From Candidatus Saccharimonadota bacterium (GTDB taxonomy: Bacteria > Patescibacteriota > Saccharimonadia > Saccharimonadales > Saccharimonadaceae), in contig JAFRWP010000014.1 of the NCBI GenBank assembly GCA_017437945.1, positions 62,001-126,000 on the forward strand: a DNA stretch of 64,000 bases, in the 5' to 3' direction. The notes beneath the pieces are model-generated. The model did no database searches. It had not been told where the DNA came from and saw only the letters and a list, made by a program, of their open reading frames with translations. Of the stretch, positions 1-64,000 are shown one piece after another; within the stretch, counting starts at the first letter, position 1, and the number at the start of each line of letters is the position of its first letter. Made by a program: the position numbers and the translations under genes.

Positions 1-189
1 CGGAACTGCACCCTGAACTGGCACATTCGGAATAATCGGGGCTGCTCCGCCCTCTGGCATTTGCGGCATAGCAACCTCTGGCAAATCGCCATTACCTTTC
101 ACCGGACTTGCCGATGGAATTGCTTGTACTGCTGGTGGTAAATTGTCGCCACCCTGATCTGAAGTATTCACCTGCCCACTTTCATCCAT
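1..189 (-). CDS. N-terminal part of a Pro/Ala-rich protein (runs off the window)
   Basis: The reverse strand is open from an ATG at 189 to the window edge, giving 63 residues beginning MDESGQVNTSDQGGDNL and continuing in Pro-, Ala- and Gly-rich sequence (for example PQMPEGGAAPIIPNVP). No fold or family can be recognised from this low-complexity start; it may be a disordered N-terminus before a membrane or DNA-binding domain outside the window. A -10-like TACAAT lies 7 bases before the ATG and there is no Shine-Dalgarno site, so the mRNA is probably leaderless, as for many genes here. The gene lies downstream of rpoD on the same strand, separated by the long inverted repeat at 263-402. Confidence 0.6.
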   Translation of the reverse strand, partial: MDESGQVNTSDQGGDNLPPAVQAIPSASPVKGNGDLPEVAMPQMPEGGAAPIIPNVPVQGAVP

Positions 190-262
190 ATATCTTATTG
201 TACTTATGTTTATCAAAAATTGCAAACAATTTACGAAAAAATAAATCCACGAAATGACTATG

Positions 263-402
263 CGAATATCTAAATAAGTACGTGCATGCTTTTCATGGCT
301 CTACGGAGGTTGCTACCGAGTACAAGACACAAAACAGCCCGTAAAGACGGGTTGTTTTGATGTCGTGCCATGAAAACATGCACTACTTATTTTAGATATT
401 CG
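263..402. repeat. Long inverted-repeat element E1, overlapping the 3' end of rpoD
   Basis: The arms 263-299 and 367-402 are complementary over about 36 bases with two or three single-base differences, so a transcript would form a very long hairpin. The right arm contains the last codons and stop of rpoD, so the left arm is an inverted copy of the rpoD 3' end. Inside the arms are a GGT-TGCTA-CCGAG segment (308-320) and an inner GC-capped hairpin (331-358). The same internal motif with unrelated arms recurs at 3243-3370. Read from rpoD, the stop codon would sit inside the helix. It could act as a 3' stabiliser or terminator, or be a structured RNA; the function is unknown. Confidence 0.8.
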
Positions 403-1361
403 TGCAGTTTCTTAGTGTCTTTATTTTTACGTAATTTTGCAAGCGCCTTAGCTTCAATCTGGCGAATACGCTCACGGGTAACGGAAAACTCCGCACCAAC
501 TTCCTCAAGCGTGTGGCTCTTGCCGCCACCAATACCAAAACGCATCTTAATAATCTTTTGTTCACGATCAGTCAAAGTTGAAAGAATCGCCGCAATTTGC
601 TCTTTCAAAAGCTGTGTAGCAGCTGAATCTTCTGGCGAAACACGGTCTTCATCCTCAATAAAATCACCAAGCGAAGAATCATCGTCATCACCATCACGAC
701 CGACAGACGCATCGAGCGAAGCGATATCCTGCTTAATCTTCATTACATATTCAATCTTCTCAGTCTCAACGCCCATCGCTTCGGCAATTTCCTCTGTCGA
801 TGGTTCACGATTAAGGTCCTGCGTCAAGCGGCGCTGCGTGCGCAAAACTTTATTAATTGTTTCAACCATGTGTACTGGAATACGAATCGTACGCGCCTGA
901 TCTGCAATTGCACGTGTAATCGCCTGGCGAATCCACCACGTTGCATAAGTCGAAAATTTAAAGCCCTTGTCTGGGTCGAACTTCTCTACTGCGCGTAGTA
1001 AGCCTGTGTTGCCTTCCTGAATCAAATCCAAGAAATCCAAACCACGGCCCGAGTAACGCTTTGCAATCGAAACCACGAGACGCATATTCGATTCCGCCAT
1101 TTTATCCTTGGCTTTTTTCTGCTCTTTTGGTGTACCGTGAATAATCTTTTGTGCTAATTCATATTCCTCTTCAGTTGATAGAAGTGGAATTTTACCAATT
1201 TCACGAAGATATAGCTTAACGGAGTCATCTGAAACCTCATCATAGGTCACTGACTCTAAATCAACATTGAAGTCCTCATCGCCTTCATCACCCATATCGT
1301 CAAGTGAAGGCTCATCCATCAAGTCGTCGTCTAAGCGTAAATCTCTTTCTTCGTCGTCCAT
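387..1361 (-). CDS. rpoD: Primary RNA polymerase sigma factor (sigma-70)
   Basis: The 324-residue product directs RNA polymerase to -35/-10 promoters. Region 1.2 is visible at about residues 45-75 ([14 protein letters not shown]), followed by the group-1 sigma region 2 ([18 protein letters not shown], then [18 protein letters not shown]), region 3 and region 4.2 ([19 protein letters not shown]). Region 1.1 is reduced to an acidic tail of about 45 residues, so the protein is shorter than typical housekeeping sigmas, as expected in small genomes. An upstream hairpin (about 1460-1500) and a weak SD (AGGAA) precede the ATG. It lies directly downstream of dnaG on the same strand, as in many bacteria. 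Its last codons form one arm of inverted repeat E1. Confidence 0.97.
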
Positions 1362-1531
1362 TCTTTATTCCTATTAATTTTTACAAACAAAACCCCCGCC
1401 CATTCGCAAATTTTTGTTTTGAGATTTTCTGTATGCTTTCAACTTATCTTATTTCCGCTGGATGAACTACCAAAATAAAGTTCTTTTGTCCAGCATTTTA
1501 GCTGAATATTAGCATAATTTTTACAACATGT

Positions 1532-3154
1532 CTATTTTTTACGCAATAATTCGCTTAATTTCTTCATCAATTCTTCAATTTGCGCCTCGTCGCCCTTCTC
1601 TTCGGCAACGCGAATCTGTTCTTCAAGCTCTTTTCGTTCTGTCGCCAACCGTTCTTCAGACGCTTTCGCAATCAGACTATTAGCCTCTTTTTGCAAATCC
1701 AAAATCGAAAACTTCCCGTACTGCTCTTCAAAAATCAAACTCAGCTCGTCTTTGTTGAATTTCATCACCTCAAAATTACCGAGATCAACCTTACTACACT
1801 GCGCAATCGCTGCCAAATTCTTTTCTGCTCGACTTACAACTGTTGTACTTTTTACAACATTAGTCTTCTTCAGCTTCTTCTCTTCTTTAGCGACCTTTTT
1901 CGCTCGGAATGCATCTAATGAAATCCCCAGTCTTGCCGCTACTTGTCGCTCATATTTCTCTCGCAAAACCGTATCCGCCGGATCAATCTGCTCAATCAAA
2001 CGTTTTGCTTCCGTCGCATATTCCTGAAAACCTTTTTCAGTCTTCAAATCATACTTCGTCTCGTATTTTTCCAGTAGCCATTCCAGCGCCGGTCGGTAAC
2101 TATTAACCGCATCTTGCCACAACTTTGGATCCTTCTGAATCAACTCGTCCGCATCTTTACAGCCGTGATAATCATCGATTACTGATAAATAAATTCCAAA
2201 TTTTGACGCCATAGAAATTGCCCGCTCGGCCGCTCGAATACCCGCCTCGTCGCCATCGTATGCCAACCGAATATCATTCGTCATCCGCGAAAAACTCTTC
2301 AAATGCATTTCTGTCATCGCCGTCCCAGCTGTTGCTACCGCCTGGCAAACGCCCGCCTGATGCGACGAAATCACGTCCATGTTCCCCTCAACCACCACCA
2401 CAAATTCCGAGCGTCGAATCGTGTCCTTTGCCTGACTCAACCCAAAAATATGCCGCCCTTTGTTATACAGCAACGTTTCTGGCGTATTCAGATACTTCGG
2501 CGAATTTTTATCCTTATCATTCAGAATTCTTGCCGTAAAACCTATCACACGTCCACCTACGTCCATCAATGGGATCGTCATCCGGCCCTTAAATAAATCC
2601 CCGCCAAAACGATTCAATAGGCCAGCATCTTCCATCTCTTTCTTCGTAAAACCACGCTTCGTTAAAAAGTTCACCAAAGCATTGCCCGATTGCGGCGCAT
2701 AACCAATCCGGAAATTCTCTACCGTCTTTTTGTTCATGTTCCGTTTGTAGAACACGTACTGCATCACGCCCTTATTTTTTGTTAAGCAATACTGAAAATA
2801 CTTAGTCGCGAGCTCCAGCGCTTCATATAATCGCGCTTTGTGCTCGGCTTGTTTTTTGTCATCGCCAGAATAACGTCTTAGCTCCACCCCCGCCTGCTGC
2901 GCCAGCTTTTCTAGTGCTTCGCGGAAAGTACAGCCTTCCATCTCCATCACGAACGTAAAAATATCACCGCCTTTATTGCTCGAAAAATCATGCCAAATCC
3001 CCTTCTCTGGCGAAACCATAAAACTCGGTGTCTTGTCTGTCCCCCAAGGTGAATGCCCTTTGAAATTCCTACCCGCGCGCTTCAGCTCAATGTATTGGCC
3101 AATTACGTCCTCTACCGCTAACCTCGCTCGAATTTCTTCTTTGGCATCCTCCAT
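1532..3154 (-). CDS. dnaG: DNA primase DnaG with a degenerate zinc-binding domain
   Basis: The 540-residue protein makes RNA primers for replication. The N-terminal domain is clearly the DnaG CHC2 fold (KTPSFMVSPEKGIWHDF), but the four zinc ligands are replaced: the usual CPFH-EKTPSF reads SPWG-DKTPSF and the usual HCFGC reads HDFSS. The Toprim core is intact, with VVVEGNMDV at about residue 255 and AYDGDEAG at about residue 300. The C-terminal region beyond the helical subdomain is short and ends in a Lys/Glu-rich helix, so the helicase-binding domain is reduced or divergent. A TATACT box lies 6 bases before the ATG, with no SD, so the mRNA is probably leaderless. The family call is secure; loss of metal binding is inferred from the residues. 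Confidence 0.95.
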   Translation of the reverse strand: MEDAKEEIRARLAVEDVIGQYIELKRAGRNFKGHSPWGTDKTPSFMVSPEKGIWHDFSSNKGGDIFTFVMEMEGCTFREALEKLAQQAGVELRRYSGDDKKQAEHKARLYEALELATKYFQYCLTKNKGVMQYVFYKRNMNKKTVENFRIGYAPQSGNALVNFLTKRGFTKKEMEDAGLLNRFGGDLFKGRMTIPLMDVGGRVIGFTARILNDKDKNSPKYLNTPETLLYNKGRHIFGLSQAKDTIRRSEFVVVVEGNMDVISSHQAGVCQAVATAGTAMTEMHLKSFSRMTNDIRLAYDGDEAGIRAAERAISMASKFGIYLSVIDDYHGCKDADELIQKDPKLWQDAVNSYRPALEWLLEKYETKYDLKTEKGFQEYATEAKRLIEQIDPADTVLREKYERQVAARLGISLDAFRAKKVAKEEKKLKKTNVVKSTTVVSRAEKNLAAIAQCSKVDLGNFEVMKFNKDELSLIFEEQYGKFSILDLQKEANSLIAKASEERLATERKELEEQIRVAEEKGDEAQIEELMKKLSELLRKK

Positions 3155-3242
3155 ACTTCTAGTATATCATCTGTCTAACAGATTAAAAACATAGCCATAA
3201 CGTTTCATTCAAAATATGTCTCTTGAGGAACATGCGCAACAC

Positions 3243-3370
3243 AAACGTTTTGTGGAAATACATCACTTTTAGAACGTGCGCAGGTCACGACCGAGTCTGA
3301 GCGAAGAAGTACCCGCAACGGCGGGCTACTTCGAGCGCTTCTAAAAGTGATGTATTCCAATAAAGCGTTT
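3243..3370. repeat. Long inverted-repeat element E2, between divergent genes
   Basis: Arms of about 38 bases (from 3243 and up to 3370) are complementary with only a few mismatches. The core carries GGT-CACGA-CCGAG (3283-3295) followed by GAGT-type sequence and an inner hairpin with a GCGGG/CCCGC stem around 3310-3332. This matches the layout of E1 at 263-402, although the outer arms are unrelated in sequence. It lies between the starts of dnaG (reverse) and the membrane gene at 3387 (forward), and its right arm ends only 4 bases before the TATAAT box of the latter. The preserved pairing with different arm sequence suggests an RNA structure rather than a conserved transposon end. Confidence 0.8.
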
Positions 3371-3386
3371 ATGTTATAATTAACTC

Positions 3387-4004
3387 ATGGACAATAAAGC
3401 TTATCTTGACGAAATTGCCGTCAAAGGCAAAAAGAAATTTTCAGCAGGGCCAATCTTGACTCCAGTCATGATTAAGCTCATCATTGTCGGCGTCGCCGCG
3501 GTCATCGCTATGATCGTCGTAGCAACAATGCTTAATTCCAGAAAAGATGATTCCAGCGCAATTCACGAGACTATTTACTTCCGCATGACTGGCCTTATCG
3601 ACAAGCACAGTCCAATCAGAACCTACATCAAAAAAGTAAAATCATCAGACTTACGCGCCTACACTTCGACTCTTATTTCCGCCCTCACAACCACGAGCGA
3701 CTCGATCAAAGCTGTTTCTGGCAAAATCGGTCTCAAAACCAGTAGCCCGAGCAGCGAGGTCTCACAGCTTAACAGCAAAAACATCAGCACTCTCGAAGAT
3801 GACCTCGAGCGCGCCTATCTCAACGGCAACCTCGACGTTACTTACGCATCCAACATGTCTTATCAACTATCATTGCTAATTAGCCTCGAAAATCAGGCTC
3901 GTTCCAAGACTAGCGACGCCACGTATGCTCAGGCCCTCGATGAATCGAAAGCCGGTCTCGAAGCGCTCGAGGAAAACTTCCGCAACTACGCCGACACGCA
4001 TTAA
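3387..4004 (+). CDS. Single-pass membrane protein of unknown function
   Basis: The 205-residue protein has a charged cytoplasmic start, one strong membrane segment at about residues 30-50 (MIKLIIVGVAAVIAMIVVA) and an outside domain that is mostly helical, rich in Ser/Thr and Leu (repeated S-TLISALTTTSDSI-like stretches). This could be a helical bundle or pseudo-coiled coil. I do not recognise the family. TATAAT at 3374-3379 ends 7 bases before the ATG, which predicts a leaderless mRNA. A strong terminator follows the stop, so this is a single-gene unit. It may belong to the lineage-specific envelope proteins of this group, but that is a guess. Confidence 0.8.
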   Translation: MDNKAYLDEIAVKGKKKFSAGPILTPVMIKLIIVGVAAVIAMIVVATMLNSRKDDSSAIHETIYFRMTGLIDKHSPIRTYIKKVKSSDLRAYTSTLISALTTTSDSIKAVSGKIGLKTSSPSSEVSQLNSKNISTLEDDLERAYLNGNLDVTYASNMSYQLSLLISLENQARSKTSDATYAQALDESKAGLEALEENFRNYADTH

Positions 4005-4010
4005 GCCATC

Positions 4011-4038
4011 AAAAATCCCCCTCGCGGGGGATTTTTTT
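4011..4038 (+). terminator. Intrinsic terminator after the 3387 membrane gene
   Basis: AAATCCCCC and GGGGGATTT pair around a short loop and are followed by a run of seven T. The A-rich left flank means it could also stop reverse-strand transcription coming from the mscL-orn operon. Confidence 0.9.
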
Positions 4039-4043
4039 ATACT

Positions 4044-4361
4044 TTATTCTTCCGGAGCGGACATTTCGTATCCATGTCGCACTAAATCGATAATCTCATC
4101 GTGTTCTAGTTGACCGGAGCAAATCACTTCAATGCCGTTTCGCCCTAAAGCTCGACTTTCCATCACACTCTCATAGCGCCCCTGCAAAGTCTTGCTCAAG
4201 TTTCGCTCACAACGTAGCTGAATGCGTAGAGGATCCGTTCCTGGTTCCATCACGAGGAAAATCCTCTCCCCGCGCGAGAAAATCTTCATTCCCTGCTCCT
4301 CGCGCACCGAAGTATTATCTAGCGCCAAGGCGTACTTTACGATATCTTCCTCAAGTACCAT
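4044..4361 (-). CDS. YjbR/MmcQ-family small protein
   Basis: The 105-residue protein fits the YjbR (CyaY-like fold) family: the strands FLVMEPGTDPLRIQLRCE, a middle region ending in a Gly-rich turn, and the C-terminal ELDHDEIIDLVRHGYEM-type helix (here LEHDEIIDLVRHGYEM) match the usual ending in which a helix leads to an SY[ED] motif. The family is described as DNA-binding, but its biochemical role is not established. The start overlaps the orn gene by 25 bases and has an SD (GGAGGAA) inside orn, so the two are translated from one mRNA with mscL. Some residues usual near the N-terminus are missing, so the call is moderately sure. Confidence 0.65.
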   Translation of the reverse strand: MVLEEDIVKYALALDNTSVREEQGMKIFSRGERIFLVMEPGTDPLRIQLRCERNLSKTLQGRYESVMESRALGRNGIEVICSGQLEHDEIIDLVRHGYEMSAPEE

Positions 4362-4864
4362 TTCAATTCCTCCATGCTACCGCGAATATCATCGAGTGCT
4401 CGATGATTATCCGGCTTAATAAACCTATCGCCAAGTGCATTTTCGAAATACAATTTCCACGCACTTACGTCGAGCATGCGATAATGCAGCTTTGCATTCA
4501 ATTCCGGCCATTCATTTTCAATGAATCGCCTGTCCTGATGAATCGAATTACCAGCCAAATATACCGTATCGCCAAAATTCTTTTCAACAAACTGCAGTAA
4601 TTCTTTTTCGACTTCCGCCGAAGGCCGACCACTGCCATTTTGAGCTACCAAAGCATCATACGAGGCCTTATTTTTTTCCCAAAACTCTCCCACCATCCGC
4701 TCACGGATCAATGCGTCGTCGACTTTCACTACCGCCGTATAGGTAGCAATTTCGTTCATTTCCCAGTCAGTCGCAATCGCCGCTACTTCTAGAATTCTAT
4801 CCTCAACTGGCGACAATCCCGTCATCTCCAGGTCTACCCAGAGCAAACTCGCTTTTTTCGACAT
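4337..4864 (-). CDS. orn: Oligoribonuclease (DEDDh 3'-5' exoribonuclease)
   Basis: The 175-residue enzyme degrades 2- to 5-mer RNAs left by other nucleases. The DEDDh motifs are all visible: DLEMTGL (Exo I) near residue 11, HQDRRFIE (Exo II region) in the middle, and HRALDDI (Exo III, with the catalytic His and Asp) near residue 153. The length equals that of typical Orn. It starts 1 base after the mscL stop and is overlapped by the yjbR-like gene, so it is the middle gene of a three-gene operon. Orn is common in Proteobacteria and Actinobacteria; its presence here is consistent with a CPR genome that lacks several other nanoRNases, but that is not tested by this window. Confidence 0.95.
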   Translation of the reverse strand: MSKKASLLWVDLEMTGLSPVEDRILEVAAIATDWEMNEIATYTAVVKVDDALIRERMVGEFWEKNKASYDALVAQNGSGRPSAEVEKELLQFVEKNFGDTVYLAGNSIHQDRRFIENEWPELNAKLHYRMLDVSAWKLYFENALGDRFIKPDNHRALDDIRGSMEELKWYLRKIS

Positions 4865-4865
4865 A

Positions 4866-5213
4866 TTATTTATCTTTTTTGTCGAGCTTCAAGCACTTAA
4901 TGACGATGTAAATTACAAGCGCCAAGATTAAGAAGTTAATAAGGTCGTTCAGGAATGCACCGAGACCAATTGCCGCACCGCTATTACCGAGCGGAATTGA
5001 CCAACCTCTAAGACCATCAGTTGAACCAAGCAAAAGACCGATTGGTGGCATAAAGACATTATTTACAAGCGAATTCACTACTACACCAGCGGCCGAACCA
5101 AGCACTAAGCCGATCGCCAAACCAATAATATTTTGCTCCTTAATAAAGTCCATAAAACCGTTGGCTCCGCCCTTGACTTTGCTAGCTACACCTTTGATTT
5201 TTTCTACTGCCAT
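4866..5213 (-). CDS. mscL: Large-conductance mechanosensitive channel MscL
   Basis: The 115-residue protein releases solutes during hypo-osmotic shock. It has the amphipathic N-terminal helix (GFMDFIKEQNIIGLAIGLVLG), the Gly/Ala-rich pore-lining TM1 with GSAAGVVVNSLVNNVFMPPIG, and the second TM (FLNDLINFLILALVIYIVIK) ending in a Lys-rich cytoplasmic tail. The periplasmic loop is short. An SD (AGAGGATG) lies before the ATG. It is the promoter-proximal gene of the mscL-orn-yjbR operon. Confidence 0.95.
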   Translation of the reverse strand: MAVEKIKGVASKVKGGANGFMDFIKEQNIIGLAIGLVLGSAAGVVVNSLVNNVFMPPIGLLLGSTDGLRGWSIPLGNSGAAIGLGAFLNDLINFLILALVIYIVIKCLKLDKKDK

Positions 5214-5264
5214 AATGACATCCTCTTTAATTACTTATCTTAAATATACCACGTCCATAATTTC

Positions 5265-5293
5265 TTGACAAATATACATATCTGTGCTAAAAT
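5265..5293 (+). promoter_or_regulatory. Consensus sigma-70 promoter of the 5376 cassette
   Basis: TTGACA at 5265-5270 and TAAAAT at 5288-5293 are separated by 17 bases, with TGTGC just before the -10. The same architecture recurs in front of seven or more solitary orphan genes in this window. Confidence 0.85.
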
Positions 5294-5297
5294 ATCA

Positions 5298-5346
5298 GAG
5301 ATTCACTGGGGGTTATTCCAAAAACCAAGTGAAAAGCTCTTTTTTT
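5298..5346 (+). promoter_or_regulatory. Leader hairpin followed by a T tract, attenuator-like
   Basis: Starting within a few bases of the predicted transcription start, TTCACT (5302-5307) pairs with AGTGAA (5328-5333), reinforced by GGTT/AACC inside and GAG/CTC outside, and is followed at once by eight T (5339-5346). This has the form of an intrinsic terminator placed before the gene, so it could act as an attenuator or simply as a 5' stabilising hairpin. Confidence 0.55.
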
Positions 5347-5375
5347 CTTTAGTTTACATATAGGAGGTGTGCGAC

Positions 5376-6008
5376 ATGGGTCAAATCTACCATCTACCCA
5401 CCACCAATCACATCTCTGCGGAGAAATGTGGTGGGTTTGAACAGTCACTCGGTTTTAACAAGGTCCCTCTGACGGTAATCAACGCTATCTTCAATTTCCT
5501 TCGCGGCGGAGACGGACCGGACGTATACGCCATCAAGCTATACAGAAACGGCAAGAACAAACCCAGCGAAGAAATCGTTCGAGGCGTCATGCCGAGCAGA
5601 TACAAGACCAACTTCAAGCTCGTGCTTGAATTCCAAGAAGCGTTAAATTCATTCCTCGATTCGGAAGCTCCCAAAGCTTTCGAGACCATCAAAGGAATGG
5701 TGTCTCGTATCTATCACAACCGACACCACAACTGCAATGTAGTTTTCGTCAAATGCACCAACGGCATCATTGGTTGCGGCTGGTACGACCGGGCGAACTC
5801 CACCCAGAAAGGTACCCTTACGGCTTGTTATCTGCTCTATACATTTGGCAGCATCAACGAAAGTCATGACCGCATCCTCTATCTTGCAACCCAAAACTAC
5901 CTCCCATTTGAGAGTAACTTCACTCTTGACCAAGCAAAAATGGCCGAGCAGATTCTCCTCAAATATTCAGTAGAGGAAGCCCTTAATCGGGTAGGTGGAG
6001 AAGACTAG
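5376..6008 (+). CDS. Orphan cassette protein, unknown function
   Basis: The 210-residue soluble protein has no signal peptide or membrane segment and no family I recognise. It is of mixed composition with several Cys and His residues (YHNRHHNCNVVFVKC and GIIGCGWYDR), which might form a metal site or a fold core. The start is the ATG at 5376 because AGGAGG at 5362-5367 stands 8 bases upstream; the GTG at 5367 overlaps the SD and is rejected. It is a stand-alone unit: consensus promoter, folded leader, strong SD and its own terminator. Its organisation differs sharply from the leaderless neighbours and matches the other accessory cassettes. Function cannot be inferred. Confidence 0.8.
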   Translation: MGQIYHLPTTNHISAEKCGGFEQSLGFNKVPLTVINAIFNFLRGGDGPDVYAIKLYRNGKNKPSEEIVRGVMPSRYKTNFKLVLEFQEALNSFLDSEAPKAFETIKGMVSRIYHNRHHNCNVVFVKCTNGIIGCGWYDRANSTQKGTLTACYLLYTFGSINESHDRILYLATQNYLPFESNFTLDQAKMAEQILLKYSVEEALNRVGGED

Positions 6009-6020
6009 AGAAACAACCCA

Positions 6021-6050
6021 CCCTCGGAAATCAAACTCCGAGGGCTTTTT
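6021..6050 (+). terminator. Terminator of the 5376 cassette
   Basis: CCCTCGGA (6021-6028) pairs with TCCGAGGG (6037-6044), followed by C and five T. Confidence 0.9.
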
Positions 6051-6054
6051 AATA

Positions 6055-6089
6055 CAAAAAAATACCCCCGGCCTTGCGGCTGGGGGTGT
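6055..6089 (-). terminator. Terminator of the reverse-strand 6107 cassette
   Basis: On the reverse strand ACCCCCAGCC pairs with GGCCGGGGGT around a GCAA loop and is followed by A and seven T. It faces the forward terminator at 6021, so the two convergent cassettes are separately insulated. Confidence 0.9.
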
Positions 6090-6106
6090 GGATTAACAGA
6101 TGTTTG

Positions 6107-6571
6107 TTACCCGACCAATCTGACTTTGCGTTTTCTCATCCGCTCGCTGCAAGCTTCCGCCAGCAGGCCGGCACCAGGATAATATTCCGGAATTGCAACC
6201 AGGATATCATGTAGTTCCTCCAGAGACGTTGCGGCCATGATATTATCAATCATCTGGCCGAAATCCCTCTGGCTTTCATCCCGCTGGACGATCTCGCCAA
6301 CTTCACTCGCGGCGATAAAGTTCGTCCCGAGTTCTTCGAGCGCCCTCGACATCAGATCTTCATCCTCATCGTAATTGGCGATACGTTTCTCGTCGAACTT
6401 TTCATCTTCACCCGGCTCGAGAATCATGACTCCGCCTGCAGCTCCGAAGTACTCGTCAAGTACATCGGAATCCGCATCACATGCGAAGACAGCTTCTTCG
6501 TCGTATGACCACGCGTTCTCTGGTCGGTAGGTTGACGGTATCCCGTCAGGTTCCATGTGCCTCTTTGCCAT
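6107..6571 (-). CDS. Acidic orphan cassette protein, unknown function
   Basis: The product is 154 residues, strongly acidic in its middle (YDEEAVFACDADSDVLDEY, ANYDEDEDLMSRALEELG), with a basic C-terminus (ERMRKRKVRLVG). There is no signal peptide or membrane segment, and no family is recognised. I place the start at the ATG at 6571, which has GAGGTG 6 bases upstream; the GTG at 6583 would overlap that SD. It has its own promoter (6750-6778), a leader of about 170 bases with several hairpins, and its own terminator. It is convergent with the 5376 cassette. The charge pattern is reminiscent of small regulators or inhibitors, but nothing specific supports that. Confidence 0.75.
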   Translation of the reverse strand: MAKRHMEPDGIPSTYRPENAWSYDEEAVFACDADSDVLDEYFGAAGGVMILEPGEDEKFDEKRIANYDEDEDLMSRALEELGTNFIAASEVGEIVQRDESQRDFGQMIDNIMAATSLEELHDILVAIPEYYPGAGLLAEACSERMRKRKVRLVG

Positions 6572-6583
6572 GCTACACCTCAC

Positions 6584-6745
6584 AAAAGCTTACCCACTCT
6601 TGGTGGGCTTTATTTAGTCCAAACGAGTGGCTCCGTTAGGACTAGATTTCCGCCTCCCCTTCGGAAAACTAGCCCCAATCGGACTTAGTGCACATAGCTA
6701 TCTGTTAATCAAAAAGTGCTATGGCTCCTCTTTATGAAACCATAC
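6584..6745 (-). promoter_or_regulatory. Folded 5' leader of the 6107 cassette
   Basis: The reverse-strand leader of about 160 bases contains several stems. CTAG-TTTCCG pairs with CGGAAA-CTAG around 6640-6670, flanking AGTCC/GGACT segments can close a larger domain, and CCCACC/GGTGGG-like pairing lies near 6600. No known riboswitch core was recognised. It may be a cis-regulatory RNA or only a stabilising leader. Confidence 0.4.
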
Positions 6746-6749
6746 ACCT

Positions 6750-6778
6750 ATTTTATCACACTTTCATTAAAAAGTCAA
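6750..6778 (-). promoter_or_regulatory. Consensus sigma-70 promoter of the 6107 cassette
   Basis: On the reverse strand TTGACT (6778-6773), 17 bases, then TAAAAT (6755-6750), with TGTGA before the -10. It is almost the same string as the promoters of the other cassettes. Confidence 0.85.
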
Positions 6779-6792
6779 TATGCTAACGGTTC

Positions 6793-8475
6793 CTACATCT
6801 GGCCTGGCACTTCGATACCGAGCAAATCCAGCGCTCGTTTCAATACGAAATCCGCCTTATCTATCAGCCACAAACGCGCCGAGCGTGCTTCATCTTCAGC
6901 TGACGAAATTGGCGTCTTTTCGTAATAACGATTAAGTTCCTGCGCTAATTCAAACGCGTACCCAGCAATCTTATGCATCTCAAAGTTCTCCGCTGCGCCC
7001 GCAACCACCTCTGGGAACTTCAGCAAAATCTGCAACACCGTCTTCTCTTCGTTCCAATCATAATCCGCAAATTCCACCGTCTTAAAGTCCGCATTTTTCT
7101 GCAAAATCTTCGAAAGACGCACGCTTGCATACTGGCAGAATGGCCCCGACTGACCGGCCAACGCAAAAATCTTATCCGGATCATACAGAATACCCGTCTT
7201 GCGATCCGCTACGAAATCACTAAACTTAATTGCCCCCACTGCAATCTTTTTAATATCCTCATCGTTCAAATTCTCGCCGAAGTTCTCCCGTACGCGCTTT
7301 TCAGCATCGTCCAGCAGCTCTTCCATCAGTACTACACCCTTGCGCGAAGACATTTTTTCGCGCTTCCCCTCTGGCGAAATCTGATCAATCGTACCAAACC
7401 ACATGTGATAATTATCGACTTCAATCCCCACCTTCTTCGCCATCGCAAACAGCTGCTCAAAATAGAACTTCTGCTCTGCACCCACGGCATAAATAATCTT
7501 GTCTGGATGAATATTCTCTACGCGATACAGCATGCAGCCTAAGTCCGTCGTCGCATATAGCGCCGCACCGTTACTCTTCTGCATTAGCATCGGCACATCA
7601 ATCCCATAATCATCAAGCGGACAAATCACTGAGCCATCTTCATTTTTCTCAAAATAGCCCTTAGAAAGATACTCTAGTACCGCGTCTTTACCTCGTTCCA
7701 CGAAGCAGCTTTCGCCCATCTCCAAATCGGTCGAAATCCCTAGTCGCCCCATCACTTCATGCGTATGCGCCAGCGAAATCTCTTTGAAATGTTCCGATAA
7801 TTTTATCGCTTCCGGATCGCGTGATTCCAGCTTCAATAGCCAATCTTGTACCTCGTCGGCTAGTTCATGTTTTCCTTCCGCTTCCTCAGCCTTCAAATCG
7901 GCCTTCATCTTAATATAAATATTTCCAAGATCATAAACTGTCACAGCATTAAAATCGAGACCTGAACGCTTAAAGCCAACCGCCCAAATGCCAAACGGTG
8001 TGCCCACGTCACCTAAATGGTTATCTGTCACCACCTTCCAGCCATTTGCTTCCAAAACTTTCTTCGCCGCCCAACCTTGTGTACCCGGACGCAAATGTCC
8101 AACCGAATATGGTTTCGCAATATTTGTACTTGGAAATTCTGAAATCGCAATTTTGCCCACGCCGCTTAAATTATTACCGTAATTATCCGACCAGTTTTCA
8201 GCCAGTTGCTCATAGAGCGCCTTACCCGAAACGGCAATATTAATAAAACCCGGCCCAGCAATCGTTAAACCATAACCGCAGCCTTCAAGAGCTTGGATAA
8301 TTTCCTCGGCAATCTGACGAGGATTTTTGCCGACCTGACGCGCCAAACGCATCGCTACGTTCGTCGAATAATCACCCTCGATATCGCTCGGAACACTCGC
8401 GAAATCTACGGTAACATCATCGAGACCATATAAGCCTTTAATAACCCTCTGAATCTGTTCCTTAAAATTATCCAT
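6793..8475 (-). CDS. argS: Arginyl-tRNA synthetase
   Basis: The class Ia synthetase charges tRNA-Arg. The N-terminal domain, the HIGH-like motif SVGHLRPG, the Arg-specific DNHLGDVGTPFG segment, the KMSKS motif as KMSSRKG, and the C-terminal anticodon-binding domain (QYASVRLSKIL) are all present; about 560 residues is normal length. An ATG at 8484 is possible, but TAAAAT occupies 8490-8485 immediately before it, so transcription would begin downstream of that codon. The ATG at 8475 (MDNFKEQ) fits a leaderless mRNA better and is chosen. The matching tRNA-Arg(TCT) is at 21.8 kb. Confidence 0.93.
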   Translation of the reverse strand: MDNFKEQIQRVIKGLYGLDDVTVDFASVPSDIEGDYSTNVAMRLARQVGKNPRQIAEEIIQALEGCGYGLTIAGPGFINIAVSGKALYEQLAENWSDNYGNNLSGVGKIAISEFPSTNIAKPYSVGHLRPGTQGWAAKKVLEANGWKVVTDNHLGDVGTPFGIWAVGFKRSGLDFNAVTVYDLGNIYIKMKADLKAEEAEGKHELADEVQDWLLKLESRDPEAIKLSEHFKEISLAHTHEVMGRLGISTDLEMGESCFVERGKDAVLEYLSKGYFEKNEDGSVICPLDDYGIDVPMLMQKSNGAALYATTDLGCMLYRVENIHPDKIIYAVGAEQKFYFEQLFAMAKKVGIEVDNYHMWFGTIDQISPEGKREKMSSRKGVVLMEELLDDAEKRVRENFGENLNDEDIKKIAVGAIKFSDFVADRKTGILYDPDKIFALAGQSGPFCQYASVRLSKILQKNADFKTVEFADYDWNEEKTVLQILLKFPEVVAGAAENFEMHKIAGYAFELAQELNRYYEKTPISSAEDEARSARLWLIDKADFVLKRALDLLGIEVPGQM

Positions 8476-8619
8476 AATACTCATATTTTAACATCATTTT
8501 ACCCCTGTCTCAAACGTAAGCATCTTGACTTTATAACCCAAAATCGTTAAACTAATCTCAGTGGTTTGTGGAAAATAAAAAACTTAACATAAAACGCTAA
8601 AACAGAGAGAATCATTAAG

Positions 8620-11600
8620 GTGTCAATTTTTGGTATTTTCCGCAAAAACCTAAGACAATCCGGTTTTCGTTCATATCGCAGACTTTTTGTCGCGATCATT
8701 TTGTTTACTATTTCTGTCGCAACTGGCATTTCTCTCCTCCTGGGCGCCGACGCCGCCGAAGTGCCCCTCCGATCGGTCGAAATCACGTCCGAACATAGCA
8801 ACTTCGCCAATAACGAACCTGGTTCATGGAAAATCATCAAATCCGCCGAATGGACCGCAGTCGATAAAGCTAGAATCACTTTCGAAGTCGAATCGGTTGC
8901 CAAATATGACAATAAAAATGTCGATATTTTGATGGTAATAGATAATTCCGGCTCAATGGTGGGCCAAAAACTTAACCAAGTTAAAACCGACACTAAGGGG
9001 CTGATCAATGCAACTTTATCTAATGCCAACAACCGGATGGCGCTAGTCACTTTTAATAATACTGCGGGAATAATATCTGGCTTCACGAGCGACAAACAGC
9101 AAATGCTCACCTATATTGACAACATCTCCGCCGGCGGTTCCACCAACTATAATCAAGCTCTCATTAAAGCGCTCGAAGTATTAGACGGCTATGAAAAGCA
9201 ACCAAATCGCGAACTAATCATATTATTCCTCACAGACGGCTTCCCTAATGTTGAAACCCTCAATGAAGTTGCACAGTATCAAATTATCAAAACCGTATAT
9301 CCATACGCAGTAGTCAATGGCATTCAGTACGAAATGGGCGAAACAATCCTTGATCCAATTATTCGTGTTTCCGACAATCAATTTATCGCAAATATGTACT
9401 CACTAAATAACGTTCTCATTGATGCCTCAATTGTAGCTCATAACTACGACAACTTTACTATTACCGACTATATTGACTCCGATTATTGGAATATGAATGG
9501 AAATCCTACTATTACCGCATCAATCGGTGAAGCCACATTGTCATTCGATGAATTACATCACCCAATCGTCAATTGGAATTTAGGCGACAAATATCACTCT
9601 GGTCAAACCGCCACACTCACGATTGATATTAATCTCGAAAACCAATACATTAATAGCCCGGACGATGACCTACTTCTGCCAACCAACACACACGAAACCA
9701 TCCAGACAAGCATAGAAGATATCCCATCCGAAAACCTCACTAGTGACAAAACTCCAATCTTAAAAAACAATTATGCCGTAATTTACGACGCCAACGCGCC
9801 TACAGGATGTGACGTACAAGGCGTAGTTCCAGCCACTACCAACCACACCATCTTTACGGTAGTCGAAATACAAGACAACGAGCTATCCTGCTCTGGATAT
9901 ACCTTTAAGGGCTGGAGTGTTTCGAATCGTAAAATCGGTTATATCAACAACCAATATTTCCGCATGCCAGGAGAAGATGTTTATATATATGCTATTTGGG
10001 CTAAACCAGACATCGCCAAATCTATGGATGGTACGATCCATGAGAGGCCAAATGCGACTCTTAATACTGGCAGCCAAGTAAATAGCGCCATGAAAAAACT
10101 TTCTGGGCAAAGCGGTCCCTCATATAGCGCCGTAAACACCAACATAACCTCCATTCAGCGTTCCGATACGCTACCACCAGCCGCAAATACCGAAATAATA
10201 TCTCACAGCCAATCAATGATGCCAATTTATGCCTGGTTCGAAGAAGGTGTCATCTATTACTACACAGAAGCCGAGATGATCTACATGAATCAAGATTCGA
10301 GTTATCTATTCTATAACTTTCAGGCATTAGCAGATATCGATGGAATCGGTACTTGGAATACTAAAAATGTCACGAGTACTTATAGAATGTTCTATCAAGC
10401 AAAAGCAATCACGAACATCGATGCGCTGTCCAATTGGAATACTAAAAACGTCACCGTCATGTCATATATGTTCTTTAGGGCATCCAATCTCACAAACATC
10501 GACGGCGCCCTTAATTGGAATACTGGAAAAGTCACAAATATGACGTATATGTTCTATGGGGCATCCAATCTCACGAATGTTGATGGAGCCCGTAATTGGG
10601 ATACTGGAAAAGTTAAAAACATGTCGTACATGTTCTATCTAACATCAAACCTTACAAATATTGACGGGGTTAGCAATTGGAATACCAGCAATGTTCAAGA
10701 TATGTCAAATATGTTCTCCTCGGCATCAAAGCTTACAAATATTGACGCACTATCTAATTGGGATACTCGTAGTGTCACGAATATGGAATACTTGTTTTAT
10801 TACGCCAGAAGTCTCACAAATGTTGACGGAGTTAGTAATTGGAATACTGGAAATGTTACGAATATGAAAGACATGTTTTTAAACGCCACTAGTCTTGTCA
10901 ACATCGACGGACTTTCAGAATGGGACACAGGAAACGTAACGAATATGTCGGGCATGTTTAATAGTACAGCCCAGCTCACAAATATTAATGCTCTCTCAAA
11001 ATGGAATACCGGGAACGTTACGGATATGTCAAACATGTTCAATAATACAAGCCAGCTCGCAGATATTAGCGGAGCCAGTAGCTGGAACACTGGCAATGTC
11101 ACTACTATGCAAAGCATGTTCAGCAGGACTCCTAGTCTCACAAATATTAACGATATAAATAATTGGGACACTAGTAATGTCCAAAATATGTCATCCATGT
11201 TCTCTAATGCATCCAGCCTCACGAACATCGACGGCGCCCTTAATTGGGATACGGGAAATGTTACTACCATGGAGAGCATGTTTGCTTACACCAATAGCCT
11301 CACAAACATCGACGGCGCCCTTAATTGGGATACGGGTAATGTTACTACTATGGAGCACATGTTTGCTTACGCCAAAAGTCTCACGAACATCGACGGCGCC
11401 CTTAATTGGGATACGGGTAATGTTACTACTATGAAGAGCATGTTTGATTCCGCGACTAATCTTGCAAACATCAACGGCGCCCTTAATTGGGATACGGGAA
11501 ATGTTACTACCATGGAGTATATGTTTGATTCCACGACTAATCTTGCAAACATCGACGGTGCCATTAATTGGGATACGGGAAATGTTATCAATATGAATTA

Positions 11601-12549
11601 TATGTTCCAAGGAGCAAGAAGTCTCACGAACATAAATGGTGTCACCAATTGGGATACTGGAAATGTGTTATATATGTTGGCCATGTTCCGATACACTACA
11701 AACCTCGCGGATATCAGCGGCCTCAGCAATTGGAACACCGAAAATCTCATAGCTTTTAACTACGTATTCTATCAATCAAAAAGCATTACGAATCTCGATG
11801 CGCTCTCTAGATGGAATACCGGAAACGTACAATACCTAAATTACACATTCTTCGACACTGATAGTCTCGCCGATATCAGCGGCCTCAGCAATTGGAACAC
11901 CGAAAACGTCATTGATATGGCATACATGTTCCACCAGGCAGGAGATGAAGTTAAAACTATTGCAAATCTAGATGCTCTCTCTGGTTGGGACACTGGAAAG
12001 GTTACAAATATGGCAAATATGTTTGAAGACATGAAATCTCTCACGGATATCAGCGGCCTCAGCAATTGGAATACCGAAAACGTCACCAATATGTCACATA
12101 TGTTCGATGACGCAGGAAATATCACAAATCTAAACGCACTCTCCGGTTGGGATACCGGAAAGGTTACAGATATGTCATATTTGTTCAGAGATTTGAGATC
12201 TCTTACAGACATTAGTGGTATTAGTAATTGGAATACTGAAAACGTCACCAATATGTCAAATATATTCTTTAGAGTAGGAGTTACAAATCTAGATGCCCTC
12301 TCCGGTTGGGATACCGGAAAGGTTACAAATATGTCAGAAGCATTCGCTCATTCGAACAATCTTGCGAATATTGAAGGCATCGGTAATTGGAATACTGCAA
12401 GCCTGACCGATATATCATCTATATTCTATCAATGCTCCAGCATCACTGATCTATCTCCTCTCAATAACTGGAACTCGACAAATATCACAAATAAAACAGA
12501 TGCCTTTTACAGTATTCCAACCTCGGTCACTCGTCCGACTTGGTATTAA
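8620..12549 (+). CDS. Giant surface protein: VWA domain plus 27 BspA-type repeats
   Basis: The 1309-residue protein starts at GTG 8620 with a signal anchor at about residues 22-42. A von Willebrand A domain follows (about 95-200; VIDNSGSM is the metal-binding DxSGS), then a beta-rich adhesin region, and around residues 385-465 an InlB/Listeria-Bacteroides-type module (YTFKGWSV). From about residue 560 there are 27 copies of a 27-residue DUF285/BspA-type repeat (consensus NWDTGNVTNMSYMF..ASNLTNIDGL). No LPXTG, C-terminal membrane helix or cell-wall module is visible, so it is probably anchored by its N-terminal helix or released. The expected role is binding to a host or neighbouring cell. Repeats 12-15 are nearly identical in DNA, suggesting recent expansion. 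A weak -10-like TAAAAC lies about 16 bases before the start. Confidence 0.9.
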   Translation: MSIFGIFRKNLRQSGFRSYRRLFVAIILFTISVATGISLLLGADAAEVPLRSVEITSEHSNFANNEPGSWKIIKSAEWTAVDKARITFEVESVAKYDNKNVDILMVIDNSGSMVGQKLNQVKTDTKGLINATLSNANNRMALVTFNNTAGIISGFTSDKQQMLTYIDNISAGGSTNYNQALIKALEVLDGYEKQPNRELIILFLTDGFPNVETLNEVAQYQIIKTVYPYAVVNGIQYEMGETILDPIIRVSDNQFIANMYSLNNVLIDASIVAHNYDNFTITDYIDSDYWNMNGNPTITASIGEATLSFDELHHPIVNWNLGDKYHSGQTATLTIDINLENQYINSPDDDLLLPTNTHETIQTSIEDIPSENLTSDKTPILKNNYAVIYDANAPTGCDVQGVVPATTNHTIFTVVEIQDNELSCSGYTFKGWSVSNRKIGYINNQYFRMPGEDVYIYAIWAKPDIAKSMDGTIHERPNATLNTGSQVNSAMKKLSGQSGPSYSAVNTNITSIQRSDTLPPAANTEIISHSQSMMPIYAWFEEGVIYYYTEAEMIYMNQDSSYLFYNFQALADIDGIGTWNTKNVTSTYRMFYQAKAITNIDALSNWNTKNVTVMSYMFFRASNLTNIDGALNWNTGKVTNMTYMFYGASNLTNVDGARNWDTGKVKNMSYMFYLTSNLTNIDGVSNWNTSNVQDMSNMFSSASKLTNIDALSNWDTRSVTNMEYLFYYARSLTNVDGVSNWNTGNVTNMKDMFLNATSLVNIDGLSEWDTGNVTNMSGMFNSTAQLTNINALSKWNTGNVTDMSNMFNNTSQLADISGASSWNTGNVTTMQSMFSRTPSLTNINDINNWDTSNVQNMSSMFSNASSLTNIDGALNWDTGNVTTMESMFAYTNSLTNIDGALNWDTGNVTTMEHMFAYAKSLTNIDGALNWDTGNVTTMKSMFDSATNLANINGALNWDTGNVTTMEYMFDSTTNLANIDGAINWDTGNVINMNYMFQGARSLTNINGVTNWDTGNVLYMLAMFRYTTNLADISGLSNWNTENLIAFNYVFYQSKSITNLDALSRWNTGNVQYLNYTFFDTDSLADISGLSNWNTENVIDMAYMFHQAGDEVKTIANLDALSGWDTGKVTNMANMFEDMKSLTDISGLSNWNTENVTNMSHMFDDAGNITNLNALSGWDTGKVTDMSYLFRDLRSLTDISGISNWNTENVTNMSNIFFRVGVTNLDALSGWDTGKVTNMSEAFAHSNNLANIEGIGNWNTASLTDISSIFYQCSSITDLSPLNNWNSTNITNKTDAFYSIPTSVTRPTWY
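11220..11600 (+). repeat. Nearly identical 81-base tandem repeats inside the surface gene
   Basis: Four to five consecutive units share long identical stretches encoding DGALNWDTGNVTTM followed by a variable 13-residue segment. The high DNA identity compared with the rest of the array suggests recent duplication or gene conversion and a potential for length variation. Confidence 0.85.
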
Positions 12550-12584
12550 TAAGACAAGCCAACCTGGGCAAGATGATAAAATAC

Positions 12585-12613
12585 TTGACTATTTTGCCAA
12601 AGTATGCTACAAT
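12585..12613 (+). promoter_or_regulatory. Consensus promoter of the 12724 cassette
   Basis: TTGACT at 12585-12590, 17 bases, TACAAT at 12608-12613 preceded by TATGC. A leader of about 105 bases with two small hairpins (TTGGCACA..TGTGCTAA and GGTCGT..ACGAC) follows before the SD. Confidence 0.8.
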
Positions 12614-12723
12614 ATAATCATGACTTGGCACAAAAAGTGTGCTAAAGTAGTTTTTACGTCTCTTTCACAAGATTGAGGCGAAAAACCGGTCGTCCAAAAC
12701 GACAGTACATTAGGAGGAGTAGC

Positions 12724-13287
12724 ATGGATAAAAAGTATGTTAAGAAAGCCAAAAATTTCCTGGCACTCGCTGGCATCAAGAAGCCGACCTCTGAGCAGGC
12801 CGACGATTACAATAAACTTAGGAGCCAGCTCGCTGCGCACGGACTCAATCCGCAGCATACCAAAGGATTGGAATACAGAGCCCTGGTGTTGGACAACATG
12901 ACCAAAGTCGAAACCTATCTCAGGATGATCGACCAGAAGAAGAAGGCTACCGACATCACCTACGAGCTCAAAAAAGTCGGCATTCTGACTGGCGGTCACC
13001 ATAACCAGCAGTTGCGCAATATCGTGACGGACATCAAAAAGTCCGCCACGGAACATGAGAAAAAGTACAAGTCCGCACGGCGCGCTGTCAGCTCCATCCG
13101 TCAGGCCTATGCAGATACCGACGTCGCTGCCGACGAAATCAGCGAAGAAGACGCGGACATCCTCAAGGAGGAACTGGAAAAACAGGCCGAAGCTCGGAAA
13201 GAGCGCGAAAGGCTGGCCCAGGAGAGTATCCAGAAGTGGGCCGAAGACGTTTTCCTGAACAGCCAGACCACACCCGCAACAACTTAA
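12724..13287 (+). CDS. Helical, charged orphan cassette protein
   Basis: The 187-residue protein is soluble and almost entirely helical. It is Lys/Glu-rich, with a basic N-terminus (MDKKYVKKAKNFLALAGIKK) and a long acidic-basic helix near the end (ADILKEELEKQAEARKERE) that looks like a coiled coil. No signal peptide and no family are recognised. The start is ATG 12724 with AGGAGGAG just upstream; an earlier TTG at 12673 lies in the leader and is rejected. Promoter, leader and terminator make this an autonomous unit between the giant surface gene and pyrG. A scaffolding or nucleic-acid-binding role is possible but unproven. Confidence 0.8.
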   Translation: MDKKYVKKAKNFLALAGIKKPTSEQADDYNKLRSQLAAHGLNPQHTKGLEYRALVLDNMTKVETYLRMIDQKKKATDITYELKKVGILTGGHHNQQLRNIVTDIKKSATEHEKKYKSARRAVSSIRQAYADTDVAADEISEEDADILKEELEKQAEARKERERLAQESIQKWAEDVFLNSQTTPATT

Positions 13288-13355
13288 CGTTTCCCGGGGA
13301 GTGGCTTCCCCGCTGCCCTGCTCTCTCACCCCAAAAACGGGCTCATCGAGCCCAA

Positions 13356-13384
13356 GGGGCGGTTTTCCCCGACCGCCCCTTTTT
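13356..13384 (+). terminator. Terminator of the 12724 cassette
   Basis: GGGGCGG (13356-13362) pairs with CCGCCCC (13373-13379), then five T. A second hairpin, GGGCTC/GAGCCC, lies just upstream at 13339-13353. Confidence 0.9.
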
Positions 13385-13394
13385 CATACCCAAA

Positions 13395-14990
13395 TTATCT
13401 TTGACGGCTCGCGCGAATCAACCCTTCAAACAGCGGATGTGCGCGATATGGCCTACTTCTATATTCCGGATGCCCCTGTGTGGCCACAAAATAATCACAG
13501 GCCGGCGCTTCTACGAATTCTACTAACTTTCCATCTGGTGATGCCCCCGAAACTACTAAACCACCCTTCTCAATCTCTTTCAAAAACTTTTGATTCACCT
13601 CATAGCGGTGACGATGTCGCTCGACTACATCGGTCGTACCATAAATTTCGGCCATTTTGGAACCTTTTACAAGCTTCGCCGGATAATTGCCTAAGCGCAT
13701 CGTACCGCCTGTGCTTTCTTTTCCTTTTTGGCCTTCCATAATGTAAACTACATTTGCATCCGCTGGCGCATCAAACTCTTCAGAATTGGCCTTCTTGATA
13801 CCACCGCGTCGTGCCGCCGCAATCACTGCCGTCTGCAATCCTAAACATAGGCCCAAATACGGCTTATTATGCTCCAAACAATACTTTGCTGCTGCAATTT
13901 TCCCCTCTACGCCACGTACGCCAAATCCGCCCGGTACTACAATACCGTCAACGTCCGAAAAATCCGCCTCCGTTGCTTCTTCGGCCGAAATCCAGTCAAT
14001 TTCCAGCTTCACGCCCACCTTCCAGGCGGCCGCTTTCAAAGCCTCCGTAACAGACAAATACGTATCCGTATTGTCGATATACTTGGCCACTAAGCCAATC
14101 TTCACAGTTTCTTTCGGATCTGATTCGATATGATCAACCAATTCTTCCCAAACATGCATATCTGGGTCGCCATGATCAATAAATCTCTCCAGCGGCGCCA
14201 AAACACCACCTTTTACGGCATTTAGCGGCACTTCGTAAACCGATTTCGCATCCGGCATTAATACCACTGAATCTTCCGATACGCCACAGAATGTCGCGAG
14301 CTTCGTCGCCACCTGTGGTACCACCACGCGTCGGTCTACGTCCATGCGTGCCACTACCATATCTGGAATAATGCCGAATTCACGCAAATCTCGCAGTGAA
14401 TTCTGCGCTGGCTTAGTCTTAAATTCTTGCGAAGTCGATAACCACGGCACATAGCAAACATGCACGTACAAACAATTTTCGCGTCCAACTTTCGTCGGAA
14501 ATTCGCGAATTGCTTCCACAAAATGCGAACCTTCAAGGTCGCCAATCGTACCACCAATCTCAACTATATGGACGTCCGACCCAAAATGTTTAGCGTTATC
14601 TAGAAAAGTCTGCTGGATTAATCCCGTTACGTGCGGCACCAATTGTACGGTGTGCCCTCCGAATTTACCGGCCCGCTCGTCGTCGATTAATCTTTTATAA
14701 AGTTTGCCCGAGGTCCAAATGGAATTACTCGTCATTTCCTCATCCAAGAAACGTTCGTAATGTCCTAGGTCCAAATCCGTCTCCGCACCGTCCTGCGTTA
14801 CGTAGCATTCTCCGTGCTCGCGCGGATTCAAAAGTCCCGCATCAACGTTAAAATACGGATCGCATTTCTGCATCGAGACCTTCAAACCTTTGGCCTTTAA
14901 AATAGCGCCGATACTTGCGGCCATAATGCCCTTACCGACGCCCGAGATTACTCCCCCTGTTACAAATATGTACTTTGTTTTTGTTTTCAT
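13395..14990 (-). CDS. pyrG: CTP synthase
   Basis: The 531-residue enzyme converts UTP to CTP with glutamine or ammonia. The N-terminal amidoligase domain has the P-loop segment GGVISGVGKG and the conserved CDPYFNVDAG and REHGECYVTQDGAETDLD stretches. The class I glutamine amidotransferase domain has the oxyanion/nucleophile motif GLCLGLQ (Cys nucleophile) and the terminal HPEYRSRP with the catalytic His and Glu. The length is normal. AAAGGAGGTG precedes the ATG, with a TAATAT-like -10 further up, so unlike many housekeeping genes here it has a leader. Confidence 0.97.
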   Translation of the reverse strand: MKTKTKYIFVTGGVISGVGKGIMAASIGAILKAKGLKVSMQKCDPYFNVDAGLLNPREHGECYVTQDGAETDLDLGHYERFLDEEMTSNSIWTSGKLYKRLIDDERAGKFGGHTVQLVPHVTGLIQQTFLDNAKHFGSDVHIVEIGGTIGDLEGSHFVEAIREFPTKVGRENCLYVHVCYVPWLSTSQEFKTKPAQNSLRDLREFGIIPDMVVARMDVDRRVVVPQVATKLATFCGVSEDSVVLMPDAKSVYEVPLNAVKGGVLAPLERFIDHGDPDMHVWEELVDHIESDPKETVKIGLVAKYIDNTDTYLSVTEALKAAAWKVGVKLEIDWISAEEATEADFSDVDGIVVPGGFGVRGVEGKIAAAKYCLEHNKPYLGLCLGLQTAVIAAARRGGIKKANSEEFDAPADANVVYIMEGQKGKESTGGTMRLGNYPAKLVKGSKMAEIYGTTDVVERHRHRYEVNQKFLKEIEKGGLVVSGASPDGKLVEFVEAPACDYFVATQGHPEYRSRPYRAHPLFEGLIRASRQR

Positions 14991-15184
14991 TTGGGCACAC
15001 CTCCTTTGCTGCCCTACCCTTTATATTACTCTTTTAGCATAAGGGATTTTTTAGGGGCCCGCAAGCGCTGACTTTTGCGTTTTTTCTGTCATAATGCTTG
15101 CGTAAACGCTATATGTAGTGTGAAATGTAGCAACTATGACGCTATTTTCATACTCACCATCCCGCTTGCGGTATAATAAAGCTA

Positions 15185-16174
15185 ATGAATTGTTTCTATC
15201 ACACCAGTTATAAATTTTACGGTCCTAAATACAAAGACGGACTCAAATTCTTCCTCATTTCCGACATTCATTTCACTCCAGATATCTCTACTGGCATTCT
15301 CGATGCCGTCTTGAAACGTGCCGGCAAAACCCATCCCGATTACATTCTTATCAGTGGCGACACCGTCAACTGTCTCGACGACGTCAAAAACCAATCCAAC
15401 CTCAAACGTTTGATGGCCTGGTTTAACCGTCTCGGCCAAATCGCTCCAGTGCTCATCTCGCTCGGCAATCACGACTATTACCGCAAAAAGCCTAATTTCA
15501 AGAAAAAGCCCTTCTCGCACGAACGCGAATGGGACCCCGAATACCCTACCGAGCTCATCGCTGAATTCAACCGCCTCGACAACGTTCATGTACTCGAAAA
15601 TTCCGTCTTCGAAGACAAGAATGTCTATATTTTCGGCTTCACCCAGACTCCAGAGTATTTCCAGTTCGATCGCGACGAAAATCACGGCGCCTCCCTCCTT
15701 CATCCTGGCCATGAAGACAAAAACATCATGATCTACGATCTTCACCAGCTCGACCACAAACTCATTCGTAATCTGCCTAAAAAGAAGGCTAAAATCGCCA
15801 TCATCCACTCGCCAATCTATCTAGAAGATCCTGAAATCCAAGATTATCTCTCTGAATTTGATTTCTTTATCTCCGGCCACATGCATAACGGCGTCGTCCC
15901 GCCGGTCATTAGTGACTTTGTTCGCAATGATCGCGGCATCCTCGCCCCTGGCAAGGGCCTCTTCCCGCACCACGCCCGCTCTCGCATCACCAAAAACGGC
16001 CAAAAATCCATCATTTTAGGCGCCGTCTCCACTATTCCTAGCTGCAATAAAGTCTTCATCGCCCTCAATAAAGCCTTCCCGGTCTACACTGCTTCGCTCG
16101 AATTCAGCCACCATGAGCTTCTTGAGCGCAAACCCGATATCAAAAGCCAATACATCAGTTTTCGCGACGACTAA
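15185..16174 (+). CDS. Calcineurin-like metallophosphoesterase
   Basis: The 329-residue enzyme carries the full metallophosphoesterase motif set: SDIHF (DxH) near residue 30, SGDTVN (GD), GNHDYY (GNHD), and GHMHNG (GHxHxG) near residue 235, which hold two metal ions. The N-terminus (about 20 residues) is weakly hydrophobic and Tyr-rich with no clear signal peptide, so it is probably cytoplasmic or membrane-associated. Relatives hydrolyse nucleotides, UDP-diacylglucosamine or phosphoproteins; the substrate cannot be assigned. TATAAT at 15172-15177 ends 7 bases before the ATG with no SD, so it is probably leaderless. A terminator follows. Confidence 0.9.
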   Translation: MNCFYHTSYKFYGPKYKDGLKFFLISDIHFTPDISTGILDAVLKRAGKTHPDYILISGDTVNCLDDVKNQSNLKRLMAWFNRLGQIAPVLISLGNHDYYRKKPNFKKKPFSHEREWDPEYPTELIAEFNRLDNVHVLENSVFEDKNVYIFGFTQTPEYFQFDRDENHGASLLHPGHEDKNIMIYDLHQLDHKLIRNLPKKKAKIAIIHSPIYLEDPEIQDYLSEFDFFISGHMHNGVVPPVISDFVRNDRGILAPGKGLFPHHARSRITKNGQKSIILGAVSTIPSCNKVFIALNKAFPVYTASLEFSHHELLERKPDIKSQYISFRDD

Positions 16175-16177
16175 AAA

Positions 16178-16206
16178 ACACCCTCTCGCACGGGGTGCTT
16201 TTTTGT
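16178..16206 (+). terminator. Terminator of the metallophosphoesterase gene
   Basis: CACCC and GGGTG pair across an 8-9 base loop and are followed by C and six T. Confidence 0.85.
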
Positions 16207-16247
16207 TGCCTAAAATCAAATCGTTACTGAGTGCAAATCATGTATAC

Positions 16248-16273
16248 GAGGGGGAGCACTGGGGCTCCCCCTC
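16248..16273. terminator. Strong GC hairpin downstream of the secreted-protein gene
   Basis: GAGGGGGAGC (16248-16257) is a perfect complement of GCTCCCCCTC (16264-16273) around a 6-base loop. No T run follows on either strand, so it may be an mRNA 3' stabiliser or a non-canonical terminator for the reverse-strand gene ending at 16321. Confidence 0.6.
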
Positions 16274-16320
16274 AAAAGGACTATGGCTTTGGGATAGCCA
16301 TGCGTCTCGAAGAAGATAAG

Positions 16321-18432
16321 CTATTCGACTTCGTCCGGGTCTAAATCGCCCTCATTGACTCCGTCGTCAGCAACAGCGTCGTCCACAGTGGAACTATCGT
16401 GTTGCTGTTCCTGAACCTGTTCCAGCGGCGTTTGTTCTTGCCCGACTACCACTTCGGGTGTCGGTTTGGCCGTCGGTTTAGCCGTAGGCTTCGCCGTCGG
16501 TTTTTCCGTCGGTTTAGCCGTAGGCTTCGCCGTCGGTTTTTCCGTGGGTTTTTCCGTCGGTTTAGCCGTAGGCTTCGCCGTCGGTTTTTCCGTGGGTTTC
16601 TGTGTCGGTTTCTCCGTCGGCTTAGGCGGAGCCGGAGCTACATACTCATCCGGATGTTCCGAGTCGTCGGTCAGGGTCTGATCATCTTCATGATTCTGAC
16701 CCTCACCAAAATCACCCGTGTCCTGACCGTCATCGCCCGTCTGCCCCTGAGGTCCAGCATCGCTGGGCTTGGGCTCCAGAGTCGGAGTCGGGCTCGGCGT
16801 GGGCGGAGGGGTCGGCGTCGCGGTCGGCGTAGCGGTCGGCGTCGCAGTCGGCGTCGCCGTAGGTATTGCCGTCGCAGTCGGCGTCGGAGAAGGTGTTGCC
16901 GTAGGCGTCGACGTTGCCGTCGGCGTAGGTGTCGGCGTAGGCGGATCCGTAGGAGGATTGGTGGACGGAGGAGGAGTCGGCGTATTGCTGGCACCCTTCT
17001 TCCACTTCCACGTGCCACCTTCGGTGGCGTTAATCCATGCCCTACTCCCGTAATCTTTTGCCCTTACACCAGCGTCCTTAGCGGTGTTTTCAAGTCCCAG
17101 CCACGCGGAGATGAAGTTCTCTCCGTTCGCATTGAACATCGTGAACAGCACGTCCTTGTTGGGGGCCTTATCGTCATCGCCATGGCGACGACCAAACAGG
17201 ATAGTATGATCCTTCTTGGTCTCCTTCATCATGTTTTCCAGAGACCAATCGGTCGAGAATTCGACGATACCGCCATTGAGCTGGTTATATACGTAACCGA
17301 GCACCCAATTGACGTACTCATCATACTTCTCGGCCGAGAGCTGAATCAGCTCATAGGCATAGTCCGTTTCCGATTTCAGCGGAGATTTTTCAATCAATCC
17401 GGTCTGAATCGCCAGTCGAACTACTTGCAGCGGAGACTTCGGCAGTTCGTGGAACCAATTATAGATTGTCTCGGCTTCACTACTACCTACGAGAGTTGTC
17501 CCGTAGCTGAATTCATTTTCGAACTGTAGGCCAGAATACCGCGGATCATCTTCGGGGATGTAGCCACCAGCATACCAGAAGGTATCGATGACACACAATT
17601 CTCCCTTCACACTGAAGCTGATCGAGCCAGACTTCGTATAGGTCGCGTGATATACAGCGGGTTCTTCCGTAGCGGGCACCTCAGTCACCACAGGAGCGAG
17701 CTCCTGAATGTAATCGACGTCGGTCGGCTGATAGCCATACTCAATCAGGAACCTTACGGTACCAGATTTGAGTTTAAACTTCAGCAGCCAAGCGCCGGAT
17801 TTCTCGAAATCAGCACCAAATACAACCGAGGGCTTGTTGCCACCCAGTCCATTCGGAAGCATTTCGGCAGTTTTTGTTTTCTTGTCTGCCTTCAGCTTTT
17901 TGATTTCGATTGTGCCTTTTGTTAGGTAATCCTTAATCTGGCTGGCCACTTCATCCCAGTACGTATAGTCGCGCAGGAAATGAAGATGTGCAGCATCCGC
18001 GCGATCTTTGATCGGAACATTTTGCTCTTCTTGGAGAATCTTGCGCGGCAGTGACAGCTTTTCGTCCATATGAACTGCAATCGCAGCACAGAGTGCTGGA
18101 TCCACAGTAAAGGATTTAAAGAAATCACCAGTTCCGTCATTGTTGGCAATCCAAACGAGCACGCCTTTTACGGTGTTTTCGCCGGACATCACTCTCCGAT
18201 CCGGTCCAAAGTTGGTCGAATTTCTCAGGTCACTGTTGTAGTAGTGAATGGTTCTTTCGGCCACAACGGGCTCAGGTTCGGTTACGGGTTCAGCCGTTAC
18301 CACAGGCTGACTCACGGGTTCGGAGGCGATAGTGGATGTTGCTCCTCTCATGGGGGAGGCACCACATAACGCCGCTGCAATCAGAGCGATTGCGACGAGA
18401 ATCGTCAATACGACGAGAGGTCCTCTCTTCAT
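16321..18432 (-). CDS. Large secreted protein with Pro/Thr-rich stalks, unknown function
   Basis: The 703-residue protein begins with a classical signal peptide ([20 protein letters not shown]). A Cys follows, but the lipobox is poor. Residues of about 60-490 form a mixed alpha/beta region rich in Trp and Tyr, unlike any family I know. Then come a [11 protein letters not shown] linker (about 500-565), an acidic segment, a second stalk of [11 protein letters not shown] repeats (about 630-675) and an acidic tail. There is no LPXTG or C-terminal membrane helix. Two stalks separated by an acidic patch suggest a cell-surface or wall-spanning protein. An AAGGAGTG SD, a consensus promoter at 18640-18668 and a leader of about 200 bases make it the largest of the accessory cassettes. 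Confidence 0.85.
16455..16625 (-). repeat. Tandem coding repeats ([15 protein letters not shown])
   Basis: Units of 12 bases grouped into 24- and 36-base higher-order repeats encode the Lys-Pro-Thr stalk. A second set of 12-base units (about 16795-16960) encodes the Pro-Thr-Ala stalk. Both are prone to length change by slippage and produce long spurious open frames on the other strand. Confidence 0.85.
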
Positions 18433-18639
18433 TTCTATTCACTCCTTATTTCAGTAGTGTGGTCGTAGGAATAAAACAACATATATTCGCCGCCGTTACC
18501 GGTGGTCGCAAGCACCCCTTCCCATAGAGGCGCTAAACCAGGAATTTATCTTCTTCTACTGCGTATTTTGTACGCAGTAATGATTTGATTTTAATGCTCA
18601 ATCTTTACGCTTATGTTATAATTGCAAAGATACCCTTTT

Positions 18640-18668
18640 ATTATATCAAACTTGGGCCATTTTGTCAA
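18640..18668 (-). promoter_or_regulatory. Consensus promoter of the secreted-protein cassette
   Basis: On the reverse strand TTGACA (18668-18663), a 17-base spacer and TATAAT (18645-18640): a perfect match to the sigma-70 consensus in sequence and spacing. Confidence 0.9.
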
Positions 18669-18698
18669 GATACGGACCCCCGTTTTTCGCCCTTTTCT

Positions 18699-18727
18699 TT
18701 GACATTATTCTTCTACTCTGCTAAAAT
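18699..18727 (+). promoter_or_regulatory. Consensus promoter of nusA
   Basis: TTGACA (18699-18704), 17 bases, TAAAAT (18722-18727). It is one of the few core genes here with a full -35 and -10. Confidence 0.85.
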
Positions 18728-18744
18728 ACATGTATACAGATTAA

Positions 18745-18771
18745 GCCGGCTCGAAAAGAGACGGCGTTTTT
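18745..18771 (+). promoter_or_regulatory. Possible attenuator in the nusA leader
   Basis: A GCCG..CTC / GAG..CGGC hairpin capped by GAAAA is followed by G and five T before the nusA SD. NusA itself modulates pausing and termination at such hairpins, so autogenous control is an attractive inference. Confidence 0.5.
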
Positions 18772-18790
18772 AAACTAAAGAAAGGATAAT

Positions 18791-19897
18791 ATGGATCTAG
18801 ATTTGAAGCAGATGGTCGCCATGGTCGACATTATCGCTGAAGAAAAGAACCTACCAAAAGAGACTGTGATTGATGTGATCCAGCAAGCTATTGCCGCCGC
18901 TTGGCGCAAAGATAACGGCGATAAAGACATGAACGTCCGCTGTGAGCTCGATTTAAACACCGGCGAAGCCGAAATTTTCGTTGACCGCGAGGTTATCGAA
19001 AACGACGTCGCTTACAACCCTGCCACCGAAATCCCTCTATCTGAGGCCGGCAAAGGCAAAAACATTGGCGATATTGTCGAAGAAAAGCACAAAGTCACCT
19101 CTTTTGGCCGCGTTGCTTCTCAGACCGCTAAGCAAGTTGTCATCCAGCGCCTCCGCGAGGCTGAACGCGATGCTGTTCTTGCTATGTTCGAAGATAAAAT
19201 CGGCTCCGTCGTTAACGGCACCATCGTCCGCGTCGAGCCAAAAATCGTCCGCGTCGACCTCGGTAAAGCTACCGGCATCATGCCAAAATCCGAGCAAATC
19301 GCTGGCGAGTTCTACTCTGTCGGTTCCCGCATTAAGGTTTTCATTAAAGAAATCGAACGCAACGATCGTGGCGCTCAGCTTATCTTGAGCCGTGGTTGCC
19401 CGCAATTCATCGAATATCTCTTCCGCCAGGAAGTCCCAGAAATCGAAAACGGCTCCGTCGAAATTAAGGCCATCGCTCGCGAAGCTGGTCGCCGCACCAA
19501 GATTGCCGTTGCCGCCACTATGCCTGGTATCGACCCTGTTGGTACCTTCGTTGGTGGTCGTGGCGTCCGCGTCCAAGCCGTCATGAACGAAATTGGTGAT
19601 CGCGAGAAAATCGATATCGTCAACTGGAGCGACAACAATTCTGAGTACATCCGCGAAGCTTTGAGCCCAGCTGAAATCCAGAAAGTTGAAATCGAAGGCC
19701 AGCATGCTACTGTTTACGTCGCCAAAGACCAGCAATCTATCGCCATTGGTCGCGTCGGCCAAAACGTTCGCCTCGCCTCTGATTTGACTGGTTTCGAAAT
19801 TGACGTCGAAGTCGCCAAAGCCCCAGAGAAAAAGAAGAAAAAGAACGTCGAAGATTCCCTTCTCTCCGCTATCGAAGATACCGCCGAAGAAGAATAA
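18791..19897 (+). CDS. nusA: Transcription termination/antitermination factor NusA
   Basis: The 368-residue protein binds RNA polymerase and RNA and modulates pausing and termination. It has the N-terminal polymerase-binding domain (about 1-125), the S1 domain (about 130-205; GSVVNGTIVRVEPKIVRVDLG) and two KH domains, with the characteristic IDPVGTFVGGRGVRVQAV and a second GxxGxNV segment (AIGRVGQNVRLAS). The acidic C-terminal repeats of enterobacterial NusA are absent, as is usual outside Proteobacteria. AAAGGA precedes the ATG. It is monocistronic here, without the common rimP or infB neighbours. Confidence 0.96.
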   Translation: MDLDLKQMVAMVDIIAEEKNLPKETVIDVIQQAIAAAWRKDNGDKDMNVRCELDLNTGEAEIFVDREVIENDVAYNPATEIPLSEAGKGKNIGDIVEEKHKVTSFGRVASQTAKQVVIQRLREAERDAVLAMFEDKIGSVVNGTIVRVEPKIVRVDLGKATGIMPKSEQIAGEFYSVGSRIKVFIKEIERNDRGAQLILSRGCPQFIEYLFRQEVPEIENGSVEIKAIAREAGRRTKIAVAATMPGIDPVGTFVGGRGVRVQAVMNEIGDREKIDIVNWSDNNSEYIREALSPAEIQKVEIEGQHATVYVAKDQQSIAIGRVGQNVRLASDLTGFEIDVEVAKAPEKKKKKNVEDSLLSAIEDTAEEE

Positions 19898-19908
19898 TTC
19901 GCCAACAA

Positions 19909-19943
19909 AAAAATAACCCCCGGTTTAGGGGGGTTATTTTTTA
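19909..19943. terminator. Bidirectional terminator between nusA and the 19934 gene
   Basis: AATAACCCCC pairs with GGGGGTTATT, with an A run on the left and a T run on the right. It can end both converging transcripts; its right part overlaps the last codons of the reverse gene. Confidence 0.9.
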
Positions 19944-20245
19944 TTCACTGCTCTCTTCGCTTTAATACTATTAGCTTCTGAATTCTTGGTCGCCGACTGT
20001 TTTTGAGCCGACTCCTTGCATTTAACCGCTTTTATATCATTGTTCTTGTTAATGATATCCTTCGATGAAGTCCAACAAGCTTCATTGTTCTCATCTTCCG
20101 TAATAATAACGCCATCAGTATGATCTAGCATCTTAATAGCAAACATCACTAGAACGCCCACTACGAACAACACAAAAAACGCCTGCAGGACCGAACTAGC
20201 ATTCCTACCGGCTTTGACATGTGCAAAATCCATCCTATCGTCCAT
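19934..20245 (-). CDS. Small single-pass membrane protein, unknown function
   Basis: The 103-residue product has an N-terminal segment of about 20 residues, one membrane helix at about 21-42 (QAFFVLFVVGVLVMFAIKML) and a Lys/Ser/Ala-rich tail with two Cys (ACWTSSKD, AVKCKES) that could form a disulfide outside the membrane. No family is recognised. TAGAAT lies 6 bases before the ATG and no SD is present, consistent with a leaderless mRNA. It stands alone. Confidence 0.7.
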   Translation of the reverse strand: MDDRMDFAHVKAGRNASSVLQAFFVLFVVGVLVMFAIKMLDHTDGVIITEDENNEACWTSSKDIINKNNDIKAVKCKESAQKQSATKNSEANSIKAKRAVNKK

Positions 20246-20285
20246 ATTCTCATTCTATCGCCAATTCTCAAAATGCTCAAGCTTA

Positions 20286-20314
20286 TTGACTTTTTCGGTC
20301 GTTTATGGTAAAAT
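20286..20314 (+). promoter_or_regulatory. Consensus promoter of the 34-residue peptide gene
   Basis: TTGACT (20286-20291), 17 bases, TAAAAT (20309-20314). The leader begins with an interrupted 8-bp hairpin (GATA..TTGG / CCAA..TATC). Confidence 0.85.
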
Positions 20315-20370
20315 AGATAAGTTGGGTCGCTACGAAAAGAGCCAATGTATCTTAAAGGAGGGATTTCCCT

Positions 20371-20475
20371 ATGCGCGCATTGTTGAAGTTTGTCGCCGTA
20401 ACCGGCACCGCCCTGTTGGTTCTCGGCATTGCCCTTCTGGGCACCGGCATCTACTTCCTCACCACTATTCTCTGA
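20371..20475 (+). CDS. 34-residue hydrophobic membrane peptide
   Basis: An ATG at 20371 preceded by AAAGGAGGG (spacing 7-8) opens a 34-codon frame ending in TGA at 20473-20475. The peptide starts MRALLKF and then runs as one membrane helix of Ala, Leu, Val and Gly with small-residue spacing (GTALLVLGIALLGTG), ending IYFLTTIL. Promoter, 5' hairpin, strong SD and terminator all sit tightly around it, so it is very likely a real gene despite its size. Small hydrophobic peptides of this kind can be toxins, subunits of membrane complexes or stress proteins; none can be chosen here. No antisense RNA was found that would make a type I toxin-antitoxin pair. Confidence 0.8.
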   Translation: MRALLKFVAVTGTALLVLGIALLGTGIYFLTTIL

Positions 20476-20492
20476 TATTTTCCTCTCCCTCT

Positions 20493-20517
20493 GGTGCAGC
20501 TCCGGCTGCACCTTTTT
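20493..20517 (+). terminator. Terminator of the 34-residue peptide gene
   Basis: GGTGCAGC and GCTGCACC form a perfect 8-bp stem with a TCCG loop, followed by five T. Confidence 0.95.
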
Positions 20518-21714
20518 CTATGCTTTTTTCAACTCCGCAAATTTTGCCGTCATCGTCGGATTTCCCCGCGTTAATCGTTTGATACTCAAATCCTCGGCCT
20601 TATTGTTTGCTAACCTCAAATTGTTCTCTGAACTCAGCAGCGCCTCTTTAGTTTTCTGCAAATGCGCAATCGTCTTGTCAATTTCCTCTATTGCCGTGCT
20701 AAATTTCTTACTTGCCAGCTCATAATTCCGCGCAAACGCCTCCTTGAAATTCTCCATATTCTCTTCAAAGTGTGTAATATCAATATTCTGATTTCGCACC
20801 ATCGCCAGCTCCGCCTTATATTTCATCGAATTAAGCGCCGCATTTCTTAAAAGTGTAATCATCGGAATGAAAAATTGTGGTCGAATCACGTACATCTTAT
20901 CGAACTTATAGCTCACATCAACAATGCCAGTGTTGTACAACTCCGAATCCGCCTCCAGCAGCGTCACCAGCACCGCATATTCACAGTTTTTCTCGCGGCG
21001 ATCCTTATCTAACTCCTTAAAGAAATCCTCATTTTTATGCTTCGTCGCGGTCGTTTCGTTCTCGTTTTTCATCTCGAACATAATTGAGATGATCTCGTTC
21101 CCCTCTTCATCCGTCTCGCGGTAAATATAATCACCCTTGCTTCCCGTCCGCGCGTCGTTGTCTTTCTCAAAATACGCATTCTTGAACGCCGTCGCCCGCA
21201 AACGGTTAAACTCCGTCTGGCAATGCTGCTCCAAAGTCTCGCCTACCATCTTGGTACTTAGTTTCGATTTTAGGTCTTTCAGACGCTCAATTTCCTCATC
21301 TTTTAGCTTAATCGCTCCCTCATATTGAGTTTTTAGCGCCGCCTCGCGCAGTTTCACTTGGCTCATCAATGACTCTTCGCGCAGTTTCGACTCCGAGCTC
21401 TTCGATTTTAGATCAGATTTCAACGATTCTAGCTCTTTCTCGATCGGCGCCACCGCTTCCGCTACGGCCAGCCTCTTCTCTGCTTCCGCTTGCTTTAGCT
21501 GGCTCTTCAACTCCGCAATTTGCGTCGCTTGGCTCGCTTCTTGCTTTGCTAGTGCCAAATCTTTCGCCGAATCCGCCTGCTTCCGCGCATCTTCCACCCG
21601 TTTTTTCACTTCATCTTCAAATTCGTGCGTGCGTACTTGACTCAAAATATCGGCGTAACTCGAATCGTCCACCTTAAAAGTCGTGCCACACTTTGGACAT
21701 TTAATCTCAGACAT
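20518..21714 (-). CDS. DUF2130 (RmuC-like) coiled-coil protein
   Basis: The product of about 398 residues starts with a zinc-ribbon-like CPKCGTTF, continues in a long coiled coil (about 25-170, rich in Lys/Glu/Ala), then has a conserved C-terminal domain with [18 protein letters not shown] and the Asp/Glu-rich [22 protein letters not shown], typical of DUF2130. The domain resembles PD-(D/E)xK nucleases, but its role is unknown. An ATG at 21762 is possible, but TATAAT at 21729-21724 lies inside that extension; the ATG at 21714, 9 bases beyond the -10, gives a leaderless mRNA and begins with the conserved [10 protein letters not shown]. Confidence 0.85.
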
Positions 21715-21783
21715 ATTACCTACATTATAACAACCAAAAAGAATAACAAAAAAACGCCGCAATGGCGTTTTTTAAACTAAACT

Positions 21784-21858
21784 TGGTAGGCCCAGCTGGA
21801 ATCGAACCAGCATTGTACCCTTAGAGGGGGTATGTCCTATCCGTTGAACGATGGGCCC
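21784..21858 (-). tRNA. tRNA-Arg (anticodon TCT), with an unusual C33
   Basis: The reverse strand folds into a complete cloverleaf: acceptor GGGCCCA/TGGGCCT with a G1:U72 pair, D stem GTTC/GGAC, anticodon stem TACCC/GGGTA, T arm GCTGG-TTCGATT-CCAGC, and an encoded CCA. The anticodon loop reads CCTCTAA, so the anticodon is TCT and position 33, normally U in nearly all tRNAs, is C. It reads AGA and, by wobble, AGG codons. Confidence 0.92.
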
Positions 21859-21958
21859 ATACCAGATATATTAGCACAAATGACGCCCATATTTCACCTC
21901 GAGCAGTCTTGACGAAATAATGGTATAATATCAGAGTAAAAAAATAACAGGAGTATCC

Positions 21959-23173
21959 ATGAAATTATCCGAAGAACTCCAGTGGCGCGGTTTTGTTGCC
22001 GAGCACACGCTGGACCAGATATCAGACCTAGACAAAGCTCCGCGTAATTTCTATTGGGGCACCGACCCGTCCGCCGATAGTCTCCACATCGGCCACCTCG
22101 CTGCTCTAATGATGTGCGCTTGCTTTGCACGCCACGGCTATACTCCTTATTATCTTGTTGGTGGCGCCACCGGCCAAATTGGCGATCCTAAAGATACCGC
22201 CGAGCGCGACCTCAAATCTCTCGAGGAAATCGACCACAACAAGGCCGCTCTTGCCGCCCAAATTGTTCGTGTCACCCATTCCCCTGCCGATACCAAAGTC
22301 CTTGATAACAACGACTGGTTCAAAGATATCAAATTCTTACCGTTCCTTCGCGAAATCGGCAAAGCCTTCAGTATGACTCAGCTACTCGACCGCCAATTCG
22401 TCCAAAAACGCATCGGCGAAGGTGGCTCCGGCATCTCTTATGCCGAATTTAGCTACACCCTCATCCAGGGCTACGATTTCCTCCATCTTTTCCGTGCCCA
22501 CAACGTCACTTTGCAACTTTGCGGTGCCGACCAATACGGCAACTGCACCTCTGGTATCCACCTCATCAAGCGCCTCGAAAACGCTACTGCCGATTGCTAC
22601 TCTTGCCCACTTATCATCGATAAGGTTTCCGGCCGCAAATTCGGCAAATCCGAAGGTAATGCCGTCTGGCTCGATGCCAACAAAACCAGCATTTTCGACT
22701 TCTATCAATTCTGGCTCAACCAATCCGACGAAGCACTTGAGGATTACTTCAAATACTTCACCTTTATTATGCCTGAAGAACTCGATCAAATCCTTGCCAC
22801 TCATCGCGAAAACCCTGGCGCTCGCATCGGCCAAAAACGCCTCGCCGTAGAGGTCACCAAAGTCGTCCACGGCGAAGAAGCCGCTGCGCAGGCTCAAAAG
22901 CTTACCGATTTCCTCTTTGGTGGCGGCAATATTGCCGATCTCACCCCAGCCGATATCGATCTACTCGCCAAAAGCTTCCCCGTTGCCAATAAAGGCCAAA
23001 ACCTCGTCGACATCCTCGTCTCAACCGGCCTCTCTTCCAGCAAAGGCGAAGCCCGCAAGCTTATCTCCGGCAACGCCATCTCTGTTAATGGCGCCAAAGT
23101 CTCCGACGATCAACTCCTTAACGACCTCGCCATCATCAAAAAAGGCAAAAACAAATTCGCCCTCATCCACTAG
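21959..23173 (+). CDS. tyrS: Tyrosyl-tRNA synthetase
   Basis: The 404-residue class Ic synthetase has the HIGH motif as LHIGHLAAL near residue 42, the Tyr-binding segment (GGATGQIGDP), the YTLIQGYDFLHL and GADQYGN stretches, the KMSKS motif as KFGKSEGN, and a C-terminal S4 domain (about 340-400; SSKGEARKLISGNAISVNG). The length and order fit the bacterial TyrRS of the KFGKS subtype. A -10 TATAAT at 21924-21929 and an SD (AGGAG) lie before the ATG. Confidence 0.97.
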   Translation: MKLSEELQWRGFVAEHTLDQISDLDKAPRNFYWGTDPSADSLHIGHLAALMMCACFARHGYTPYYLVGGATGQIGDPKDTAERDLKSLEEIDHNKAALAAQIVRVTHSPADTKVLDNNDWFKDIKFLPFLREIGKAFSMTQLLDRQFVQKRIGEGGSGISYAEFSYTLIQGYDFLHLFRAHNVTLQLCGADQYGNCTSGIHLIKRLENATADCYSCPLIIDKVSGRKFGKSEGNAVWLDANKTSIFDFYQFWLNQSDEALEDYFKYFTFIMPEELDQILATHRENPGARIGQKRLAVEVTKVVHGEEAAAQAQKLTDFLFGGGNIADLTPADIDLLAKSFPVANKGQNLVDILVSTGLSSSKGEARKLISGNAISVNGAKVSDDQLLNDLAIIKKGKNKFALIH

Positions 23174-23192
23174 CATATAACCTCTAGCGCTA

Positions 23193-23221
23193 TTGACTTT
23201 TTTGGACCATTGTGCTATAAT
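23193..23221 (+). promoter_or_regulatory. Consensus promoter of the 23282 cassette
   Basis: TTGACT (23193-23198), 17 bases, TATAAT (23216-23221) preceded by TGTGC. The leader opens with a GGTT/AACC hairpin. Confidence 0.9.
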
Positions 23222-23281
23222 AAAGGTATATTTTGGTTTCCCTGACGACGAACCCAAATCGACCTTTTAGGAGGGAGTTAC

Positions 23282-23599
23282 ATGATAAACCGCATTCTAC
23301 TGTTCATCCTCTTCGGCACCATTCCAATGGTGGGCGGTACTGCCCATGCCGAAAGCACCGAAATGACCCCCGACGAGATTGCTGATTTCTGCGAACGCGT
23401 GATCAAACACGAAGTCAAAGTCGATGAATTCTTCAAGAAGCTGATGACCATTCAGGACATCGCCCTTGGCTCCGACATCGCCGACCGCCGTCGTATTCGC
23501 GACAGCCTCAGGACAGTGTTGTTCGAGATTGGGCAGACCTTCGAACACAGCGCCTACGTCAACCTCGAGAACGTCGTCATGAGACTTTCTCGCCAGTAA
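23282..23599 (+). CDS. Small secreted orphan cassette protein
   Basis: The 105-residue protein has a signal peptide (MINRILLFILFGTIPMVGGTAHA) with a good AHA cleavage site at about residue 23. The mature part of about 80 residues is helical and charged, starting ESTEMTPDEIADFCERVI and with a single Cys. No family is recognised. AGGAGGGA stands before the ATG. Its promoter, short folded leader and terminator make it an autonomous cassette placed directly after tyrS. It is likely exported; a role at the surface or in the medium is inferred only from the signal peptide. Confidence 0.85.
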   Translation: MINRILLFILFGTIPMVGGTAHAESTEMTPDEIADFCERVIKHEVKVDEFFKKLMTIQDIALGSDIADRRRIRDSLRTVLFEIGQTFEHSAYVNLENVVMRLSRQ

Positions 23600-23606
23600 T
23601 TCCCCA

Positions 23607-23640
23607 CCCCTAGTTGCCTCGTGTAACTAGGGGATTTTTT
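23607..23640 (+). terminator. Terminator of the 23282 cassette
   Basis: CCCCTAGTT (23607-23615) pairs with AACTAGGGG (23625-23633), followed by A and six T. Confidence 0.95.
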
Positions 23641-23661
23641 AACCAAAAGCACAAAATACTA

Positions 23662-23690
23662 TTGACTTTTTAGCAAAAGTGTGCTAATAT
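23662..23690 (+). promoter_or_regulatory. Consensus promoter of the 23896 cassette
   Basis: TTGACT (23662-23667), 17 bases, TAATAT (23685-23690) preceded by TGTGC. Confidence 0.85.
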
Positions 23691-23697
23691 ATATGCG

Positions 23698-23890
23698 TAT
23701 TCGAATGATTTCGGATACAGCACATTTTCAGACATTATTCACAATTAAATAACTCTATCAATCGATATCTTCTTATCGAGCGTCAAGCGCATTCCTCGAG
23801 TGCGTTTAGCGCTCGATAAGAGGGCCTCTGACATGCAATTATGCTTGCAGAGAAATCGACGAGCCCTCTTGAGTGAGGGTAGAGGAGGTA
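23698..23890 (+). promoter_or_regulatory. Long structured 5' leader of the 23896 cassette
   Basis: The leader of about 190 bases contains two strong consecutive hairpins. One is at about 23771-23820 (CTTATCGAGCG pairs with CGCTCGATAAG, with further inner pairing). The other is at about 23820-23868, where GAGGGC pairs with GCCCTC and CTCTG with CAGAG. The SD AGAGGAGG follows directly. No known riboswitch core was recognised; it could be a regulatory RNA. Confidence 0.6.
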
Positions 23891-23895
23891 TTTAT

Positions 23896-24696
23896 ATGGC
23901 TAATGAGAAGAAGAAAGTAATCCCTGGTTACTGGTTCGTCGACACCGACGGCAATGCAATTCCTGTTGCCGGCGGTATGAACCCCGCCATGGATCATGTG
24001 GTCGTCGACATCAACGAGCGCGAATACCGCGCCCGCGTCGAAGGCTGCAGCAAAGACTACGTTCCCACGGAAGCCCAGAAAGAAACCGCAACCGACCTTA
24101 TTGAAAAATGGATTCACCGTCACGAAAAAGGATTTCCGGCTGCCACTGACTATGTCAAGGTTACTGTCGGAAGCACTCAGACGGAAAAACCGAGCGATGT
24201 CTCGGTGCCAGAAATGGTCATCGAGCTCCCCAAGGGCGGCCTGAGCCCGGAAATCATCAGCAATGCTGATGAAAAAATCAAGTACGGCTTCGAACGCATC
24301 TTCGCTGCCCAGGTCAAGACCGAAAAGCCCGCGGACAATCCGCCTGCTCCTCCAGCCAAGACCGAACAGACTGAACCGGCCAAGACCGAAAAGCCTGCGG
24401 AGAACCCGCCTGCGCCGGCCAAGACCGAACAGACCGCGGACAATCCGCCTGCTCCTCCAGCCAAGACCGAACAGACTGAACCGGCCAAGACCGAAAAGCC
24501 TGCGGACAATCCGCCTGCGCCGGTCAAGACCGAAAAGCCCGCGGACAATCCGCCTGCTCCTCCAGCCAAGACCGAACAGACAGCGGACAATCCGCCTGCC
24601 CCGGCCAAGACCGAACAGACTGAATGGCGTTACGACTCCTCCAAGAGCCCCCGCCAGAACATCCTCGATCGGCTGGGTGCGGTCGAAGGCTTCTGA
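23896..24696 (+). CDS. Cassette protein with a Pro/Ala/Lys-rich repeat tail
   Basis: The 266-residue soluble protein has an N-terminal domain of about 140 residues (IPGYWFVDTDGNAIPVAGG at the start, then mixed alpha/beta) that I cannot assign. The tail of about 100 residues repeats PAPPAKTEQT and KTEKPADNPP, and there is a short conserved-looking end (SPRQNILDRLGAVEGF). No signal peptide or membrane helix is present. The start is ATG 23896, with GAGGAGG 6 bases upstream; the GTG at 23800 is inside the leader and rejected. The repeat tail is probably extended and disordered and may be a linker or multivalent binding arm. It has its own promoter, leader and terminator. Confidence 0.82.
   Translation: MANEKKKVIPGYWFVDTDGNAIPVAGGMNPAMDHVVVDINEREYRARVEGCSKDYVPTEAQKETATDLIEKWIHRHEKGFPAATDYVKVTVGSTQTEKPSDVSVPEMVIELPKGGLSPEIISNADEKIKYGFERIFAAQVKTEKPADNPPAPPAKTEQTEPAKTEKPAENPPAPAKTEQTADNPPAPPAKTEQTEPAKTEKPADNPPAPVKTEKPADNPPAPPAKTEQTADNPPAPAKTEQTEWRYDSSKSPRQNILDRLGAVEGF
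24310..24625 (+). repeat. Tandem coding repeats in the 23896 gene
   Basis: Variants of a unit encoding AKTEQTEPAKTEKPADNPPAP occur in several mosaic copies, so the array has grown by duplication of both 30- and 60-base blocks. Confidence 0.85.
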
Positions 24697-24724
24697 GCCG
24701 AATACGAATAATGTCATTCCCTGC

Positions 24725-24751
24725 AGCCGCGCTCAAATGAGCGCGGCTTTT
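24725..24751 (+). terminator. Terminator of the 23896 cassette
   Basis: GCCGCGCTC (24726-24734) pairs with GAGCGCGGC (24739-24747), followed by four T. Confidence 0.92.
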
Positions 24752-24801
24752 CCATTCTCTGAAATTCTTATATAATTTGTACATAACATTGGAGGTTATT
24801 T

Positions 24802-25569
24802 ATGAAAAAAGTACTAGCATTTGACGTCGACCAAACCCTAAACATTGCCAAGACGCCAATTCCGCCAGAAATCGCAGATCTCCTTACTCAGTGTCTCGAT
24901 CATTTTGAAATCTGCCCAATTTCCGGCCAAAAGTACGACCAATTCTTATTCCAAATCGTCGATCAGCTAAAAGATGCCACCCCAGAGCAGCTCGAGCATC
25001 TCCATCTCTTCGTCGCCCAAGGTACTCAATACTATCGTTACGATGCCAGCAAAAAAGATTGGGACCAAGTCTATAGCTACCCTCTCACCGACGAGCAAGT
25101 TGCCGAAATCACTGAGGCTATCGAAACCGCCGCTAAAGAACTCGGTTATTGGGAAGAAGACAAACTTGCCGAAGGCGATGAAATCATTGAAAACCGCCTC
25201 AGTCAAGTTACTTTCTCTGCTCTTGGGCAAAAAGCCGGCACCGAAGCCAAATACGCTTGGGATCCAGATTGCAAAAAGCGCGAAGCTATCGTCAAGCGCG
25301 CCAAGGAACTCGCCCCTGCCTATGATTACGAAATCGGCGGCACTACATCTATCAACGCTATTACCCCGGGTATGAACAAAGTCTTTGGTATGACTCATCT
25401 CATGGAAGAACTCAAAGTCGAAAAAGAGGACATTCTCTACTTCGGCGACATGACTCAGCCTGGCGGCAACGATTACCCTGTCGTCCAAATGGGCATCGAC
25501 ACCATCACGGTTCGTTCTCACGAAGATACCGCCTACGCCCTTCGCGGCATCCTAGGCCTTGTCAAATAG
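24802..25569 (+). CDS. HAD-superfamily hydrolase, phosphomannomutase-like
   Basis: The 255-residue protein has HAD motif I as AFDVDQTLN (nucleophile Asp 8, acid Asp 10), motif II around ICPISGQ, a conserved Lys in the cap-to-core region and motif IV as YFGDMTQPGGNDYPV. The cap and the order of motifs recall eukaryotic-type phosphomannomutases (HAD IIB), but the substrate cannot be fixed from sequence alone. TTGGAGG precedes the ATG, and a TATAAT-like -10 lies about 30 bases further up. The gene is followed by a membrane protein that has its own -10 box. Confidence 0.8.
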   Translation: MKKVLAFDVDQTLNIAKTPIPPEIADLLTQCLDHFEICPISGQKYDQFLFQIVDQLKDATPEQLEHLHLFVAQGTQYYRYDASKKDWDQVYSYPLTDEQVAEITEAIETAAKELGYWEEDKLAEGDEIIENRLSQVTFSALGQKAGTEAKYAWDPDCKKREAIVKRAKELAPAYDYEIGGTTSINAITPGMNKVFGMTHLMEELKVEKEDILYFGDMTQPGGNDYPVVQMGIDTITVRSHEDTAYALRGILGLVK

Positions 25570-25588
25570 ATTATGCTAAAATAAGTGC

Positions 25589-26119
25589 ATGAAGAAGCAC
25601 CAGAAAAAGCATCTTTTTGCACGAGCTTGTCGCGTTTTGGGACGGTTCCTGCTTGCCTTAGGAGCCGTCCTTTGCGTCGCCTCCATCGTTCTGGCTCTCG
25701 CGCCTCTACTATTTCCTTCTCAGGCTGGCGAAGTCGATACTATCAGTCATTATCCGCCAAGCTTCATTGCTATGCCTGCCAATCCATCTACTCCAGCTCC
25801 CGCTTCAGATCACAATTCGGCCGCTTACATTCTTCCGGCCATCATTTCCGTCGTCATCATTCTCGCTACCATGATTATCGCTTTTTGCCACTACAATTCC
25901 TCTATCCGTACCGCCATCGCACGCTTTGCAAAAACCACCAAGCTAAATATTCATACATCCGAACTGCTTCTCTCCACTTTCATCTGGGCTATCGTCAATC
26001 TTATCCTCATTTTCAATGCCCCTGTCTTTGCCCTGCTTTCCTTCACGGCACTTGTTCTCAACAATCTTTTCTTCATTTTTGCCTGGACGGCTTACGGCTG
26101 CCCGTCATACTCTATCTGA
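25589..26119 (+). CDS. Multi-pass membrane protein, unknown function
   Basis: The 176-residue protein has a basic start, a first membrane helix at about 13-40, an outside loop rich in Pro, Ser and Ala (NPSTPAPASDHN), a second helix (about 80-102) and one or two further hydrophobic helices (about 122-170). No family is recognised. TAAAAT at 25577-25582 lies 6 bases before the ATG, and no SD is visible, so the mRNA is probably leaderless. It is an isolated gene between the HAD enzyme and tpiA. Confidence 0.75.
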   Translation: MKKHQKKHLFARACRVLGRFLLALGAVLCVASIVLALAPLLFPSQAGEVDTISHYPPSFIAMPANPSTPAPASDHNSAAYILPAIISVVIILATMIIAFCHYNSSIRTAIARFAKTTKLNIHTSELLLSTFIWAIVNLILIFNAPVFALLSFTALVLNNLFFIFAWTAYGCPSYSI

Positions 26120-26158
26120 AAACAAGCAAAAACTAGTCGCTTATGGTAAAATTAAACT

Positions 26159-26947
26159 ATGACTAGTCCTCGTAAAAAATATATTATTGCTAACTGGAAG
26201 ATGAACTTCACTCCAGGCCAATCCAGCATTTATTTGCAGCGCCTGGCCAATCGTATTCCAGCCCAGCGCAGCATCCAAATCGTGCTTGCGCCAACTACGG
26301 TGTCCTTGCAGCCACTTTCGCTCCAAGTTGACCGCCGTCAATTTAAGCTCGCCGCTCAAAACTTCTACTGGCGCGATTACGGCGCCTATACCGGCGAAAC
26401 TTCTGTAACTCAAATTCGCACTTTCGTCGATTATGCTCTTGTCGGCCATTCCGAACGCCGCTATGTTTTCAATGAGAGCGAAGAAGACATTGCTCAAAAA
26501 GTTGCCGCTGCTATCCGAAACGGCCTTACGCCTATTCTCTGTATCGGCGAAACCGCCGTTGAGCGCAAAGATGGTGAAACCGCTGCGACAATCTATCGCC
26601 AGCTCACCAACGGTCTTCATGAAGTTAGCAAAGAAGATATTTCTAAAGTAGTTATTGCCTACGAACCAGTTTGGGCTATCTCCAGCAACAAAAATGCCAA
26701 GCCAGCCAAACCGGCCGATCTCGACGAAGCTGTTCGTCTCATCCGTAGCCACATCTCCAAACTCTACGGAAAACAGATTGGCGAAGACATTTCTGTCCTC
26801 TATGGCGGTTCCGTCAATGCCGATACGGCCGGCGGATATCTCGACGTTGAAGGCGTCGACGGCTTACTCATCGGTGGCGCCAGTTTGATAGCTGATTCAT
26901 TCTGTGCTATCGTAGAGACAGCTAAGGAAAAATTTAATGAGCGATAA
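26159..26947 (+). CDS. tpiA: Triosephosphate isomerase
   Basis: The 262-residue enzyme interconverts dihydroxyacetone phosphate and glyceraldehyde 3-phosphate. The signature residues are all present: ANWKMN (Asn, Lys), GHSERR (catalytic His), AYEPVWAI (catalytic Glu), the phosphate-binding YGGSV and GLLIGGAS near the end. The length is normal. TAAAAT at 26147-26152 lies 6 bases before the ATG, so a leaderless start is likely. Its stop overlaps the next gene by 11 bases. Together with gapA at 50.5 kb it supports lower glycolysis. Confidence 0.97.
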   Translation: MTSPRKKYIIANWKMNFTPGQSSIYLQRLANRIPAQRSIQIVLAPTTVSLQPLSLQVDRRQFKLAAQNFYWRDYGAYTGETSVTQIRTFVDYALVGHSERRYVFNESEEDIAQKVAAAIRNGLTPILCIGETAVERKDGETAATIYRQLTNGLHEVSKEDISKVVIAYEPVWAISSNKNAKPAKPADLDEAVRLIRSHISKLYGKQIGEDISVLYGGSVNADTAGGYLDVEGVDGLLIGGASLIADSFCAIVETAKEKFNER

Positions 26948-27785
26948 TATCGATTACGCAGAACTAGATAAGGCAGTCAACGAAGCCATTCGTAATCGCT
27001 CCGCTGCAAAGCCAGTCTCCTCAAAGCCGGTCGCTCGACCAGCATCTGCCATGCATCATTCGCATGGACAATTTATGGATTTTGCCCCAGTTAGGTCGCA
27101 CAAAGTCGCGCAGCCTGCTCCAGTTTCGGCAAAGCCAGTTACTCGTCCCGTCATGCGCCCTGTTGCGCCAGCAGCACGTCCAGTTGTTGCCCGCCCAGTC
27201 GCACCAAAGATTACTACCGCCCCTCAGCCTGCCATCGTGCCACGCAGTGCCAAAATCGGCTCTGCCGTTAAACCTGTTCGCCCGAGCGTTTCCGCCCAAA
27301 TTCAGCACAAGCAACAGCTCGCTGCTGTTAAACCAGCAGTAAAGCCCGCTGCCAAGCCAGTTGCGAAACCTGTCGAGAAACCAGCTCCAAAGCCAGTTGC
27401 TAAACCAGTCGCAAAACCGACTCCAAAAGTCGAAGAAAAACCAGTTTCCAAGCCAGTTGAACACAAGAAGCCAGTCGCCGAAAAAGAGCCAAACGCTAAT
27501 AACTATTCTCTCGGCGTTCGCTCTCCTTTCATGACCAACACTAAGGTCGAAAAGCGTCCTCTCGGCAAAGATATTCCAGAGACCAGCGTTGCCAATCTTC
27601 GCAGCACAAAGAACATTTACAGCTCCAAGAGCCCGAGTAAATCAATCAAAGCCACCAAGAAGCACATGGTCACCGAAGCTCCAAAGAAGCATTCCGGTTG
27701 GCTTTGGACCTTTGTCGTCCTCTTCGTTCTCGCCGCTGGTGCCGGCCTCGGTTATCTTGCCTACATCCTAGTCTTTGCGAAGTAG
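26937..27785 (+). CDS. Pro/Ala/Val/Lys-rich protein with a C-terminal membrane helix
   Basis: The 282-residue protein overlaps the end of tpiA and so is co-transcribed with it. After a short acidic helix (about 1-18) comes a long low-complexity part dominated by AKPVAKPV-type repeats (about 20-170), then a Ser/Lys-rich region and one membrane helix at about 255-280 (WTFVVLFVLAAGAGLGYLAYI) next to the C-terminus. The topology is a tail-anchored protein with a disordered cytoplasmic arm. No function can be assigned; its coupling to tpiA may be incidental. Confidence 0.8.
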   Translation: MSDNIDYAELDKAVNEAIRNRSAAKPVSSKPVARPASAMHHSHGQFMDFAPVRSHKVAQPAPVSAKPVTRPVMRPVAPAARPVVARPVAPKITTAPQPAIVPRSAKIGSAVKPVRPSVSAQIQHKQQLAAVKPAVKPAAKPVAKPVEKPAPKPVAKPVAKPTPKVEEKPVSKPVEHKKPVAEKEPNANNYSLGVRSPFMTNTKVEKRPLGKDIPETSVANLRSTKNIYSSKSPSKSIKATKKHMVTEAPKKHSGWLWTFVVLFVLAAGAGLGYLAYILVFAK

Positions 27786-27843
27786 CTCAAAATCTGATAT
27801 AATCTAGACACGCCAAAACAACATGGCGTGTCTATTTTTACAT

Positions 27844-27921
27844 GGTGGGTATAGCTCAGCTGGTTAGAGCGTCGGTTTGTGGCACCGAAGGTCGAAGGTT
27901 CGAACCCTTTTACCCACCCCA
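27844..27921 (+). tRNA. tRNA-His (anticodon GTG)
   Basis: The cloverleaf has the encoded G-1 (27844) paired with C73 (27918), the His identity feature. The acceptor is GTGGGTA/TACCCAC, the anticodon loop TTGTGGC between TCGGT/ACCGA, the T arm GTTCGAA-type, and CCA is encoded at 27919-27921. Confidence 0.96.
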
Positions 27922-27934
27922 TGTATATCCCATT

Positions 27935-28009
27935 GCGGGTTTCATATAACGGTTATTATGTGAGTTTTCCAAACTCAACATGAGAGTTCGACTCTCTCAA
28001 CCCGCACCA
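27935..28009 (+). tRNA. tRNA-Gly (anticodon TCC)
   Basis: Acceptor GCGGGTT/AACCCGC, anticodon stem TGAGT/ACTCA with loop TTTCCAA (anticodon TCC, U33 present), T arm GAGAG-TTCGACT-CTCTC, and CCA encoded at 28007-28009. The D arm is AT-rich and short. It lies 13 bases after tRNA-His, and the pair shares one terminator. Confidence 0.92.
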
Positions 28010-28050
28010 GTATTAAAAAGACGACCCTCGCGGTCGTATTTTTAATACTC
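28010..28050 (+). terminator. Terminator of the tRNA-His/tRNA-Gly unit
   Basis: ACGACC pairs with GGTCGT inside a longer stem in which AGTATTAAAA pairs with TTTTAATACT, and T residues follow the core stem. Confidence 0.85.
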
Positions 28051-28059
28051 TTGCAGATT

Positions 28060-28182
28060 TTGAGAGAAGCGAACGTAGTTCGCCCGTGGTAGGAGCCGAG
28101 CGTAATAGGAATGCTTGCATTTCTATTACCGAGGCGACGCCCCACGGGAAAGCCTTGCCAACGGCAAGGCGCTCTCTCTCAA
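28060..28182. ncRNA. Structured intergenic element E3 (multi-branched, possible RNA)
   Basis: An outer stem (TTGAGAG with CTCTCAA, 28060 and 28182 ends) encloses three features. The first is a perfect hairpin GCGAAC/GTTCGC (28069-28083). The second is a long arm closed by CCCGTGG/CCACGGG, containing GCCGAG/CGAGGC with tandem G.A pairs and a GTAATAG..CTATTAC stem. The third is a hairpin GCCTTGCC/GGCAAGGC (28152-28170). GGT-AGGAG-CCGAG at 28088-28100 matches the core motif of E1 and E2. No promoter or open frame is visible; it lies between two terminators. Whether it is transcribed is unknown. Confidence 0.55.
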
Positions 28183-28201
28183 CCCCCCATTAAAACGTAA
28201 T

Positions 28202-28233
28202 AAAAAAATACTCCGGCCTTCATAGACCGGAGT
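28202..28233 (-). terminator. Terminator of the archaemetzincin-like gene
   Basis: On the reverse strand ACTCCGG pairs with CCGGAGT, followed by A and seven T. Confidence 0.92.
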
Positions 28234-28240
28234 TTTGGGT

Positions 28241-28999
28241 TTATCCAGCAATATCTGCTCTTTGGACCATTCGCCGAGTCGGCGCCGGTATCCTTGGCAA
28301 GGCTCCCCTTGGTCGCCGAGACGACAGTCTCTTTTGTTCGTCCGCGTCATAGCGCGTTCTCGCAATCAGCAAATCTCTCATGCATTGTGGGCAGAAGCAA
28401 TTTGTCGGATCCTCATGAATCGCTTTTCTGAGCAGCTGTCGCACATCACTTACTTGCTGCATCGAGCAGCAGTAGTTCGTGCAATGGCAGCCATACCTTT
28501 TATTTGTATTCGTACGACCAGACGAAGGACAACCAAATATGTGCCCCAGTTCGTGCCTCAACGTCCTTCGGATACAGATCGACTCTTCTTCGTCTGAAAG
28601 TCCACGGAAACGTCTTACGCTCTGCACGGATGCGTATCCTTTAGCTAGGCCCATGCACCATTCGAGGTTATGATAACCACTATACAAGTCTTTACTTGTA
28701 ATCATTATAAGAGCCCCAGGTACCGTCCAGCTATCATTTAGATCATTCAGCTTGTCCAACAGCGCTTCGCCGTTAATCCGACCAAACTTATTCCTTTCTG
28801 CCGAAGTAATCAGTTGATCCGCAGATCTATAGCTCCCTTCCGGCCACTCACTTGTGCCGTAGAGAAAAATATCACTGCCAACAAAGATTGATCGAATTTC
28901 CATGAGACCTTGCCGAATAGCCTTCTTTTCTGCCTCCTTAATCGTACTATCGTAACAAATATAGATTGGAAACACCCATTGATCACACCCCTTGATCAA
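28241..28999 (-). CDS. Archaemetzincin-like zinc metalloprotease
   Basis: The 252-residue protein contains HELGHIFG (about 149-156), then HC-x4-C-x-M (about 172-180; HCTNYCCSM) and a later CPQC (about 203-206). Archaemetzincins (peptidase M54) have HExxHxxGxxHCx4CxM and a downstream CxxC, with the last His as third zinc ligand. Here the first block and the HC block are separated by about 13 extra residues. No signal peptide is present, so it acts inside the cell or is released by lysis. The start is uncertain: TTG at 28999 is the longest, but GTG at 28975, with AGGGGTG upstream, is plausible. A consensus promoter at 29040-29068 and a terminator make it another autonomous cassette. Peptide substrates are unknown. 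Confidence 0.78.
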   Translation of the reverse strand: MIKGCDQWVFPIYICYDSTIKEAEKKAIRQGLMEIRSIFVGSDIFLYGTSEWPEGSYRSADQLITSAERNKFGRINGEALLDKLNDLNDSWTVPGALIMITSKDLYSGYHNLEWCMGLAKGYASVQSVRRFRGLSDEEESICIRRTLRHELGHIFGCPSSGRTNTNKRYGCHCTNYCCSMQQVSDVRQLLRKAIHEDPTNCFCPQCMRDLLIARTRYDADEQKRLSSRRPRGALPRIPAPTRRMVQRADIAG

Positions 29000-29039
29000 A
29001 AATATGCCATCAGGAGCACAAAAGCCCCCAATCTTTCTT

Positions 29040-29068
29040 ATTATAGCATAAACGGGTTAAAAAGTCAA
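29040..29068 (-). promoter_or_regulatory. Consensus promoter of the archaemetzincin-like gene
   Basis: On the reverse strand TTGACT (29068-29063), 17 bases, TATAAT (29045-29040) preceded by TATGC. It lies just beyond the pilB stop, so the gene is not part of the pilus operon. Confidence 0.9.
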
Positions 29069-29076
29069 TATCAGGA

Positions 29077-30837
29077 CTACGCCAAATCAGATGCGACGCG
29101 GTTTACTTCTTCCAACGTCGTAACACCGGTCAAAGCCTTCAACATACCATCTTGGCGCATCGTAATTGCGCCTTTCATCTTTGCAACGCGCATAATATCA
29201 CCAGAGGTTGCATGCGCCACAATCAATTTCTGAATATCCTCATCCACCGCAATTGTCTCATAAAGACCAGCACGGCCTTTATAACCATTCGGAGTTTCTT
29301 CTGAATCAACACCTTTTACCAAAGTAAAGCTCTTCGAGTTCGCCACCGGCAAAGTACCGTAGCCCATCTTCTCGCTGATCTCTGCTACCTGACCCTGCGT
29401 TGGTGGTAACAAATTACCGACTACCTGCTTAATCACGTTCGTTTCAAGCTCGGACGACTGATAGGAATCGCGACGTTCCGCGACGCGACGCACAAGACGC
29501 TGACCAATCACCGTGTTCAAAGTCGAAGCAATCAAGAATGGCTCAATGCCCATATCGAGCAAACGTGGCATAATACCTGCAGCCGAGTTGGTGTGTAGCG
29601 TCGAAAATACCAAGTGGCCCGTCAAAGCCGCCTGAACAGCCAGGTTCGCTGTTTCACCATCGCGAATCTCACCTACCATTACTACGTCAGGGTCTTGACG
29701 CAAAATCGAACGCAAACCCGACGCGAACGTTAGGCCAGCATCGTTATTAATCTGAATCTGGTTAACACCGTCCATCTTGTACTCAACTGGATCCTCGAGT
29801 GTCACGATGTTAATCTTTTCATCCTTAATCTTCTTAATCAACGCATAAAGAGTCGTAGACTTACCAGAACCAGTAGGACCAGAAGTCAAAATCATGCCAT
29901 TCGGCTTCGAAATACCATCAAGCACATCCGCCAAAGCGCGACCAGTCATACCCATCTTCTCTACTTCCATCGAAGTACCAGATTTATCCAAAAGACGAAT
30001 AACCACTTGCTCGCCCCAAACCACTGGCGATGTCGCAATACGAAGGTCAATAGGATTATTATTTACAAGCACTGCGAACTGACCGTCTTGTGGAATACGG
30101 TGCTCATCAATCTTAAGCTTCGCCATAATCTTAATGCGCGAGACTAGTGCCGGCTCAATCGACTTCGGTAGCTCCATTGTCTGACGCAAAACGCCATCGA
30201 TGCGCATACGAATAACCAATGATTTTTCAAGTGGCTCAATGTGAATATCCGATGCCTTAGACTTAGCCGCATAATCAAGAATCGAAGCGAGAGCCTTAGA
30301 AATTGGCGAATCCTCCGTAATCGTCTGCGCCTCTTGGCCAGATTGACTACGTACCGCCTCTTCCTCTTTCTGAGCCGCCTTGTTAACATCTTCAAGGTCG
30401 GCCATGTACTGCTGAATCGCGTTCTCAATGCCCGCATCCGAAGTCATTACAGCCCGGATTGGCATTTTCACGAGCGTCGAAATATAGTCCGTACGCTGAA
30501 CGTTCGTCGTATCAAGCATCGCCACGACCAACATGCCATTCTGCTCTCCTAGAGGTACAGCCCTAGAACGCTGCGCTACATCTTGCGGAATCCTTTTCAG
30601 CATTTCTTTGTCGAACTTCACATTACGAAGATCATAATAGGCTATACCCATCACGACCGCCGTGGCGTGCTGTACGCAGTCATCCGAAACGATGTTCTTA
30701 CTTTTGAGCACCGCCAAAATAGGCTGTCCGCTCTTTGCGACCTCATTATAGGTCTTTTTCACGAGCCCAGCATCAACAAGCCCATATTCTATCAAAAGGC
30801 TTACTACTTTGTTTTGTGTCTCCTTATTTAGGAGCAT
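29077..30837 (-). CDS. pilB: Type IV pilus assembly ATPase PilB (GspE family)
   Basis: The 586-residue hexameric ATPase powers pilin polymerisation. The N-terminal MshEN/T2SSE domain (about 1-150) is followed by the N2 domain and the ATPase core: Walker A GPTGSGKST at 320-328, Asp box, Walker B (DVVMVGEIRDGETA) and the His box (GHLVFSTLHTN). The zinc-binding CxxC pairs usual before GYxGRxGxYE are missing, although GYKGRAGLYE itself is present. It is the last gene of a five-gene operon pilM-pilN-pilO-orf-pilB; PilC, PilT, PilD and pilins are not in the window. Confidence 0.94.
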   Translation of the reverse strand: MLLNKETQNKVVSLLIEYGLVDAGLVKKTYNEVAKSGQPILAVLKSKNIVSDDCVQHATAVVMGIAYYDLRNVKFDKEMLKRIPQDVAQRSRAVPLGEQNGMLVVAMLDTTNVQRTDYISTLVKMPIRAVMTSDAGIENAIQQYMADLEDVNKAAQKEEEAVRSQSGQEAQTITEDSPISKALASILDYAAKSKASDIHIEPLEKSLVIRMRIDGVLRQTMELPKSIEPALVSRIKIMAKLKIDEHRIPQDGQFAVLVNNNPIDLRIATSPVVWGEQVVIRLLDKSGTSMEVEKMGMTGRALADVLDGISKPNGMILTSGPTGSGKSTTLYALIKKIKDEKINIVTLEDPVEYKMDGVNQIQINNDAGLTFASGLRSILRQDPDVVMVGEIRDGETANLAVQAALTGHLVFSTLHTNSAAGIMPRLLDMGIEPFLIASTLNTVIGQRLVRRVAERRDSYQSSELETNVIKQVVGNLLPPTQGQVAEISEKMGYGTLPVANSKSFTLVKGVDSEETPNGYKGRAGLYETIAVDEDIQKLIVAHATSGDIMRVAKMKGAITMRQDGMLKALTGVTTLEEVNRVASDLA

Positions 30838-30839
30838 CT

Positions 30840-31223
30840 TTAGTCCTCAGGGTTAATTGGGTTATCCGGATTATCCGGGTCTGGTTCTGGCTCAGGTTCT
30901 GGTTCTGGATCTGGATTCGGTTTAGGAATATTGGGATTTGTCGTAATATCTTCCAAAGAGAAGTCTCTACAATCACCCGTTTCTCTATCATATACCTGTC
31001 CTACTTCACAACGACCAACCTCAACTTCCCGCGTAGGATTGATCCTATACGGGTTAAACACCTCTACATCCGGCATCACGACATTAGAATCAATTGACCT
31101 AACGTAAGTCAAAGTTTCAACTTTATCACTCGGATCACCCAATATGGCATTCCCAACGAAATATGACACAATCACCGAAACGGCCGCAATTAGAATGATT
31201 AATGCTACATCAGTAGATTTCAT
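30840..31223 (-). CDS. Pilus-operon membrane protein with a Pro/Glu/Asp-rich tail
   Basis: The 127-residue protein has an N-terminal membrane helix (about 6-27), a small outside domain containing two Cys (EVGRCEVGQVYDRETGDCR) that could be a disulfide loop, and a C-terminal low-complexity tail of PEPEPEPDPDNPDNP type. It lies between pilO and pilB with gaps of 1-2 bases, so it is co-translated. Position alone suggests a PilP-like or other inner-membrane accessory; the sequence is too short and divergent to prove it. Confidence 0.72.
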   Translation of the reverse strand: MKSTDVALIILIAAVSVIVSYFVGNAILGDPSDKVETLTYVRSIDSNVVMPDVEVFNPYRINPTREVEVGRCEVGQVYDRETGDCRDFSLEDITTNPNIPKPNPDPEPEPEPEPDPDNPDNPINPED

Positions 31224-31224
31224 A

Positions 31225-32043
31225 TTAGTACACTATCTCCTTCCCATCACCCCCAGCTTGTCGACATTTATCATTATCTGCTTTTGCGCAAACAACTTTT
31301 TTAACTTGAACAAGACCGGCTTTATCCGAACTGTATGATAGATAAGACGCAGAAAAACTAATATCAGAACCAGCATTATCCCCACGCCCATAGGAAAGAC
31401 TTGCCCTACTTACATTAAAATTACGAATTGATTTCTCGATCGAATTTAGTGTATTAAGAATTTTTTCTTGAGTCGCCTTAAAGTCCACATTAATCTTCAT
31501 TGTATTAAAGGTAACATCATCTATTGTGCTTTTATCGAAATCATTCGGCCTTAAACCATCGATAAGAGCACCATCCTTAGCAAGCATAATAAGAATATAA
31601 AAAGATGTTACTGCCGAATCTTGGTTCTTCGTATAAGGTAAGGCATCCGTAATCACGCGCAAAGCGCTACACTTACGCACATTAGGCAACTGTTCGAGTG
31701 AGTAGCTAACATCCAAACCTTTACCATCATAGCCTTCACATATACTATCACGCATTCTACCGACTGACTCCAAATTTTCATTAGTAGAAAGACCACTAAT
31801 CTTATTTGAAATATCATTCAGATTCTTCTGGGTGCTCTTATAAGACGCAATCACCTCATCTTTTGCAGCGATCAACTTCTTATTAAAGGAAATAGTTTTA
31901 GCAAAATATATAACCGCTACTATCGTAATACCTAATATTACGGAAGCAGCACCTACGAAGATAAGCATGTTACGTTGAGCACTATCAATCTTCGACCTCT
32001 TTCCTAAAGCTACCGATTTACTATTGCTTTTAGTTGTTGCCAT
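31225..32043 (-). CDS. pilO: Type IV pilus inner-membrane protein PilO-like
   Basis: The 272-residue protein has a short basic cytoplasmic start, one membrane helix (about 25-50), a coiled coil (about 55-90) and a C-terminal alpha/beta domain that would lie outside the membrane. This is the standard PilO layout. Sequence identity to known PilO is not obvious, so the name rests on architecture and on position directly after pilN, whose stop it overlaps by one base. The expected role is to link the PilM-PilN ring to the pilus machinery. Confidence 0.72.
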   Translation of the reverse strand: MATTKSNSKSVALGKRSKIDSAQRNMLIFVGAASVILGITIVAVIYFAKTISFNKKLIAAKDEVIASYKSTQKNLNDISNKISGLSTNENLESVGRMRDSICEGYDGKGLDVSYSLEQLPNVRKCSALRVITDALPYTKNQDSAVTSFYILIMLAKDGALIDGLRPNDFDKSTIDDVTFNTMKINVDFKATQEKILNTLNSIEKSIRNFNVSRASLSYGRGDNAGSDISFSASYLSYSSDKAGLVQVKKVVCAKADNDKCRQAGGDGKEIVY

Positions 32044-33131
32044 TATTTCACCTCCTCAGTAACGACCTTTTCTTCACTAAAGATATCGCGAACAGGCACA
32101 TAGCTATCCGTAACATTTCTCTTTGTTGGTCCTACAAAGTTCATATGTTTGTTTTTAGTCAAAAATGCTTCTCTCGACAAGTTAAAAGTAGCAGCAAACG
32201 TTAATAGCATTTCATTATTTTCCGAACGACCATATGAGCCAGAGTCTAGCCTTACTTCGCCATCTAGAAGTGGACATGTTTCGATTGTTGCTTCTTCGGA
32301 AATTTCACCGTCACTATCATATTGAATACATTCACTCTCGAAGTAATAACCTTTAGTAGTTTTCTCACCTTTCTCGGCTAAACTATCATGTCCTTCTTTA
32401 TAAGCGTCTTTATCCTGTTCATTCTTGTAGCTACGACGAATCCAAATATCTTCCGGTTCATCCAATGTCGCTTCCTCGCCTGACTTAACGATCAGCTTCG
32501 CATCGCATCCTGCTTTACCTTTATGATAGACGCCATAAAGATAGCCATCTTTCACTGTTTCAGTGATACAAAATACTGGTATGTCTTCATATTCACCATC
32601 CACTAGATGTTTATAGCGACCATAATCGTAATAAGCATACTGTAAACCTTTGGCGAATGCCTCACGCGCAGTAAAACCTATACTATCCATGGAGTTAGCA
32701 TTAATCGTAAACTTCATGCCAGCGAAATCTGCATCAAGCTGAGAAACCTGAACTGAGCCTTGGTTATTGCTATTATCCGGCAAAATCACATCAAATAATG
32801 GGAAAATACGCGAAACGCTAATCATATTGTTATTCAATATGCTAATATCACGCATCTGACTCTTCATCGTAAGAAGAGTTTCGAGATTCTCGAACCTACT
32901 CACTGCAGTATCGGTACCTTTACAGTTGCCTTCACCAGTCGCGCGACATTTAATCTCGGCGTCTTGATTACTTAGGCTAATTGCTTGCGAAGCCACGATG
33001 CCTGACAATACCAAAACAATCGCCACGCACGCTGCGCCAGCGGCCATACAAATCAAAATCACCAAGTTGCGAAGCTTTTGCTTCAAAAGCAATTCGGCTT
33101 TTACATCTGGAACTAAGTTAATTTCGTACAT
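32043..33131 (-). CDS. pilN: Type IV pilus assembly protein PilN-like
   Basis: The 362-residue protein begins MYEINLVPDVKAELL, the conserved PilN motif (INLLP-type, here INLVP) that binds PilM, followed by one membrane helix (about 20-50) and an outside domain longer than usual, with several Cys residues. It starts 1 base after the pilM stop. The longer extracytoplasmic part distinguishes it from proteobacterial PilN of about 200 residues; the INLVP motif and order make the assignment good. Confidence 0.85.
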   Translation of the reverse strand: MYEINLVPDVKAELLLKQKLRNLVILICMAAGAACVAIVLVLSGIVASQAISLSNQDAEIKCRATGEGNCKGTDTAVSRFENLETLLTMKSQMRDISILNNNMISVSRIFPLFDVILPDNSNNQGSVQVSQLDADFAGMKFTINANSMDSIGFTAREAFAKGLQYAYYDYGRYKHLVDGEYEDIPVFCITETVKDGYLYGVYHKGKAGCDAKLIVKSGEEATLDEPEDIWIRRSYKNEQDKDAYKEGHDSLAEKGEKTTKGYYFESECIQYDSDGEISEEATIETCPLLDGEVRLDSGSYGRSENNEMLLTFAATFNLSREAFLTKNKHMNFVGPTKRNVTDSYVPVRDIFSEEKVVTEEVK

Positions 33132-33132
33132 A

Positions 33133-34185
33133 CTATCTACTATTCGACCTTTCCGCTAAACCAATTACTACGGAGAACTCGGCCGCCACCTGCGATAGCG
33201 CCTGCTGTTGTTGCTGTGTCACCCTGACCATCTGCCATGGGTTACCCTGTTCTGTATGAACACCAGTCTTAGCTTCTAGATACTCTGCCATGAACGGAAT
33301 CACGCCCGCAAAACCGGACAGTACAATACCGCCCACTTTAACTGTTGGATATTTCGTCTGGAAGAAGCGGATGGACTTAGTTAATTCAGCCGCGAAGTTC
33401 TCGAGTGTTTGATCAAGGGCCTTAAAGACCTGACCATCGAGCTTATCCTGAGCAAGACCAAACTTCAAGATGAACTGTCTCGCCTGGCTTTCCTTAACGT
33501 TCAATGAGTTTGCTACCGTACGTACCAAAACTGCTAGACCGCCAGGAAGCATACGAACTAGCCTTGGCGCACCGAATACTATCGAAAGATCGGATGAATC
33601 TTCACCAAAATCGATGATCAAGCGAGCGTCAATTGTCGAAGCTGTCGGTGGAGTTAATGCGCGCGACATCGCTAATGAATCAGGTTCCTGGGCTACTAGG
33701 TTAAAGCCCATACCTTCAACAATCTCCATTCTTTCCTCGGCGTACTGAACGGCCGTACAAGACAACAGCACCTCAGTTACCTTTGGATCATTTGGGCTAG
33801 GTCCCAAAATTACGGAATCAACCTTTGCGTCATCAATCGGCATCGGAATATATTGGTCGGCGTGGTATTTAATAACTTTTTCCATCGAACGGCGATCGCC
33901 CGTTGGAATTTCAATAATTGTAGTAAATGTTTTACTTGAAGGCATATTCATTGCGATATTCTTCGTATGAATACCTGCCTGATCTGCGGCGCTTTTTATG
34001 GTCTCACCTAAACGGCGTTTACCTGCGTCGCTACTATCTTGTAATACTTGACGACTAACCGGAACATAAGCAAAGCGCTCAAGCACCCACCCTGTGCGGA
34101 TGGAACCAGATAACTGCACCATTCTCAGTGCGTCTGTTCCTATATCTAATGCGAAGAAGTCGCCCACACCATAACCTAGACTCAT
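33133..34185 (-). CDS. pilM: Type IV pilus assembly protein PilM
   Basis: The 350-residue actin-like ATPase forms the cytoplasmic ring of the pilus machine. The N-terminal FALDIGTDALRMVQL, the phosphate loops (IIDFGEDSSDLSI) and the C-terminal VGGIVLSGFAGVIPFMAEYLE are typical. TAAAAT lies 6 bases before the ATG, with no SD, so the operon mRNA starts leaderless at PilM. It is the first gene of pilM-N-O-orf-B. Confidence 0.93.
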   Translation of the reverse strand: MSLGYGVGDFFALDIGTDALRMVQLSGSIRTGWVLERFAYVPVSRQVLQDSSDAGKRRLGETIKSAADQAGIHTKNIAMNMPSSKTFTTIIEIPTGDRRSMEKVIKYHADQYIPMPIDDAKVDSVILGPSPNDPKVTEVLLSCTAVQYAEERMEIVEGMGFNLVAQEPDSLAMSRALTPPTASTIDARLIIDFGEDSSDLSIVFGAPRLVRMLPGGLAVLVRTVANSLNVKESQARQFILKFGLAQDKLDGQVFKALDQTLENFAAELTKSIRFFQTKYPTVKVGGIVLSGFAGVIPFMAEYLEAKTGVHTEQGNPWQMVRVTQQQQQALSQVAAEFSVVIGLAERSNSR

Positions 34186-34222
34186 AAGGTTATTTTAGCA
34201 TAAGCGACTTTTATTTTGCAAA

Positions 34223-35287
34223 CTATTTCGTTACATTAAATTTAAATTCTACAACATCGCCATCGCGCATCACGTAGTCTTTGCCTTCCGTGCGCATTAG
34301 GCCAGCCTCGCGGACAGCTTTTTCTGAACCTAATCTGACGAGATCATCGTAAGAACAAATCGTAGCGGCAATAAAGCCTTTCTGAAAGTCTGTATGGATT
34401 GCTCCGGCTGCCTCTGGCGCCGTTGCCCCCTGCTTAATCGTCCAGGCGCGCGTCTCTTTCTTACCAGCTGTCAAGAAACTCTGTAAGCCTAACGTATCGT
34501 AAGCTACATGTACCAACTGGCTAAGACCATCTTCGGAAATTCCATAGCTATCCAAGAACTCCTTCTTCTCTTCTGGCGCCATATCCGCCATCTCGGCCTC
34601 AAGTTTAGCATTCACGAATACACATTTTTGCGGCGCAACCAAATCTGATAATTCTTTTCTTTTCGATTCATCAGTCAATTCATTCTCGTCCATATTGAAC
34701 ATATAAAATACAGGTTTCGCAGACAATAAGTCCAACCCATCTACCGGATTAATGTGGACTTTGCCGGCTTTCAGATTCTCTAAGGCTTCTCCAGCCTGCT
34801 CTGCTCTCTTAGCAGCGTCTTTATCGCCACCACGCGCTTCCTTCTGAATCTTTGGTAACGTCTTTTCGAGCGTTTCGATATCTGCCAATGCCAATTCTGT
34901 CTCTACTGTATCGATGTCGCGTTTTGGATCAGGACCACCTGCTACATGCGTAATATTACTATCCTCAAATGCTCTCACGACATGGCAAATCACCTTACAT
35001 TCACGAATATTCGCCAAAAACTTGTTGCCTAAACCCTCACCTTTCGAGGCACCAGCTATCAATCCAGCTATATCCACGAATTCCACTGTGGCCGGGACTT
35101 TTTTGTCCGACTCATACATTTTCGCAAGTACGTCCAGACGCTTATCTGGAACACCAACAATACCCGTATTTGGCTCAATTGTTGCGAATGGGTAATTCGC
35201 CGCCAACGCGCCCGCATTTGTCAGGGCGTTAAATAGCGTACTTTTCCCTACATTAGCTAAACCAACAATTCCAATTTGTAAACTCAT
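34223..35287 (-). CDS. ychF: Ribosome-binding ATPase YchF
   Basis: The 354-residue OBG-family P-loop NTPase has G1 as GLANVGKSTLFNAL, switch II as VDIAGLIAGASKGEG, the NMDE form of G4 (FNMDENEL), which makes it prefer ATP, a coiled-coil insertion, and a C-terminal TGS domain. It binds ribosomes and regulates translation and stress responses. A TATAAT box and a leader with a small hairpin (TATCTGT/ACAGATA) and AGGA precede the ATG. Confidence 0.95.
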   Translation of the reverse strand: MSLQIGIVGLANVGKSTLFNALTNAGALAANYPFATIEPNTGIVGVPDKRLDVLAKMYESDKKVPATVEFVDIAGLIAGASKGEGLGNKFLANIRECKVICHVVRAFEDSNITHVAGGPDPKRDIDTVETELALADIETLEKTLPKIQKEARGGDKDAAKRAEQAGEALENLKAGKVHINPVDGLDLLSAKPVFYMFNMDENELTDESKRKELSDLVAPQKCVFVNAKLEAEMADMAPEEKKEFLDSYGISEDGLSQLVHVAYDTLGLQSFLTAGKKETRAWTIKQGATAPEAAGAIHTDFQKGFIAATICSYDDLVRLGSEKAVREAGLMRTEGKDYVMRDGDVVEFKFNVTK

Positions 35288-35336
35288 AAATCCTGTCTAT
35301 CTGTTAATACAGATAACATTATATCACGCTCAGCGA

Positions 35337-36026
35337 TTACTCTTCTTCCGGCAGCTTCAAAATAAATGTTTCCGGAATCTTAAACTTTTCGTCATCTAAA
35401 TCTGTTCCTTGTATCAAAATGTAATGAATTTTGTCATCCTCTGCTCTAAAAATCCATTCCACATTCCAGCTAGAAGTACGTTCGTCCTTCATCACAAGTT
35501 TATAGGCATCTTCATAATCACCGAAAGTCGTCTTTTCAAGCTCAACATTCTCAACATTAAATGTCGGCACGGCGATATCATATAAAGATTGCGCATAATC
35601 TTTCACGCTACCCGTTTCAGATTCCAAAGTCGATATAAGCAGCACGTATAGACCAGCATAATACTGAACACCCTTTGACCATTCACGGTCCAGTTTTTTC
35701 CATTCCCCGCCAATTACCTTCACATAACCGTTTCTTTCATCACCCAGGTAATGTACCGCATCGTCCACTACGACTTCATCTGTCGGAACCGTTACGGAAT
35801 CTTTCTTTTCCCGAGGCTTAGGTTCCTCGGCTTCACTAACTTCGACTCGACTCCCAAAGCCATCAATTCCCCTTAGGAGCATTATTGCGCCAAAAACACA
35901 GCCGAGTAGCAATGCACCGCCAATAATAATCCAAGCTACAAAATTCTTCTGAGATCCGGACTCTCGTTTTTCCGGCTCCGCCTCGGCGGATGAATCAATA
36001 AGAGGACTTTCTTGATATTCTTCCAT
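35337..36026 (-). CDS. Membrane-anchored protein, unknown function
   Basis: The 229-residue protein has an acidic cytoplasmic tail of about 27 residues, one membrane helix (about 28-52; WIIIGGALLLGCVFGAIMLL) and an outside alpha/beta domain (about 85-225) with many Trp, Tyr and Asp. No family is recognised; the fold of the outer domain is reminiscent of small NTF2-like or PepSY-like domains, but this is not supported by motifs. It follows the histidine kinase by 33 bases on the same strand and has TATAAT in between, so it may be co-regulated or transcribed separately. Confidence 0.72.
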   Translation of the reverse strand: MEEYQESPLIDSSAEAEPEKRESGSQKNFVAWIIIGGALLLGCVFGAIMLLRGIDGFGSRVEVSEAEEPKPREKKDSVTVPTDEVVVDDAVHYLGDERNGYVKVIGGEWKKLDREWSKGVQYYAGLYVLLISTLESETGSVKDYAQSLYDIAVPTFNVENVELEKTTFGDYEDAYKLVMKDERTSSWNVEWIFRAEDDKIHYILIQGTDLDDEKFKIPETFILKLPEEE

Positions 36027-36059
36027 ATACTAAATAAGCTATAGCTTTATTATAGCTTA

Positions 36060-36989
36060 TTAGAAACTTAATATAAAACTCGTCGTCTTCTTATCGGATT
36101 GCGCCTCAATCTTCCAGTTATTCTGTTTCGTAACCGCCGCAGCAATCGCAAGGCCCAATCCTGAACCTTCGGAACTTTTATCGGTCTGATAAAACCTTTC
36201 GAACACTTTCTCTAACTTCTCTGGCGGAATCGTTTTACCGTCATTCGTAATTATCAATTTCTTCTCATCAAGCCCAATACTGACCACAGTCTTAGAATAC
36301 TTCGCCGCATTGTCCAACAAAATATCCAGCACCTGCGTAAAATCTGCCTCAGCAATAGTCGCTGGCAACTTCGCCGGAGCATCAATCAATAATTTCTTAT
36401 CTCCTAGTCGCGCTTTTATTAATTGTGCGCGTTTGCGTACTATCTTCGCCAAATCAACATTCTTTTTTGTCGACGTTGCCGATCGTCCATCTGTCCGCGC
36501 CAAAGTCAATAAATCATTCACGAGGTTACTTGCACGTTCTAGTTCCATATCAACATTATCAGTCCACGGTTGCTCATCGGTCCCCAACGCCTCAAAATTT
36601 GCTCGTGCGGCCGCAATTGGTGTCTTCAGTTCATGCGATGCATTAGCAATAAACTCTCTCTGTTTTTCATAAGCCTCTTTTACCGGTTTAATTGCTCTCT
36701 CTGCATAAAAATAGCTCGCCACAAACACCAATATCTCCGTAAGGACACCAGTCACAATTAATGTGACCGCAAGTTTGGCCATATTATCCTTACGCACTTC
36801 CCTCATTTCTTCTTCAAAGGCCGAAGACATTTCTGATGACCTTTCGAATTCGCGCGGCATTGGTCTTTTCGGCGAATGCGATATTGATGTCGCTACGTAA
36901 ATTGCCGAAAAAGCAAATACGATAATTATGGTCGTAATCACCATGTTCGTAATAATGAATTTATTGCGTAGCTTCGAAAACATTTTCAT
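36060..36989 (-). CDS. Sensor histidine kinase
   Basis: The 309-residue kinase has two membrane helices (about 10-32 and 70-92) enclosing a short outside loop of about 35 residues, too small for a full sensor domain, so it may sense within the membrane or with a partner. The H box is FIANASHELKTPIAAARAN (phosphorylated His), followed by the N box (DILLDNAAKYS), F box (FERFYQ) and G2 box (SGLGLAIA). It overlaps the response regulator by 4 bases (ATGA), so both are translated together. Signal and targets are unknown. Confidence 0.95.
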   Translation of the reverse strand: MKMFSKLRNKFIITNMVITTIIIVFAFSAIYVATSISHSPKRPMPREFERSSEMSSAFEEEMREVRKDNMAKLAVTLIVTGVLTEILVFVASYFYAERAIKPVKEAYEKQREFIANASHELKTPIAAARANFEALGTDEQPWTDNVDMELERASNLVNDLLTLARTDGRSATSTKKNVDLAKIVRKRAQLIKARLGDKKLLIDAPAKLPATIAEADFTQVLDILLDNAAKYSKTVVSIGLDEKKLIITNDGKTIPPEKLEKVFERFYQTDKSSEGSGLGLAIAAAVTKQNNWKIEAQSDKKTTSFILSF

Positions 36990-37645
36990 CCTTTAATTAT
37001 TTTATAGCCGAATCCTCTGACTGTTGTAATTTTTACATCAGAATGTAATTCTTTGAGTAGTTTCCTTAATCTCGAAATATAAACTTCAATATAATTGTCT
37101 TCTCCGTATGCTTCCCCACCCCAAACTTTGCTCAACAAATATTCTTTTTTCACTACTTTTTCCGGCGTCTTCAATAATTCATGTATAATATCCGCTTCTT
37201 TAGTAGTCATACTTACACCGTTTAGCGCGCGTTCGTCGATATTATATTCAAGTCCAGCATAGCTAATCTTCCTATCCTGTACCGCAGCCGGACGACGTGC
37301 TAATGCATTAATTCGCGCTACCAACTCGACGGTCTTAAATGGCTTGGCTAGATAATCGTCGGCGCCAGAATTCAAACCGCGCACCTTGTCTTCTACTTCA
37401 GACAATGCCGAAAGCATAATTACCGGCGTCGATATCTTCTTTTCACGCATTCGTTCCAGAATATCAATTCCGGAAAGCTTCGGCAGCATAATATCAAGCA
37501 CCACGCAATCATAAATATCTTTTATGGCGGCGTTTAGACCTTCCTCGCCGTCGTAGGCTAAATCTACATCAAAACCCGATTTCTCCAAATTGTGTTTTAC
37601 GGCATCAGCCAGGAATTTTTCATCTTCAACGTATAAAATTCTCAT
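36986..37645 (-). CDS. OmpR/PhoB-family response regulator
   Basis: The 219-residue protein has a receiver domain (VEDEKF acidic pocket, phospho-acceptor Asp in VVLDIMLPKLSG near 52, conserved Thr/Ser and Lys further on) and a C-terminal winged-helix DNA-binding domain (about 125-219; VWGGEAYGEDNYIEVYISRLRKLL and VRGFGYKI). AGGAGA precedes the ATG. It is the first gene of the two-component operon; no direct-repeat operator was identified. Confidence 0.96.
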   Translation of the reverse strand: MRILYVEDEKFLADAVKHNLEKSGFDVDLAYDGEEGLNAAIKDIYDCVVLDIMLPKLSGIDILERMREKKISTPVIMLSALSEVEDKVRGLNSGADDYLAKPFKTVELVARINALARRPAAVQDRKISYAGLEYNIDERALNGVSMTTKEADIIHELLKTPEKVVKKEYLLSKVWGGEAYGEDNYIEVYISRLRKLLKELHSDVKITTVRGFGYKIIKG

Positions 37646-37749
37646 TGAATTCTCCTATCTATATAATATCAGTCTACTCAGCAAAGCTTAACAAACCTTA
37701 AAAAGTCCTTCACTTTTCTTATCGGTAAAAATATTATATAATATGCAGA

Positions 37750-38772
37750 ATGTTAGTCTCTGATTATAGCTACAATCTACCTGAAGAATGCATTGCCATT
37801 CGCCCACCAAAAGTACGCGGTACCACGCGCCTACTTGCGCTCAACCGCAAAACTGGTGAAATTACCGACTCTCACTACGCCGACTTGGATTCTTTCCTTC
37901 AGCCAGGTGATCTCATAATTCTGAATGATACTCGCGTTATGCGCTCTCGCGTGTTTACCGAACTTCCGGATGGACGACCACGCGAACTTGTCGTCCTTGA
38001 AAAACACGACGGCGATATTGACCATGTCATGTACCGCGGCAAATTACATTCCGGCGACCAGTTAACTGTCAAAAACACCAAAGACGACACAAAAACCACC
38101 GACATTATCACCGTCAAAGAAATCCTCGGAAACGGCACTGCAACTGTTACTTCTTCGCGCGAACTCACTGATATTGTCGCCGATTACGGCAACGTTCCAC
38201 TTCCCCCTTATCTGCACCGCGATGCCGACGAAAATGACATCAAGCGCTATCAGACTGTATGGGCCAAACAACTCGGCTCCGCCGCTGCCCCAACTGCTAG
38301 CTTGAATATGACCAAAACTCTCATGAAAAAACTTGAGGAAAAAGGCGTACAAATAAAATATCTAACCCTACATGTTGGCCTAGGTACTTTCTTGCCGATT
38401 CGAACTGATAATGTTGAAGAACATCATATGCATTCGGAGTGGTTCCACATTCCAGATGACACCATCCAGGCAATCGAAAAAACAAAACAATCCGGTCATC
38501 GCGTCATAGCTATTGGCACCACCGTTACTCGTACTCTCGAATACTGGGCCAAAACTGGTAAAACCACCGGTGAAGATAATATATTTATTTATCCAGGCTT
38601 TAAATTTCAAGCTATCGACGCGTTAGTCACAAATTTTCACGCCCCAAAATCCACGGTCCTCATGCTCACTGCTGCTTTTGCGGATTGGAAAAATCTTAAA
38701 CCCGCCTACGATCATGCCACCGCAAGCGGCTATAAGCTCCTTAGCTATGGCGATTCAATGTTCATATATTAA
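37750..38772 (+). CDS. queA: tRNA epoxyqueuosine-forming S-adenosylmethionine ribosyltransferase-isomerase
   Basis: The 340-residue enzyme transfers the ribosyl part of SAM to preQ1 in tRNA. Characteristic stretches are DYSYNLPEECIAIRP at the start, GDLIILNDTRVMRSR, LPPYLHRDADENDIKRYQT, GLGTFLPIRTDNVEEHHMH and the terminal PKSTVLMLTAAFA. TATAAT lies 7 bases before the ATG and there is no SD, so it is probably leaderless. tgt follows at 19 bases. No preQ1 synthesis genes are in the window. Confidence 0.95.
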   Translation: MLVSDYSYNLPEECIAIRPPKVRGTTRLLALNRKTGEITDSHYADLDSFLQPGDLIILNDTRVMRSRVFTELPDGRPRELVVLEKHDGDIDHVMYRGKLHSGDQLTVKNTKDDTKTTDIITVKEILGNGTATVTSSRELTDIVADYGNVPLPPYLHRDADENDIKRYQTVWAKQLGSAAAPTASLNMTKTLMKKLEEKGVQIKYLTLHVGLGTFLPIRTDNVEEHHMHSEWFHIPDDTIQAIEKTKQSGHRVIAIGTTVTRTLEYWAKTGKTTGEDNIFIYPGFKFQAIDALVTNFHAPKSTVLMLTAAFADWKNLKPAYDHATASGYKLLSYGDSMFIY

Positions 38773-38779
38773 TTGGTAA

Positions 38780-39925
<1,146 letters not shown>

Positions 39926-39944
39926 CTTATGCTAAAATAAAAGC

Positions 39945-41126
39945 ATGAGCACAACTACTAAAGTCCAAATTGACACCAAAACTTTTGTTCGTTTCTGGTT
40001 GGTCATTATTGGCTTTATTGCAGTTGGTTACTTTCTTTATAAAGCTAGCTTCGGTTTGTCCATCATATTCGCAGCGCTTTTCTTTGCACTTGCTATTTCC
40101 CCGCTCATTCGCAGGCTAGGCAGCATTTTTAAGAGTAAAGGCCGCGGGCTTCCAATTGCCATATCATATATTATTGTTGTCGGTTTTATTATTACCTTCT
40201 GCTCCATCGTTATCCCTACCGTTGCAAACGAATCGATTAAATTCTTCCGCAATCTTCCTACCATGATTACAACCGCAACTGAACATGCTGGATTCATAGA
40301 CGATCTTGGTAATAGCCTTGGCATCGAAAATCTTCAGGGCGAACTCACACAAATTGTCACTAAATTCTCAGATGGTATGGTGAACAACTTTGGCGATATC
40401 CTTACCTCGTCAATCAATTCCATCGCTAGCTTCTTTGCCGTAGTAATTCTCGCTCTAGTACTTGCATTCTTCATGCTCACTGAAGGACCAAAAATCCTTG
40501 ACCGTATTTATGGATACTTTGGTAACGGCAAAAATGCCCGTCGCACTCAGCATGTCATCGGCCGTCTAGCAACTACCGTCTCGAAATACGTATCTAGCGC
40601 AATTACCGTTGGCCTAATTAATGCTTGCGCCACTTCCATCGCTGCGTTCATTATTTGTCTCATTTTCCACATTTCGCCAGAACTCGCTATCCCATTCGGC
40701 CTTATTACTGGCGTATTCAGCCTTATCCCAATGTTTGGTAGCTTTATCGGTGGTGCCATCGTTGCTCTACTCTTAGGTTTCAATGCTATGTGGGCCGGCA
40801 TCGCCTTCATTATCTACACAATCGTTTACCTCCAAATTGAAGCTAACATTATTTCACCAAAGATTCAGGGCAAAGGCATGAATCTACCAGCGCTCATCGT
40901 CTTATCTGCCGTCACGATCGGCGTGTACACCTTCGGTCTCGCCGGCGCCATCATCTCTATTCCTATTGCTGGCTGTATCAAAGTATTAATTGAAGAATAT
41001 GGATCCGACCTCATGGACGATGGTAAAATCAATGCCAGCAACTTCAAGCCAACAGCAGAAGAAAAAGCCGAATCTAAGCGCATCGCCGACTTCGCCAAAG
41101 AAGAAAATATCATCCCGAAGAAATAA
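39945..41126 (+). CDS. AI-2E family transporter (YdiK/TqsA-type permease)
   Basis: The 393-residue membrane protein has about 7-8 predicted helices, starting at about residue 13, with the conserved mid-region GLPIAISYIIV, an alpha-rich outside segment and the PF01594 signature stretches IFSLIPMFGSFIGG (here FSLIPMFGSFIGG) and SPKIQGKGMNLPALIV. Members export or move small molecules such as AI-2 or ions; the substrate here is unknown. TAAAAT lies 6 bases before the ATG, predicting a leaderless mRNA. A bidirectional terminator separates it from cysS. Confidence 0.92.
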   Translation: MSTTTKVQIDTKTFVRFWLVIIGFIAVGYFLYKASFGLSIIFAALFFALAISPLIRRLGSIFKSKGRGLPIAISYIIVVGFIITFCSIVIPTVANESIKFFRNLPTMITTATEHAGFIDDLGNSLGIENLQGELTQIVTKFSDGMVNNFGDILTSSINSIASFFAVVILALVLAFFMLTEGPKILDRIYGYFGNGKNARRTQHVIGRLATTVSKYVSSAITVGLINACATSIAAFIICLIFHISPELAIPFGLITGVFSLIPMFGSFIGGAIVALLLGFNAMWAGIAFIIYTIVYLQIEANIISPKIQGKGMNLPALIVLSAVTIGVYTFGLAGAIISIPIAGCIKVLIEEYGSDLMDDGKINASNFKPTAEEKAESKRIADFAKEENIIPKK

Positions 41127-41128
41127 AT

Positions 41129-41155
41129 AATCCCCCGAAACGGGGGGATTTTTTA
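41129..41155. terminator. Bidirectional terminator between the permease and cysS
   Basis: ATCCCCCG pairs with CGGGGGAT, with A-rich sequence to the left and six T to the right; the T run overlaps the cysS stop. Confidence 0.88.
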
Positions 41156-42511
41156 TTTGTACTGCCAGATTGTTTTTTCTGATCCGTCGAGTAATACTAT
41201 CTTATCTTGTAGAATTTCATCGCGTAGCGCGTCGGCTTTAGCGTAATCCTTATTCTTTTTAGCCTCAAAGCGCTCTTTTATTTTCTCTTTCAGTTCATCC
41301 GAAATATCCGGCGTTGACTCTTCGATTCCAAGCCCAAATGCATCATCGATAAATTCGATGAACTTCTTGCTTGGCGCACCGTTATTTACAATCGCGTCCA
41401 GTTCCGCAAACGCGCCGGCAGAATTTAAATTATTATTCAACTGTTCAAGAATCTTGTTTTTAGTTTCTTCAAAGTCGTTTTGTTCTTCACTCTGCCAACG
41501 CAAGGCTGCAAAATTACGATAATTTAATAGTCTCTGCTTTGCTGCCGCTAAATCTTCGAAGGTGAAGTTCCGTTCACTTTGGAAATGTCCTTGAAGCACC
41601 CACATCTTATAATCCATATGAGTGTAACCTTTTTCAATCAAATCGCTAAACATATAGACATTACCAAGGGATTTTGAAATTTTTTCGCCCTCTATCATGG
41701 CAAAATTGTTGTGCAGCCAATAATTTGACATTCTATTGCCGTAAGCGGCCTCAATTTCTGCTATCTCGTTCGTATGATGAACCGGAATATGATCAATGCC
41801 GCCGCAATGAATATCAATAGTTTCGCCAAGGATATTATGAATAATCGTGGCGCATTCAAGGTGCCAACCAGGATAGCCCATCCTCCCTTTATATTCCCAT
41901 TGCATCGCATGGTCTTCACCTTTACGAATCCATTTCCAGACAGCGAAATCTGCCGGATTGCGCTTTTCGCTACTAAATTCAACTCGCGCACCCGCTTTTA
42001 GATTATCCAAATCCAATCTTGCGAAATCGGCATAGGTCGCAAACTTCGAAGTATCATAATACAGACCATCCGTCGTGTCGTATAGATAACCCTTCCTATC
42101 GAGCACATCGACTAATTCCATATCTTCTTTGATGTAATCTGTTGCGCGGCAAATATGCGTCGGCTCAACCATGTTCAGTTCGCGGAAGTTTTTCAAATAA
42201 TCCGCCATATACATCTCGGCAATTTCCCAGACCGTCTTCCCTTCACGTTTTGCGCCCTTCTCCATTTTGTCTTCACCGTCATCCGCATCGGAAGCAAGAT
42301 GGCCAACATCCGTAATATTCAAAACGCGATCAACATTATAACCGTTCGCACGAAGTGTTCTAACTAACAAGTCCCAATAAATATAGCAAGTAAAATTACC
42401 TATGTGAGCATAACTATAAACCGTCGGGCCACAAGTATATACTTTAACCCGCTTTGGATCAATTGGTTTAAATTCTTCAGTTTTACGAGTTAGAGTATTG
42501 TATAGTTTCAT
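41153..42511 (-). CDS. cysS: Cysteinyl-tRNA synthetase
   Basis: The 452-residue class Ia synthetase has the zinc-ligand Cys in VYTCGPTVY, the HIGH motif as YAHIGNF, GWHLECA and the GGIDHIPVHHTNE segment with further zinc ligands, KMSKS as KISKSLGN, and the DALR anticodon domain. TATACT lies 6 bases before the ATG, with 16 bases of upstream sequence (ACAGATGATATACTAG) identical to the dnaG promoter. No SD is seen, so the mRNA is probably leaderless. Confidence 0.97.
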   Translation of the reverse strand: MKLYNTLTRKTEEFKPIDPKRVKVYTCGPTVYSYAHIGNFTCYIYWDLLVRTLRANGYNVDRVLNITDVGHLASDADDGEDKMEKGAKREGKTVWEIAEMYMADYLKNFRELNMVEPTHICRATDYIKEDMELVDVLDRKGYLYDTTDGLYYDTSKFATYADFARLDLDNLKAGARVEFSSEKRNPADFAVWKWIRKGEDHAMQWEYKGRMGYPGWHLECATIIHNILGETIDIHCGGIDHIPVHHTNEIAEIEAAYGNRMSNYWLHNNFAMIEGEKISKSLGNVYMFSDLIEKGYTHMDYKMWVLQGHFQSERNFTFEDLAAAKQRLLNYRNFAALRWQSEEQNDFEETKNKILEQLNNNLNSAGAFAELDAIVNNGAPSKKFIEFIDDAFGLGIEESTPDISDELKEKIKERFEAKKNKDYAKADALRDEILQDKIVLLDGSEKTIWQYK

Positions 42512-42549
42512 GAAACTAGTATATCATCTGTTACCGTCAGACGATAATC

Positions 42550-44130
42550 TTAACGCAACCTGATGCTTCGATTGCCCTTCATGCCCTCAATAAATTCTTC
42601 AAACAATGTATCGCCTTTTTTGTCACTGTATGAGGCGGCATTATAGGACATAGCACAGGCTAGCGCAAACATCCCAAATATAGCCAACATTATAAGTGTC
42701 ATCGTCTTTGCTAATTGCTTCGGGAATTTGTCTTCCATCTGTAACACGCCTTTTATCGTGTTGTCGTTTCTGCCAATCATAACGTTAAATTCCAATTCTC
42801 TTAGCTCCGTGAAGATAACGTCTTCACATTTCACGTTCTTGATAACTGCTCGCGTGTCTTTTTCATGGACATGCCGCGCAATCTTATTTCTCGCTCCCCT
42901 TGTTGAAAATACATAATTGAATATGGATATAGGTAACCAAAATAGGCCTATTAAGCTTAGTATAACCACTATTTCTGTCAGAATTTTATTGCCAACGCCA
43001 TTCCTCGCTAGCGTCCCCATAGCCATATTAATAATAAACATCACCAATGGAACCGATATAGCCCTAAAAATAACCCTACTCCATTCAATTGGCGTACTTC
43101 CAACTGTTTCTCTCGTCCGACCATTTACTGCTACGTAATGTAAAGTTGATTTTCCGTTTGGTTTTTCATCTAAATAGCTGTACAGCCATACCGGCAAGTA
43201 TGCGGTCTTCCACTTTGCGCCATTTCGATCAAGACTCATCTTATCCCATCGCACGCCACGATTATACTGATCGATCACATTTCGCATTCGATACTTCATA
43301 ATATCTTCAACTTGTAATCTCACACGCTTATCTACGTCTTCTATATCAACATCGCGACGTTCGCAAGAATATCCACGCACATACCTCGGATCCCACTCTA
43401 CGGCATTTTCAGTATCAAATGGCATGATTGCATTAACGACATTATTGGTATTTGTCAGCACATTCTGGTTTAAGCGGTCCGAAGAAGCTTCGACCGTTAG
43501 ATCATCAATCTCTAAATCAAACTCACGAGAGACGTGATATAAATTCGCATCATATCTAGTGTATTCGCTCCGACCATGGCGGACCACATAATGTCGAGTT
43601 TCAATTTCACCGTCGCCAGACATTTTTGCATGCACATTCATATCTACGACCATATACGGCAAATAAATGCCCACAACGGCATCGTCATTAAAATCTTCAA
43701 CGAATTTTCGCTTAGCTAGCGAGCGATTCCTGCGAATATATGCTTTAACTTCTTCAACGGCCGCTTCATGCGTAACTTTAAATGGCAAAATCAAATCCGG
43801 AATTGCACCATTCGGCAATTTATCCGAAATTGACAGAACATGTCGACACCAAGGGCAACGCGCACTTGTTGCTTCATCCGTATTCACAGTTACTTCGGCA
43901 CCACAAGCCGAGCACTTCATCGTTATCATCGTCTTAGAATCGATGATTTTCTTTGCGCCACCGCTAATTATCTTGCCCTTCAACATACTGATGTCGTCGG
44001 CCCCATTCGCCATTACGCCATCAATTAAAGAACGACACTGTTCACATCTCAGCTTGCCGCTTTTTTCGTCAAATCTTATATCCGAACCGCCACAGTTCGA
44101 GCAGCGTAAAACACTACTTTTTCTCGCCAT
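42550..44130 (-). CDS. Zinc-ribbon membrane protein, YdjG-like paralogue 1
   Basis: The protein of about 526 residues starts with two zinc ribbons: RCSNCGGSDIRFDEKSGKL..CEQC at the N-terminus and KCSACGAEV..CPWCRHVL. A conserved middle domain of about 200 residues follows (ILPFKVTHEAAVEEV, MPFDTENAVEWDPRYVRGY, YLPVWLYSYLDEKPNGK), then two membrane helices (about 355-420), a cytoplasmic segment and a last helix near residue 495. An ATG at 44208 exists, but the start at 44130 (MARKSSVLRCSNCG) begins the conserved ribbon and overlaps the previous gene by 17 bases. It is the third and last of three tandem paralogues. Confidence 0.82.
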   Translation of the reverse strand: MARKSSVLRCSNCGGSDIRFDEKSGKLRCEQCRSLIDGVMANGADDISMLKGKIISGGAKKIIDSKTMITMKCSACGAEVTVNTDEATSARCPWCRHVLSISDKLPNGAIPDLILPFKVTHEAAVEEVKAYIRRNRSLAKRKFVEDFNDDAVVGIYLPYMVVDMNVHAKMSGDGEIETRHYVVRHGRSEYTRYDANLYHVSREFDLEIDDLTVEASSDRLNQNVLTNTNNVVNAIMPFDTENAVEWDPRYVRGYSCERRDVDIEDVDKRVRLQVEDIMKYRMRNVIDQYNRGVRWDKMSLDRNGAKWKTAYLPVWLYSYLDEKPNGKSTLHYVAVNGRTRETVGSTPIEWSRVIFRAISVPLVMFIINMAMGTLARNGVGNKILTEIVVILSLIGLFWLPISIFNYVFSTRGARNKIARHVHEKDTRAVIKNVKCEDVIFTELRELEFNVMIGRNDNTIKGVLQMEDKFPKQLAKTMTLIMLAIFGMFALACAMSYNAASYSDKKGDTLFEEFIEGMKGNRSIRLR

Positions 44131-45616
44131 TATCTTGTCCCACCGGCGTATCTTCTGGCTTCGAGCCAAACATCCTGTCGATGCCGAGATAATTGGCCAT
44201 CTTCTCACCCATCATCTCTTTACCATTTCTGGCAATCACACCTTTTATTACGCTGTCGTTCTGACCAACAATTCTAGATGATCTCAAACCTCTACGATGC
44301 TCATGCAGATTATCGGCCTTCTTCAAATTCTTCATCGTTGAAACAGTTTCCGCTTCATGGTGATGGAAAGCATTCATGTTGCGATATTTACTCAATTTTA
44401 CCCAGTAGAAGATGAATCCAGGCGTCAAACCAACCAAACCCAACAGTGCTGGATTGTCCTCAACGTCAGAATCGATACCTAACCAGAATTTCAACCACCA
44501 GAAGCCTAAGAATATACCAATAACCTCAATAATAGCCGAAACAATCCGGAGCTTTGTCTTATTAATCGGTACGCTCCCCATCGTTTCGCCCGTACGTGCG
44601 TTAACTGCTACATAATGCAGCATCTTACCCTTGTTGTCATCCTGCAAATAGCTATATAACCAAACCGGTAGATAGGCAGATTTCCACTTCGTGCCCTTAA
44701 TCGTGATGTCTTGCTGAGTCCATTTTGCACCACGATCATAAAAAGTCATTGTTTCCTTAACTTTAAAACGCGCTACGTCGCCGACCTGCGTTGCCATTAC
44801 TGGCCTTAGCGTATCTATATTCGTATCACGTTTTTCACTCGTAAATCCGCGCAAATATGATGGATTCCAATCCACACATTTATCTGTATCAAACGGCATA
44901 ATTGCGTTAATAACGTTGTTCGTATTCGCACGCAAATCTTGGTTCAACTTATCTTTCGAAGCTTCAACCGTCAAATCATCTACCAATAAATCAAATTCAC
45001 GCATCACGTCATATGCGTCCGCATCGTAACGCGTCTCGCGGCTCTTCCCTACGCTAACAGTATATCTGCGAGTTAAATGCTCCGCCTCACCGGACATTAC
45101 CGCGTGCGCATTTGCATCCACAATCATATATGGTAAATATACGCCCATAACGTTCTCAGTCGAGAATTCAGCCTTAAACTTTGGATGTGCAAAGAACTGT
45201 CTCTTTTCCACAAACGCACGAATATTCGCCTCTGCCTTACCCTTCTCGAGTTTGAACGGCAAAACCAAGTCCGGAACAGCACCATTTGGCAATTTTTCGT
45301 TAACCGACAAAATATGCCGACACCAGTGACAACGCGCACTCGTCACTTCGTTAGTATCAATCACGACCTCGGCACCACAAGCGGGACATTTTAGAGTTAA
45401 GATTATTTTCTCATCCGGAATAATATTATTAGCGCCTTCACCAACAATCTCACCTTTCAATTCTTCAACGCCGCCGTAATCATTTGCGCCATTATCACTA
45501 AATTCCGTACGGCAGAAATTACATTTTAATTTCCCCGTCTTCATATTTAGCGCAACGTCAGTTGCACCGCACTTAGGGCAACGATTTACACCATTCTTTT
45601 CTTTTTTAACTGCCAT
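44114..45616 (-). CDS. Zinc-ribbon membrane protein, YdjG-like paralogue 2
   Basis: The 500-residue protein has the same plan as its neighbours: ribbon 1 (RCPKCGATDVALNMKTGKL..CNFC), ribbon 2 (KCPACGAEVVID..CHWCRHIL), the shared middle domain (MPFDTDKCVDWNPSYLRGF, YLPVWLYSYLQDDNKGK) and two membrane helices around residues 340-395. The C-terminal part is cytoplasmic. It starts 23 bases after paralogue 3. In Bacillus subtilis the related YdjG is encoded with PspA and the SPFH protein YdjI and acts in membrane-stress organisation; that link is known for the family, not shown here. Confidence 0.82.
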   Translation of the reverse strand: MAVKKEKNGVNRCPKCGATDVALNMKTGKLKCNFCRTEFSDNGANDYGGVEELKGEIVGEGANNIIPDEKIILTLKCPACGAEVVIDTNEVTSARCHWCRHILSVNEKLPNGAVPDLVLPFKLEKGKAEANIRAFVEKRQFFAHPKFKAEFSTENVMGVYLPYMIVDANAHAVMSGEAEHLTRRYTVSVGKSRETRYDADAYDVMREFDLLVDDLTVEASKDKLNQDLRANTNNVINAIMPFDTDKCVDWNPSYLRGFTSEKRDTNIDTLRPVMATQVGDVARFKVKETMTFYDRGAKWTQQDITIKGTKWKSAYLPVWLYSYLQDDNKGKMLHYVAVNARTGETMGSVPINKTKLRIVSAIIEVIGIFLGFWWLKFWLGIDSDVEDNPALLGLVGLTPGFIFYWVKLSKYRNMNAFHHHEAETVSTMKNLKKADNLHEHRRGLRSSRIVGQNDSVIKGVIARNGKEMMGEKMANYLGIDRMFGSKPEDTPVGQDNGEKK

Positions 45617-45639
45617 TTTATTCCTCCGTTGCCTTACCT

Positions 45640-47223
45640 TTAATAATCATAACTATAATCAAATCCGCCGCCCGAGTCATAGCTTGAACCGCCAAAATCA
45701 TAGCTTGAGCCACCAGAATCCCAACTTGATCCCGAATCCCAGCTCGAGTCATAGTCATAGCTATAATCATAACTGGACGAACTCGACGAGCTTGAACTAC
45801 TAGAACCGCCGCCATCACTGGTCGAAAGAATCAGCACAAAAATCAAGATTATAATCAGCCAAATAAACAGTCCTTTGAAAAATTCAGCCGCCTTATGCAC
45901 GCTATATTGTGGCCGAGCCGACTCTCTATGCGCGTTCGTGTAATTGCTACCCATTGCAAAACGAGCCTTTTCGGCCGATGACATTGCATCACGTCCATTT
46001 GATAACGCACCAATCACGCGCGTATCATTTCGACCAGGAATCGAATCGCCGTGTGCCGGGAATGAATCGAATAGGCATTCGTCAACTTTAATCAGATTTT
46101 TGTCGCCAATCCTTGCCGACGTTTCCATTTCATGATGATGCCTATCTAACGCTATATCCGGATCCGAACCCCAACGCATTTCGCTTCGCTTGGTTCTGCC
46201 TGGCGCACAACCAACAGTCTCACCCGTACGAGCATTCACGGCTATGTAATAAATTCTGGCATCACTGCCACTCGGACGACGATAACTATACAGCCAAACC
46301 GGCAAATACGCCGTTTTCCAACGCGTCCCCTTAATGCCAAGATGTTCTCTTTCCCACCTTGCACCACGATCGTAATCGCCAATCAAAGATCTTGCGCGAA
46401 TACGAGCGATATCACCGCTCTGAAGCGCCACCACTTCCTTCAGGCTATTAACATCAACTGTTCTTCTCTCACTGGCAAAACCGCGCAAATAATTTGCATC
46501 CCATGCTACGGCATTCTCGGTGTCAAATGGCAAAATCGCATTAATTATATTATTCGAATTCACCATCGTATCTTGATTCAGACGAGCCGATGATGATTCT
46601 ACCGTCAAGTCATCAATGTAAATGCTAAACTCACGCGATACCTTATATAAACTCGCTTCCGGATAAGATCTACCTGGTAATGAAACTGTCTTCTCAGCTT
46701 TACCATTGAGCTCCATCCTTGCATTTACATCGACGATAAAATACGGGAAATAAACCCCTCGTACCCCCTCTTTCTTGAATGTGTCACGAAAATCGGCATC
46801 GACATAGCCTAAATTATCCATGCACTCTCGGACTTTTTCTTGCGCTTTAGCCTTTGTGATTTTAAAAGGCAAAACCAAATCCGGCACTGCACCGTTCTTT
46901 AATTTTTCGTTGACCGTAAAAATATGCTTGCACCAGTGACATGATGCATCTAAACTCTCTTCTGTATTAACTACTACCTCCGCGCCACAAGATGAGCACT
47001 TATATGTAATTACGATATCTTCACCAGGAATTATATCCCCGGCACCATCACCGCGTACTTCCCCCTTCAGGTCTTCTACGCCACCCGCCGGATTGGCCAA
47101 CTTTCCTTTGAACACAGTCCGGCAATAATTACACTTGAGTTCTCCATCTTTAGCACTTAGCGATACATCGCTTGACCCGCAATGCGGGCAGCGATGTACG
47201 CCATTTTTAAGTGCTTCACCCAT
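45640..47223 (-). CDS. Zinc-ribbon membrane protein, YdjG-like paralogue 3, with Ser/Tyr/Gly tail
   Basis: The 527-residue protein has ribbon 1 (RCPHCGSSDVSLSAKDGEL..CNYC), ribbon 2 (KCSSCGAEVVVN..CHWCKHIF) and the same middle domain as its two neighbours, but only one membrane helix near residue 440 (LFIWLIIILIFVLIL). A low-complexity tail of Ser, Tyr, Asp and Gly (SSSSSYDYSYDYDSSWDSGSS) follows, which would lie outside the membrane. Such a tail is unusual for the family and could be sticky or phase-separating. It lies 23 bases after the SPFH gene. Confidence 0.82.
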   Translation of the reverse strand: MGEALKNGVHRCPHCGSSDVSLSAKDGELKCNYCRTVFKGKLANPAGGVEDLKGEVRGDGAGDIIPGEDIVITYKCSSCGAEVVVNTEESLDASCHWCKHIFTVNEKLKNGAVPDLVLPFKITKAKAQEKVRECMDNLGYVDADFRDTFKKEGVRGVYFPYFIVDVNARMELNGKAEKTVSLPGRSYPEASLYKVSREFSIYIDDLTVESSSARLNQDTMVNSNNIINAILPFDTENAVAWDANYLRGFASERRTVDVNSLKEVVALQSGDIARIRARSLIGDYDRGARWEREHLGIKGTRWKTAYLPVWLYSYRRPSGSDARIYYIAVNARTGETVGCAPGRTKRSEMRWGSDPDIALDRHHHEMETSARIGDKNLIKVDECLFDSFPAHGDSIPGRNDTRVIGALSNGRDAMSSAEKARFAMGSNYTNAHRESARPQYSVHKAAEFFKGLFIWLIIILIFVLILSTSDGGGSSSSSSSSSSSYDYSYDYDSSWDSGSSWDSGGSSYDFGGSSYDSGGGFDYSYDY

Positions 47224-47246
47224 TTAAAGAGAATTCCGTCTACCTA

Positions 47247-48419
47247 TTATGCGGCTGGGGTTTCTGGAGTTGCTGGAGTGCCAGCGGCCGGAGCGGCTGG
47301 AGCAGCTGGAGCTTCAGGGGCTGGAGCTGGAGCAGCTGGTGCAGCCGGTGCAGCTGGCTGTGCATTCTGAGCAGTTACTGGATTGGTACCCATTGGCTGA
47401 GTAACGGCACCCATGCCGCCCATCATACCAACGCCCATAGCCATACCGGTCATACCGCCACCGTTGTTACCAGCAGCGTTGAAGCCTTCGGCAATCTGAG
47501 TCTGAGCGTAAGCAGCACCGACACCACCTTGCATAAGGTTGCCAGTATTGAATTTGTTGATGAGTTCGACGGATGGTTCGTCCCAGTCGAGACCCATTGG
47601 CTGTACGTTTACGATTTCAAGACCGTACTTAGTAGCCCACTGATAGTTAGCTTCAACAGCTTCATTCATATTCTTAGCGAACTCAGTCGTACCGCCCTGA
47701 ATATCATCAATGGATTTACCACCCTTGGTGAATGCAGAAAGAGCTGAGGCTAAGGAACCTACGAAGCCAGCGAAGAGAGAGTCCTCAACACCGCCTTCAT
47801 CACCTTCGCCGCCAAGCTCAAACTTACCACGACCCTGGCCGGAAACAATATCAACAGGAATCAAATTCTTGAACAAAAGAATTGGATCAACAACTTTAAT
47901 CGTATAAGTACCGTTGCTAGTTACAGCAAGCATGGTATTTGCATAGTTTGCATCCTTATAGCGAATTGGATTCTGAGTACCATAGCGGAGACCAGCGATA
48001 TCCTTCAAGTTTACATAGAAAGCAAACTGTTGGTTACCTGGCTGACCACCAAACTTGAACTGATCCCAGCTTTGACCAAAGGTCGAGGCGAAGAAGCCGT
48101 CACCGGCAAACATGCTTTTAGCTTCAGGATTATTCTCACTCGTGTAAGTATAACCACCGGCTTCGGCAATAACACCAGTGATAGCGCCGTTTTCAACTGT
48201 AATTAAACAAGTACCTTCTGGAACTAAGAATTTACTGCCATTTGAAATAACATTTGGGTTCTCTTCCCCATCGTTATTTTCACTACGGCCGCCTTTGACT
48301 GCGACTGCACGTGCTAAAAGTACGTGATCACGCATATCCTCAGGTGGTGCCATGTATTCGAGCCACTGGTTAGCAAAGCTACCACCAAGTGCGCCCGTAA
48401 AAGCTCTAATAAAGCCCAT
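47247..48419 (-). CDS. SPFH/Band 7-domain protein, YdjI-like
   Basis: The 390-residue protein has an N-terminal Met-Gly start with FIRAFTGALGGSFANQWLEYM, then an SPFH domain (about 35-230; FLVPEGTCLITVENGAI, FYVNLKDIAGLRYGT), a helical region, a Gly/Met-rich segment and an Ala/Pro-rich C-terminus instead of the zinc ribbon that ends many YdjI proteins. AGGAGGA precedes the ATG, and TAAAAT lies about 30 bases up. It heads a four-gene operon with three zinc-ribbon membrane proteins. Proteins of this type form membrane-associated rings or scaffolds. No pspA gene is adjacent. Confidence 0.85.
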   Translation of the reverse strand: MGFIRAFTGALGGSFANQWLEYMAPPEDMRDHVLLARAVAVKGGRSENNDGEENPNVISNGSKFLVPEGTCLITVENGAITGVIAEAGGYTYTSENNPEAKSMFAGDGFFASTFGQSWDQFKFGGQPGNQQFAFYVNLKDIAGLRYGTQNPIRYKDANYANTMLAVTSNGTYTIKVVDPILLFKNLIPVDIVSGQGRGKFELGGEGDEGGVEDSLFAGFVGSLASALSAFTKGGKSIDDIQGGTTEFAKNMNEAVEANYQWATKYGLEIVNVQPMGLDWDEPSVELINKFNTGNLMQGGVGAAYAQTQIAEGFNAAGNNGGGMTGMAMGVGMMGGMGAVTQPMGTNPVTAQNAQPAAPAAPAAPAPAPEAPAAPAAPAAGTPATPETPAA

Positions 48420-48506
48420 TTGGAATCCTCCTTAAGTTTTCTGATTTTATTTTAACATATCCGACCGACCAATGCGCACTTTAAGCATAAATTTTTTGCT
48501 CATACC

Positions 48507-48535
48507 TTGACTTTTTAGACATTTTGTGCTATAAT
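48507..48535 (+). promoter_or_regulatory. Consensus promoter of the beta-helix cassette
   Basis: TTGACT (48507-48512), 17 bases, TATAAT (48530-48535) preceded by TGTGC. The leader opens with TCTAGC/GCTAGA, a 5' hairpin. Confidence 0.9.
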
Positions 48536-48600
48536 AGAAATATCTAGCTGTTTCTCTTGCCCTCGTGGCTAGAAAATCTTATACAAGGGAGTTCTTTTAG

Positions 48601-49809
48601 ATGAAGAAATATGAGTTTACAGGCGAATGCGCCCTGTTCCGATTCGACGAATCCAGGTATTATACCCTCTATCGCATCAGAGCTCTCCGCGACATTCCAC
48701 GTCATGGCGTCAAAGCCGGCGACCTCGGAGGCTGGATTCTGGACGAATCGAACCTATCTCAATTCGACGATGCATGGGTTGCCGACGAAGCGAAAGTTTT
48801 CGAAAATGCTATCGTCTTCGGTAACGCCATCGTCAAAGACAATGCTGAGGTTTACTGGTATTCCCTGATTTTTGGCAATGCCAAAGTATATGGCAATGCC
48901 GAAATCGTCGGCAGGGTCAGAATCTACGGCAACTCCGAAGTTTACGAGAACGCCCGCGTCAGAGATTACGCTCAAATCTTCGGAAACGCCAAGGTGCATG
49001 GCAGCGCCATCATTCACAACGCCGCCCAAATCTACGACAACGCCGAAATCTTCGGAAACGCCAACGTCTACTATTGCTCGCGCGTATGTGGCAACACCGA
49101 GATAGCGAGCGGTGAACTCTGCGATCGTGAACCGCCAATTACAATCAGCATCAAATACGAATTCGTAGAAAAAAAGATCCTGTCCTTTGGTGGAAACTTT
49201 AAGTACGTCTACCGAATTAAAGCCCTGCGCGATATTCCCCGTTACGGCGTCAAAGCCGGCGACCTCGGAGGCTGGATTGAAGGCGACTGGAATCTATCGC
49301 ACGAAGGCGATGCTTGGGTCAAAGATGAAGCTATGGTCAAAGACGACGCATTAGTTACAGATGATGCCCTCGTCCAAGGCCATGCCTTGATCGCCCAGCA
49401 TGCCATTGTTTCCAATACAGCAATTATTCGCGGAGAAGTGGCGGTATCCGGCTACGCGCGCATCTTCAACAATGCTACCATTGATGGACTTGTTGAAATC
49501 TACGGCAGCGCCCAAATCTACGGCAAAGTCATCATAAGTATCCATCACGACATTGCGGCCTGGATTTACGGAAAATGCGAAATATTCGGCAATGCTCGTA
49601 TTCTGACCGATGTGAGAATACATGGCAACGTAAAAATCTACGACTATGCCACAATCTCTGGTCGCGGCGCAGAAATCATGGGGGAAGTTCAACTCCACGA
49701 AAATGCTTACTATAACCAGAGCATCTGGCAGCGTCTTTCAGCCGGCGACATTACTGGAAAATGTTCCGAATATGACGACCTGAAAAATTATTCCATCAAA
49801 CGCTCATAA
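48601..49809 (+). CDS. Duplicated left-handed beta-helix (hexapeptide-type) protein
   Basis: The 402-residue protein consists of two tandem copies of one module (about 1-190 and 195-400). Each begins with KYEF.., then YRI[RK]ALRDIPR.GVKAGDLGGWI, a conserved header known from phage and Firmicutes proteins, and continues as a parallel beta-helix with short repeats such as VFGNAIV, VYGNAEI and IYDNAEI. No signal peptide is present. Such proteins are often annotated as polymer-forming or hexapeptide proteins; no catalytic His typical of hexapeptide acyltransferases is evident in a conserved position. AAGGGAG precedes the ATG. The second copy is more degenerate. Promoter, 5' hairpin and terminator give the cassette layout. 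Confidence 0.88.
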   Translation: MKKYEFTGECALFRFDESRYYTLYRIRALRDIPRHGVKAGDLGGWILDESNLSQFDDAWVADEAKVFENAIVFGNAIVKDNAEVYWYSLIFGNAKVYGNAEIVGRVRIYGNSEVYENARVRDYAQIFGNAKVHGSAIIHNAAQIYDNAEIFGNANVYYCSRVCGNTEIASGELCDREPPITISIKYEFVEKKILSFGGNFKYVYRIKALRDIPRYGVKAGDLGGWIEGDWNLSHEGDAWVKDEAMVKDDALVTDDALVQGHALIAQHAIVSNTAIIRGEVAVSGYARIFNNATIDGLVEIYGSAQIYGKVIISIHHDIAAWIYGKCEIFGNARILTDVRIHGNVKIYDYATISGRGAEIMGEVQLHENAYYNQSIWQRLSAGDITGKCSEYDDLKNYSIKRS

Positions 49810-49824
49810 ACTATTCATCAAAAA

Positions 49825-49852
49825 CCCGCCGGGTTATCTCGACGGGCTTTTT
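49825..49852 (+). terminator. Terminator of the beta-helix cassette
   Basis: CCCG and CGGG pair around a 14-base loop and are followed by C and five T. Confidence 0.8.
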
Positions 49853-49861
49853 ATTATCAAA

Positions 49862-50383
49862 TTAGTAACGCGCAATTGCGTCTTCGATAACTTTTTGTGC
49901 TTCTTCGAGACCAAAGAAACCTTTCACCTGTGTCGAACCAGGCTTCTTCAAATCCTTGTAATGGTTGAAGTGGAACTCGAGCTGCTCAATGGTGCGCTTT
50001 GGCAAATCTTCCAAAGTCTTAATTGCATCACCATTGTTACGATCATCGTCTACAACGGCAATAATCTTATCGTCAACTTCACCATCATCGACAAACTTCA
50101 TTACGCCAAGGATGCGAGCCTTTACATAGATGCCAGTCGTAAGGGGCTGATCGGTAATTACGAGCACATCGAGCTCATCACCATCCTCATCAAGCGTCTG
50201 AGGAATGAAACCGTAATTGCAAGGCTTTGCGAATGCCATCGGTTCAATACGATCAAGCATGAAACAAGCGCGCTTGCGATCCCACTCAATCTTATGATTG
50301 CTGCCGGTAGGAATTTCAATTACCACATTGATGCTACCATTCTTGTAGTCACCAGGTTCCAAAACTTGGTTAAAATCTGCCAT
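49862..50383 (-). CDS. ppa: Inorganic pyrophosphatase (family I)
   Basis: The enzyme of about 173 residues hydrolyses pyrophosphate and drives biosynthetic reactions. It shows the family I features: VVIEIPTGSNHKIEWD, NYGFIPQTLDEDGDELDVLV with the metal-binding DxDxxD cluster (here DGDELD), and FVDDGEVDDKIIAV. The start is ATG 50383 (MADFNQVLEPGDY), which has AAGGAG 6 bases upstream; an ATG at 50416 has no such signal. It is monocistronic and reads away from gapA. Confidence 0.95.
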   Translation of the reverse strand: MADFNQVLEPGDYKNGSINVVIEIPTGSNHKIEWDRKRACFMLDRIEPMAFAKPCNYGFIPQTLDEDGDELDVLVITDQPLTTGIYVKARILGVMKFVDDGEVDDKIIAVVDDDRNNGDAIKTLEDLPKRTIEQLEFHFNHYKDLKKPGSTQVKGFFGLEEAQKVIEDAIARY

Positions 50384-50498
50384 TTTTCTCCTTTCGATTT
50401 TTGGCGCCACATTCAAGGGCTTTCCATTATCATATCACAGCCCTTATGATATAATAAGCATAAGTACCATCTAATAAATGATTAGGAGAAACTAATAA

Positions 50499-51518
50499 AT
50501 GGTAAGAATAGCTATTAATGGCTTTGGACGCATTGGTCGCAATGCTTTCAAAATCGCTTTCGATCGCAACGATGCCGAGATTGTCGCCATCAACGATCTC
50601 ACTGATGCCAAAACTCTTGCGCATCTTCTCAAATATGATTCCAACTACGGCACTTATGCCCATAACGTTTCTGCCGACGAACAAGGCATTATCGTTGACG
50701 GCAAGCATATCCGTGTTTTCGCCGAAAAGGATCCAGCAAACTTACCGTGGCGTGACCTTAATATTGATGTAGTAATCGAGTCAACCGGCTTCTTCACCGA
50801 TCCAGCTGCCGCTCGCGCACACATCAACGCTGGCGCTAAAAGAGTCGTCATCTCTGCTCCAGCTAAAGGCGAAGGTGCTAAGACCATTGTCCTTGGCGTC
50901 AATGAAGATCAAATCACTTACGAAGACGAAATCATTTCGAACGCTTCCTGCACTACTAACTGTATTGCACCAGTTATGAAAGTCCTCGAAGACAATATCG
51001 GCATTGAAAAAGCTATGATGACCACCGTCCACAGCTACACCGCTAGCCAGAAACTTCAGGATGCTCCTGCTAAGGATATCCGTGAAGCTCGTGCTGCTGC
51101 CGAAAACATCGTTCCGACTACTACCGGTGCCAGCAAAGCTGCCGCTCTTACCATCCCTACCCTCCAAGGCAAATTCAACGGGCTATCTGTCCGCGTTCCA
51201 ACTCCAGTAGTTTCCCTTTCCGACATCACTGCTGTCACTAAGCGTGAAACCACTAAAGAAGAAATCAATGATCTCTTCAAGAAAGCTGCAGCTGATCCAT
51301 ATTATCAGGGTATTCTCGCTGCAACCGAAGAAGAGCTCGTATCTATTGATTATCGTGGCAATTCCAACTCTTCTATCGTCGATCTTAAGCTTACCGATGT
51401 CATTGGTGGCAACCTCATCAAGGTCGTCGCTTGGTACGACAATGAATGGGGCTACAGCAATCGTCTAGTAGAACTCACCGTTGATCTTGGTAAGATGGTC
51501 CAAGGAGATCAACAGTAA
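50499..51518 (+). CDS. gap: Glyceraldehyde-3-phosphate dehydrogenase
   Basis: The 339-residue enzyme oxidises glyceraldehyde 3-phosphate with NAD(P). The Rossmann start VRIAINGFGRIGRNAFK, the active-site SNASCTTNC (catalytic Cys near residue 151), the catalytic His in TTVHSYT and the C-terminal WYDNEWGYSNRL are all present. TATAAT and a leader of about 40 bases with GGAGAA precede the ATG. It leads a five-gene operon (gap, rpiB, rpe-like, pfkB-like, LOG), with gaps or overlaps of one to a few bases throughout. Confidence 0.97.
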   Translation: MVRIAINGFGRIGRNAFKIAFDRNDAEIVAINDLTDAKTLAHLLKYDSNYGTYAHNVSADEQGIIVDGKHIRVFAEKDPANLPWRDLNIDVVIESTGFFTDPAAARAHINAGAKRVVISAPAKGEGAKTIVLGVNEDQITYEDEIISNASCTTNCIAPVMKVLEDNIGIEKAMMTTVHSYTASQKLQDAPAKDIREARAAAENIVPTTTGASKAAALTIPTLQGKFNGLSVRVPTPVVSLSDITAVTKRETTKEEINDLFKKAAADPYYQGILAATEEELVSIDYRGNSNSSIVDLKLTDVIGGNLIKVVAWYDNEWGYSNRLVELTVDLGKMVQGDQQ

Positions 51519-51519
51519 T

Positions 51520-51963
51520 ATGCATATCTACCTCGGCGCCGACCACCGCGGCTATCAACTCAAAGATGAGATTATGACCTGGCTAAGAGGTCGTCAAATC
51601 TCCTTTACTGATTTTGGCGCAATGGCCTACGACGCCGAGGATGATTTCAATGATTATGCCAAAAAAGTCGCACAGGCGCTTCTTACTAATCCTGGACCAG
51701 ATGATTTTGGCATTTTACTCTGCGGCTCCGGCCAAGGTATGGCCATGCAAGCCAATCGCTTCAAAGGCATTCGTGCAGCAATTTGCATTAACCCAGCCGA
51801 AGCAATGGAAACTCGTGGTCACAACAATTCGAACATTATTTGCATACCTGCTGACGTAGTCGACAAAAGCAATGTCTTCGACATTATTAATGCCTTTATG
51901 GATACAAAACCACTTCCAGATGAAAAATATCAACGCCGCTGTAGAAAGTTAGACGAGGACTAA
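51520..51963 (+). CDS. rpiB: Ribose-5-phosphate isomerase B
   Basis: The 147-residue enzyme interconverts ribose 5-phosphate and ribulose 5-phosphate. It has the RpiB/LacAB start IYLGADHRGYQLK, the catalytic GILLCGSGQGMAMQANRF (Cys base in LCGSG) and the NPAEAMETRGHNNSNI phosphate-binding region. The start is ATG 51520, one base after the gap stop; an upstream TTG-type extension into gap is rejected. The operon setting argues for pentose metabolism rather than lactose use. Confidence 0.93.
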   Translation: MHIYLGADHRGYQLKDEIMTWLRGRQISFTDFGAMAYDAEDDFNDYAKKVAQALLTNPGPDDFGILLCGSGQGMAMQANRFKGIRAAICINPAEAMETRGHNNSNIICIPADVVDKSNVFDIINAFMDTKPLPDEKYQRRCRKLDED

Positions 51964-51964
51964 T

Positions 51965-52615
51965 ATGGCAATCACCACAATAGCACCAACAATTCTCAGT
52001 TCAAACCCAACTGAATATAAAGAAATTATCAAGAAATACTATCCATTCGCTAAGCGTGTTCATATCGACATTTCCGATGGCACCCTCACTGATAAAACCA
52101 CGCTTCACGAATCCGCCGTTTGGTGGCCAAAAGGCTGGGTCGTCGACATTCATATGATGACCGCCGAGCCATCCAAACATATGGGAGATTTACTCAAACT
52201 TCATCCGAATCTCGTCATTTTTCATGCTGAGGCGCGCGAAGATCTCCTCCCTATTTTCGATACAATCAAGCAAAACGGTATGCGTGTTGGTGTCGCTATC
52301 GTAAAAGGCGTTTATCCCGGTTCCATTAAAGCTCTCCTAAAAGCGGCCGACCATGCTTTAATCTTCTCTGGCACACTTGGTCAAATGGGTGGCACCGCCG
52401 ACTTATTACTCGGCGAAAAAGTTGCCATGATTAATGAAATTCATCGTGGTATTGAAATCGGTTGGGATGGTGGCGCAAATCTCGAAAATACCCACATCAT
52501 TAACCATACCGGCGTCAATGTTATTAACGTAGGTAGCGCACTTCATAACTCACCAAACCCACAAGAGACTTTTGAAAAACTAAACGCAGAGACGGAAAAG
52601 GAGGAAATCGTCTAA
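51965..52615 (+). CDS. rpe: Ribulose-phosphate 3-epimerase family protein
   Basis: The 216-residue protein has the TIM-barrel features of Rpe: IAPTILSS at the start, VHIDISDG (metal-binding His-Asp), VVDIHMMTAEPSKHM with the second His-Met pair, the MGGTADLLLGEKV region (usually GFGGQ.F) and GWDGGANLENTHII near the end (usually VDGGV). The mid-region is divergent: the second-half metal His is visible, but the GFGGQ loop is replaced by GQMGG. The epimerase reaction is therefore likely but less certain than for its neighbours. Stop and next start overlap. Confidence 0.82.
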   Translation: MAITTIAPTILSSNPTEYKEIIKKYYPFAKRVHIDISDGTLTDKTTLHESAVWWPKGWVVDIHMMTAEPSKHMGDLLKLHPNLVIFHAEAREDLLPIFDTIKQNGMRVGVAIVKGVYPGSIKALLKAADHALIFSGTLGQMGGTADLLLGEKVAMINEIHRGIEIGWDGGANLENTHIINHTGVNVINVGSALHNSPNPQETFEKLNAETEKEEIV

Positions 52616-53568
52616 TGGCTCGCATCGTCAGTATCGGCGCTGCCCTGCAGGACGTCTATCTTATTGATCACGACGATTTTGGCACCAACTCGCGTGGATA
52701 TTTTAATCAGCTCGAGCTCGGTACCAAAGTTGACATCGATACTATTCAATTCAGCACTGGCGGTGGAGCCACTAATGCAGCCACTACTTTTGCTCGCAAT
52801 AATCACGAATCGATTTTTATGGGCTGTATCGCCAACGATCCAGCCGGCGATGCTATTATTGGTAGCCTTGACGATGAAGGTATCGACGCTAGCTACGTGA
52901 CATACACTACTCGCGCCCACACGGGTTATTCTGTTCTATTACTCGCCCCATCTGGCGAACGCACTATTCTTACCTGCCGTGGCGCCTCCGCTAAATTTGA
53001 ATTACTTAACCCCGACGATCTCGAAACCATCAATCCTGATTGGTTGTATGTCACCACTTTCCGCGGCAACATGGACATGCTCGACCAATTCTTCACTAAA
53101 GCCAAGTCGCTCGGTTCCAAAATCATGTTTAATCCTGGCAACCTCGAGTTGGATCACAAACGCAAGCTCCTCGGCCTCCTCTCGGATGTCGATGTCCTTC
53201 TTGTCAATAAACAAGAAGCTAAAAAAATCGTCGACGGTTCGACCCTTCTTGAGCTCATCAATCGCATCAAAAATTATGTTCCGACCGCAATTATAACCGA
53301 CAGTCATCAGGGAGCCATTGCGACTAACCAAGAAGAAATTTATCGCATCGGTCTTTATGAAGACGTCAAAGTAAAAGACTCCACTGGCGCCGGCGACGCC
53401 TTTGGCTCCGGTTTCCTTGCCGCCTTTGCTGGCGGGAAATCCTTCAAAGATTCCCTCATTTTCGCCTCCGCTAACTCGACATCAGTAGTTCAGAAAATCG
53501 GCAGCAAAGCCGGTATCATTAATCAAAATACAAAACTTCACGATATGCCAATACAGGAGATCCGCTAA
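52615..53568 (+). CDS. PfkB-family sugar or nucleoside kinase
   Basis: The 317-residue kinase has PfkB signature 1 (STGGGATNAATTFARN) and signature 2 with the catalytic Asp (DSTGAGDAFGSGFLAA). GCIANDPAGDAIIGSL and the ATP-binding region near the C-terminus fit ribokinase- or adenosine-kinase-type enzymes. The substrate cannot be fixed; ribose or a nucleoside would fit the operon, since RpiB and Rpe lie upstream. It starts at the rpe stop and ends with an overlapping ATG of the LOG gene. Confidence 0.88.
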   Translation: MARIVSIGAALQDVYLIDHDDFGTNSRGYFNQLELGTKVDIDTIQFSTGGGATNAATTFARNNHESIFMGCIANDPAGDAIIGSLDDEGIDASYVTYTTRAHTGYSVLLLAPSGERTILTCRGASAKFELLNPDDLETINPDWLYVTTFRGNMDMLDQFFTKAKSLGSKIMFNPGNLELDHKRKLLGLLSDVDVLLVNKQEAKKIVDGSTLLELINRIKNYVPTAIITDSHQGAIATNQEEIYRIGLYEDVKVKDSTGAGDAFGSGFLAAFAGGKSFKDSLIFASANSTSVVQKIGSKAGIINQNTKLHDMPIQEIR

Positions 53569-54290
53569 TGGACGAATCAATCGCAAACTGGCTAGACGAA
53601 ATAGCCCAAAACAAACTTAATCCTGAAGACGTCGAACGTTCTTTGCGTTACGCTAAAGACCTCGAACAGGGACTTGCCAAGATACGCACCTATTCTCAGG
53701 GCGTTTCAATCTTTGGCTCTGCTCGCCTTCCAATGGATGGAAAATGGTGCAAGCTCGCCGAGCAGCTCGGTTACAAGCTTGCTCAGAACGGTCACCCAGT
53801 AATTACCGGCGGAGGTCCAAGTATTATGGAGGCTGCGAACAAAGGTGCTTACGAAGCCGGCGGTCGCAGTATTGGCCTAAATATTCAGCTAGCCCATGAG
53901 CAGCATATTAATCAATATGTCACCGACGAAATGGAATTTCACTATTTCTTCGCCCGCAAGGTCATGCTCACAATGAGCTCAAAGGTTTACGTCTTCTTCC
54001 CTGGTGGCTTCGGTACACTAGATGAATTTTCCGAAATTCTCATTCTCATGCAAGAAGGCAAAATGCCGAAAATGCCGATGTTCCTCATTGGCAAATCATT
54101 CTGGAAACCACTTGATCGTTATTTCGCCAGCAAAATGGTACCGCTAAAGACCATCAAAAACAGCGATCGAAAAATTTATCGTATCACCGACGATATCGAT
54201 GAAGTCGTTAAGGCCGCAAACAAGATTGGCCACCGCAGCATTTACGACAACATCTACAATGATCGCGAATCAGACTTTAAACTAATCTAA
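53568..54290 (+). CDS. LOG-family nucleotide phosphoribohydrolase
   Basis: The 240-residue protein carries the LOG motifs GGGPSIMEAANKGAYEAGG and PGGFGTLDEFSEILI (PGGxGTxxE), which mark the lysine-decarboxylase-like/LOG fold. Studied members cleave nucleoside 5'-monophosphates to base and ribose 5-phosphate. An N-terminal helical extension of about 40 residues precedes the core. Being last in an operon with rpiB and a PfkB kinase supports a ribose-salvage role. A bidirectional terminator follows. Confidence 0.88.
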   Translation: MDESIANWLDEIAQNKLNPEDVERSLRYAKDLEQGLAKIRTYSQGVSIFGSARLPMDGKWCKLAEQLGYKLAQNGHPVITGGGPSIMEAANKGAYEAGGRSIGLNIQLAHEQHINQYVTDEMEFHYFFARKVMLTMSSKVYVFFPGGFGTLDEFSEILILMQEGKMPKMPMFLIGKSFWKPLDRYFASKMVPLKTIKNSDRKIYRITDDIDEVVKAANKIGHRSIYDNIYNDRESDFKLI

Positions 54291-54295
54291 CCAAC

Positions 54296-54325
54296 AAAAA
54301 TCTCCCTTTAAGGGGAGATTTTTTT
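54296..54325. terminator. Bidirectional terminator between the pentose operon and dnaE
   Basis: AAATCTCCC pairs with GGGAGATTT; A-rich on the left and T-rich on the right, so it serves both converging units. Confidence 0.9.
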
Positions 54326-57300
54326 ATTTCACTATTACATTCTCTGCGCCAAACACAGCCGACAATTCATCGGTCAACTCCTGAGTTGGCTCACATCTGA
54401 ATGGCAATCGCATCGCCTTCTTTTTATCCTCGCCGATTACTAATATTATTTCCGACAGACCAGGATAAACGCTGCAACTTTGCTTTAGCTTCACTAGCGA
54501 TTCCGTATCAGACGGTTTTAACACTCTAACATATAGCTTCTTTGGTTTAATCGGTTCAGCATTACTTCCGCTCTCGGTGGTTCTAAAATGCGTTACCGGT
54601 TTCTCAGACGCTCCCGCCCCTTTACGGAAACCACCCTCACTCACTCCGGTTGCAGCAACTTTTCCGCGTGGTTTTTGAGAAACTCCTTTCGTTGGCGTCA
54701 CCATCTTCGCGCCAGTAGATTGATAGTTTTCCAGTTCATCATCAGTAATAATGCTGATTTCTTCAGCATTAATCTTTGCCTCATCAATCTTATTACCATC
54801 TCGATCAGTTGCATTTACACGACCAGTTACCTTGACAACCGCATCTTGTACTAATTTCGCTCCGACTACTTCGAATGTCTTCGGAAAAACTACCACTTCT
54901 ATCTCAGAAACTTTATCTTCGATCTTTACAAACGCCATCTTCGAACCGCTCTTTGTTACGAGCGTACGTACATTTGTAATAATACCGCCCACAATTACGC
55001 TTGCCCCATCAATCTTTGGTGTAATTTCATTAATCGGCATCGTCTGCTCTTCGAAATAAACATCATATTTATCTAGTGGGTGCGCAGAAATATAAAGACC
55101 CATCAAATCACGCTCCCACATCAACTGTTCTTTATCTGAATACTTCGTTGGCGCAGGAACTATCTCAACTTCCGGAACCTCGGCTGCCGCCCCCATCGCC
55201 CCAAATAGATCCGTTTGACCACTCGCCATGTCTTTCTGCATTTTGTTGCCATACGCCTGAATCTTATCCAAGTTGTATAGCAAATCTGAACGATCGCCGA
55301 ATCTATCAAAACAGCCAGTCTTAATTGCTGATTCCCAGCTCTTTTTATTGAACTTTGTCGCATTAACACGTTTCGCGAAATCGCAAATTGATTTAAACGG
55401 ACCATTCTTGTCGCGCTCTTCAATAACTTCCTCGGCAAGCGCCTTACCCATACCCTTAATTGCCGCAATACCAAAACGAATCGTCCTAGTCTTGCCCACA
55501 ATACCAAAATCCGAATACGACTCATTAATATCTGGGCCCAGTACCTTCATTCCCATGCGTTTGCACTCCGTCATCTCAATAGCAAGACGCTCGGTCCAAC
55601 GCATATCTGCCGTCATTAAAGCTGCCATGAAAGCATCCGGATAATATGTCTTCAAATAAGCCGTCCAATACGCCACCATCGCATAACACGCTGCGTGACT
55701 CTTATTGAAACAATAGTTCGCAAAATCCAACAACTGATCCCAGAAAGTATTCGCAATCTCTTCCGTCGCACCACCAACTTTAACTGCACCTTCTATGAAT
55801 AGCGGCTTCATCTTATTCATTAGGTCAACTTTCTTCTTACCGACCGCTTTACGTAATGTATCTGCTTGGCCACCGGTAAAGCCGCACCATTCCTTAGACG
55901 CCTGCATGAACTGTTCCTGATAAATCAGAATGCCGTAAGTATTCTTTAATGAGTTTTCTAGTCCAGGATGCAAATACGTAATCGGCTCTTCGCCGTGTTT
56001 ACGTTTAATAAAGCTCTCAATAAACTGCATCGGCCCCGGACGATATAAAGCGTTCATAGCGATAAGATCATCGAAATGCGTTGGCTGCAATTCGCGCAAA
56101 TACCGTTTCATACCCGCAGATTCAAACTGAAATACTCCTGTCGTATTTCCGTCTCTAAACAACTGATATACATTGTCGTCATCAAGCGGCAAATCGCCCA
56201 TTACTATCTTTTTGCCATACACCTTCTTGATAATACGCAGTGCCTGCTGAATCACCGACAAGTTTGATAGACCCAAGAAGTCCATCTTGAGAAGGCCAAG
56301 CTCCTCAACTAGCGGACCAGGATACTGCGTCGCTAGCGGACCCTTAGCTGAAACTTCTAACGGCATGAATTTAACCAAATCATCTGGAGCAATTACGACA
56401 CCGCAGGCATGTACACCGTGCGAACGAATTGTTCCCTCCAATTTCATCGCGAAATCAATTACTTCCTTTGCCGTCGGGTTGGTCTCATACTCTTTCTTCA
56501 AGTCGGGTTCGTTCACGATTGCGTCTTTCAACTTCACGTGATGCCCCATCACCGGGTCAGGTACAAGTTTCGCGATTCTATCTGCTTCTGCATATGGAAC
56601 TTCCAAAACACGCGCCACGTCACGCACAGCGTTTTTCGCCATCATCTTACCGAACGTCACGATATTACTCACGCGACCTTTACCATATTTCTCGGTACAA
56701 TATTCAATCACCTCATCCCGTCGCGTATCCTGAATATCGGTATCAATATCTGGCATCGAAATACGATCAGGATTCAAGAAACGCTCAAAGAGCAAATCGT
56801 AATCCAATGGGTTCAAATCTGTAATATGCAACGCATATGCGAGTAATGCGCCAGCAGCTGAACCGCGCCCTGGACCATAAACAATCCCCTGTCCTTTTCC
56901 CCAGTTAATGAAGTCTTGTACGATTAAGAAATAACCGTTATAGCCCATTTGGTCCACAATTTTCAGCTCATAATCTATGCGCTCCAGCACTTCTTTCGGT
57001 AAAAGCTTCCTTAGTTCCTCGACCGTTTTCTTATCGGCTTCTTCTCGAGTTAAGATTCCATACCGTTCCGCCAAACCTCGAAAAACAAGCTTGTCTAAAT
57101 ACTCCTTCTCCGTATCTTCGGTCGGAATTGGGTACTTCGGAATCAAAATTCTACCCAGCTCTATTTCTACATTGCAGCGATCGGCTATCTTTTTCGTATT
57201 TAATACGGCTTCAGGACAGGTCTTTTCCCAGTGCGAAATAATCTCTTCCGGTGGAATTACATGTAAATCAAAATCTTTCAGCGTCATGCGTTTCTCGTCG

Positions 57301-58034
57301 GAAATATTGCTACCCGTACCAACACAGAGCAATACTTCATGCGCATCTTGGTCTTCTTTCTTCAAATAGTGCGCATCGCAAGTCACCACCAAATCCAAAC
57401 CGGTTTCTTTCGAAAGTTCCATCAATTTATTATTGATTTTCATCTGTTCTGGATTGTGCGTAGTCGAATCTGGATGTCCATGATCCTGCATCTCGAGATA
57501 AAAACGACCTTCATAAATCTTTGAATACCAATCAATCAACTCATGTACGCGCTTCATATCGTCTGCGCGAATTGCTTGCGAAATCTCAGAACCCATACAA
57601 CCGGACAAACAAATAATGCCCTCGTTGTATTTCTCCATAATCTCATGATCGATACGCGGCTTATAATATTTACCCCGCACTTCCGCTTCGGTCATTAATC
57701 GACAAAGGTTTTCAAAACCTTGATTATTCATCGCCAGCAAAGTTACATGGAAACGCTCCTTATCATACGCTGGGTCACGGTCTTCCATGCGTCGAGCCGC
57801 CACATAAGCCTCAAGTCCTAAAATCGGCTTTATCCCGGCATCCTTACAAGTCTTATAGAGATCGATCAAACCAGACATCGTGCCGTGATCAGTTACAGCC
57901 ACCGCTTCCATTCCGGTTTCCTTCACAAACTTTACGAGATCATCAATCTTCGTCAAGCCATCAAGCAACGAATAGTGCGTGTGATTATGCAAATGCACAA
58001 AGTCACTTGGTTTTAGTTTAATCTCCTCCGCCAT
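54324..58034 (-). CDS. dnaE: DNA polymerase III alpha subunit
   Basis: The 1236-residue replicative polymerase has the N-terminal PHP domain (HLHNHTHYSLLDG near residue 14, VTDHGTMSG), the polymerase palm with the catalytic acidic triad region PDIDTDIQD (428-436), fingers (GVFQFESAGMK), the HhH region (KGMGKALAEEVI), and a C-terminal OB domain (ASVIVGGIITNVRTL) with a divergent tail after about residue 1080. TAAAAT lies 6 bases before the ATG, so it is probably leaderless. The PHP metal ligands look largely retained (HxH, then DH), so proofreading by PHP is possible, but each ligand was not checked. Confidence 0.96.
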   Translation of the reverse strand: MAEEIKLKPSDFVHLHNHTHYSLLDGLTKIDDLVKFVKETGMEAVAVTDHGTMSGLIDLYKTCKDAGIKPILGLEAYVAARRMEDRDPAYDKERFHVTLLAMNNQGFENLCRLMTEAEVRGKYYKPRIDHEIMEKYNEGIICLSGCMGSEISQAIRADDMKRVHELIDWYSKIYEGRFYLEMQDHGHPDSTTHNPEQMKINNKLMELSKETGLDLVVTCDAHYLKKEDQDAHEVLLCVGTGSNISDEKRMTLKDFDLHVIPPEEIISHWEKTCPEAVLNTKKIADRCNVEIELGRILIPKYPIPTEDTEKEYLDKLVFRGLAERYGILTREEADKKTVEELRKLLPKEVLERIDYELKIVDQMGYNGYFLIVQDFINWGKGQGIVYGPGRGSAAGALLAYALHITDLNPLDYDLLFERFLNPDRISMPDIDTDIQDTRRDEVIEYCTEKYGKGRVSNIVTFGKMMAKNAVRDVARVLEVPYAEADRIAKLVPDPVMGHHVKLKDAIVNEPDLKKEYETNPTAKEVIDFAMKLEGTIRSHGVHACGVVIAPDDLVKFMPLEVSAKGPLATQYPGPLVEELGLLKMDFLGLSNLSVIQQALRIIKKVYGKKIVMGDLPLDDDNVYQLFRDGNTTGVFQFESAGMKRYLRELQPTHFDDLIAMNALYRPGPMQFIESFIKRKHGEEPITYLHPGLENSLKNTYGILIYQEQFMQASKEWCGFTGGQADTLRKAVGKKKVDLMNKMKPLFIEGAVKVGGATEEIANTFWDQLLDFANYCFNKSHAACYAMVAYWTAYLKTYYPDAFMAALMTADMRWTERLAIEMTECKRMGMKVLGPDINESYSDFGIVGKTRTIRFGIAAIKGMGKALAEEVIEERDKNGPFKSICDFAKRVNATKFNKKSWESAIKTGCFDRFGDRSDLLYNLDKIQAYGNKMQKDMASGQTDLFGAMGAAAEVPEVEIVPAPTKYSDKEQLMWERDLMGLYISAHPLDKYDVYFEEQTMPINEITPKIDGASVIVGGIITNVRTLVTKSGSKMAFVKIEDKVSEIEVVVFPKTFEVVGAKLVQDAVVKVTGRVNATDRDGNKIDEAKINAEEISIITDDELENYQSTGAKMVTPTKGVSQKPRGKVAATGVSEGGFRKGAGASEKPVTHFRTTESGSNAEPIKPKKLYVRVLKPSDTESLVKLKQSCSVYPGLSEIILVIGEDKKKAMRLPFRCEPTQELTDELSAVFGAENVIVK

Positions 58035-58087
58035 ATCTCTATTTTACCTATTTTCTCGTTAAAAACGCCATTATTATCGAAAAATGG

Positions 58088-58654
58088 CTATCTACCATCT
58101 TTGGCCTTCCTCAGATGATAAAAACGTTCAACGTTTCCGAATCGCCCCGCCAATTCATTATCGCGTTTATTTATAATTACAAAGCCATCACGCTTGATAG
58201 TTGCCTCAAAATCCGCAATTATCTCGCGACGCATCTTATTATTCTTTATCACGCCTCGACGAAGTTGCCACTGCTTTGCCTCAAATTGCGGCTTCAACAT
58301 TACGGCAAACTCCGTATGTTCATCGGCGATATTATCTCGCACGTAACGTAAAACCTCTGTTAAACTCACGAAACTTACATCCGCCACGACCACATCTGGT
58401 GCCGTCTCACATTTAAAATCAAATATGTCAGTTTTTTCGTGCAATTCGATTCGCTCATCAAAACGTAAAGGCGCCTTCATCTGGTTTGTGCCCTTCTCGA
58501 TTGCTATTACTTTCTTTGCGCCTAAACGAAGTGCTAATTCCGTAAATCCGCCCGTCGAGGAGCCGATATCTATCACTACTTTATTGCGCAGATCCAACCT
58601 GAACGCCTCTAGCGCACCCGCCAGTTTATGCTCAGCTCTTCCTACAACTTCCAT
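58088..58654 (-). CDS. TlyA-type FtsJ rRNA methyltransferase lacking the S4 domain
   Basis: The 188-residue protein matches the methyltransferase half of TlyA/hemolysin A: motif I as VVIDIGSSTGGFTELALRLGA, then VVADVSFVSLTEVL and VMLKPQFEAKQWQLRRGVIKN. TlyA usually has an N-terminal S4 RNA-binding domain of about 60 residues; here the protein starts just before the conserved linker (MEVVGRAEHKLAGALEAF), so that domain is absent. It starts 2 bases after the diacylglycerol-kinase-like gene and is last in its operon. The likely role is 2'-O-methylation of rRNA, but the missing S4 domain makes the target uncertain. Confidence 0.8.
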   Translation of the reverse strand: MEVVGRAEHKLAGALEAFRLDLRNKVVIDIGSSTGGFTELALRLGAKKVIAIEKGTNQMKAPLRFDERIELHEKTDIFDFKCETAPDVVVADVSFVSLTEVLRYVRDNIADEHTEFAVMLKPQFEAKQWQLRRGVIKNNKMRREIIADFEATIKRDGFVIINKRDNELAGRFGNVERFYHLRKAKDGR

Positions 58655-58656
58655 AA

Positions 58657-59571
58657 TTATTTCATTATTGCAAGCAGTGGCTTTTCGGATTTAGAAATCT
58701 CAATTATTTCTACGTCTGTAAATTTATTGTACTCACCTTCTGCCTGTATCATCATTTTAGCTGGTCGAGGGAAAACCAAGCAATCATAATCACTTTCCGT
58801 CCCCGGGATCTTCCGCAGTATACTTTTGGACATCATCAAGCATAATCTAAAGAATTTCGTCATTTGACCGTTGTAACTCAAGAAACCATCCTTAGATAGA
58901 TAATATTTCCCGCCCTTCATCATTTTGGCAACCGTCTTACTATTTACCGCCATATAATCCGACTTATGTTTGCATTCAATATATTCTCCCGAGACTCCGC
59001 CGAGCGCAAAATTCGGTAGCTGATGCTTTTTGCGTTGTTTTAACCACCATTTTACTAATACCCACAGACTATAAGACGTACGTTTTTTGCCACCCTGCAA
59101 AGCTTTTCTGGTCTTTGGATGATCAAAAGCCGCGCACGCTTCAGCAAACATACCAATCGTAAAGTAGCACATCCCGTAACGCCAATGCTCTTTATTTACC
59201 TTGCACTCAAGTGGCCACACCTCACGCGCATCACCTTTTATGATTTCATCAAACTTCATAAAGCCGAAGCTGCGCGCAGTATCGTTAAAATTGCCAAAAC
59301 CTTGCACGCCCAAACGTACATTTTTGGCGGAAGACAGCATAATTCCATTCACGGCTATCGTTGCCGTACCATCTCCACCGGCCGCAATAACCAAATCATC
59401 ATCTCGGAATACTTTTGCCAACCGATGTGCATTCTCGTCAACATTCGTATCGGCAACTTCAAACTTGCCGACCGCCCAACCGCTCAATCCCCGCGCTTTC
59501 GACAAAACTTCTTGTTCCACTTTTGCGAAATGCGAACTTCGAGGATTAAAAACTATAATCAAGCGTTTCAT
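58657..59571 (-). CDS. Diacylglycerol/lipid kinase family protein
   Basis: The 304-residue protein has the DAGK catalytic features: IVFNPRSS at the start (phosphate-binding strand), the AAGGDGTATIAVNGIM core with GGDGT, GNFNDTARSF (usual GTxNDFAR), and a C-terminal beta-sandwich. Family members phosphorylate diacylglycerol, sphingosine or similar lipids or act in envelope lipid biosynthesis. No membrane helix is visible; it probably associates peripherally. It lies in a five-gene operon with a metalloprotease and two membrane proteins, which suggests an envelope role. Confidence 0.87.
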   Translation of the reverse strand: MKRLIIVFNPRSSHFAKVEQEVLSKARGLSGWAVGKFEVADTNVDENAHRLAKVFRDDDLVIAAGGDGTATIAVNGIMLSSAKNVRLGVQGFGNFNDTARSFGFMKFDEIIKGDAREVWPLECKVNKEHWRYGMCYFTIGMFAEACAAFDHPKTRKALQGGKKRTSYSLWVLVKWWLKQRKKHQLPNFALGGVSGEYIECKHKSDYMAVNSKTVAKMMKGGKYYLSKDGFLSYNGQMTKFFRLCLMMSKSILRKIPGTESDYDCLVFPRPAKMMIQAEGEYNKFTDVEIIEISKSEKPLLAIMK

Positions 59572-59577
59572 ATCAAT

Positions 59578-60306
59578 CTAATTCTTTTCAGTCAAATATT
59601 TATTCAACTCTTCTATTGTTTCATAGAAATGCAAAATGTCATCTCTTGACATTCCATAAACATCATCCAACTTAATGGAACCGTATTTATTTTTTAATTC
59701 ATCCCCTAATTGCTTAATGTCGGCCGCATCGTTATCTAATTCGACTTTATTCTTTCCCTTCAAATCTGCATATTTATCATTAAATTCTAGGATCTTAGCC
59801 TCGTAACCTTTTAATTCCTCCGCTATCTTCTTTAGATACTCATTGCGCCCATTTTTTAGTTCATCTAGCTCTTCGCCGTTCAGCTCACCATCACTTAGCG
59901 TATTCATCAATTGCTGTTCAGTTTCCGCATAATCGAGCATCTTTTCAAAAATACTAGACGCTTCATCGTATTTCTTTTTTGCTTCTTCGTCCTTAATAGC
60001 TCGGCAATCTCCTAGTTCTTTCATTAAATCACTAGCCTTTGCTATTGAGTTTTCAAAATCTTCAAATAATTCCTTGTCTTCTTCGGTTAATTCCAATGTT
60101 TCAGTCTTAGCATTAATATAATTTTCGACCACTACCTTCGTCTCAAAAATATCTCTAGATAATCCGCGAGCCTTTTTCAAATCTTCCGCTTCACCATTCT
60201 TTACAAGGATAAAACATACTATTCCGGCAATAATCAAACCTAATACCACTAATACTACAACGGTTGCCCAAATTGGAATCTTTCTCTCCTGCTGCTCTAT
60301 TTTCAT
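59578..60306 (-). CDS. Membrane-anchored coiled-coil protein, unknown function
   Basis: The protein of about 242 residues starts with a short basic segment, one membrane helix (about 12-38; WATVVVLVVLGLIIAGIVCFIL) and then an almost all-helical outside domain of about 200 residues, Glu/Lys/Asp-rich, with heptad-like repeats. No family is recognised. The ATG at 60306 overlaps the stop of the upstream gene as TAATG, with GAGG 8 bases upstream; an in-frame ATG 6 codons earlier is also possible. It may be a spacer or surface-exposed rod. Confidence 0.75.
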   Translation of the reverse strand: MKIEQQERKIPIWATVVVLVVLGLIIAGIVCFILVKNGEAEDLKKARGLSRDIFETKVVVENYINAKTETLELTEEDKELFEDFENSIAKASDLMKELGDCRAIKDEEAKKKYDEASSIFEKMLDYAETEQQLMNTLSDGELNGEELDELKNGRNEYLKKIAEELKGYEAKILEFNDKYADLKGKNKVELDNDAADIKQLGDELKNKYGSIKLDDVYGMSRDDILHFYETIEELNKYLTEKN

Positions 60307-60902
60307 TAATGCCTCGCCACCCATAACTCACTATTAAGCGGCCATGAATTTGCCTTACATCCACGCAGGCCAGTTGATTGCTGCAACATTACCGGCGCAA
60401 TACCATTCACGCACGAAGATAAATGATCGTGTCCCAAAAAATGACCGACTTCATGATTAATCACCATCGTCCGGTAATCGGCTAGGCTTAATCCCGCCTG
60501 AGTATAGCTATCTGTCCCATACAACCAACGATCGTCATTGAATAATACTAATGGAAAGACCGTACAACTCAGTTCCGCCGAGCATCCTCCAGGTGCTGCT
60601 GCCCGAACCTGCTCGCCGCTTGCCAAAATTACATGCAAACGCCCTCCGCTCTGAACACGCGTAAACTTTACGCCAGCCCTAATCCAACCACGCGGATCCT
60701 GCAGCGTTGCATCAACAACTCTGGAAAATTCATCTAAACTACCTTTTATAGTTCCCCTCGAAGAAACATCATACGTAATATTATATTTGTATGACTGCGC
60801 CGGCGGATTCGCCGCATAGTACGAATCTACTTTTTGCTGAACTGCAACTTGTGTTTTTTCAATTTCTGCCAATAACAGCAGACTCAAAACACTTTCGAGC
60901 AT
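60306..60902 (-). CDS. DUF3152-type zinc metalloprotease
   Basis: The 198-residue protein has a hydrophobic start (MLESVLSLLLLAEIEKTQVAV), not a strong signal peptide, and a C-terminal metzincin-like domain with NHEVGHFLGHDHL (HExxHxxGHDH, three His ligands plus Glu). The surrounding VDATLQDPRGW and YRTMVINHEVGHFLGH fit DUF3152, a family found mostly in Actinobacteria. Cys residues on both sides (ELSCTV, SSCVNG, RGCKAN) suggest disulfides and an outside location. It overlaps its neighbours by TAATG junctions. The proteolytic role is inferred from the motif. Confidence 0.85.
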   Translation of the reverse strand: MLESVLSLLLLAEIEKTQVAVQQKVDSYYAANPPAQSYKYNITYDVSSRGTIKGSLDEFSRVVDATLQDPRGWIRAGVKFTRVQSGGRLHVILASGEQVRAAAPGGCSAELSCTVFPLVLFNDDRWLYGTDSYTQAGLSLADYRTMVINHEVGHFLGHDHLSSCVNGIAPVMLQQSTGLRGCKANSWPLNSELWVARH

Positions 60903-61726
60903 TAATCAGCCTTCGTTTTATCTTTCTCGGCTTCTTCGCCTTCTGCCGGCTTTTCTTCAGGATTTTCTTCTACCGGTTCTGGTTCTTCTGGCTCTTCCGG
61001 TTCTTCTTCGTCTGGTTTTTCATTATTACCATCCGAACATGCTACTATGCCTTTCAATGCTTTCTTCTCTTCTGCTGAAGAATTCATGCACGGATCTTGG
61101 GTATTCGAGCTGTCAAAACCGCCCAACTTCCAATTACCATCTGCTATCCGAGTATAAAGAATCACTCTTGCCGTGCCATTCGGGCGTACTATACCTACGC
61201 TCGTAATCTTGAACATATTATTTATACGTACAAAGTTTATATTCGAATCCGCAAAATCAATCACATACTCACCGTATTTATCGGTCAAAAGCTTATCAAT
61301 CTTTGCCAAATCGCCACCGTTAAGATATTCTGATTCTTTATCCAACGCCTGAACGGCCTCTTCCTGGCTAGATGCGCCAATCACTTCATATAAACCGTTT
61401 AAATTGCGTGTAATGGACGATTTCTCTGTTTCAAGTTTAGCTTTGTCAGTGTTCATAATACCCACAAATACAACAGCAACAATTAGGCCAATCAAAAATA
61501 CTACCGAAAAAATCAGACCACAATAAGCTAATCTCTGCCACATATAGTCGACCATCCTACGACCACTAATTACGCCATTAGCGTTCACTACATTAATCTG
61601 TTGCGGAATTGGCTGCGGTGCGGGCGCTGCTGGAGCTTCCGAAAAGCTCTCATAAGAAATATTAGGCCCACCAAAGCCGTCAAAACTCTGCATTCCCCCC
61701 GGTGCGTTTGTATTTTGCGGGTTCAT
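60902..61726 (-). CDS. Membrane protein with Pro-rich cytoplasmic and acidic outer tails
   Basis: The protein of about 274 residues has an N-terminal Pro/Ala/Gln-rich cytoplasmic arm of about 60 residues, one membrane helix (about 68-95; LIFSVVFLIGLIVAVVFV), an outside alpha/beta domain with two Cys, and a C-terminal tail of Glu/Pro repeats (PEEPEEPEPVEENPEEKP). The start is ATG 61726 because AGGAGG lies 5-6 bases upstream; the longer frame from 61813 has no such signal. TAAAAT lies about 40 bases up. It heads the five-gene operon down to 58088. No family is recognised. Confidence 0.78.
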   Translation of the reverse strand: MNPQNTNAPGGMQSFDGFGGPNISYESFSEAPAAPAPQPIPQQINVVNANGVISGRRMVDYMWQRLAYCGLIFSVVFLIGLIVAVVFVGIMNTDKAKLETEKSSITRNLNGLYEVIGASSQEEAVQALDKESEYLNGGDLAKIDKLLTDKYGEYVIDFADSNINFVRINNMFKITSVGIVRPNGTARVILYTRIADGNWKLGGFDSSNTQDPCMNSSAEEKKALKGIVACSDGNNEKPDEEEPEEPEEPEPVEENPEEKPAEGEEAEKDKTKAD

Positions 61727-61806
61727 TTTCCTCCTAGTCGGAAATTTCTTATGTATATATTTTACCATAACTATCTTAAATAATGCATTCGAAGTATAAT
61801 CAAAGC

Positions 61807-62775
61807 ATGACAATAGTAGCAGAACGCGCTAATCCTGGTGGCCTTAGTGGCGAAAACACAACCGGCAATCCTCTTGAGAGAATGCCATCCTTTGATGAGT
61901 ACAAAAAAATACGCGAAGCCGAAGAACAACAGGCTCAAGAGCAAAACGAGTCTAAAGTTCTACAACGTCACATTATAGCTACCGGAGAACGTTCTACTTT
62001 TTATCAACTTGAAATGTCTGATGGTTCGGAAGGTCAAGAAATCGAAAGCGATTTCATAGAGATGGCCTCACAATTCAGGAAACAACATGAAGATATTAAA
62101 AAAGACCCCGAGCTATATTCGGCCATGGGCGGCGTCTCCGCCGATTTGGCGATTATTGACCTCACCAAGGGCGATTGTTGGAATCATGGCTCTACAGAAG
62201 AACGCACCATTCTACTTACAGACTACGCACGACTTCGTGGAAGATTAGATAATGCCAGTTCCAGCGCTGACGATAAGCGTATAATTTCCCAGTATTTCGA
62301 TCACATGCACAGTGAGCAATTAGATTTCCTTAGAGACCGCTACAATGAAACGAACAACATTAATCCGAACGCCGAACTCATCAAGACTGAAATCGAAAAT
62401 CTAAAACAAACTTGCGAAAAAAAGCATCTAGATTTTGACGAATACTATCAGGATTTTGAGCAAAAACTTAAAGGCATCGAATGGGCAGAACAAAATAACG
62501 TAGATTATGAAGAACTCTTATATGCCATTAGGGATTTTCAACACGTTGTAGAGGATGCTTGGAAGGCAGGCAGATTATATAAATCGGCCATCTTCGATTA
62601 CGCCGACGCGCTCAATCACTATAAGGACTCCATAGACCAGCAAGACTTAGAAAAGAGTATGAAAACAAATAAAAATGCCGAAAGAGACGTAAACGACAGA
62701 CTTGAAAAAATGAAAAGAATGGATGAAGCAACCCAAGATTTACGTCGAAAAATCGAACATATCTTAAGAGGATAA
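61807..62775 (+). CDS. Coiled-coil protein of unknown function
   Basis: The 322-residue soluble protein is helical and strongly charged, with a likely coiled coil near the end (LEKMKRMDEATQDLRRKI). An ATG at 61783 is in frame, but TATAAT at 61795-61800 lies inside that extension, and the ATG at 61807 is 6 bases beyond it; the leaderless start MTIVAERANPGGL is chosen. It has no signal peptide or membrane helix. I recognise no family. It is transcribed divergently from the five-gene operon at 58-61.7 kb. Confidence 0.75.
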   Translation: MTIVAERANPGGLSGENTTGNPLERMPSFDEYKKIREAEEQQAQEQNESKVLQRHIIATGERSTFYQLEMSDGSEGQEIESDFIEMASQFRKQHEDIKKDPELYSAMGGVSADLAIIDLTKGDCWNHGSTEERTILLTDYARLRGRLDNASSSADDKRIISQYFDHMHSEQLDFLRDRYNETNNINPNAELIKTEIENLKQTCEKKHLDFDEYYQDFEQKLKGIEWAEQNNVDYEELLYAIRDFQHVVEDAWKAGRLYKSAIFDYADALNHYKDSIDQQDLEKSMKTNKNAERDVNDRLEKMKRMDEATQDLRRKIEHILRG

Positions 62776-62787
62776 AAAATTAACAAT

Positions 62788-62817
62788 AAAAAAGGCCCCG
62801 CCGCATTGGCAGGGCCT
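62788..62817 (-). terminator. Terminator of the InlB-repeat adhesin gene
   Basis: On the reverse strand GGCCCTGCC pairs with GGCGGGGCC (one mismatch) and is followed by a run of T. It may also end the forward gene stopping at 62775. Confidence 0.9.
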
Positions 62818-62834
62818 CATGGATAGTTTGGGAA

Positions 62835-64000
62835 TTATTTAACCGTTACTTTGATTTCTTCGACCAGAGCATTCGCTGTGAATACCTGGACGATGCAACT
62901 TCCTCTTCCGACTGCGATTATCTCGCCGTCTTCAGAAACCGTCGCAACACCGTCTTTGCTACTTACATAGCGCAGCTCAGGAACACCAGGAATCGGTTTC
63001 TTAGTCGGATCCTCGAATACGACAGTTGCCTGAATATTAAAGCTCTGCTCCCTCTTCAGCCCAACAGTGTTTCCGGAATCCACCGTAAGCGAAACCGGGT
63101 TAGTATAGTCAGGATTGTCCGGGCCAGCCACATAGGCGACCACAGTTCTTCCAACTTCCTCTCCCCTTCTGTTCTTCGCCACTACGTATACTGCACAGCA
63201 TCCACCGAAATCAATCTTTTCTTCATCGAGATCGGTCAGATATACCGCAAACGCACTATAGCTAACTTTCATTATTGGCGTCGTCGGTTCATCTTCATTC
63301 ATATACCACGCGTATACTTCGTAGGTGTTAACTCCAGATGTCTGGCCCCATTCAACAACCAATGCAGGTTCCTTCTCTACCGGATTGGGCGTTTCGCCAA
63401 AGTAAACCTTAAACTTTCGGTTCATCTTAGCGGACCTCTCTTCCGGAGTCATTGGCGGCGCAACATATGTGGATTTGGCTGTGAACTTTGCTTTGTAATT
63501 CGCATCAGCAACAACCGGTACCACTTCAGGCTCCCATCCAGCGAAGGTATAGGTATAGTCCTTAGTAGCAGCCTTTGTTGGAGTTTCACCCAAATATTCC
63601 GGCGTAGCTCCATACGGCAGCGACTGCACTTCAAGAGGCTTCTCTTCATCCTCCCCGTACCACGCTATCGTATAAGACTTCACCGTAACATCAAACTCAG
63701 CCGTATAAACAACATCCTTTGTTACCGGAGCTAATTCGGGCGTCCAGCCAATGAACGAATACGAGTACTGAGCATCTTCGGGTTTTTTCGGCGTTTCACC
63801 ATCATAAGAAGGCGTCTCGCCATACTTCGCCTTATCGGTTTCAAGCACAGACCCATCATAATTCTTCCATGTTACGGAATACTCTCTTTCAGTAGCCGCA
63901 AACATGGCCATATATGAAGCGTCACCATCTGCCTTCACCGGTTCCGGATCCCAACCAATGAAAATAAATACTGTATTCTCTGTCGGGTCCTTAGTCGGAT
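62835..64000 (-). CDS. C-terminal part of a repeat adhesin (InlB B-repeats plus Ig-like domain)
   Basis: The frame is open to the window edge, so the start lies beyond 64000; the GTG at 63938 is an internal Val codon. At least three InlB B-type/Listeria-Bacteroides repeats are visible, each ending in a YSFIGWTPE or YTFAGWEPE type motif followed by a Y-x-A-x-F strand. A linker domain with two adjacent Cys follows, then a fibronectin-like stretch and a C-terminal Big_2-like domain (VSSKDGVATVSEDGEIIAVG). No C-terminal membrane helix or LPXTG is present. A surface-binding role is likely. It ends in a good terminator. Confidence 0.87.
   Translation of the reverse strand, partial: PTKDPTENTVFIFIGWDPEPVKADGDASYMAMFAATEREYSVTWKNYDGSVLETDKAKYGETPSYDGETPKKPEDAQYSYSFIGWTPELAPVTKDVVYTAEFDVTVKSYTIAWYGEDEEKPLEVQSLPYGATPEYLGETPTKAATKDYTYTFAGWEPEVVPVVADANYKAKFTAKSTYVAPPMTPEERSAKMNRKFKVYFGETPNPVEKEPALVVEWGQTSGVNTYEVYAWYMNEDEPTTPIMKVSYSAFAVYLTDLDEEKIDFGGCCAVYVVAKNRRGEEVGRTVVAYVAGPDNPDYTNPVSLTVDSGNTVGLKREQSFNIQATVVFEDPTKKPIPGVPELRYVSSKDGVATVSEDGEIIAVGRGSCIVQVFTANALVEEIKVTVK

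Follow-up and report, generated by a model that had tools for sequence, protein, structure and literature searches.

A 64,000-nucleotide stretch of DNA from Candidatus Saccharimonadota bacterium, called the window throughout, carries two long hairpins (E1 and E2) that share a core while their arms differ, and the question raised by E2 is whether such a structure marks a family of regulatory RNAs or a mobile element. An earlier note on this DNA had taken the shared core and the complementary arms as the signature of a structured RNA family and not of a transposon. The observations behind that reading hold. The core AGGT-N2-C-N-ACCGAGT is common to E1 (307) and E2 (3282), which are its only two exact occurrences both in the window and in the 0.95-Mb genome as a whole, a CCCG-type inner hairpin is present in both elements, their arms are unrelated in sequence and each self-complementary (37 nt and 86% in E2), and the two elements bracket rpoD (387-1361, - strand) and dnaG (1532-3154, - strand). 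The reading itself survives in part: the core is structured as proposed, while the arms do not covary as an RNA helix and the core is mobile. E2 is probably a copy of a palindromic mobile element found in Saccharibacteria, in which the core moves and the arms are derived from the target.

The features of the two elements are collected in Table 1. For the whole E2 hairpin (3236-3377) the folding energy is -65.4 kcal/mol, while shuffled versions average -32.2 (z -9.5), and covariance model R2 matches the hairpin at 3264-3349 with an E-value of 2.8e-19, the covariance E-values here and in the table being rough. The basal pairs of P2 are weak in E2, and the conserved tip of P3, CCCGC-AACG-GCGGG, lies at 3312-3325 with its loop pairing with the loop of P2. 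E1 forms a hairpin at 262-405 (fold z -13.4) within a longer imperfect inverted repeat, I1 (228-292/373-437), and sits at the rpoD stop codon; both copies in the window are either intergenic or at a stop codon. Elsewhere in the window, an inverted repeat at 23771-23821 (24 nt, loop of 3 nt) gave no match to the element model. The window also encodes a probable surface protein of 1309 aa (8620-12549, +), which begins with a von Willebrand-like segment and contains numerous short NWNTGNVTNMxxMF repeats (BspA/DUF285-like), and it has three adjacent paralogous genes (42550-47223, -), each coding for a zinc-ribbon membrane protein of about 500 aa.

Table 1. Coordinates of the E1 and E2 features in the window
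Feature	Positions	Strand	Description	Evidence
E1 distal arm, outer part	220..277	+	rpoD 3' coding sequence (about 56 nt) in inverted copy	
E1 core with inner P1 (second copy)	289..377	+		model R2, E 2.5e-22
E1 proximal arm	373..443		native rpoD 3' end codons and 3' flank	
E2 5' (distal) arm	3238..3274	+	I2 repeat, 86% complementary to 3339-3375	
E2 P2 stem-loop	3277..3297	+	TGC-GCA-GGT-CACG-ACC-GA-GTC	R2 match, P2 covariation across 120 copies
E2 P3 stem-loop	3301..3338	+		fold and P3 covariation
E2 3' (proximal) arm	3339..3375	+	native flank of the 205-aa gene, up to its -10 box (3375-3380)	
205-aa membrane protein gene, downstream of E2	3387..4004	+		ORF, orthologues

The two elements are members of a large family of structured elements. 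The first covariance model, built from four copies, found about 133 copies in 30 of the 45 species of the genus, and the second, built from 120 copies, detected the element in 31 of those 45 species and, across the family, in 121 of 295 genomes. By covariance model the window's own genome has five copies, two of them (E1 and E2) in the window; six selected genomes of two other genera have 18-40 copies each under fuller scoring, and the range over genomes is 0 to 40. When matches to the motif with at most one mismatch were counted in the window, three were found against 0.14 expected. A near-match in the same genome (L004) and several matches in sister species are the same element; three further pattern matches were set aside, being attributed to chance or to coding sequence (L003, L007, and L006 at the pattern position). 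In a survey of one genome per species (84,980 species), 16 of the 17 exact matches were in Candidatus Saccharibacteria records, on which its assignment to Saccharibacteria is based; the remaining match (L159, labelled planctomycete) folds without a three-way junction and is probably due to chance. No viral contig matched the exact pattern. A phylum-wide sample gave weaker matches in three other families, and four loci (L298, L299, L301 and L302) have the same three-way junction fold with a different P3 loop, two of them located within recG and tsaD. Rfam returned only weak matches, far below gathering scores, for window positions 1-6000 at E-values up to 5, and no match on any element at the gathering score for 20 element loci. 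The element was likewise undescribed in the open-licence papers searched, which cover the literature in part. The genomes are metagenome assemblies, and strong hairpins often break short-read assembly; contigs at L091, L095, L099, L147 and L150 start or end inside or beside an element, which suggests that copy numbers from short reads are too low.

The conserved part of the element is a three-way junction of P1, P2 and P3 with a kissing pair between the P2 and P3 loops. On the + strand the order is 5' arm, 2-nt joint, P2, joint, P3, short joint and 3' arm. The consensus of P2 is UAC-GGA-GGC[UACG]GCC-GA-GUA, and P3 has a variable lower stem and the conserved tip CCCGU[AACG]ACGGG. In an alignment of 120 copies, which was fitted to the structure and so leans in its favour, 94.4% of the cells were paired compared with 65.8% in shuffles, two-sided change was seen in 29 of 31 pairs, and pairing fell to 34-41% when the pairs were slid by one column. 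The tertiary contact between the loops is absent from the covariance model and yet covaries (alignment A5, columns 36-72: G-C in 87 copies, U-A in 28, neither in 5). Covariation, which the earlier note had named as support for a new RNA family, is strong in the core. The mobile unit is this core of about 65-75 nt, consisting of a few base pairs of P1, P2, P3 and the loop contact; its boundary lies about 4-5 bp into P1 and its fold is under selection. The P3 loop (A5 columns 31-37 and 70-73) reads GTAACG in the window's genus and shifts to GTGACG or GTGGCG in the genera whose copies lie in ORFs. The shift removes a TAA codon and is possibly an adaptation to being translated.

The arms behave differently. 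The earlier note had named chance occurrence of the motif, without flanking arms elsewhere, as the result that would speak against it. The motif was found far above chance, and arms were nearly always present: in 121 of 126 copies the two arms paired to the cut-off, compared with 6 of 623 controls in which arms were swapped between copies. The arms therefore pair within a copy and not between copies, and they do not travel with the core, since near-identical cores at unrelated loci carry unrelated arms. Copies in G011 have 100% core identity and arm identities of 43% and 43%, those in G010 have 97% and 23%/26%, a comparison of G012 with G011 gives 99% and 23%/31%, and three loci in G270 share one core with three different arm sets. 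The claim that a mobile element was excluded is not upheld either: as these copies and the distal arm of E1, which consists of inverted rpoD codons, indicate, the complementarity of the arms arises with each insertion. In 12 pairs of orthologous copies, 70 arm differences were one-sided and 5 compensated, so that covariation of the arms as an RNA helix is not upheld. The one-sided changes were confined to the 5' arm in 54 cases and to the 3' arm in 16. Such 5'-biased decay without compensation is to be expected if one arm is a dispensable copy and the other a native flank under constraint; a selected RNA helix would not decay in this way. Mismatches between the two arms are present even in copies whose cores are identical, which counts against a copying origin, and among the mismatches G-T (284) exceeds A-C (182), hinting at some strand-specific selection on folding. 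Complementarity of the arms is no evidence for a regulatory RNA; the arms are probably a stretch of host DNA together with its inverted copy.

At the E2 site, the promoter block of the 205-aa gene, CGTTTATG-(C/T)-TATAAT, is kept in relatives with and without an element there, and the 3' arm is called native flank for that reason. The 5' arm, being the decaying one in the orthologous pairs, we infer to be an inverted copy of this gene-side flank. Several other species of the genus also have such elements upstream of the orthologue of the 205-aa gene. In G020, the proximal-arm sequence of its relative G004 is present at this site while the core and the distal arm are absent, which could reflect a deletion instead of an empty site. 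E2 may have a specific effect on the promoter next to it.

The origin of an arm can be traced at E1. Its segment 220-277 aligned to the rpoD sense strand with a score of 27, a value reached by none of 1000 shuffles, and the C-terminal protein sequence of rpoD is conserved whether or not a genome carries the element. By direct reading, the inverted copy terminates at TTGCAA, a hexamer found both in rpoD and in the promoter of the next gene (its -35 box), as is expected for a template switch at short homology. For the copies at the rpoD site in G042, G032 and G014 the overlap with the coding end is 8-9 nt, which is non-significant alone. In trmD, the linker measures 3-27 nt when uninterrupted; where it is interrupted, 75-186 nt are present, a length divisible by three in every case. 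At 7 of 24 loci the far end of the insert was complementary to the upstream native codons (shuffle p<=0.02), with 13 nt of exact complementarity at L319, and the near end was complementary to the downstream codons at 0 of 24. One arm is thus native and the other its inverted copy at E1 and at a subset of the trmD sites tested; the trmD inserts outside the significant 7 of 24 may be older or layered. An exact, fresh empty site was not found, and it is E1 that shows the inverted duplication.

A rule that the 3' arm is always native was considered and rejected: it is mostly true in the window's genus and fails at lepA and trmD, where both orientations of the core are seen and the upstream side is native either way. 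One site has the core in opposite orientations in different species (L121 compared with L133). Core orientation and copying are therefore not strictly coupled. Truncated older copies, consisting of a 5' arm and P2, lie outside newer ones in G004, G036, G040 and G042.

The genomic positions of the copies differ between groups. In the window's genus they are mostly intergenic, and the 3' side of the element is near a gene stop (median 22 nt) or a gene start (median 43 nt). With genes called by a simple longest-ORF rule, the 3' neighbour presented its start in 71 cases and its stop in 54, and the 5' neighbour its stop in 68 and its start in 57, with no fixed orientation. Adjacent pairs of elements pointed outward (- then +) in 16 of 17 cases, and several lay between convergent genes. 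In the high-copy relatives, most of the copies examined are within ORFs, on either strand and in frame. An ORF of at least 250 aa runs through the element (in one or two cases, beside it) at 20 of 29 loci, and all 10 proteins scanned matched NCBIfam models, including MnmA, PheT, LepA, Der, AlaS, TrmD, ValS and TruB, with the models of the host family matching on both sides of the element. Of these host genes, trmD, lepA, der, alaS and valS are essential. At L269, L271, L273, L279, L280 and L294, lepA is split into two ORFs at the linker where palindromic elements insert. A separate start seems to serve the second half, and the material between the halves contains intact-looking ORFs resembling an aquaporin (L269) and histidine phosphatases (L271, L294). 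Unrelated palindromic inserts with other cores were seen in the same protein loops of lepA (L283) and trmD (L316, L317, L334), from which more than one such family of elements appears to exist in these bacteria.

Taken as a mobile element, E2 and its relatives may have gained their arms through fold-back DNA synthesis, that is, template switching at the time of insertion. A strand copying the flank would acquire the core, snap back through the short core stem, copy the flank in reverse for about 25-70 nt and then switch back at a short homology, which at E1 would be TTGCAA. Decay of the arms without compensation after insertion is demonstrated by the comparisons described above. The element is probably selfish; hosts would tolerate it next to genes and, provided that the frame is preserved, within ORFs as well. 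Profile searches for Y1 transposases and reverse transcriptases in 45 genomes of the genus identified no mobilising protein. Y1 transposase (PF01797) was rejected for this role, as it occurs in 4 of the 45 genomes, all element-free; the IS200-type Y1 transposase is accordingly present in 4 of 14 element-free species and 0 of 31 carrier species. Reverse transcriptase (PF00078) was also rejected, as it occurs in 7 of the 45 genomes and is absent from the window's genome and from most carriers. A tentative reading, which we put forward with less than even confidence, is that the element lacks a transposase and spreads as a folded single strand of DNA or RNA, with the core as a snap-back adaptor and host replication or repair building the arms, and that essential proteins of Patescibacteria have repeatedly acquired in-frame peptides in this way.

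Other explanations account for parts of these data. It is unlikely that the element is a structured non-coding or cis-regulatory RNA whose arms form a long P1 helix kept by compensation and acting on rpoD-dnaG or other neighbours. Covariation of the core, its tertiary loop contact, the greater number of G-T than of A-C mismatches on the + strand and the recurrence of elements upstream of the same gene at the E2 site would all suit such an RNA, but identical cores carry unrelated arms, and for the arms the proposal is contradicted by the ratio of 70 uncompensated to 5 compensated changes. The inconsistent orientation to neighbouring genes, the copies within ORFs on either strand, the spread from no copies to 40 per genome and the lack of an Rfam match also argue against it, and the mixed gene orientation rules against leader-RNA and terminator readings. 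Bidirectional transcription terminators or insulators, which the outward pairs, the convergent neighbours and the position of E1 at the rpoD stop codon might suggest, are scarcely to be expected: a T-run is missing after both E1 and E2, gene starts make up half of the 3' neighbours, and copies lie within ORFs.

The other two alternatives concern how arms and core came together. That the core inserts into pre-existing long palindromes such as cruciforms or terminators, in the manner of insertion sequences that target hairpin loops, would explain why it always lies at the dyad centre of the arms. It is nonetheless very unlikely, as the element-free rpoD 3' ends have short terminators only, the element-free promoters of the 205-aa gene contain no evident long palindrome, the uninterrupted trmD linkers measure 3-27 nt, and half of the E1 palindrome is coding sequence. 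We also consider it improbable that the element is old and immobile, with its arms kept complementary by template-switch correction within the palindrome and not by copying at insertion. Orthologous sites whose arms differ in step across species (L077, L087, L148) fit this proposal, as do the core inversions, which suggest recombination or template switching in the arms, but it leaves unexplained both the identical cores at unrelated loci and the uncompensated decay between orthologues. Template-switch correction could act in addition to copying at insertion.

The best overall explanation, and in our judgment a likely one, is thus that E1 and E2 are copies of a mobile DNA element of Saccharibacteria that had not been catalogued before. 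Among known kinds, the Rickettsia palindromic element (RPE) comes closest; the Saccharibacteria element works in a similar way without being filed as one. RPEs are palindromic and insert in frame in many genes (reviewed in PMC10969869). The Saccharibacteria element resembles them in being small, multi-copy and palindromic, in having no protein of its own, and in lying in frame in unrelated genes where it would be translated as an extra peptide, the in-frame insertion into protein-coding genes being found in the high-copy relatives. An RPE family is defined by a consensus that spans the whole palindrome, arms included. By contrast, only about 70 nt of core are conserved in the Saccharibacteria element, and the arms are host-derived and unrelated between cores that are 97-100% identical. 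It differs further in its core, a three-way junction with a loop-loop contact, and in its host phylum.

The likeness to other repeats is more limited. REP and BIME sequences are also dispersed palindromes, often intergenic and in inverted pairs, but REPs have conserved arms and are mobilised by RAYT-type Y1 transposases, and here the arms are not conserved and Y1 genes occur only in element-free genomes. MITEs are short, non-autonomous, hairpin-forming repeats whose terminal inverted repeats are conserved and whose targets are usually duplicated in direct orientation, whereas the Saccharibacteria element is conserved at its centre, its termini are host-derived and specific to each copy, and its flank is duplicated in inverted form. 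Quasipalindrome or fold-back template-switch mutations would duplicate the flank in inverted form across a spacer, with a short homology where the strand switches; they are sporadic, whereas in this element the turn is always occupied by one specific structured core of about 70 nt. The covarying secondary structure of a structured RNA is seen in the core helices and the loop-loop pair and not in the outer arms, and the reverse transcriptase that marks group II introns and retroelements is absent from most carriers among the 45 genomes.

If this explanation is correct, copying the target in inverted form at insertion produces complementary arms that mimic the covariation of an RNA. An abundant mobile element is added to a group with tiny, reduced genomes, and its in-frame insertions reach tRNA-modification enzymes, translation factors and aminoacyl-tRNA synthetases. 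A core that builds its own arms from the target would, if true, represent an unusual mode of mobility.

Follow-up and report, generated by a model that had tools for sequence, protein, structure and literature searches.

Archaemetzincins are best known from archaea, and the published metzincin consensus places the third zinc ligand at a fixed short distance after the second. The fingerprint published for the family (MEROPS M54) is HEXXHXXGXXHCX4CXMX17CXXC, with five residues between HExxH and HC (PMC3427221). The solved AmzA enzymes (2x7m, 3zvs, 4axq, and 3lmc in the Protein Data Bank [PDB]) are described as inactive in standard assays (PMC3427221), so the fold does not guarantee activity. CarG of Myxococcus xanthus, a bacterial archaemetzincin homolog with four cysteines, has Gln in place of the catalytic Glu and is part of a transcription regulator, according to the same account (PMC3427221). 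AMZ-tk (TK0512) of Thermococcus kodakarensis is reported as a divergent archaemetzincin of low identity to the others that keeps the motif as HExxHxxGx3Cx4CxMx17CxxC, without a long spacer (PMC4681839). Reprolysins (M12B, e.g. acutolysin A [1bsw]) share the metzincin fold, and their cysteines are described as forming disulfides (PMC3427221).

We analysed a 64,000-nucleotide stretch (hereafter the window) from the genome of a Candidatus Saccharimonadota bacterium, assembled as 952,266 bases in 14 contigs; the organism is a tiny, probably parasitic bacterium. An open frame on the minus strand (28241–28999) carries HELGHIFG, HC-x4-C-x-M, and CPQC, all in frame, as a preliminary description of this DNA had claimed. 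That description began the protein at a TTG (28999), which adds eight residues relative to a GTG at 28975. Judged from the sequence, the GTG is likely to be the start codon, because relatives found in the same place open with MFPIYIC there, at ATG or TTG. The gene and its motif, with coordinates counted from the GTG, are as follows:

28241..28975, minus strand: long-loop archaemetzincin-like gene, 244 amino acids from GTG, stop at 28241
28541..28555, minus strand: HELGH, residues 141–145, predicted first two zinc ligands and catalytic Glu
28487..28540, minus strand: 18-residue spacer, residues 146–163, containing 13 extra residues
28460..28486, minus strand: HCTNYCCSM, residues 164–172, with the predicted third zinc ligand H164, C165 and C170, and the Met-turn M172
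28382..28393, minus strand: CPQC, residues 195–198, with C195 and C198, which complete the predicted Cys4 zinc site

In this numbering (that from TTG in brackets), the motif residues are H141/E142/H145 (H149-E150-x-x-H153), H164/C165 (H172-C173), C170 (C178), M172 (M180), and C195/C198 (C203, C206).

The window protein shares with the AmzA archaemetzincins the predicted fold, HExxH, a third His followed by Cys, Cx4C before the Met, CxxC, and an N-F-x-F-G edge-strand region. It departs from them in spacing: HExxH and HC are separated by 18 residues rather than 5, a net insertion of 13 (the HELGHIFG and HC blocks lie 15 residues apart), and the Met and CxxC by 22 residues rather than about 17 (16 in the canonical rows measured here). 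HELGH and HCTNYCCSM agree with the HExxH and HC-x4-C-x-M elements of the M54 fingerprint, whereas the HExxHxxGxxH spacing of the third ligand and the x17 interval before CxxC are not found, although CPQC is present. Both an insertion between the zinc ligands, with about 13 residues separating the first two blocks, and the longer second interval had been pointed out in the preliminary description; the insertion proves to be common to a subfamily and not to this gene only. The motif is not a chance occurrence, because it is kept in homologs at 21–43 per cent identity, and the residues H, E, H, the third H, the four Cys, the Met, and M-x-Q are invariant in all 12 rows of a profile built from twelve relatives (A2).

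As a single sequence, the protein falls below both curated archaemetzincin cut-offs, scoring 20.9 bits with Pfam M54 (PF07998; cut-off 24.4) and 36.7 bits with the NCBIfam model NF033823 (cut-off 145); Reprolysin_5 gives 15.8 bits (cut-off 27). Profile-profile comparison aligned A2 with a profile of six canonical rows (A6; five from Patescibacteria and one from an unclassified metagenome-assembled genome) through all motif blocks (99.0 per cent; E = 2.4e-18). Against PDB sequences, the top four matches of A2 were the archaemetzincins 2x7m (1.7e-10), 3zvs (1.5e-6), 4axq (1.6e-6), and 3lmc (3e-6), followed by a snake venom protease (0.012). In Pfam scans of the twelve single relatives, Reprolysin_5 (best 2e-5) was level with M54 (best 1.6e-4), each matching five members. 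The comparison with M54 envisaged in the preliminary description thus finds archaemetzincins first at the level of profiles but leaves the single sequence under the curated thresholds. Because two parts of the fingerprint and both cut-offs are missed, we call the protein archaemetzincin-like and withhold strict M54 membership.

Predicted structures agree with the profiles. The first AlphaFold2 model, with four relatives in its alignment, reached a pLDDT of 82.6 and a pTM of 0.80, and its fold matched archaemetzincins (Z 20.5 to 18.3; best 2x7m, 171 residues aligned) ahead of the best other metzincin, acutolysin A (Z 14.6). Since one of the four relatives was canonical (L111), we built a second model from long-spacer sequences only, without any canonical sequence (pLDDT 74.8, pTM 0.75), and archaemetzincins again led (Z 18.1 to 16.6; best 2x7m, 172 residues aligned; next match 13.7). 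With both models, the ranges aligned to archaemetzincins extend past CxxC. An archaemetzincin fold is therefore well supported as a prediction, and the profile and the two models together bear out the earlier description of the protein as archaemetzincin-like, with archaemetzincins ahead of other metzincins. Other metzincin families were rejected on the same rankings, as was membership in the reprolysins: Reprolysin_5 weakly matches 5 of the 12 relatives, but archaemetzincins score higher in both fold and profile comparisons. A library of viral structures yielded matches at E < 0.001 to three proteins, two of them from giant viruses. The preliminary description had asked whether its His 172, our H164, can complete the zinc site; the predicted fold and the invariance of this residue in A2 suggest that the HC block most likely does so, a ligand role that remains model-based.

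Among 49 rows collected, 34 carry the HExxH...HC motif, with a spacer of 5 residues in the six canonical rows, 8 in one row, and 16–22 in 27 (19 in eleven of these). The long spacers contain an Arg in 22 of 27 rows and have a Gly within three residues before HC in 21 of 27; in the loop, R154, N156, T157, and G162 are invariant among four genes that share the genomic location described below, and the glycine of HExxHxxG is gone in many relatives. Long-spacer members also occur outside the order to which the window belongs (G351, G537, and G384). It is because of the 16–22-residue spacer that curated M54 models miss these genes.

The catalytic Glu is retained in the window protein (E142), and the CarG-type loss, compared by published description (PMC3427221), was found only in the remaining 15 rows, which come from seven genomes of the genus. 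These Glu-less rows form one clade (support 100/100); many are in tandem, with short spacers, and most retain the cysteines. Two Glu-less ortholog sets that were tested have dN/dS of 0.12–0.50, and the maintenance of such copies under selection indicates that the fold has non-catalytic uses. The canonical rows group separately (100/99), and the four same-location orthologs likewise form a clade (98/93). The tree, which contains long branches (G025, G351, and the Glu-less rows) and gives uncertain positions for G018, G025, and the Glu-less clade, was interpreted for its starred clades only. It excludes members shorter than 150 amino acids, such as the G010 fragment, and members that fell short of the domain cut-off of 1e-13; three rows from G537 and G384 joined the spacer table after the tree, and G474 is absent from the placement, as its motif was not recovered by the search pattern. 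At four loci (L100, L101, L102, and L098, in G036, G031, G026, and G020), tandem Glu-less genes lie beside a KAP-family NTPase gene; the same loci have tandem copies of a family starting with MG[VI]YF, without a Pfam match, and lie near surface-polysaccharide-like genes.

The surroundings of the window gene contain the following features:

29040..29068, minus strand: promoter TTGACT-17-TATAAT, 11/12 match, on the gene's own strand
28210..28233, minus strand: intrinsic terminator, a hairpin followed by a T run, on the gene's own strand
29077..30837, minus strand: pilB (T2SSE, MshEN), upstream neighbor, used only as context and rate yardstick
27935..28009, plus strand: tRNA-Gly (TCC), the other border of a variable slot, given as context only

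A gap of 101 bases separates the end of pilB from the GTG, and on the other side the gene is flanked by tRNA-Gly and tRNA-His on the opposite strand. With its own promoter (29068–29040) and terminator (28233–28210) on the same strand, the gene constitutes a one-gene unit, in agreement with the earlier view that it stands alone. One such site is no more than shuffling produces (mean 1.3); the promoter is kept in all five genomes that have the gene after pilB, and among the other 26 pilB loci one (L071) has a different site fitting the same loose pattern. Between promoter and start (29009–29032, minus strand) lies a hairpin-like stretch scored as terminator-like, and the leaders of L059–L061 and L089 appear, judging the pairing by eye, to have one of different sequence. 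Of the five slot genes, four (those of G000, G066, G027, and G061) have an out-of-frame ATG that precedes the likely start by 4 bases (28979 region, minus strand), at a good distance from a G-rich ribosome-binding site.

Matches to the family are scattered. One profile (A1) found it in 19 of 45 genomes of the genus (12 with HExxH and 7 with Glu-less copies only) and, weak partial matches included, in 24 of 294 genomes sampled from the order; A2 matched 11 of 379 genomes sampled from the phylum at 1e-5, some of the matches being canonical. Canonical archaemetzincins above the NCBIfam cut-off occur in 5 of 379 Patescibacteria genomes. In the genus, a search for PilB succeeded in 41 of the 45 genomes, and we read 30 pilB loci downstream (three with fewer than 170 bases left), with G018 read separately. 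We call the interval from pilB to tRNA-Gly a variable slot because, depending on the genome, it contains almost nothing or unrelated genes; our gene occupies it in G000, G066, G027, G061, and G018. These five genomes are the ones with the most similar PilB (G018 by a 264-residue fragment), which fits one gain; the gene at this site seems to have arrived a single time and to have reached these five related genomes by descent.

Relative to pilB, the gene has changed fast. In comparisons of G000 with G066, G027, and G061, its dN is 0.58–0.64 (with synonymous sites saturated) versus 0.066–0.076 for pilB, i.e. a nonsynonymous rate about eight to nine times higher; for G027 and G061, the one pair close enough, dN/dS is 0.275 for the gene versus 0.021 for pilB. 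Its GC content (0.475) is near that of the window (0.454), so its composition is native. Among the matches listed, no conserved partner gene is apparent, and catalytic members have different neighbors from locus to locus unless they are closely related. Searches against phage, plasmid, and IMG/VR sequences found no match and PHROGs gave a best E of only 0.31, and on these grounds phage or plasmid cargo was rejected; a role as a defence gene was rejected for want of a PADLOC match. The preliminary description had proposed horizontal acquisition and a phylogeny to find the donor. The patchy distribution is compatible with gain and loss, but the composition is native and the gene looks inherited after one gain at the pilB site, so a recent transfer from archaea is not supported. 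With systematic sampling in Patescibacteria only, the tree names no donor.

We consider it reasonably probable that the gene encodes a cytosolic, probably active, long-loop zinc peptidase with an archaemetzincin fold, gained once and diversifying fast under purifying selection. In this model-based reading, H141, H145, and H164 would bind the catalytic zinc, E142 would act as general base, M172 would form the Met-turn, and a structural zinc would sit on C165, C170, C195, and C198. As a path suggested by archaemetzincin anatomy as described in PMC3427221, the 13 extra residues would leave the core where the active-site helix ends and come back in a surface loop next to the cleft; H164 could then still reach the zinc, and the loop would alter which substrates are chosen. 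The stand-alone gene would have entered the site downstream of pilB a single time and would have diverged rapidly since, with purifying selection maintained. In the first model, strand 1 starts at residue 4, leaving no leader peptide; of the two modes suggested in the preliminary description, on host peptides or inside the cell, the second is favored for this reason. The data show the motif, the conserved long spacer, homology and fold (by profile and prediction), the promoter, the terminator, the rate, and the slot, whereas zinc binding, the ligand role of H164, catalysis, the place and role of the loop, and the cytosolic site are what we infer; a cytosolic peptidase is the most economical account because the catalytic residues are kept amid fast divergence, a leader is absent, and the gene is under selection.

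The same fold could instead serve a non-catalytic regulator or adaptor like CarG, with the loop as a protein-binding surface. CarG itself lacks the catalytic Glu within a transcription regulator (PMC3427221), and the 15-row Glu-less clade of the same genus retains the four cysteines under selection; the window protein and its slot relatives, however, retain every catalytic residue while the rest has diverged to 37–43 per cent identity, and we regard a regulator as unlikely. A canonical archaemetzincin received recently from archaea would suit the archaeal prominence of the family and the 5 of 379 Patescibacteria genomes in which canonical forms reach the curated cut-off. Yet the canonical rows are a separate clade, the long spacer is common to other families of the phylum (G351, G537, and G384), the composition is native, and the four same-slot orthologs group together; such a transfer is highly improbable and was rejected.

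Fast change, patchy occurrence (19 of 45 genomes), and a variable slot would also be expected of a protease engaged in interaction or conflict. Its target would be a protein of a host, a phage, or a rival, and it would either leave the cell by non-classical export or act within it against invading elements. The high dN relative to pilB and a basic disordered tail (pLDDT about 35–40) point the same way, and epibionts are described as using type IV pili to bind hosts (PMC12206443). The protein has no leader, however; many relatives have only a short basic tail or none; dN/dS is below 1; no PADLOC, phage, or plasmid match and, among the matches listed, no conserved partner gene was seen; and the VirB4 model PF03135 was not found in the genome itself, which is not decisive, as the model may miss the Patescibacteria type. 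We therefore hold this alternative to be rather improbable. Equally speculative is a broader version, in which the long-loop archaemetzincins of Patescibacteria form a fast-evolving family of interaction proteins whose catalytic members cut a changing target from a host, phage, or rival, with the loop setting specificity, and whose Glu-less tandem paralogs are decoys, inhibitors, or targeting adaptors; if true, organisms with very small genomes would possess an arsenal of proteases and pseudoproteases.

For the cytosolic peptidase that we prefer, the fold and chemistry are already known. What is new is that a Patescibacteria subfamily conserves a displaced third ligand, a feature of which we found no description in the open-licence PMC literature. 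Compared with AmzA, this family is fast-evolving and patchy in Saccharibacteria; compared with AMZ-tk, whose proteolytic activity is demonstrated (PMC4681839), the activity of the window protein is predicted. A subfamily with a spacer of 16–22 residues and all other catalytic and Cys4 residues kept would show that the third ligand need not follow the second at a set distance. As with CarG, the fold is apparently used without catalysis in the Glu-less tandem relatives, and a role in an epibiont of less than 1 Mb could make archaemetzincin function testable.

Two further observations concern other parts of the window. After tRNA-Gly, at about 28060–28182, lies a cloverleaf-like element of very high stability (-64 kcal/mol; z = -7.1), for the window copy of which Rfam gave no match at E <= 1 beyond tRNAs. 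Its core has seven further copies in the same genome (L155–L161). ARAGORN places a tRNA near six of the eight loci (Gly, Tyr, two Leu, Val, and Ala), and the remaining two follow a CCACCA end. In each copy, located after the terminator-like hairpin of the tRNA, the 5' strand is complementary to the T-stem/acceptor end of that tRNA, and in most copies the 3' end repeats the 3' end of its own tRNA with CCA. The layout resembles, we presume, that of the rtT repeats of E. coli. Elsewhere, an open reading frame at 23800–24696 (plus strand) contains a long run of imperfect KTEKPADNPPAP-type repeats.
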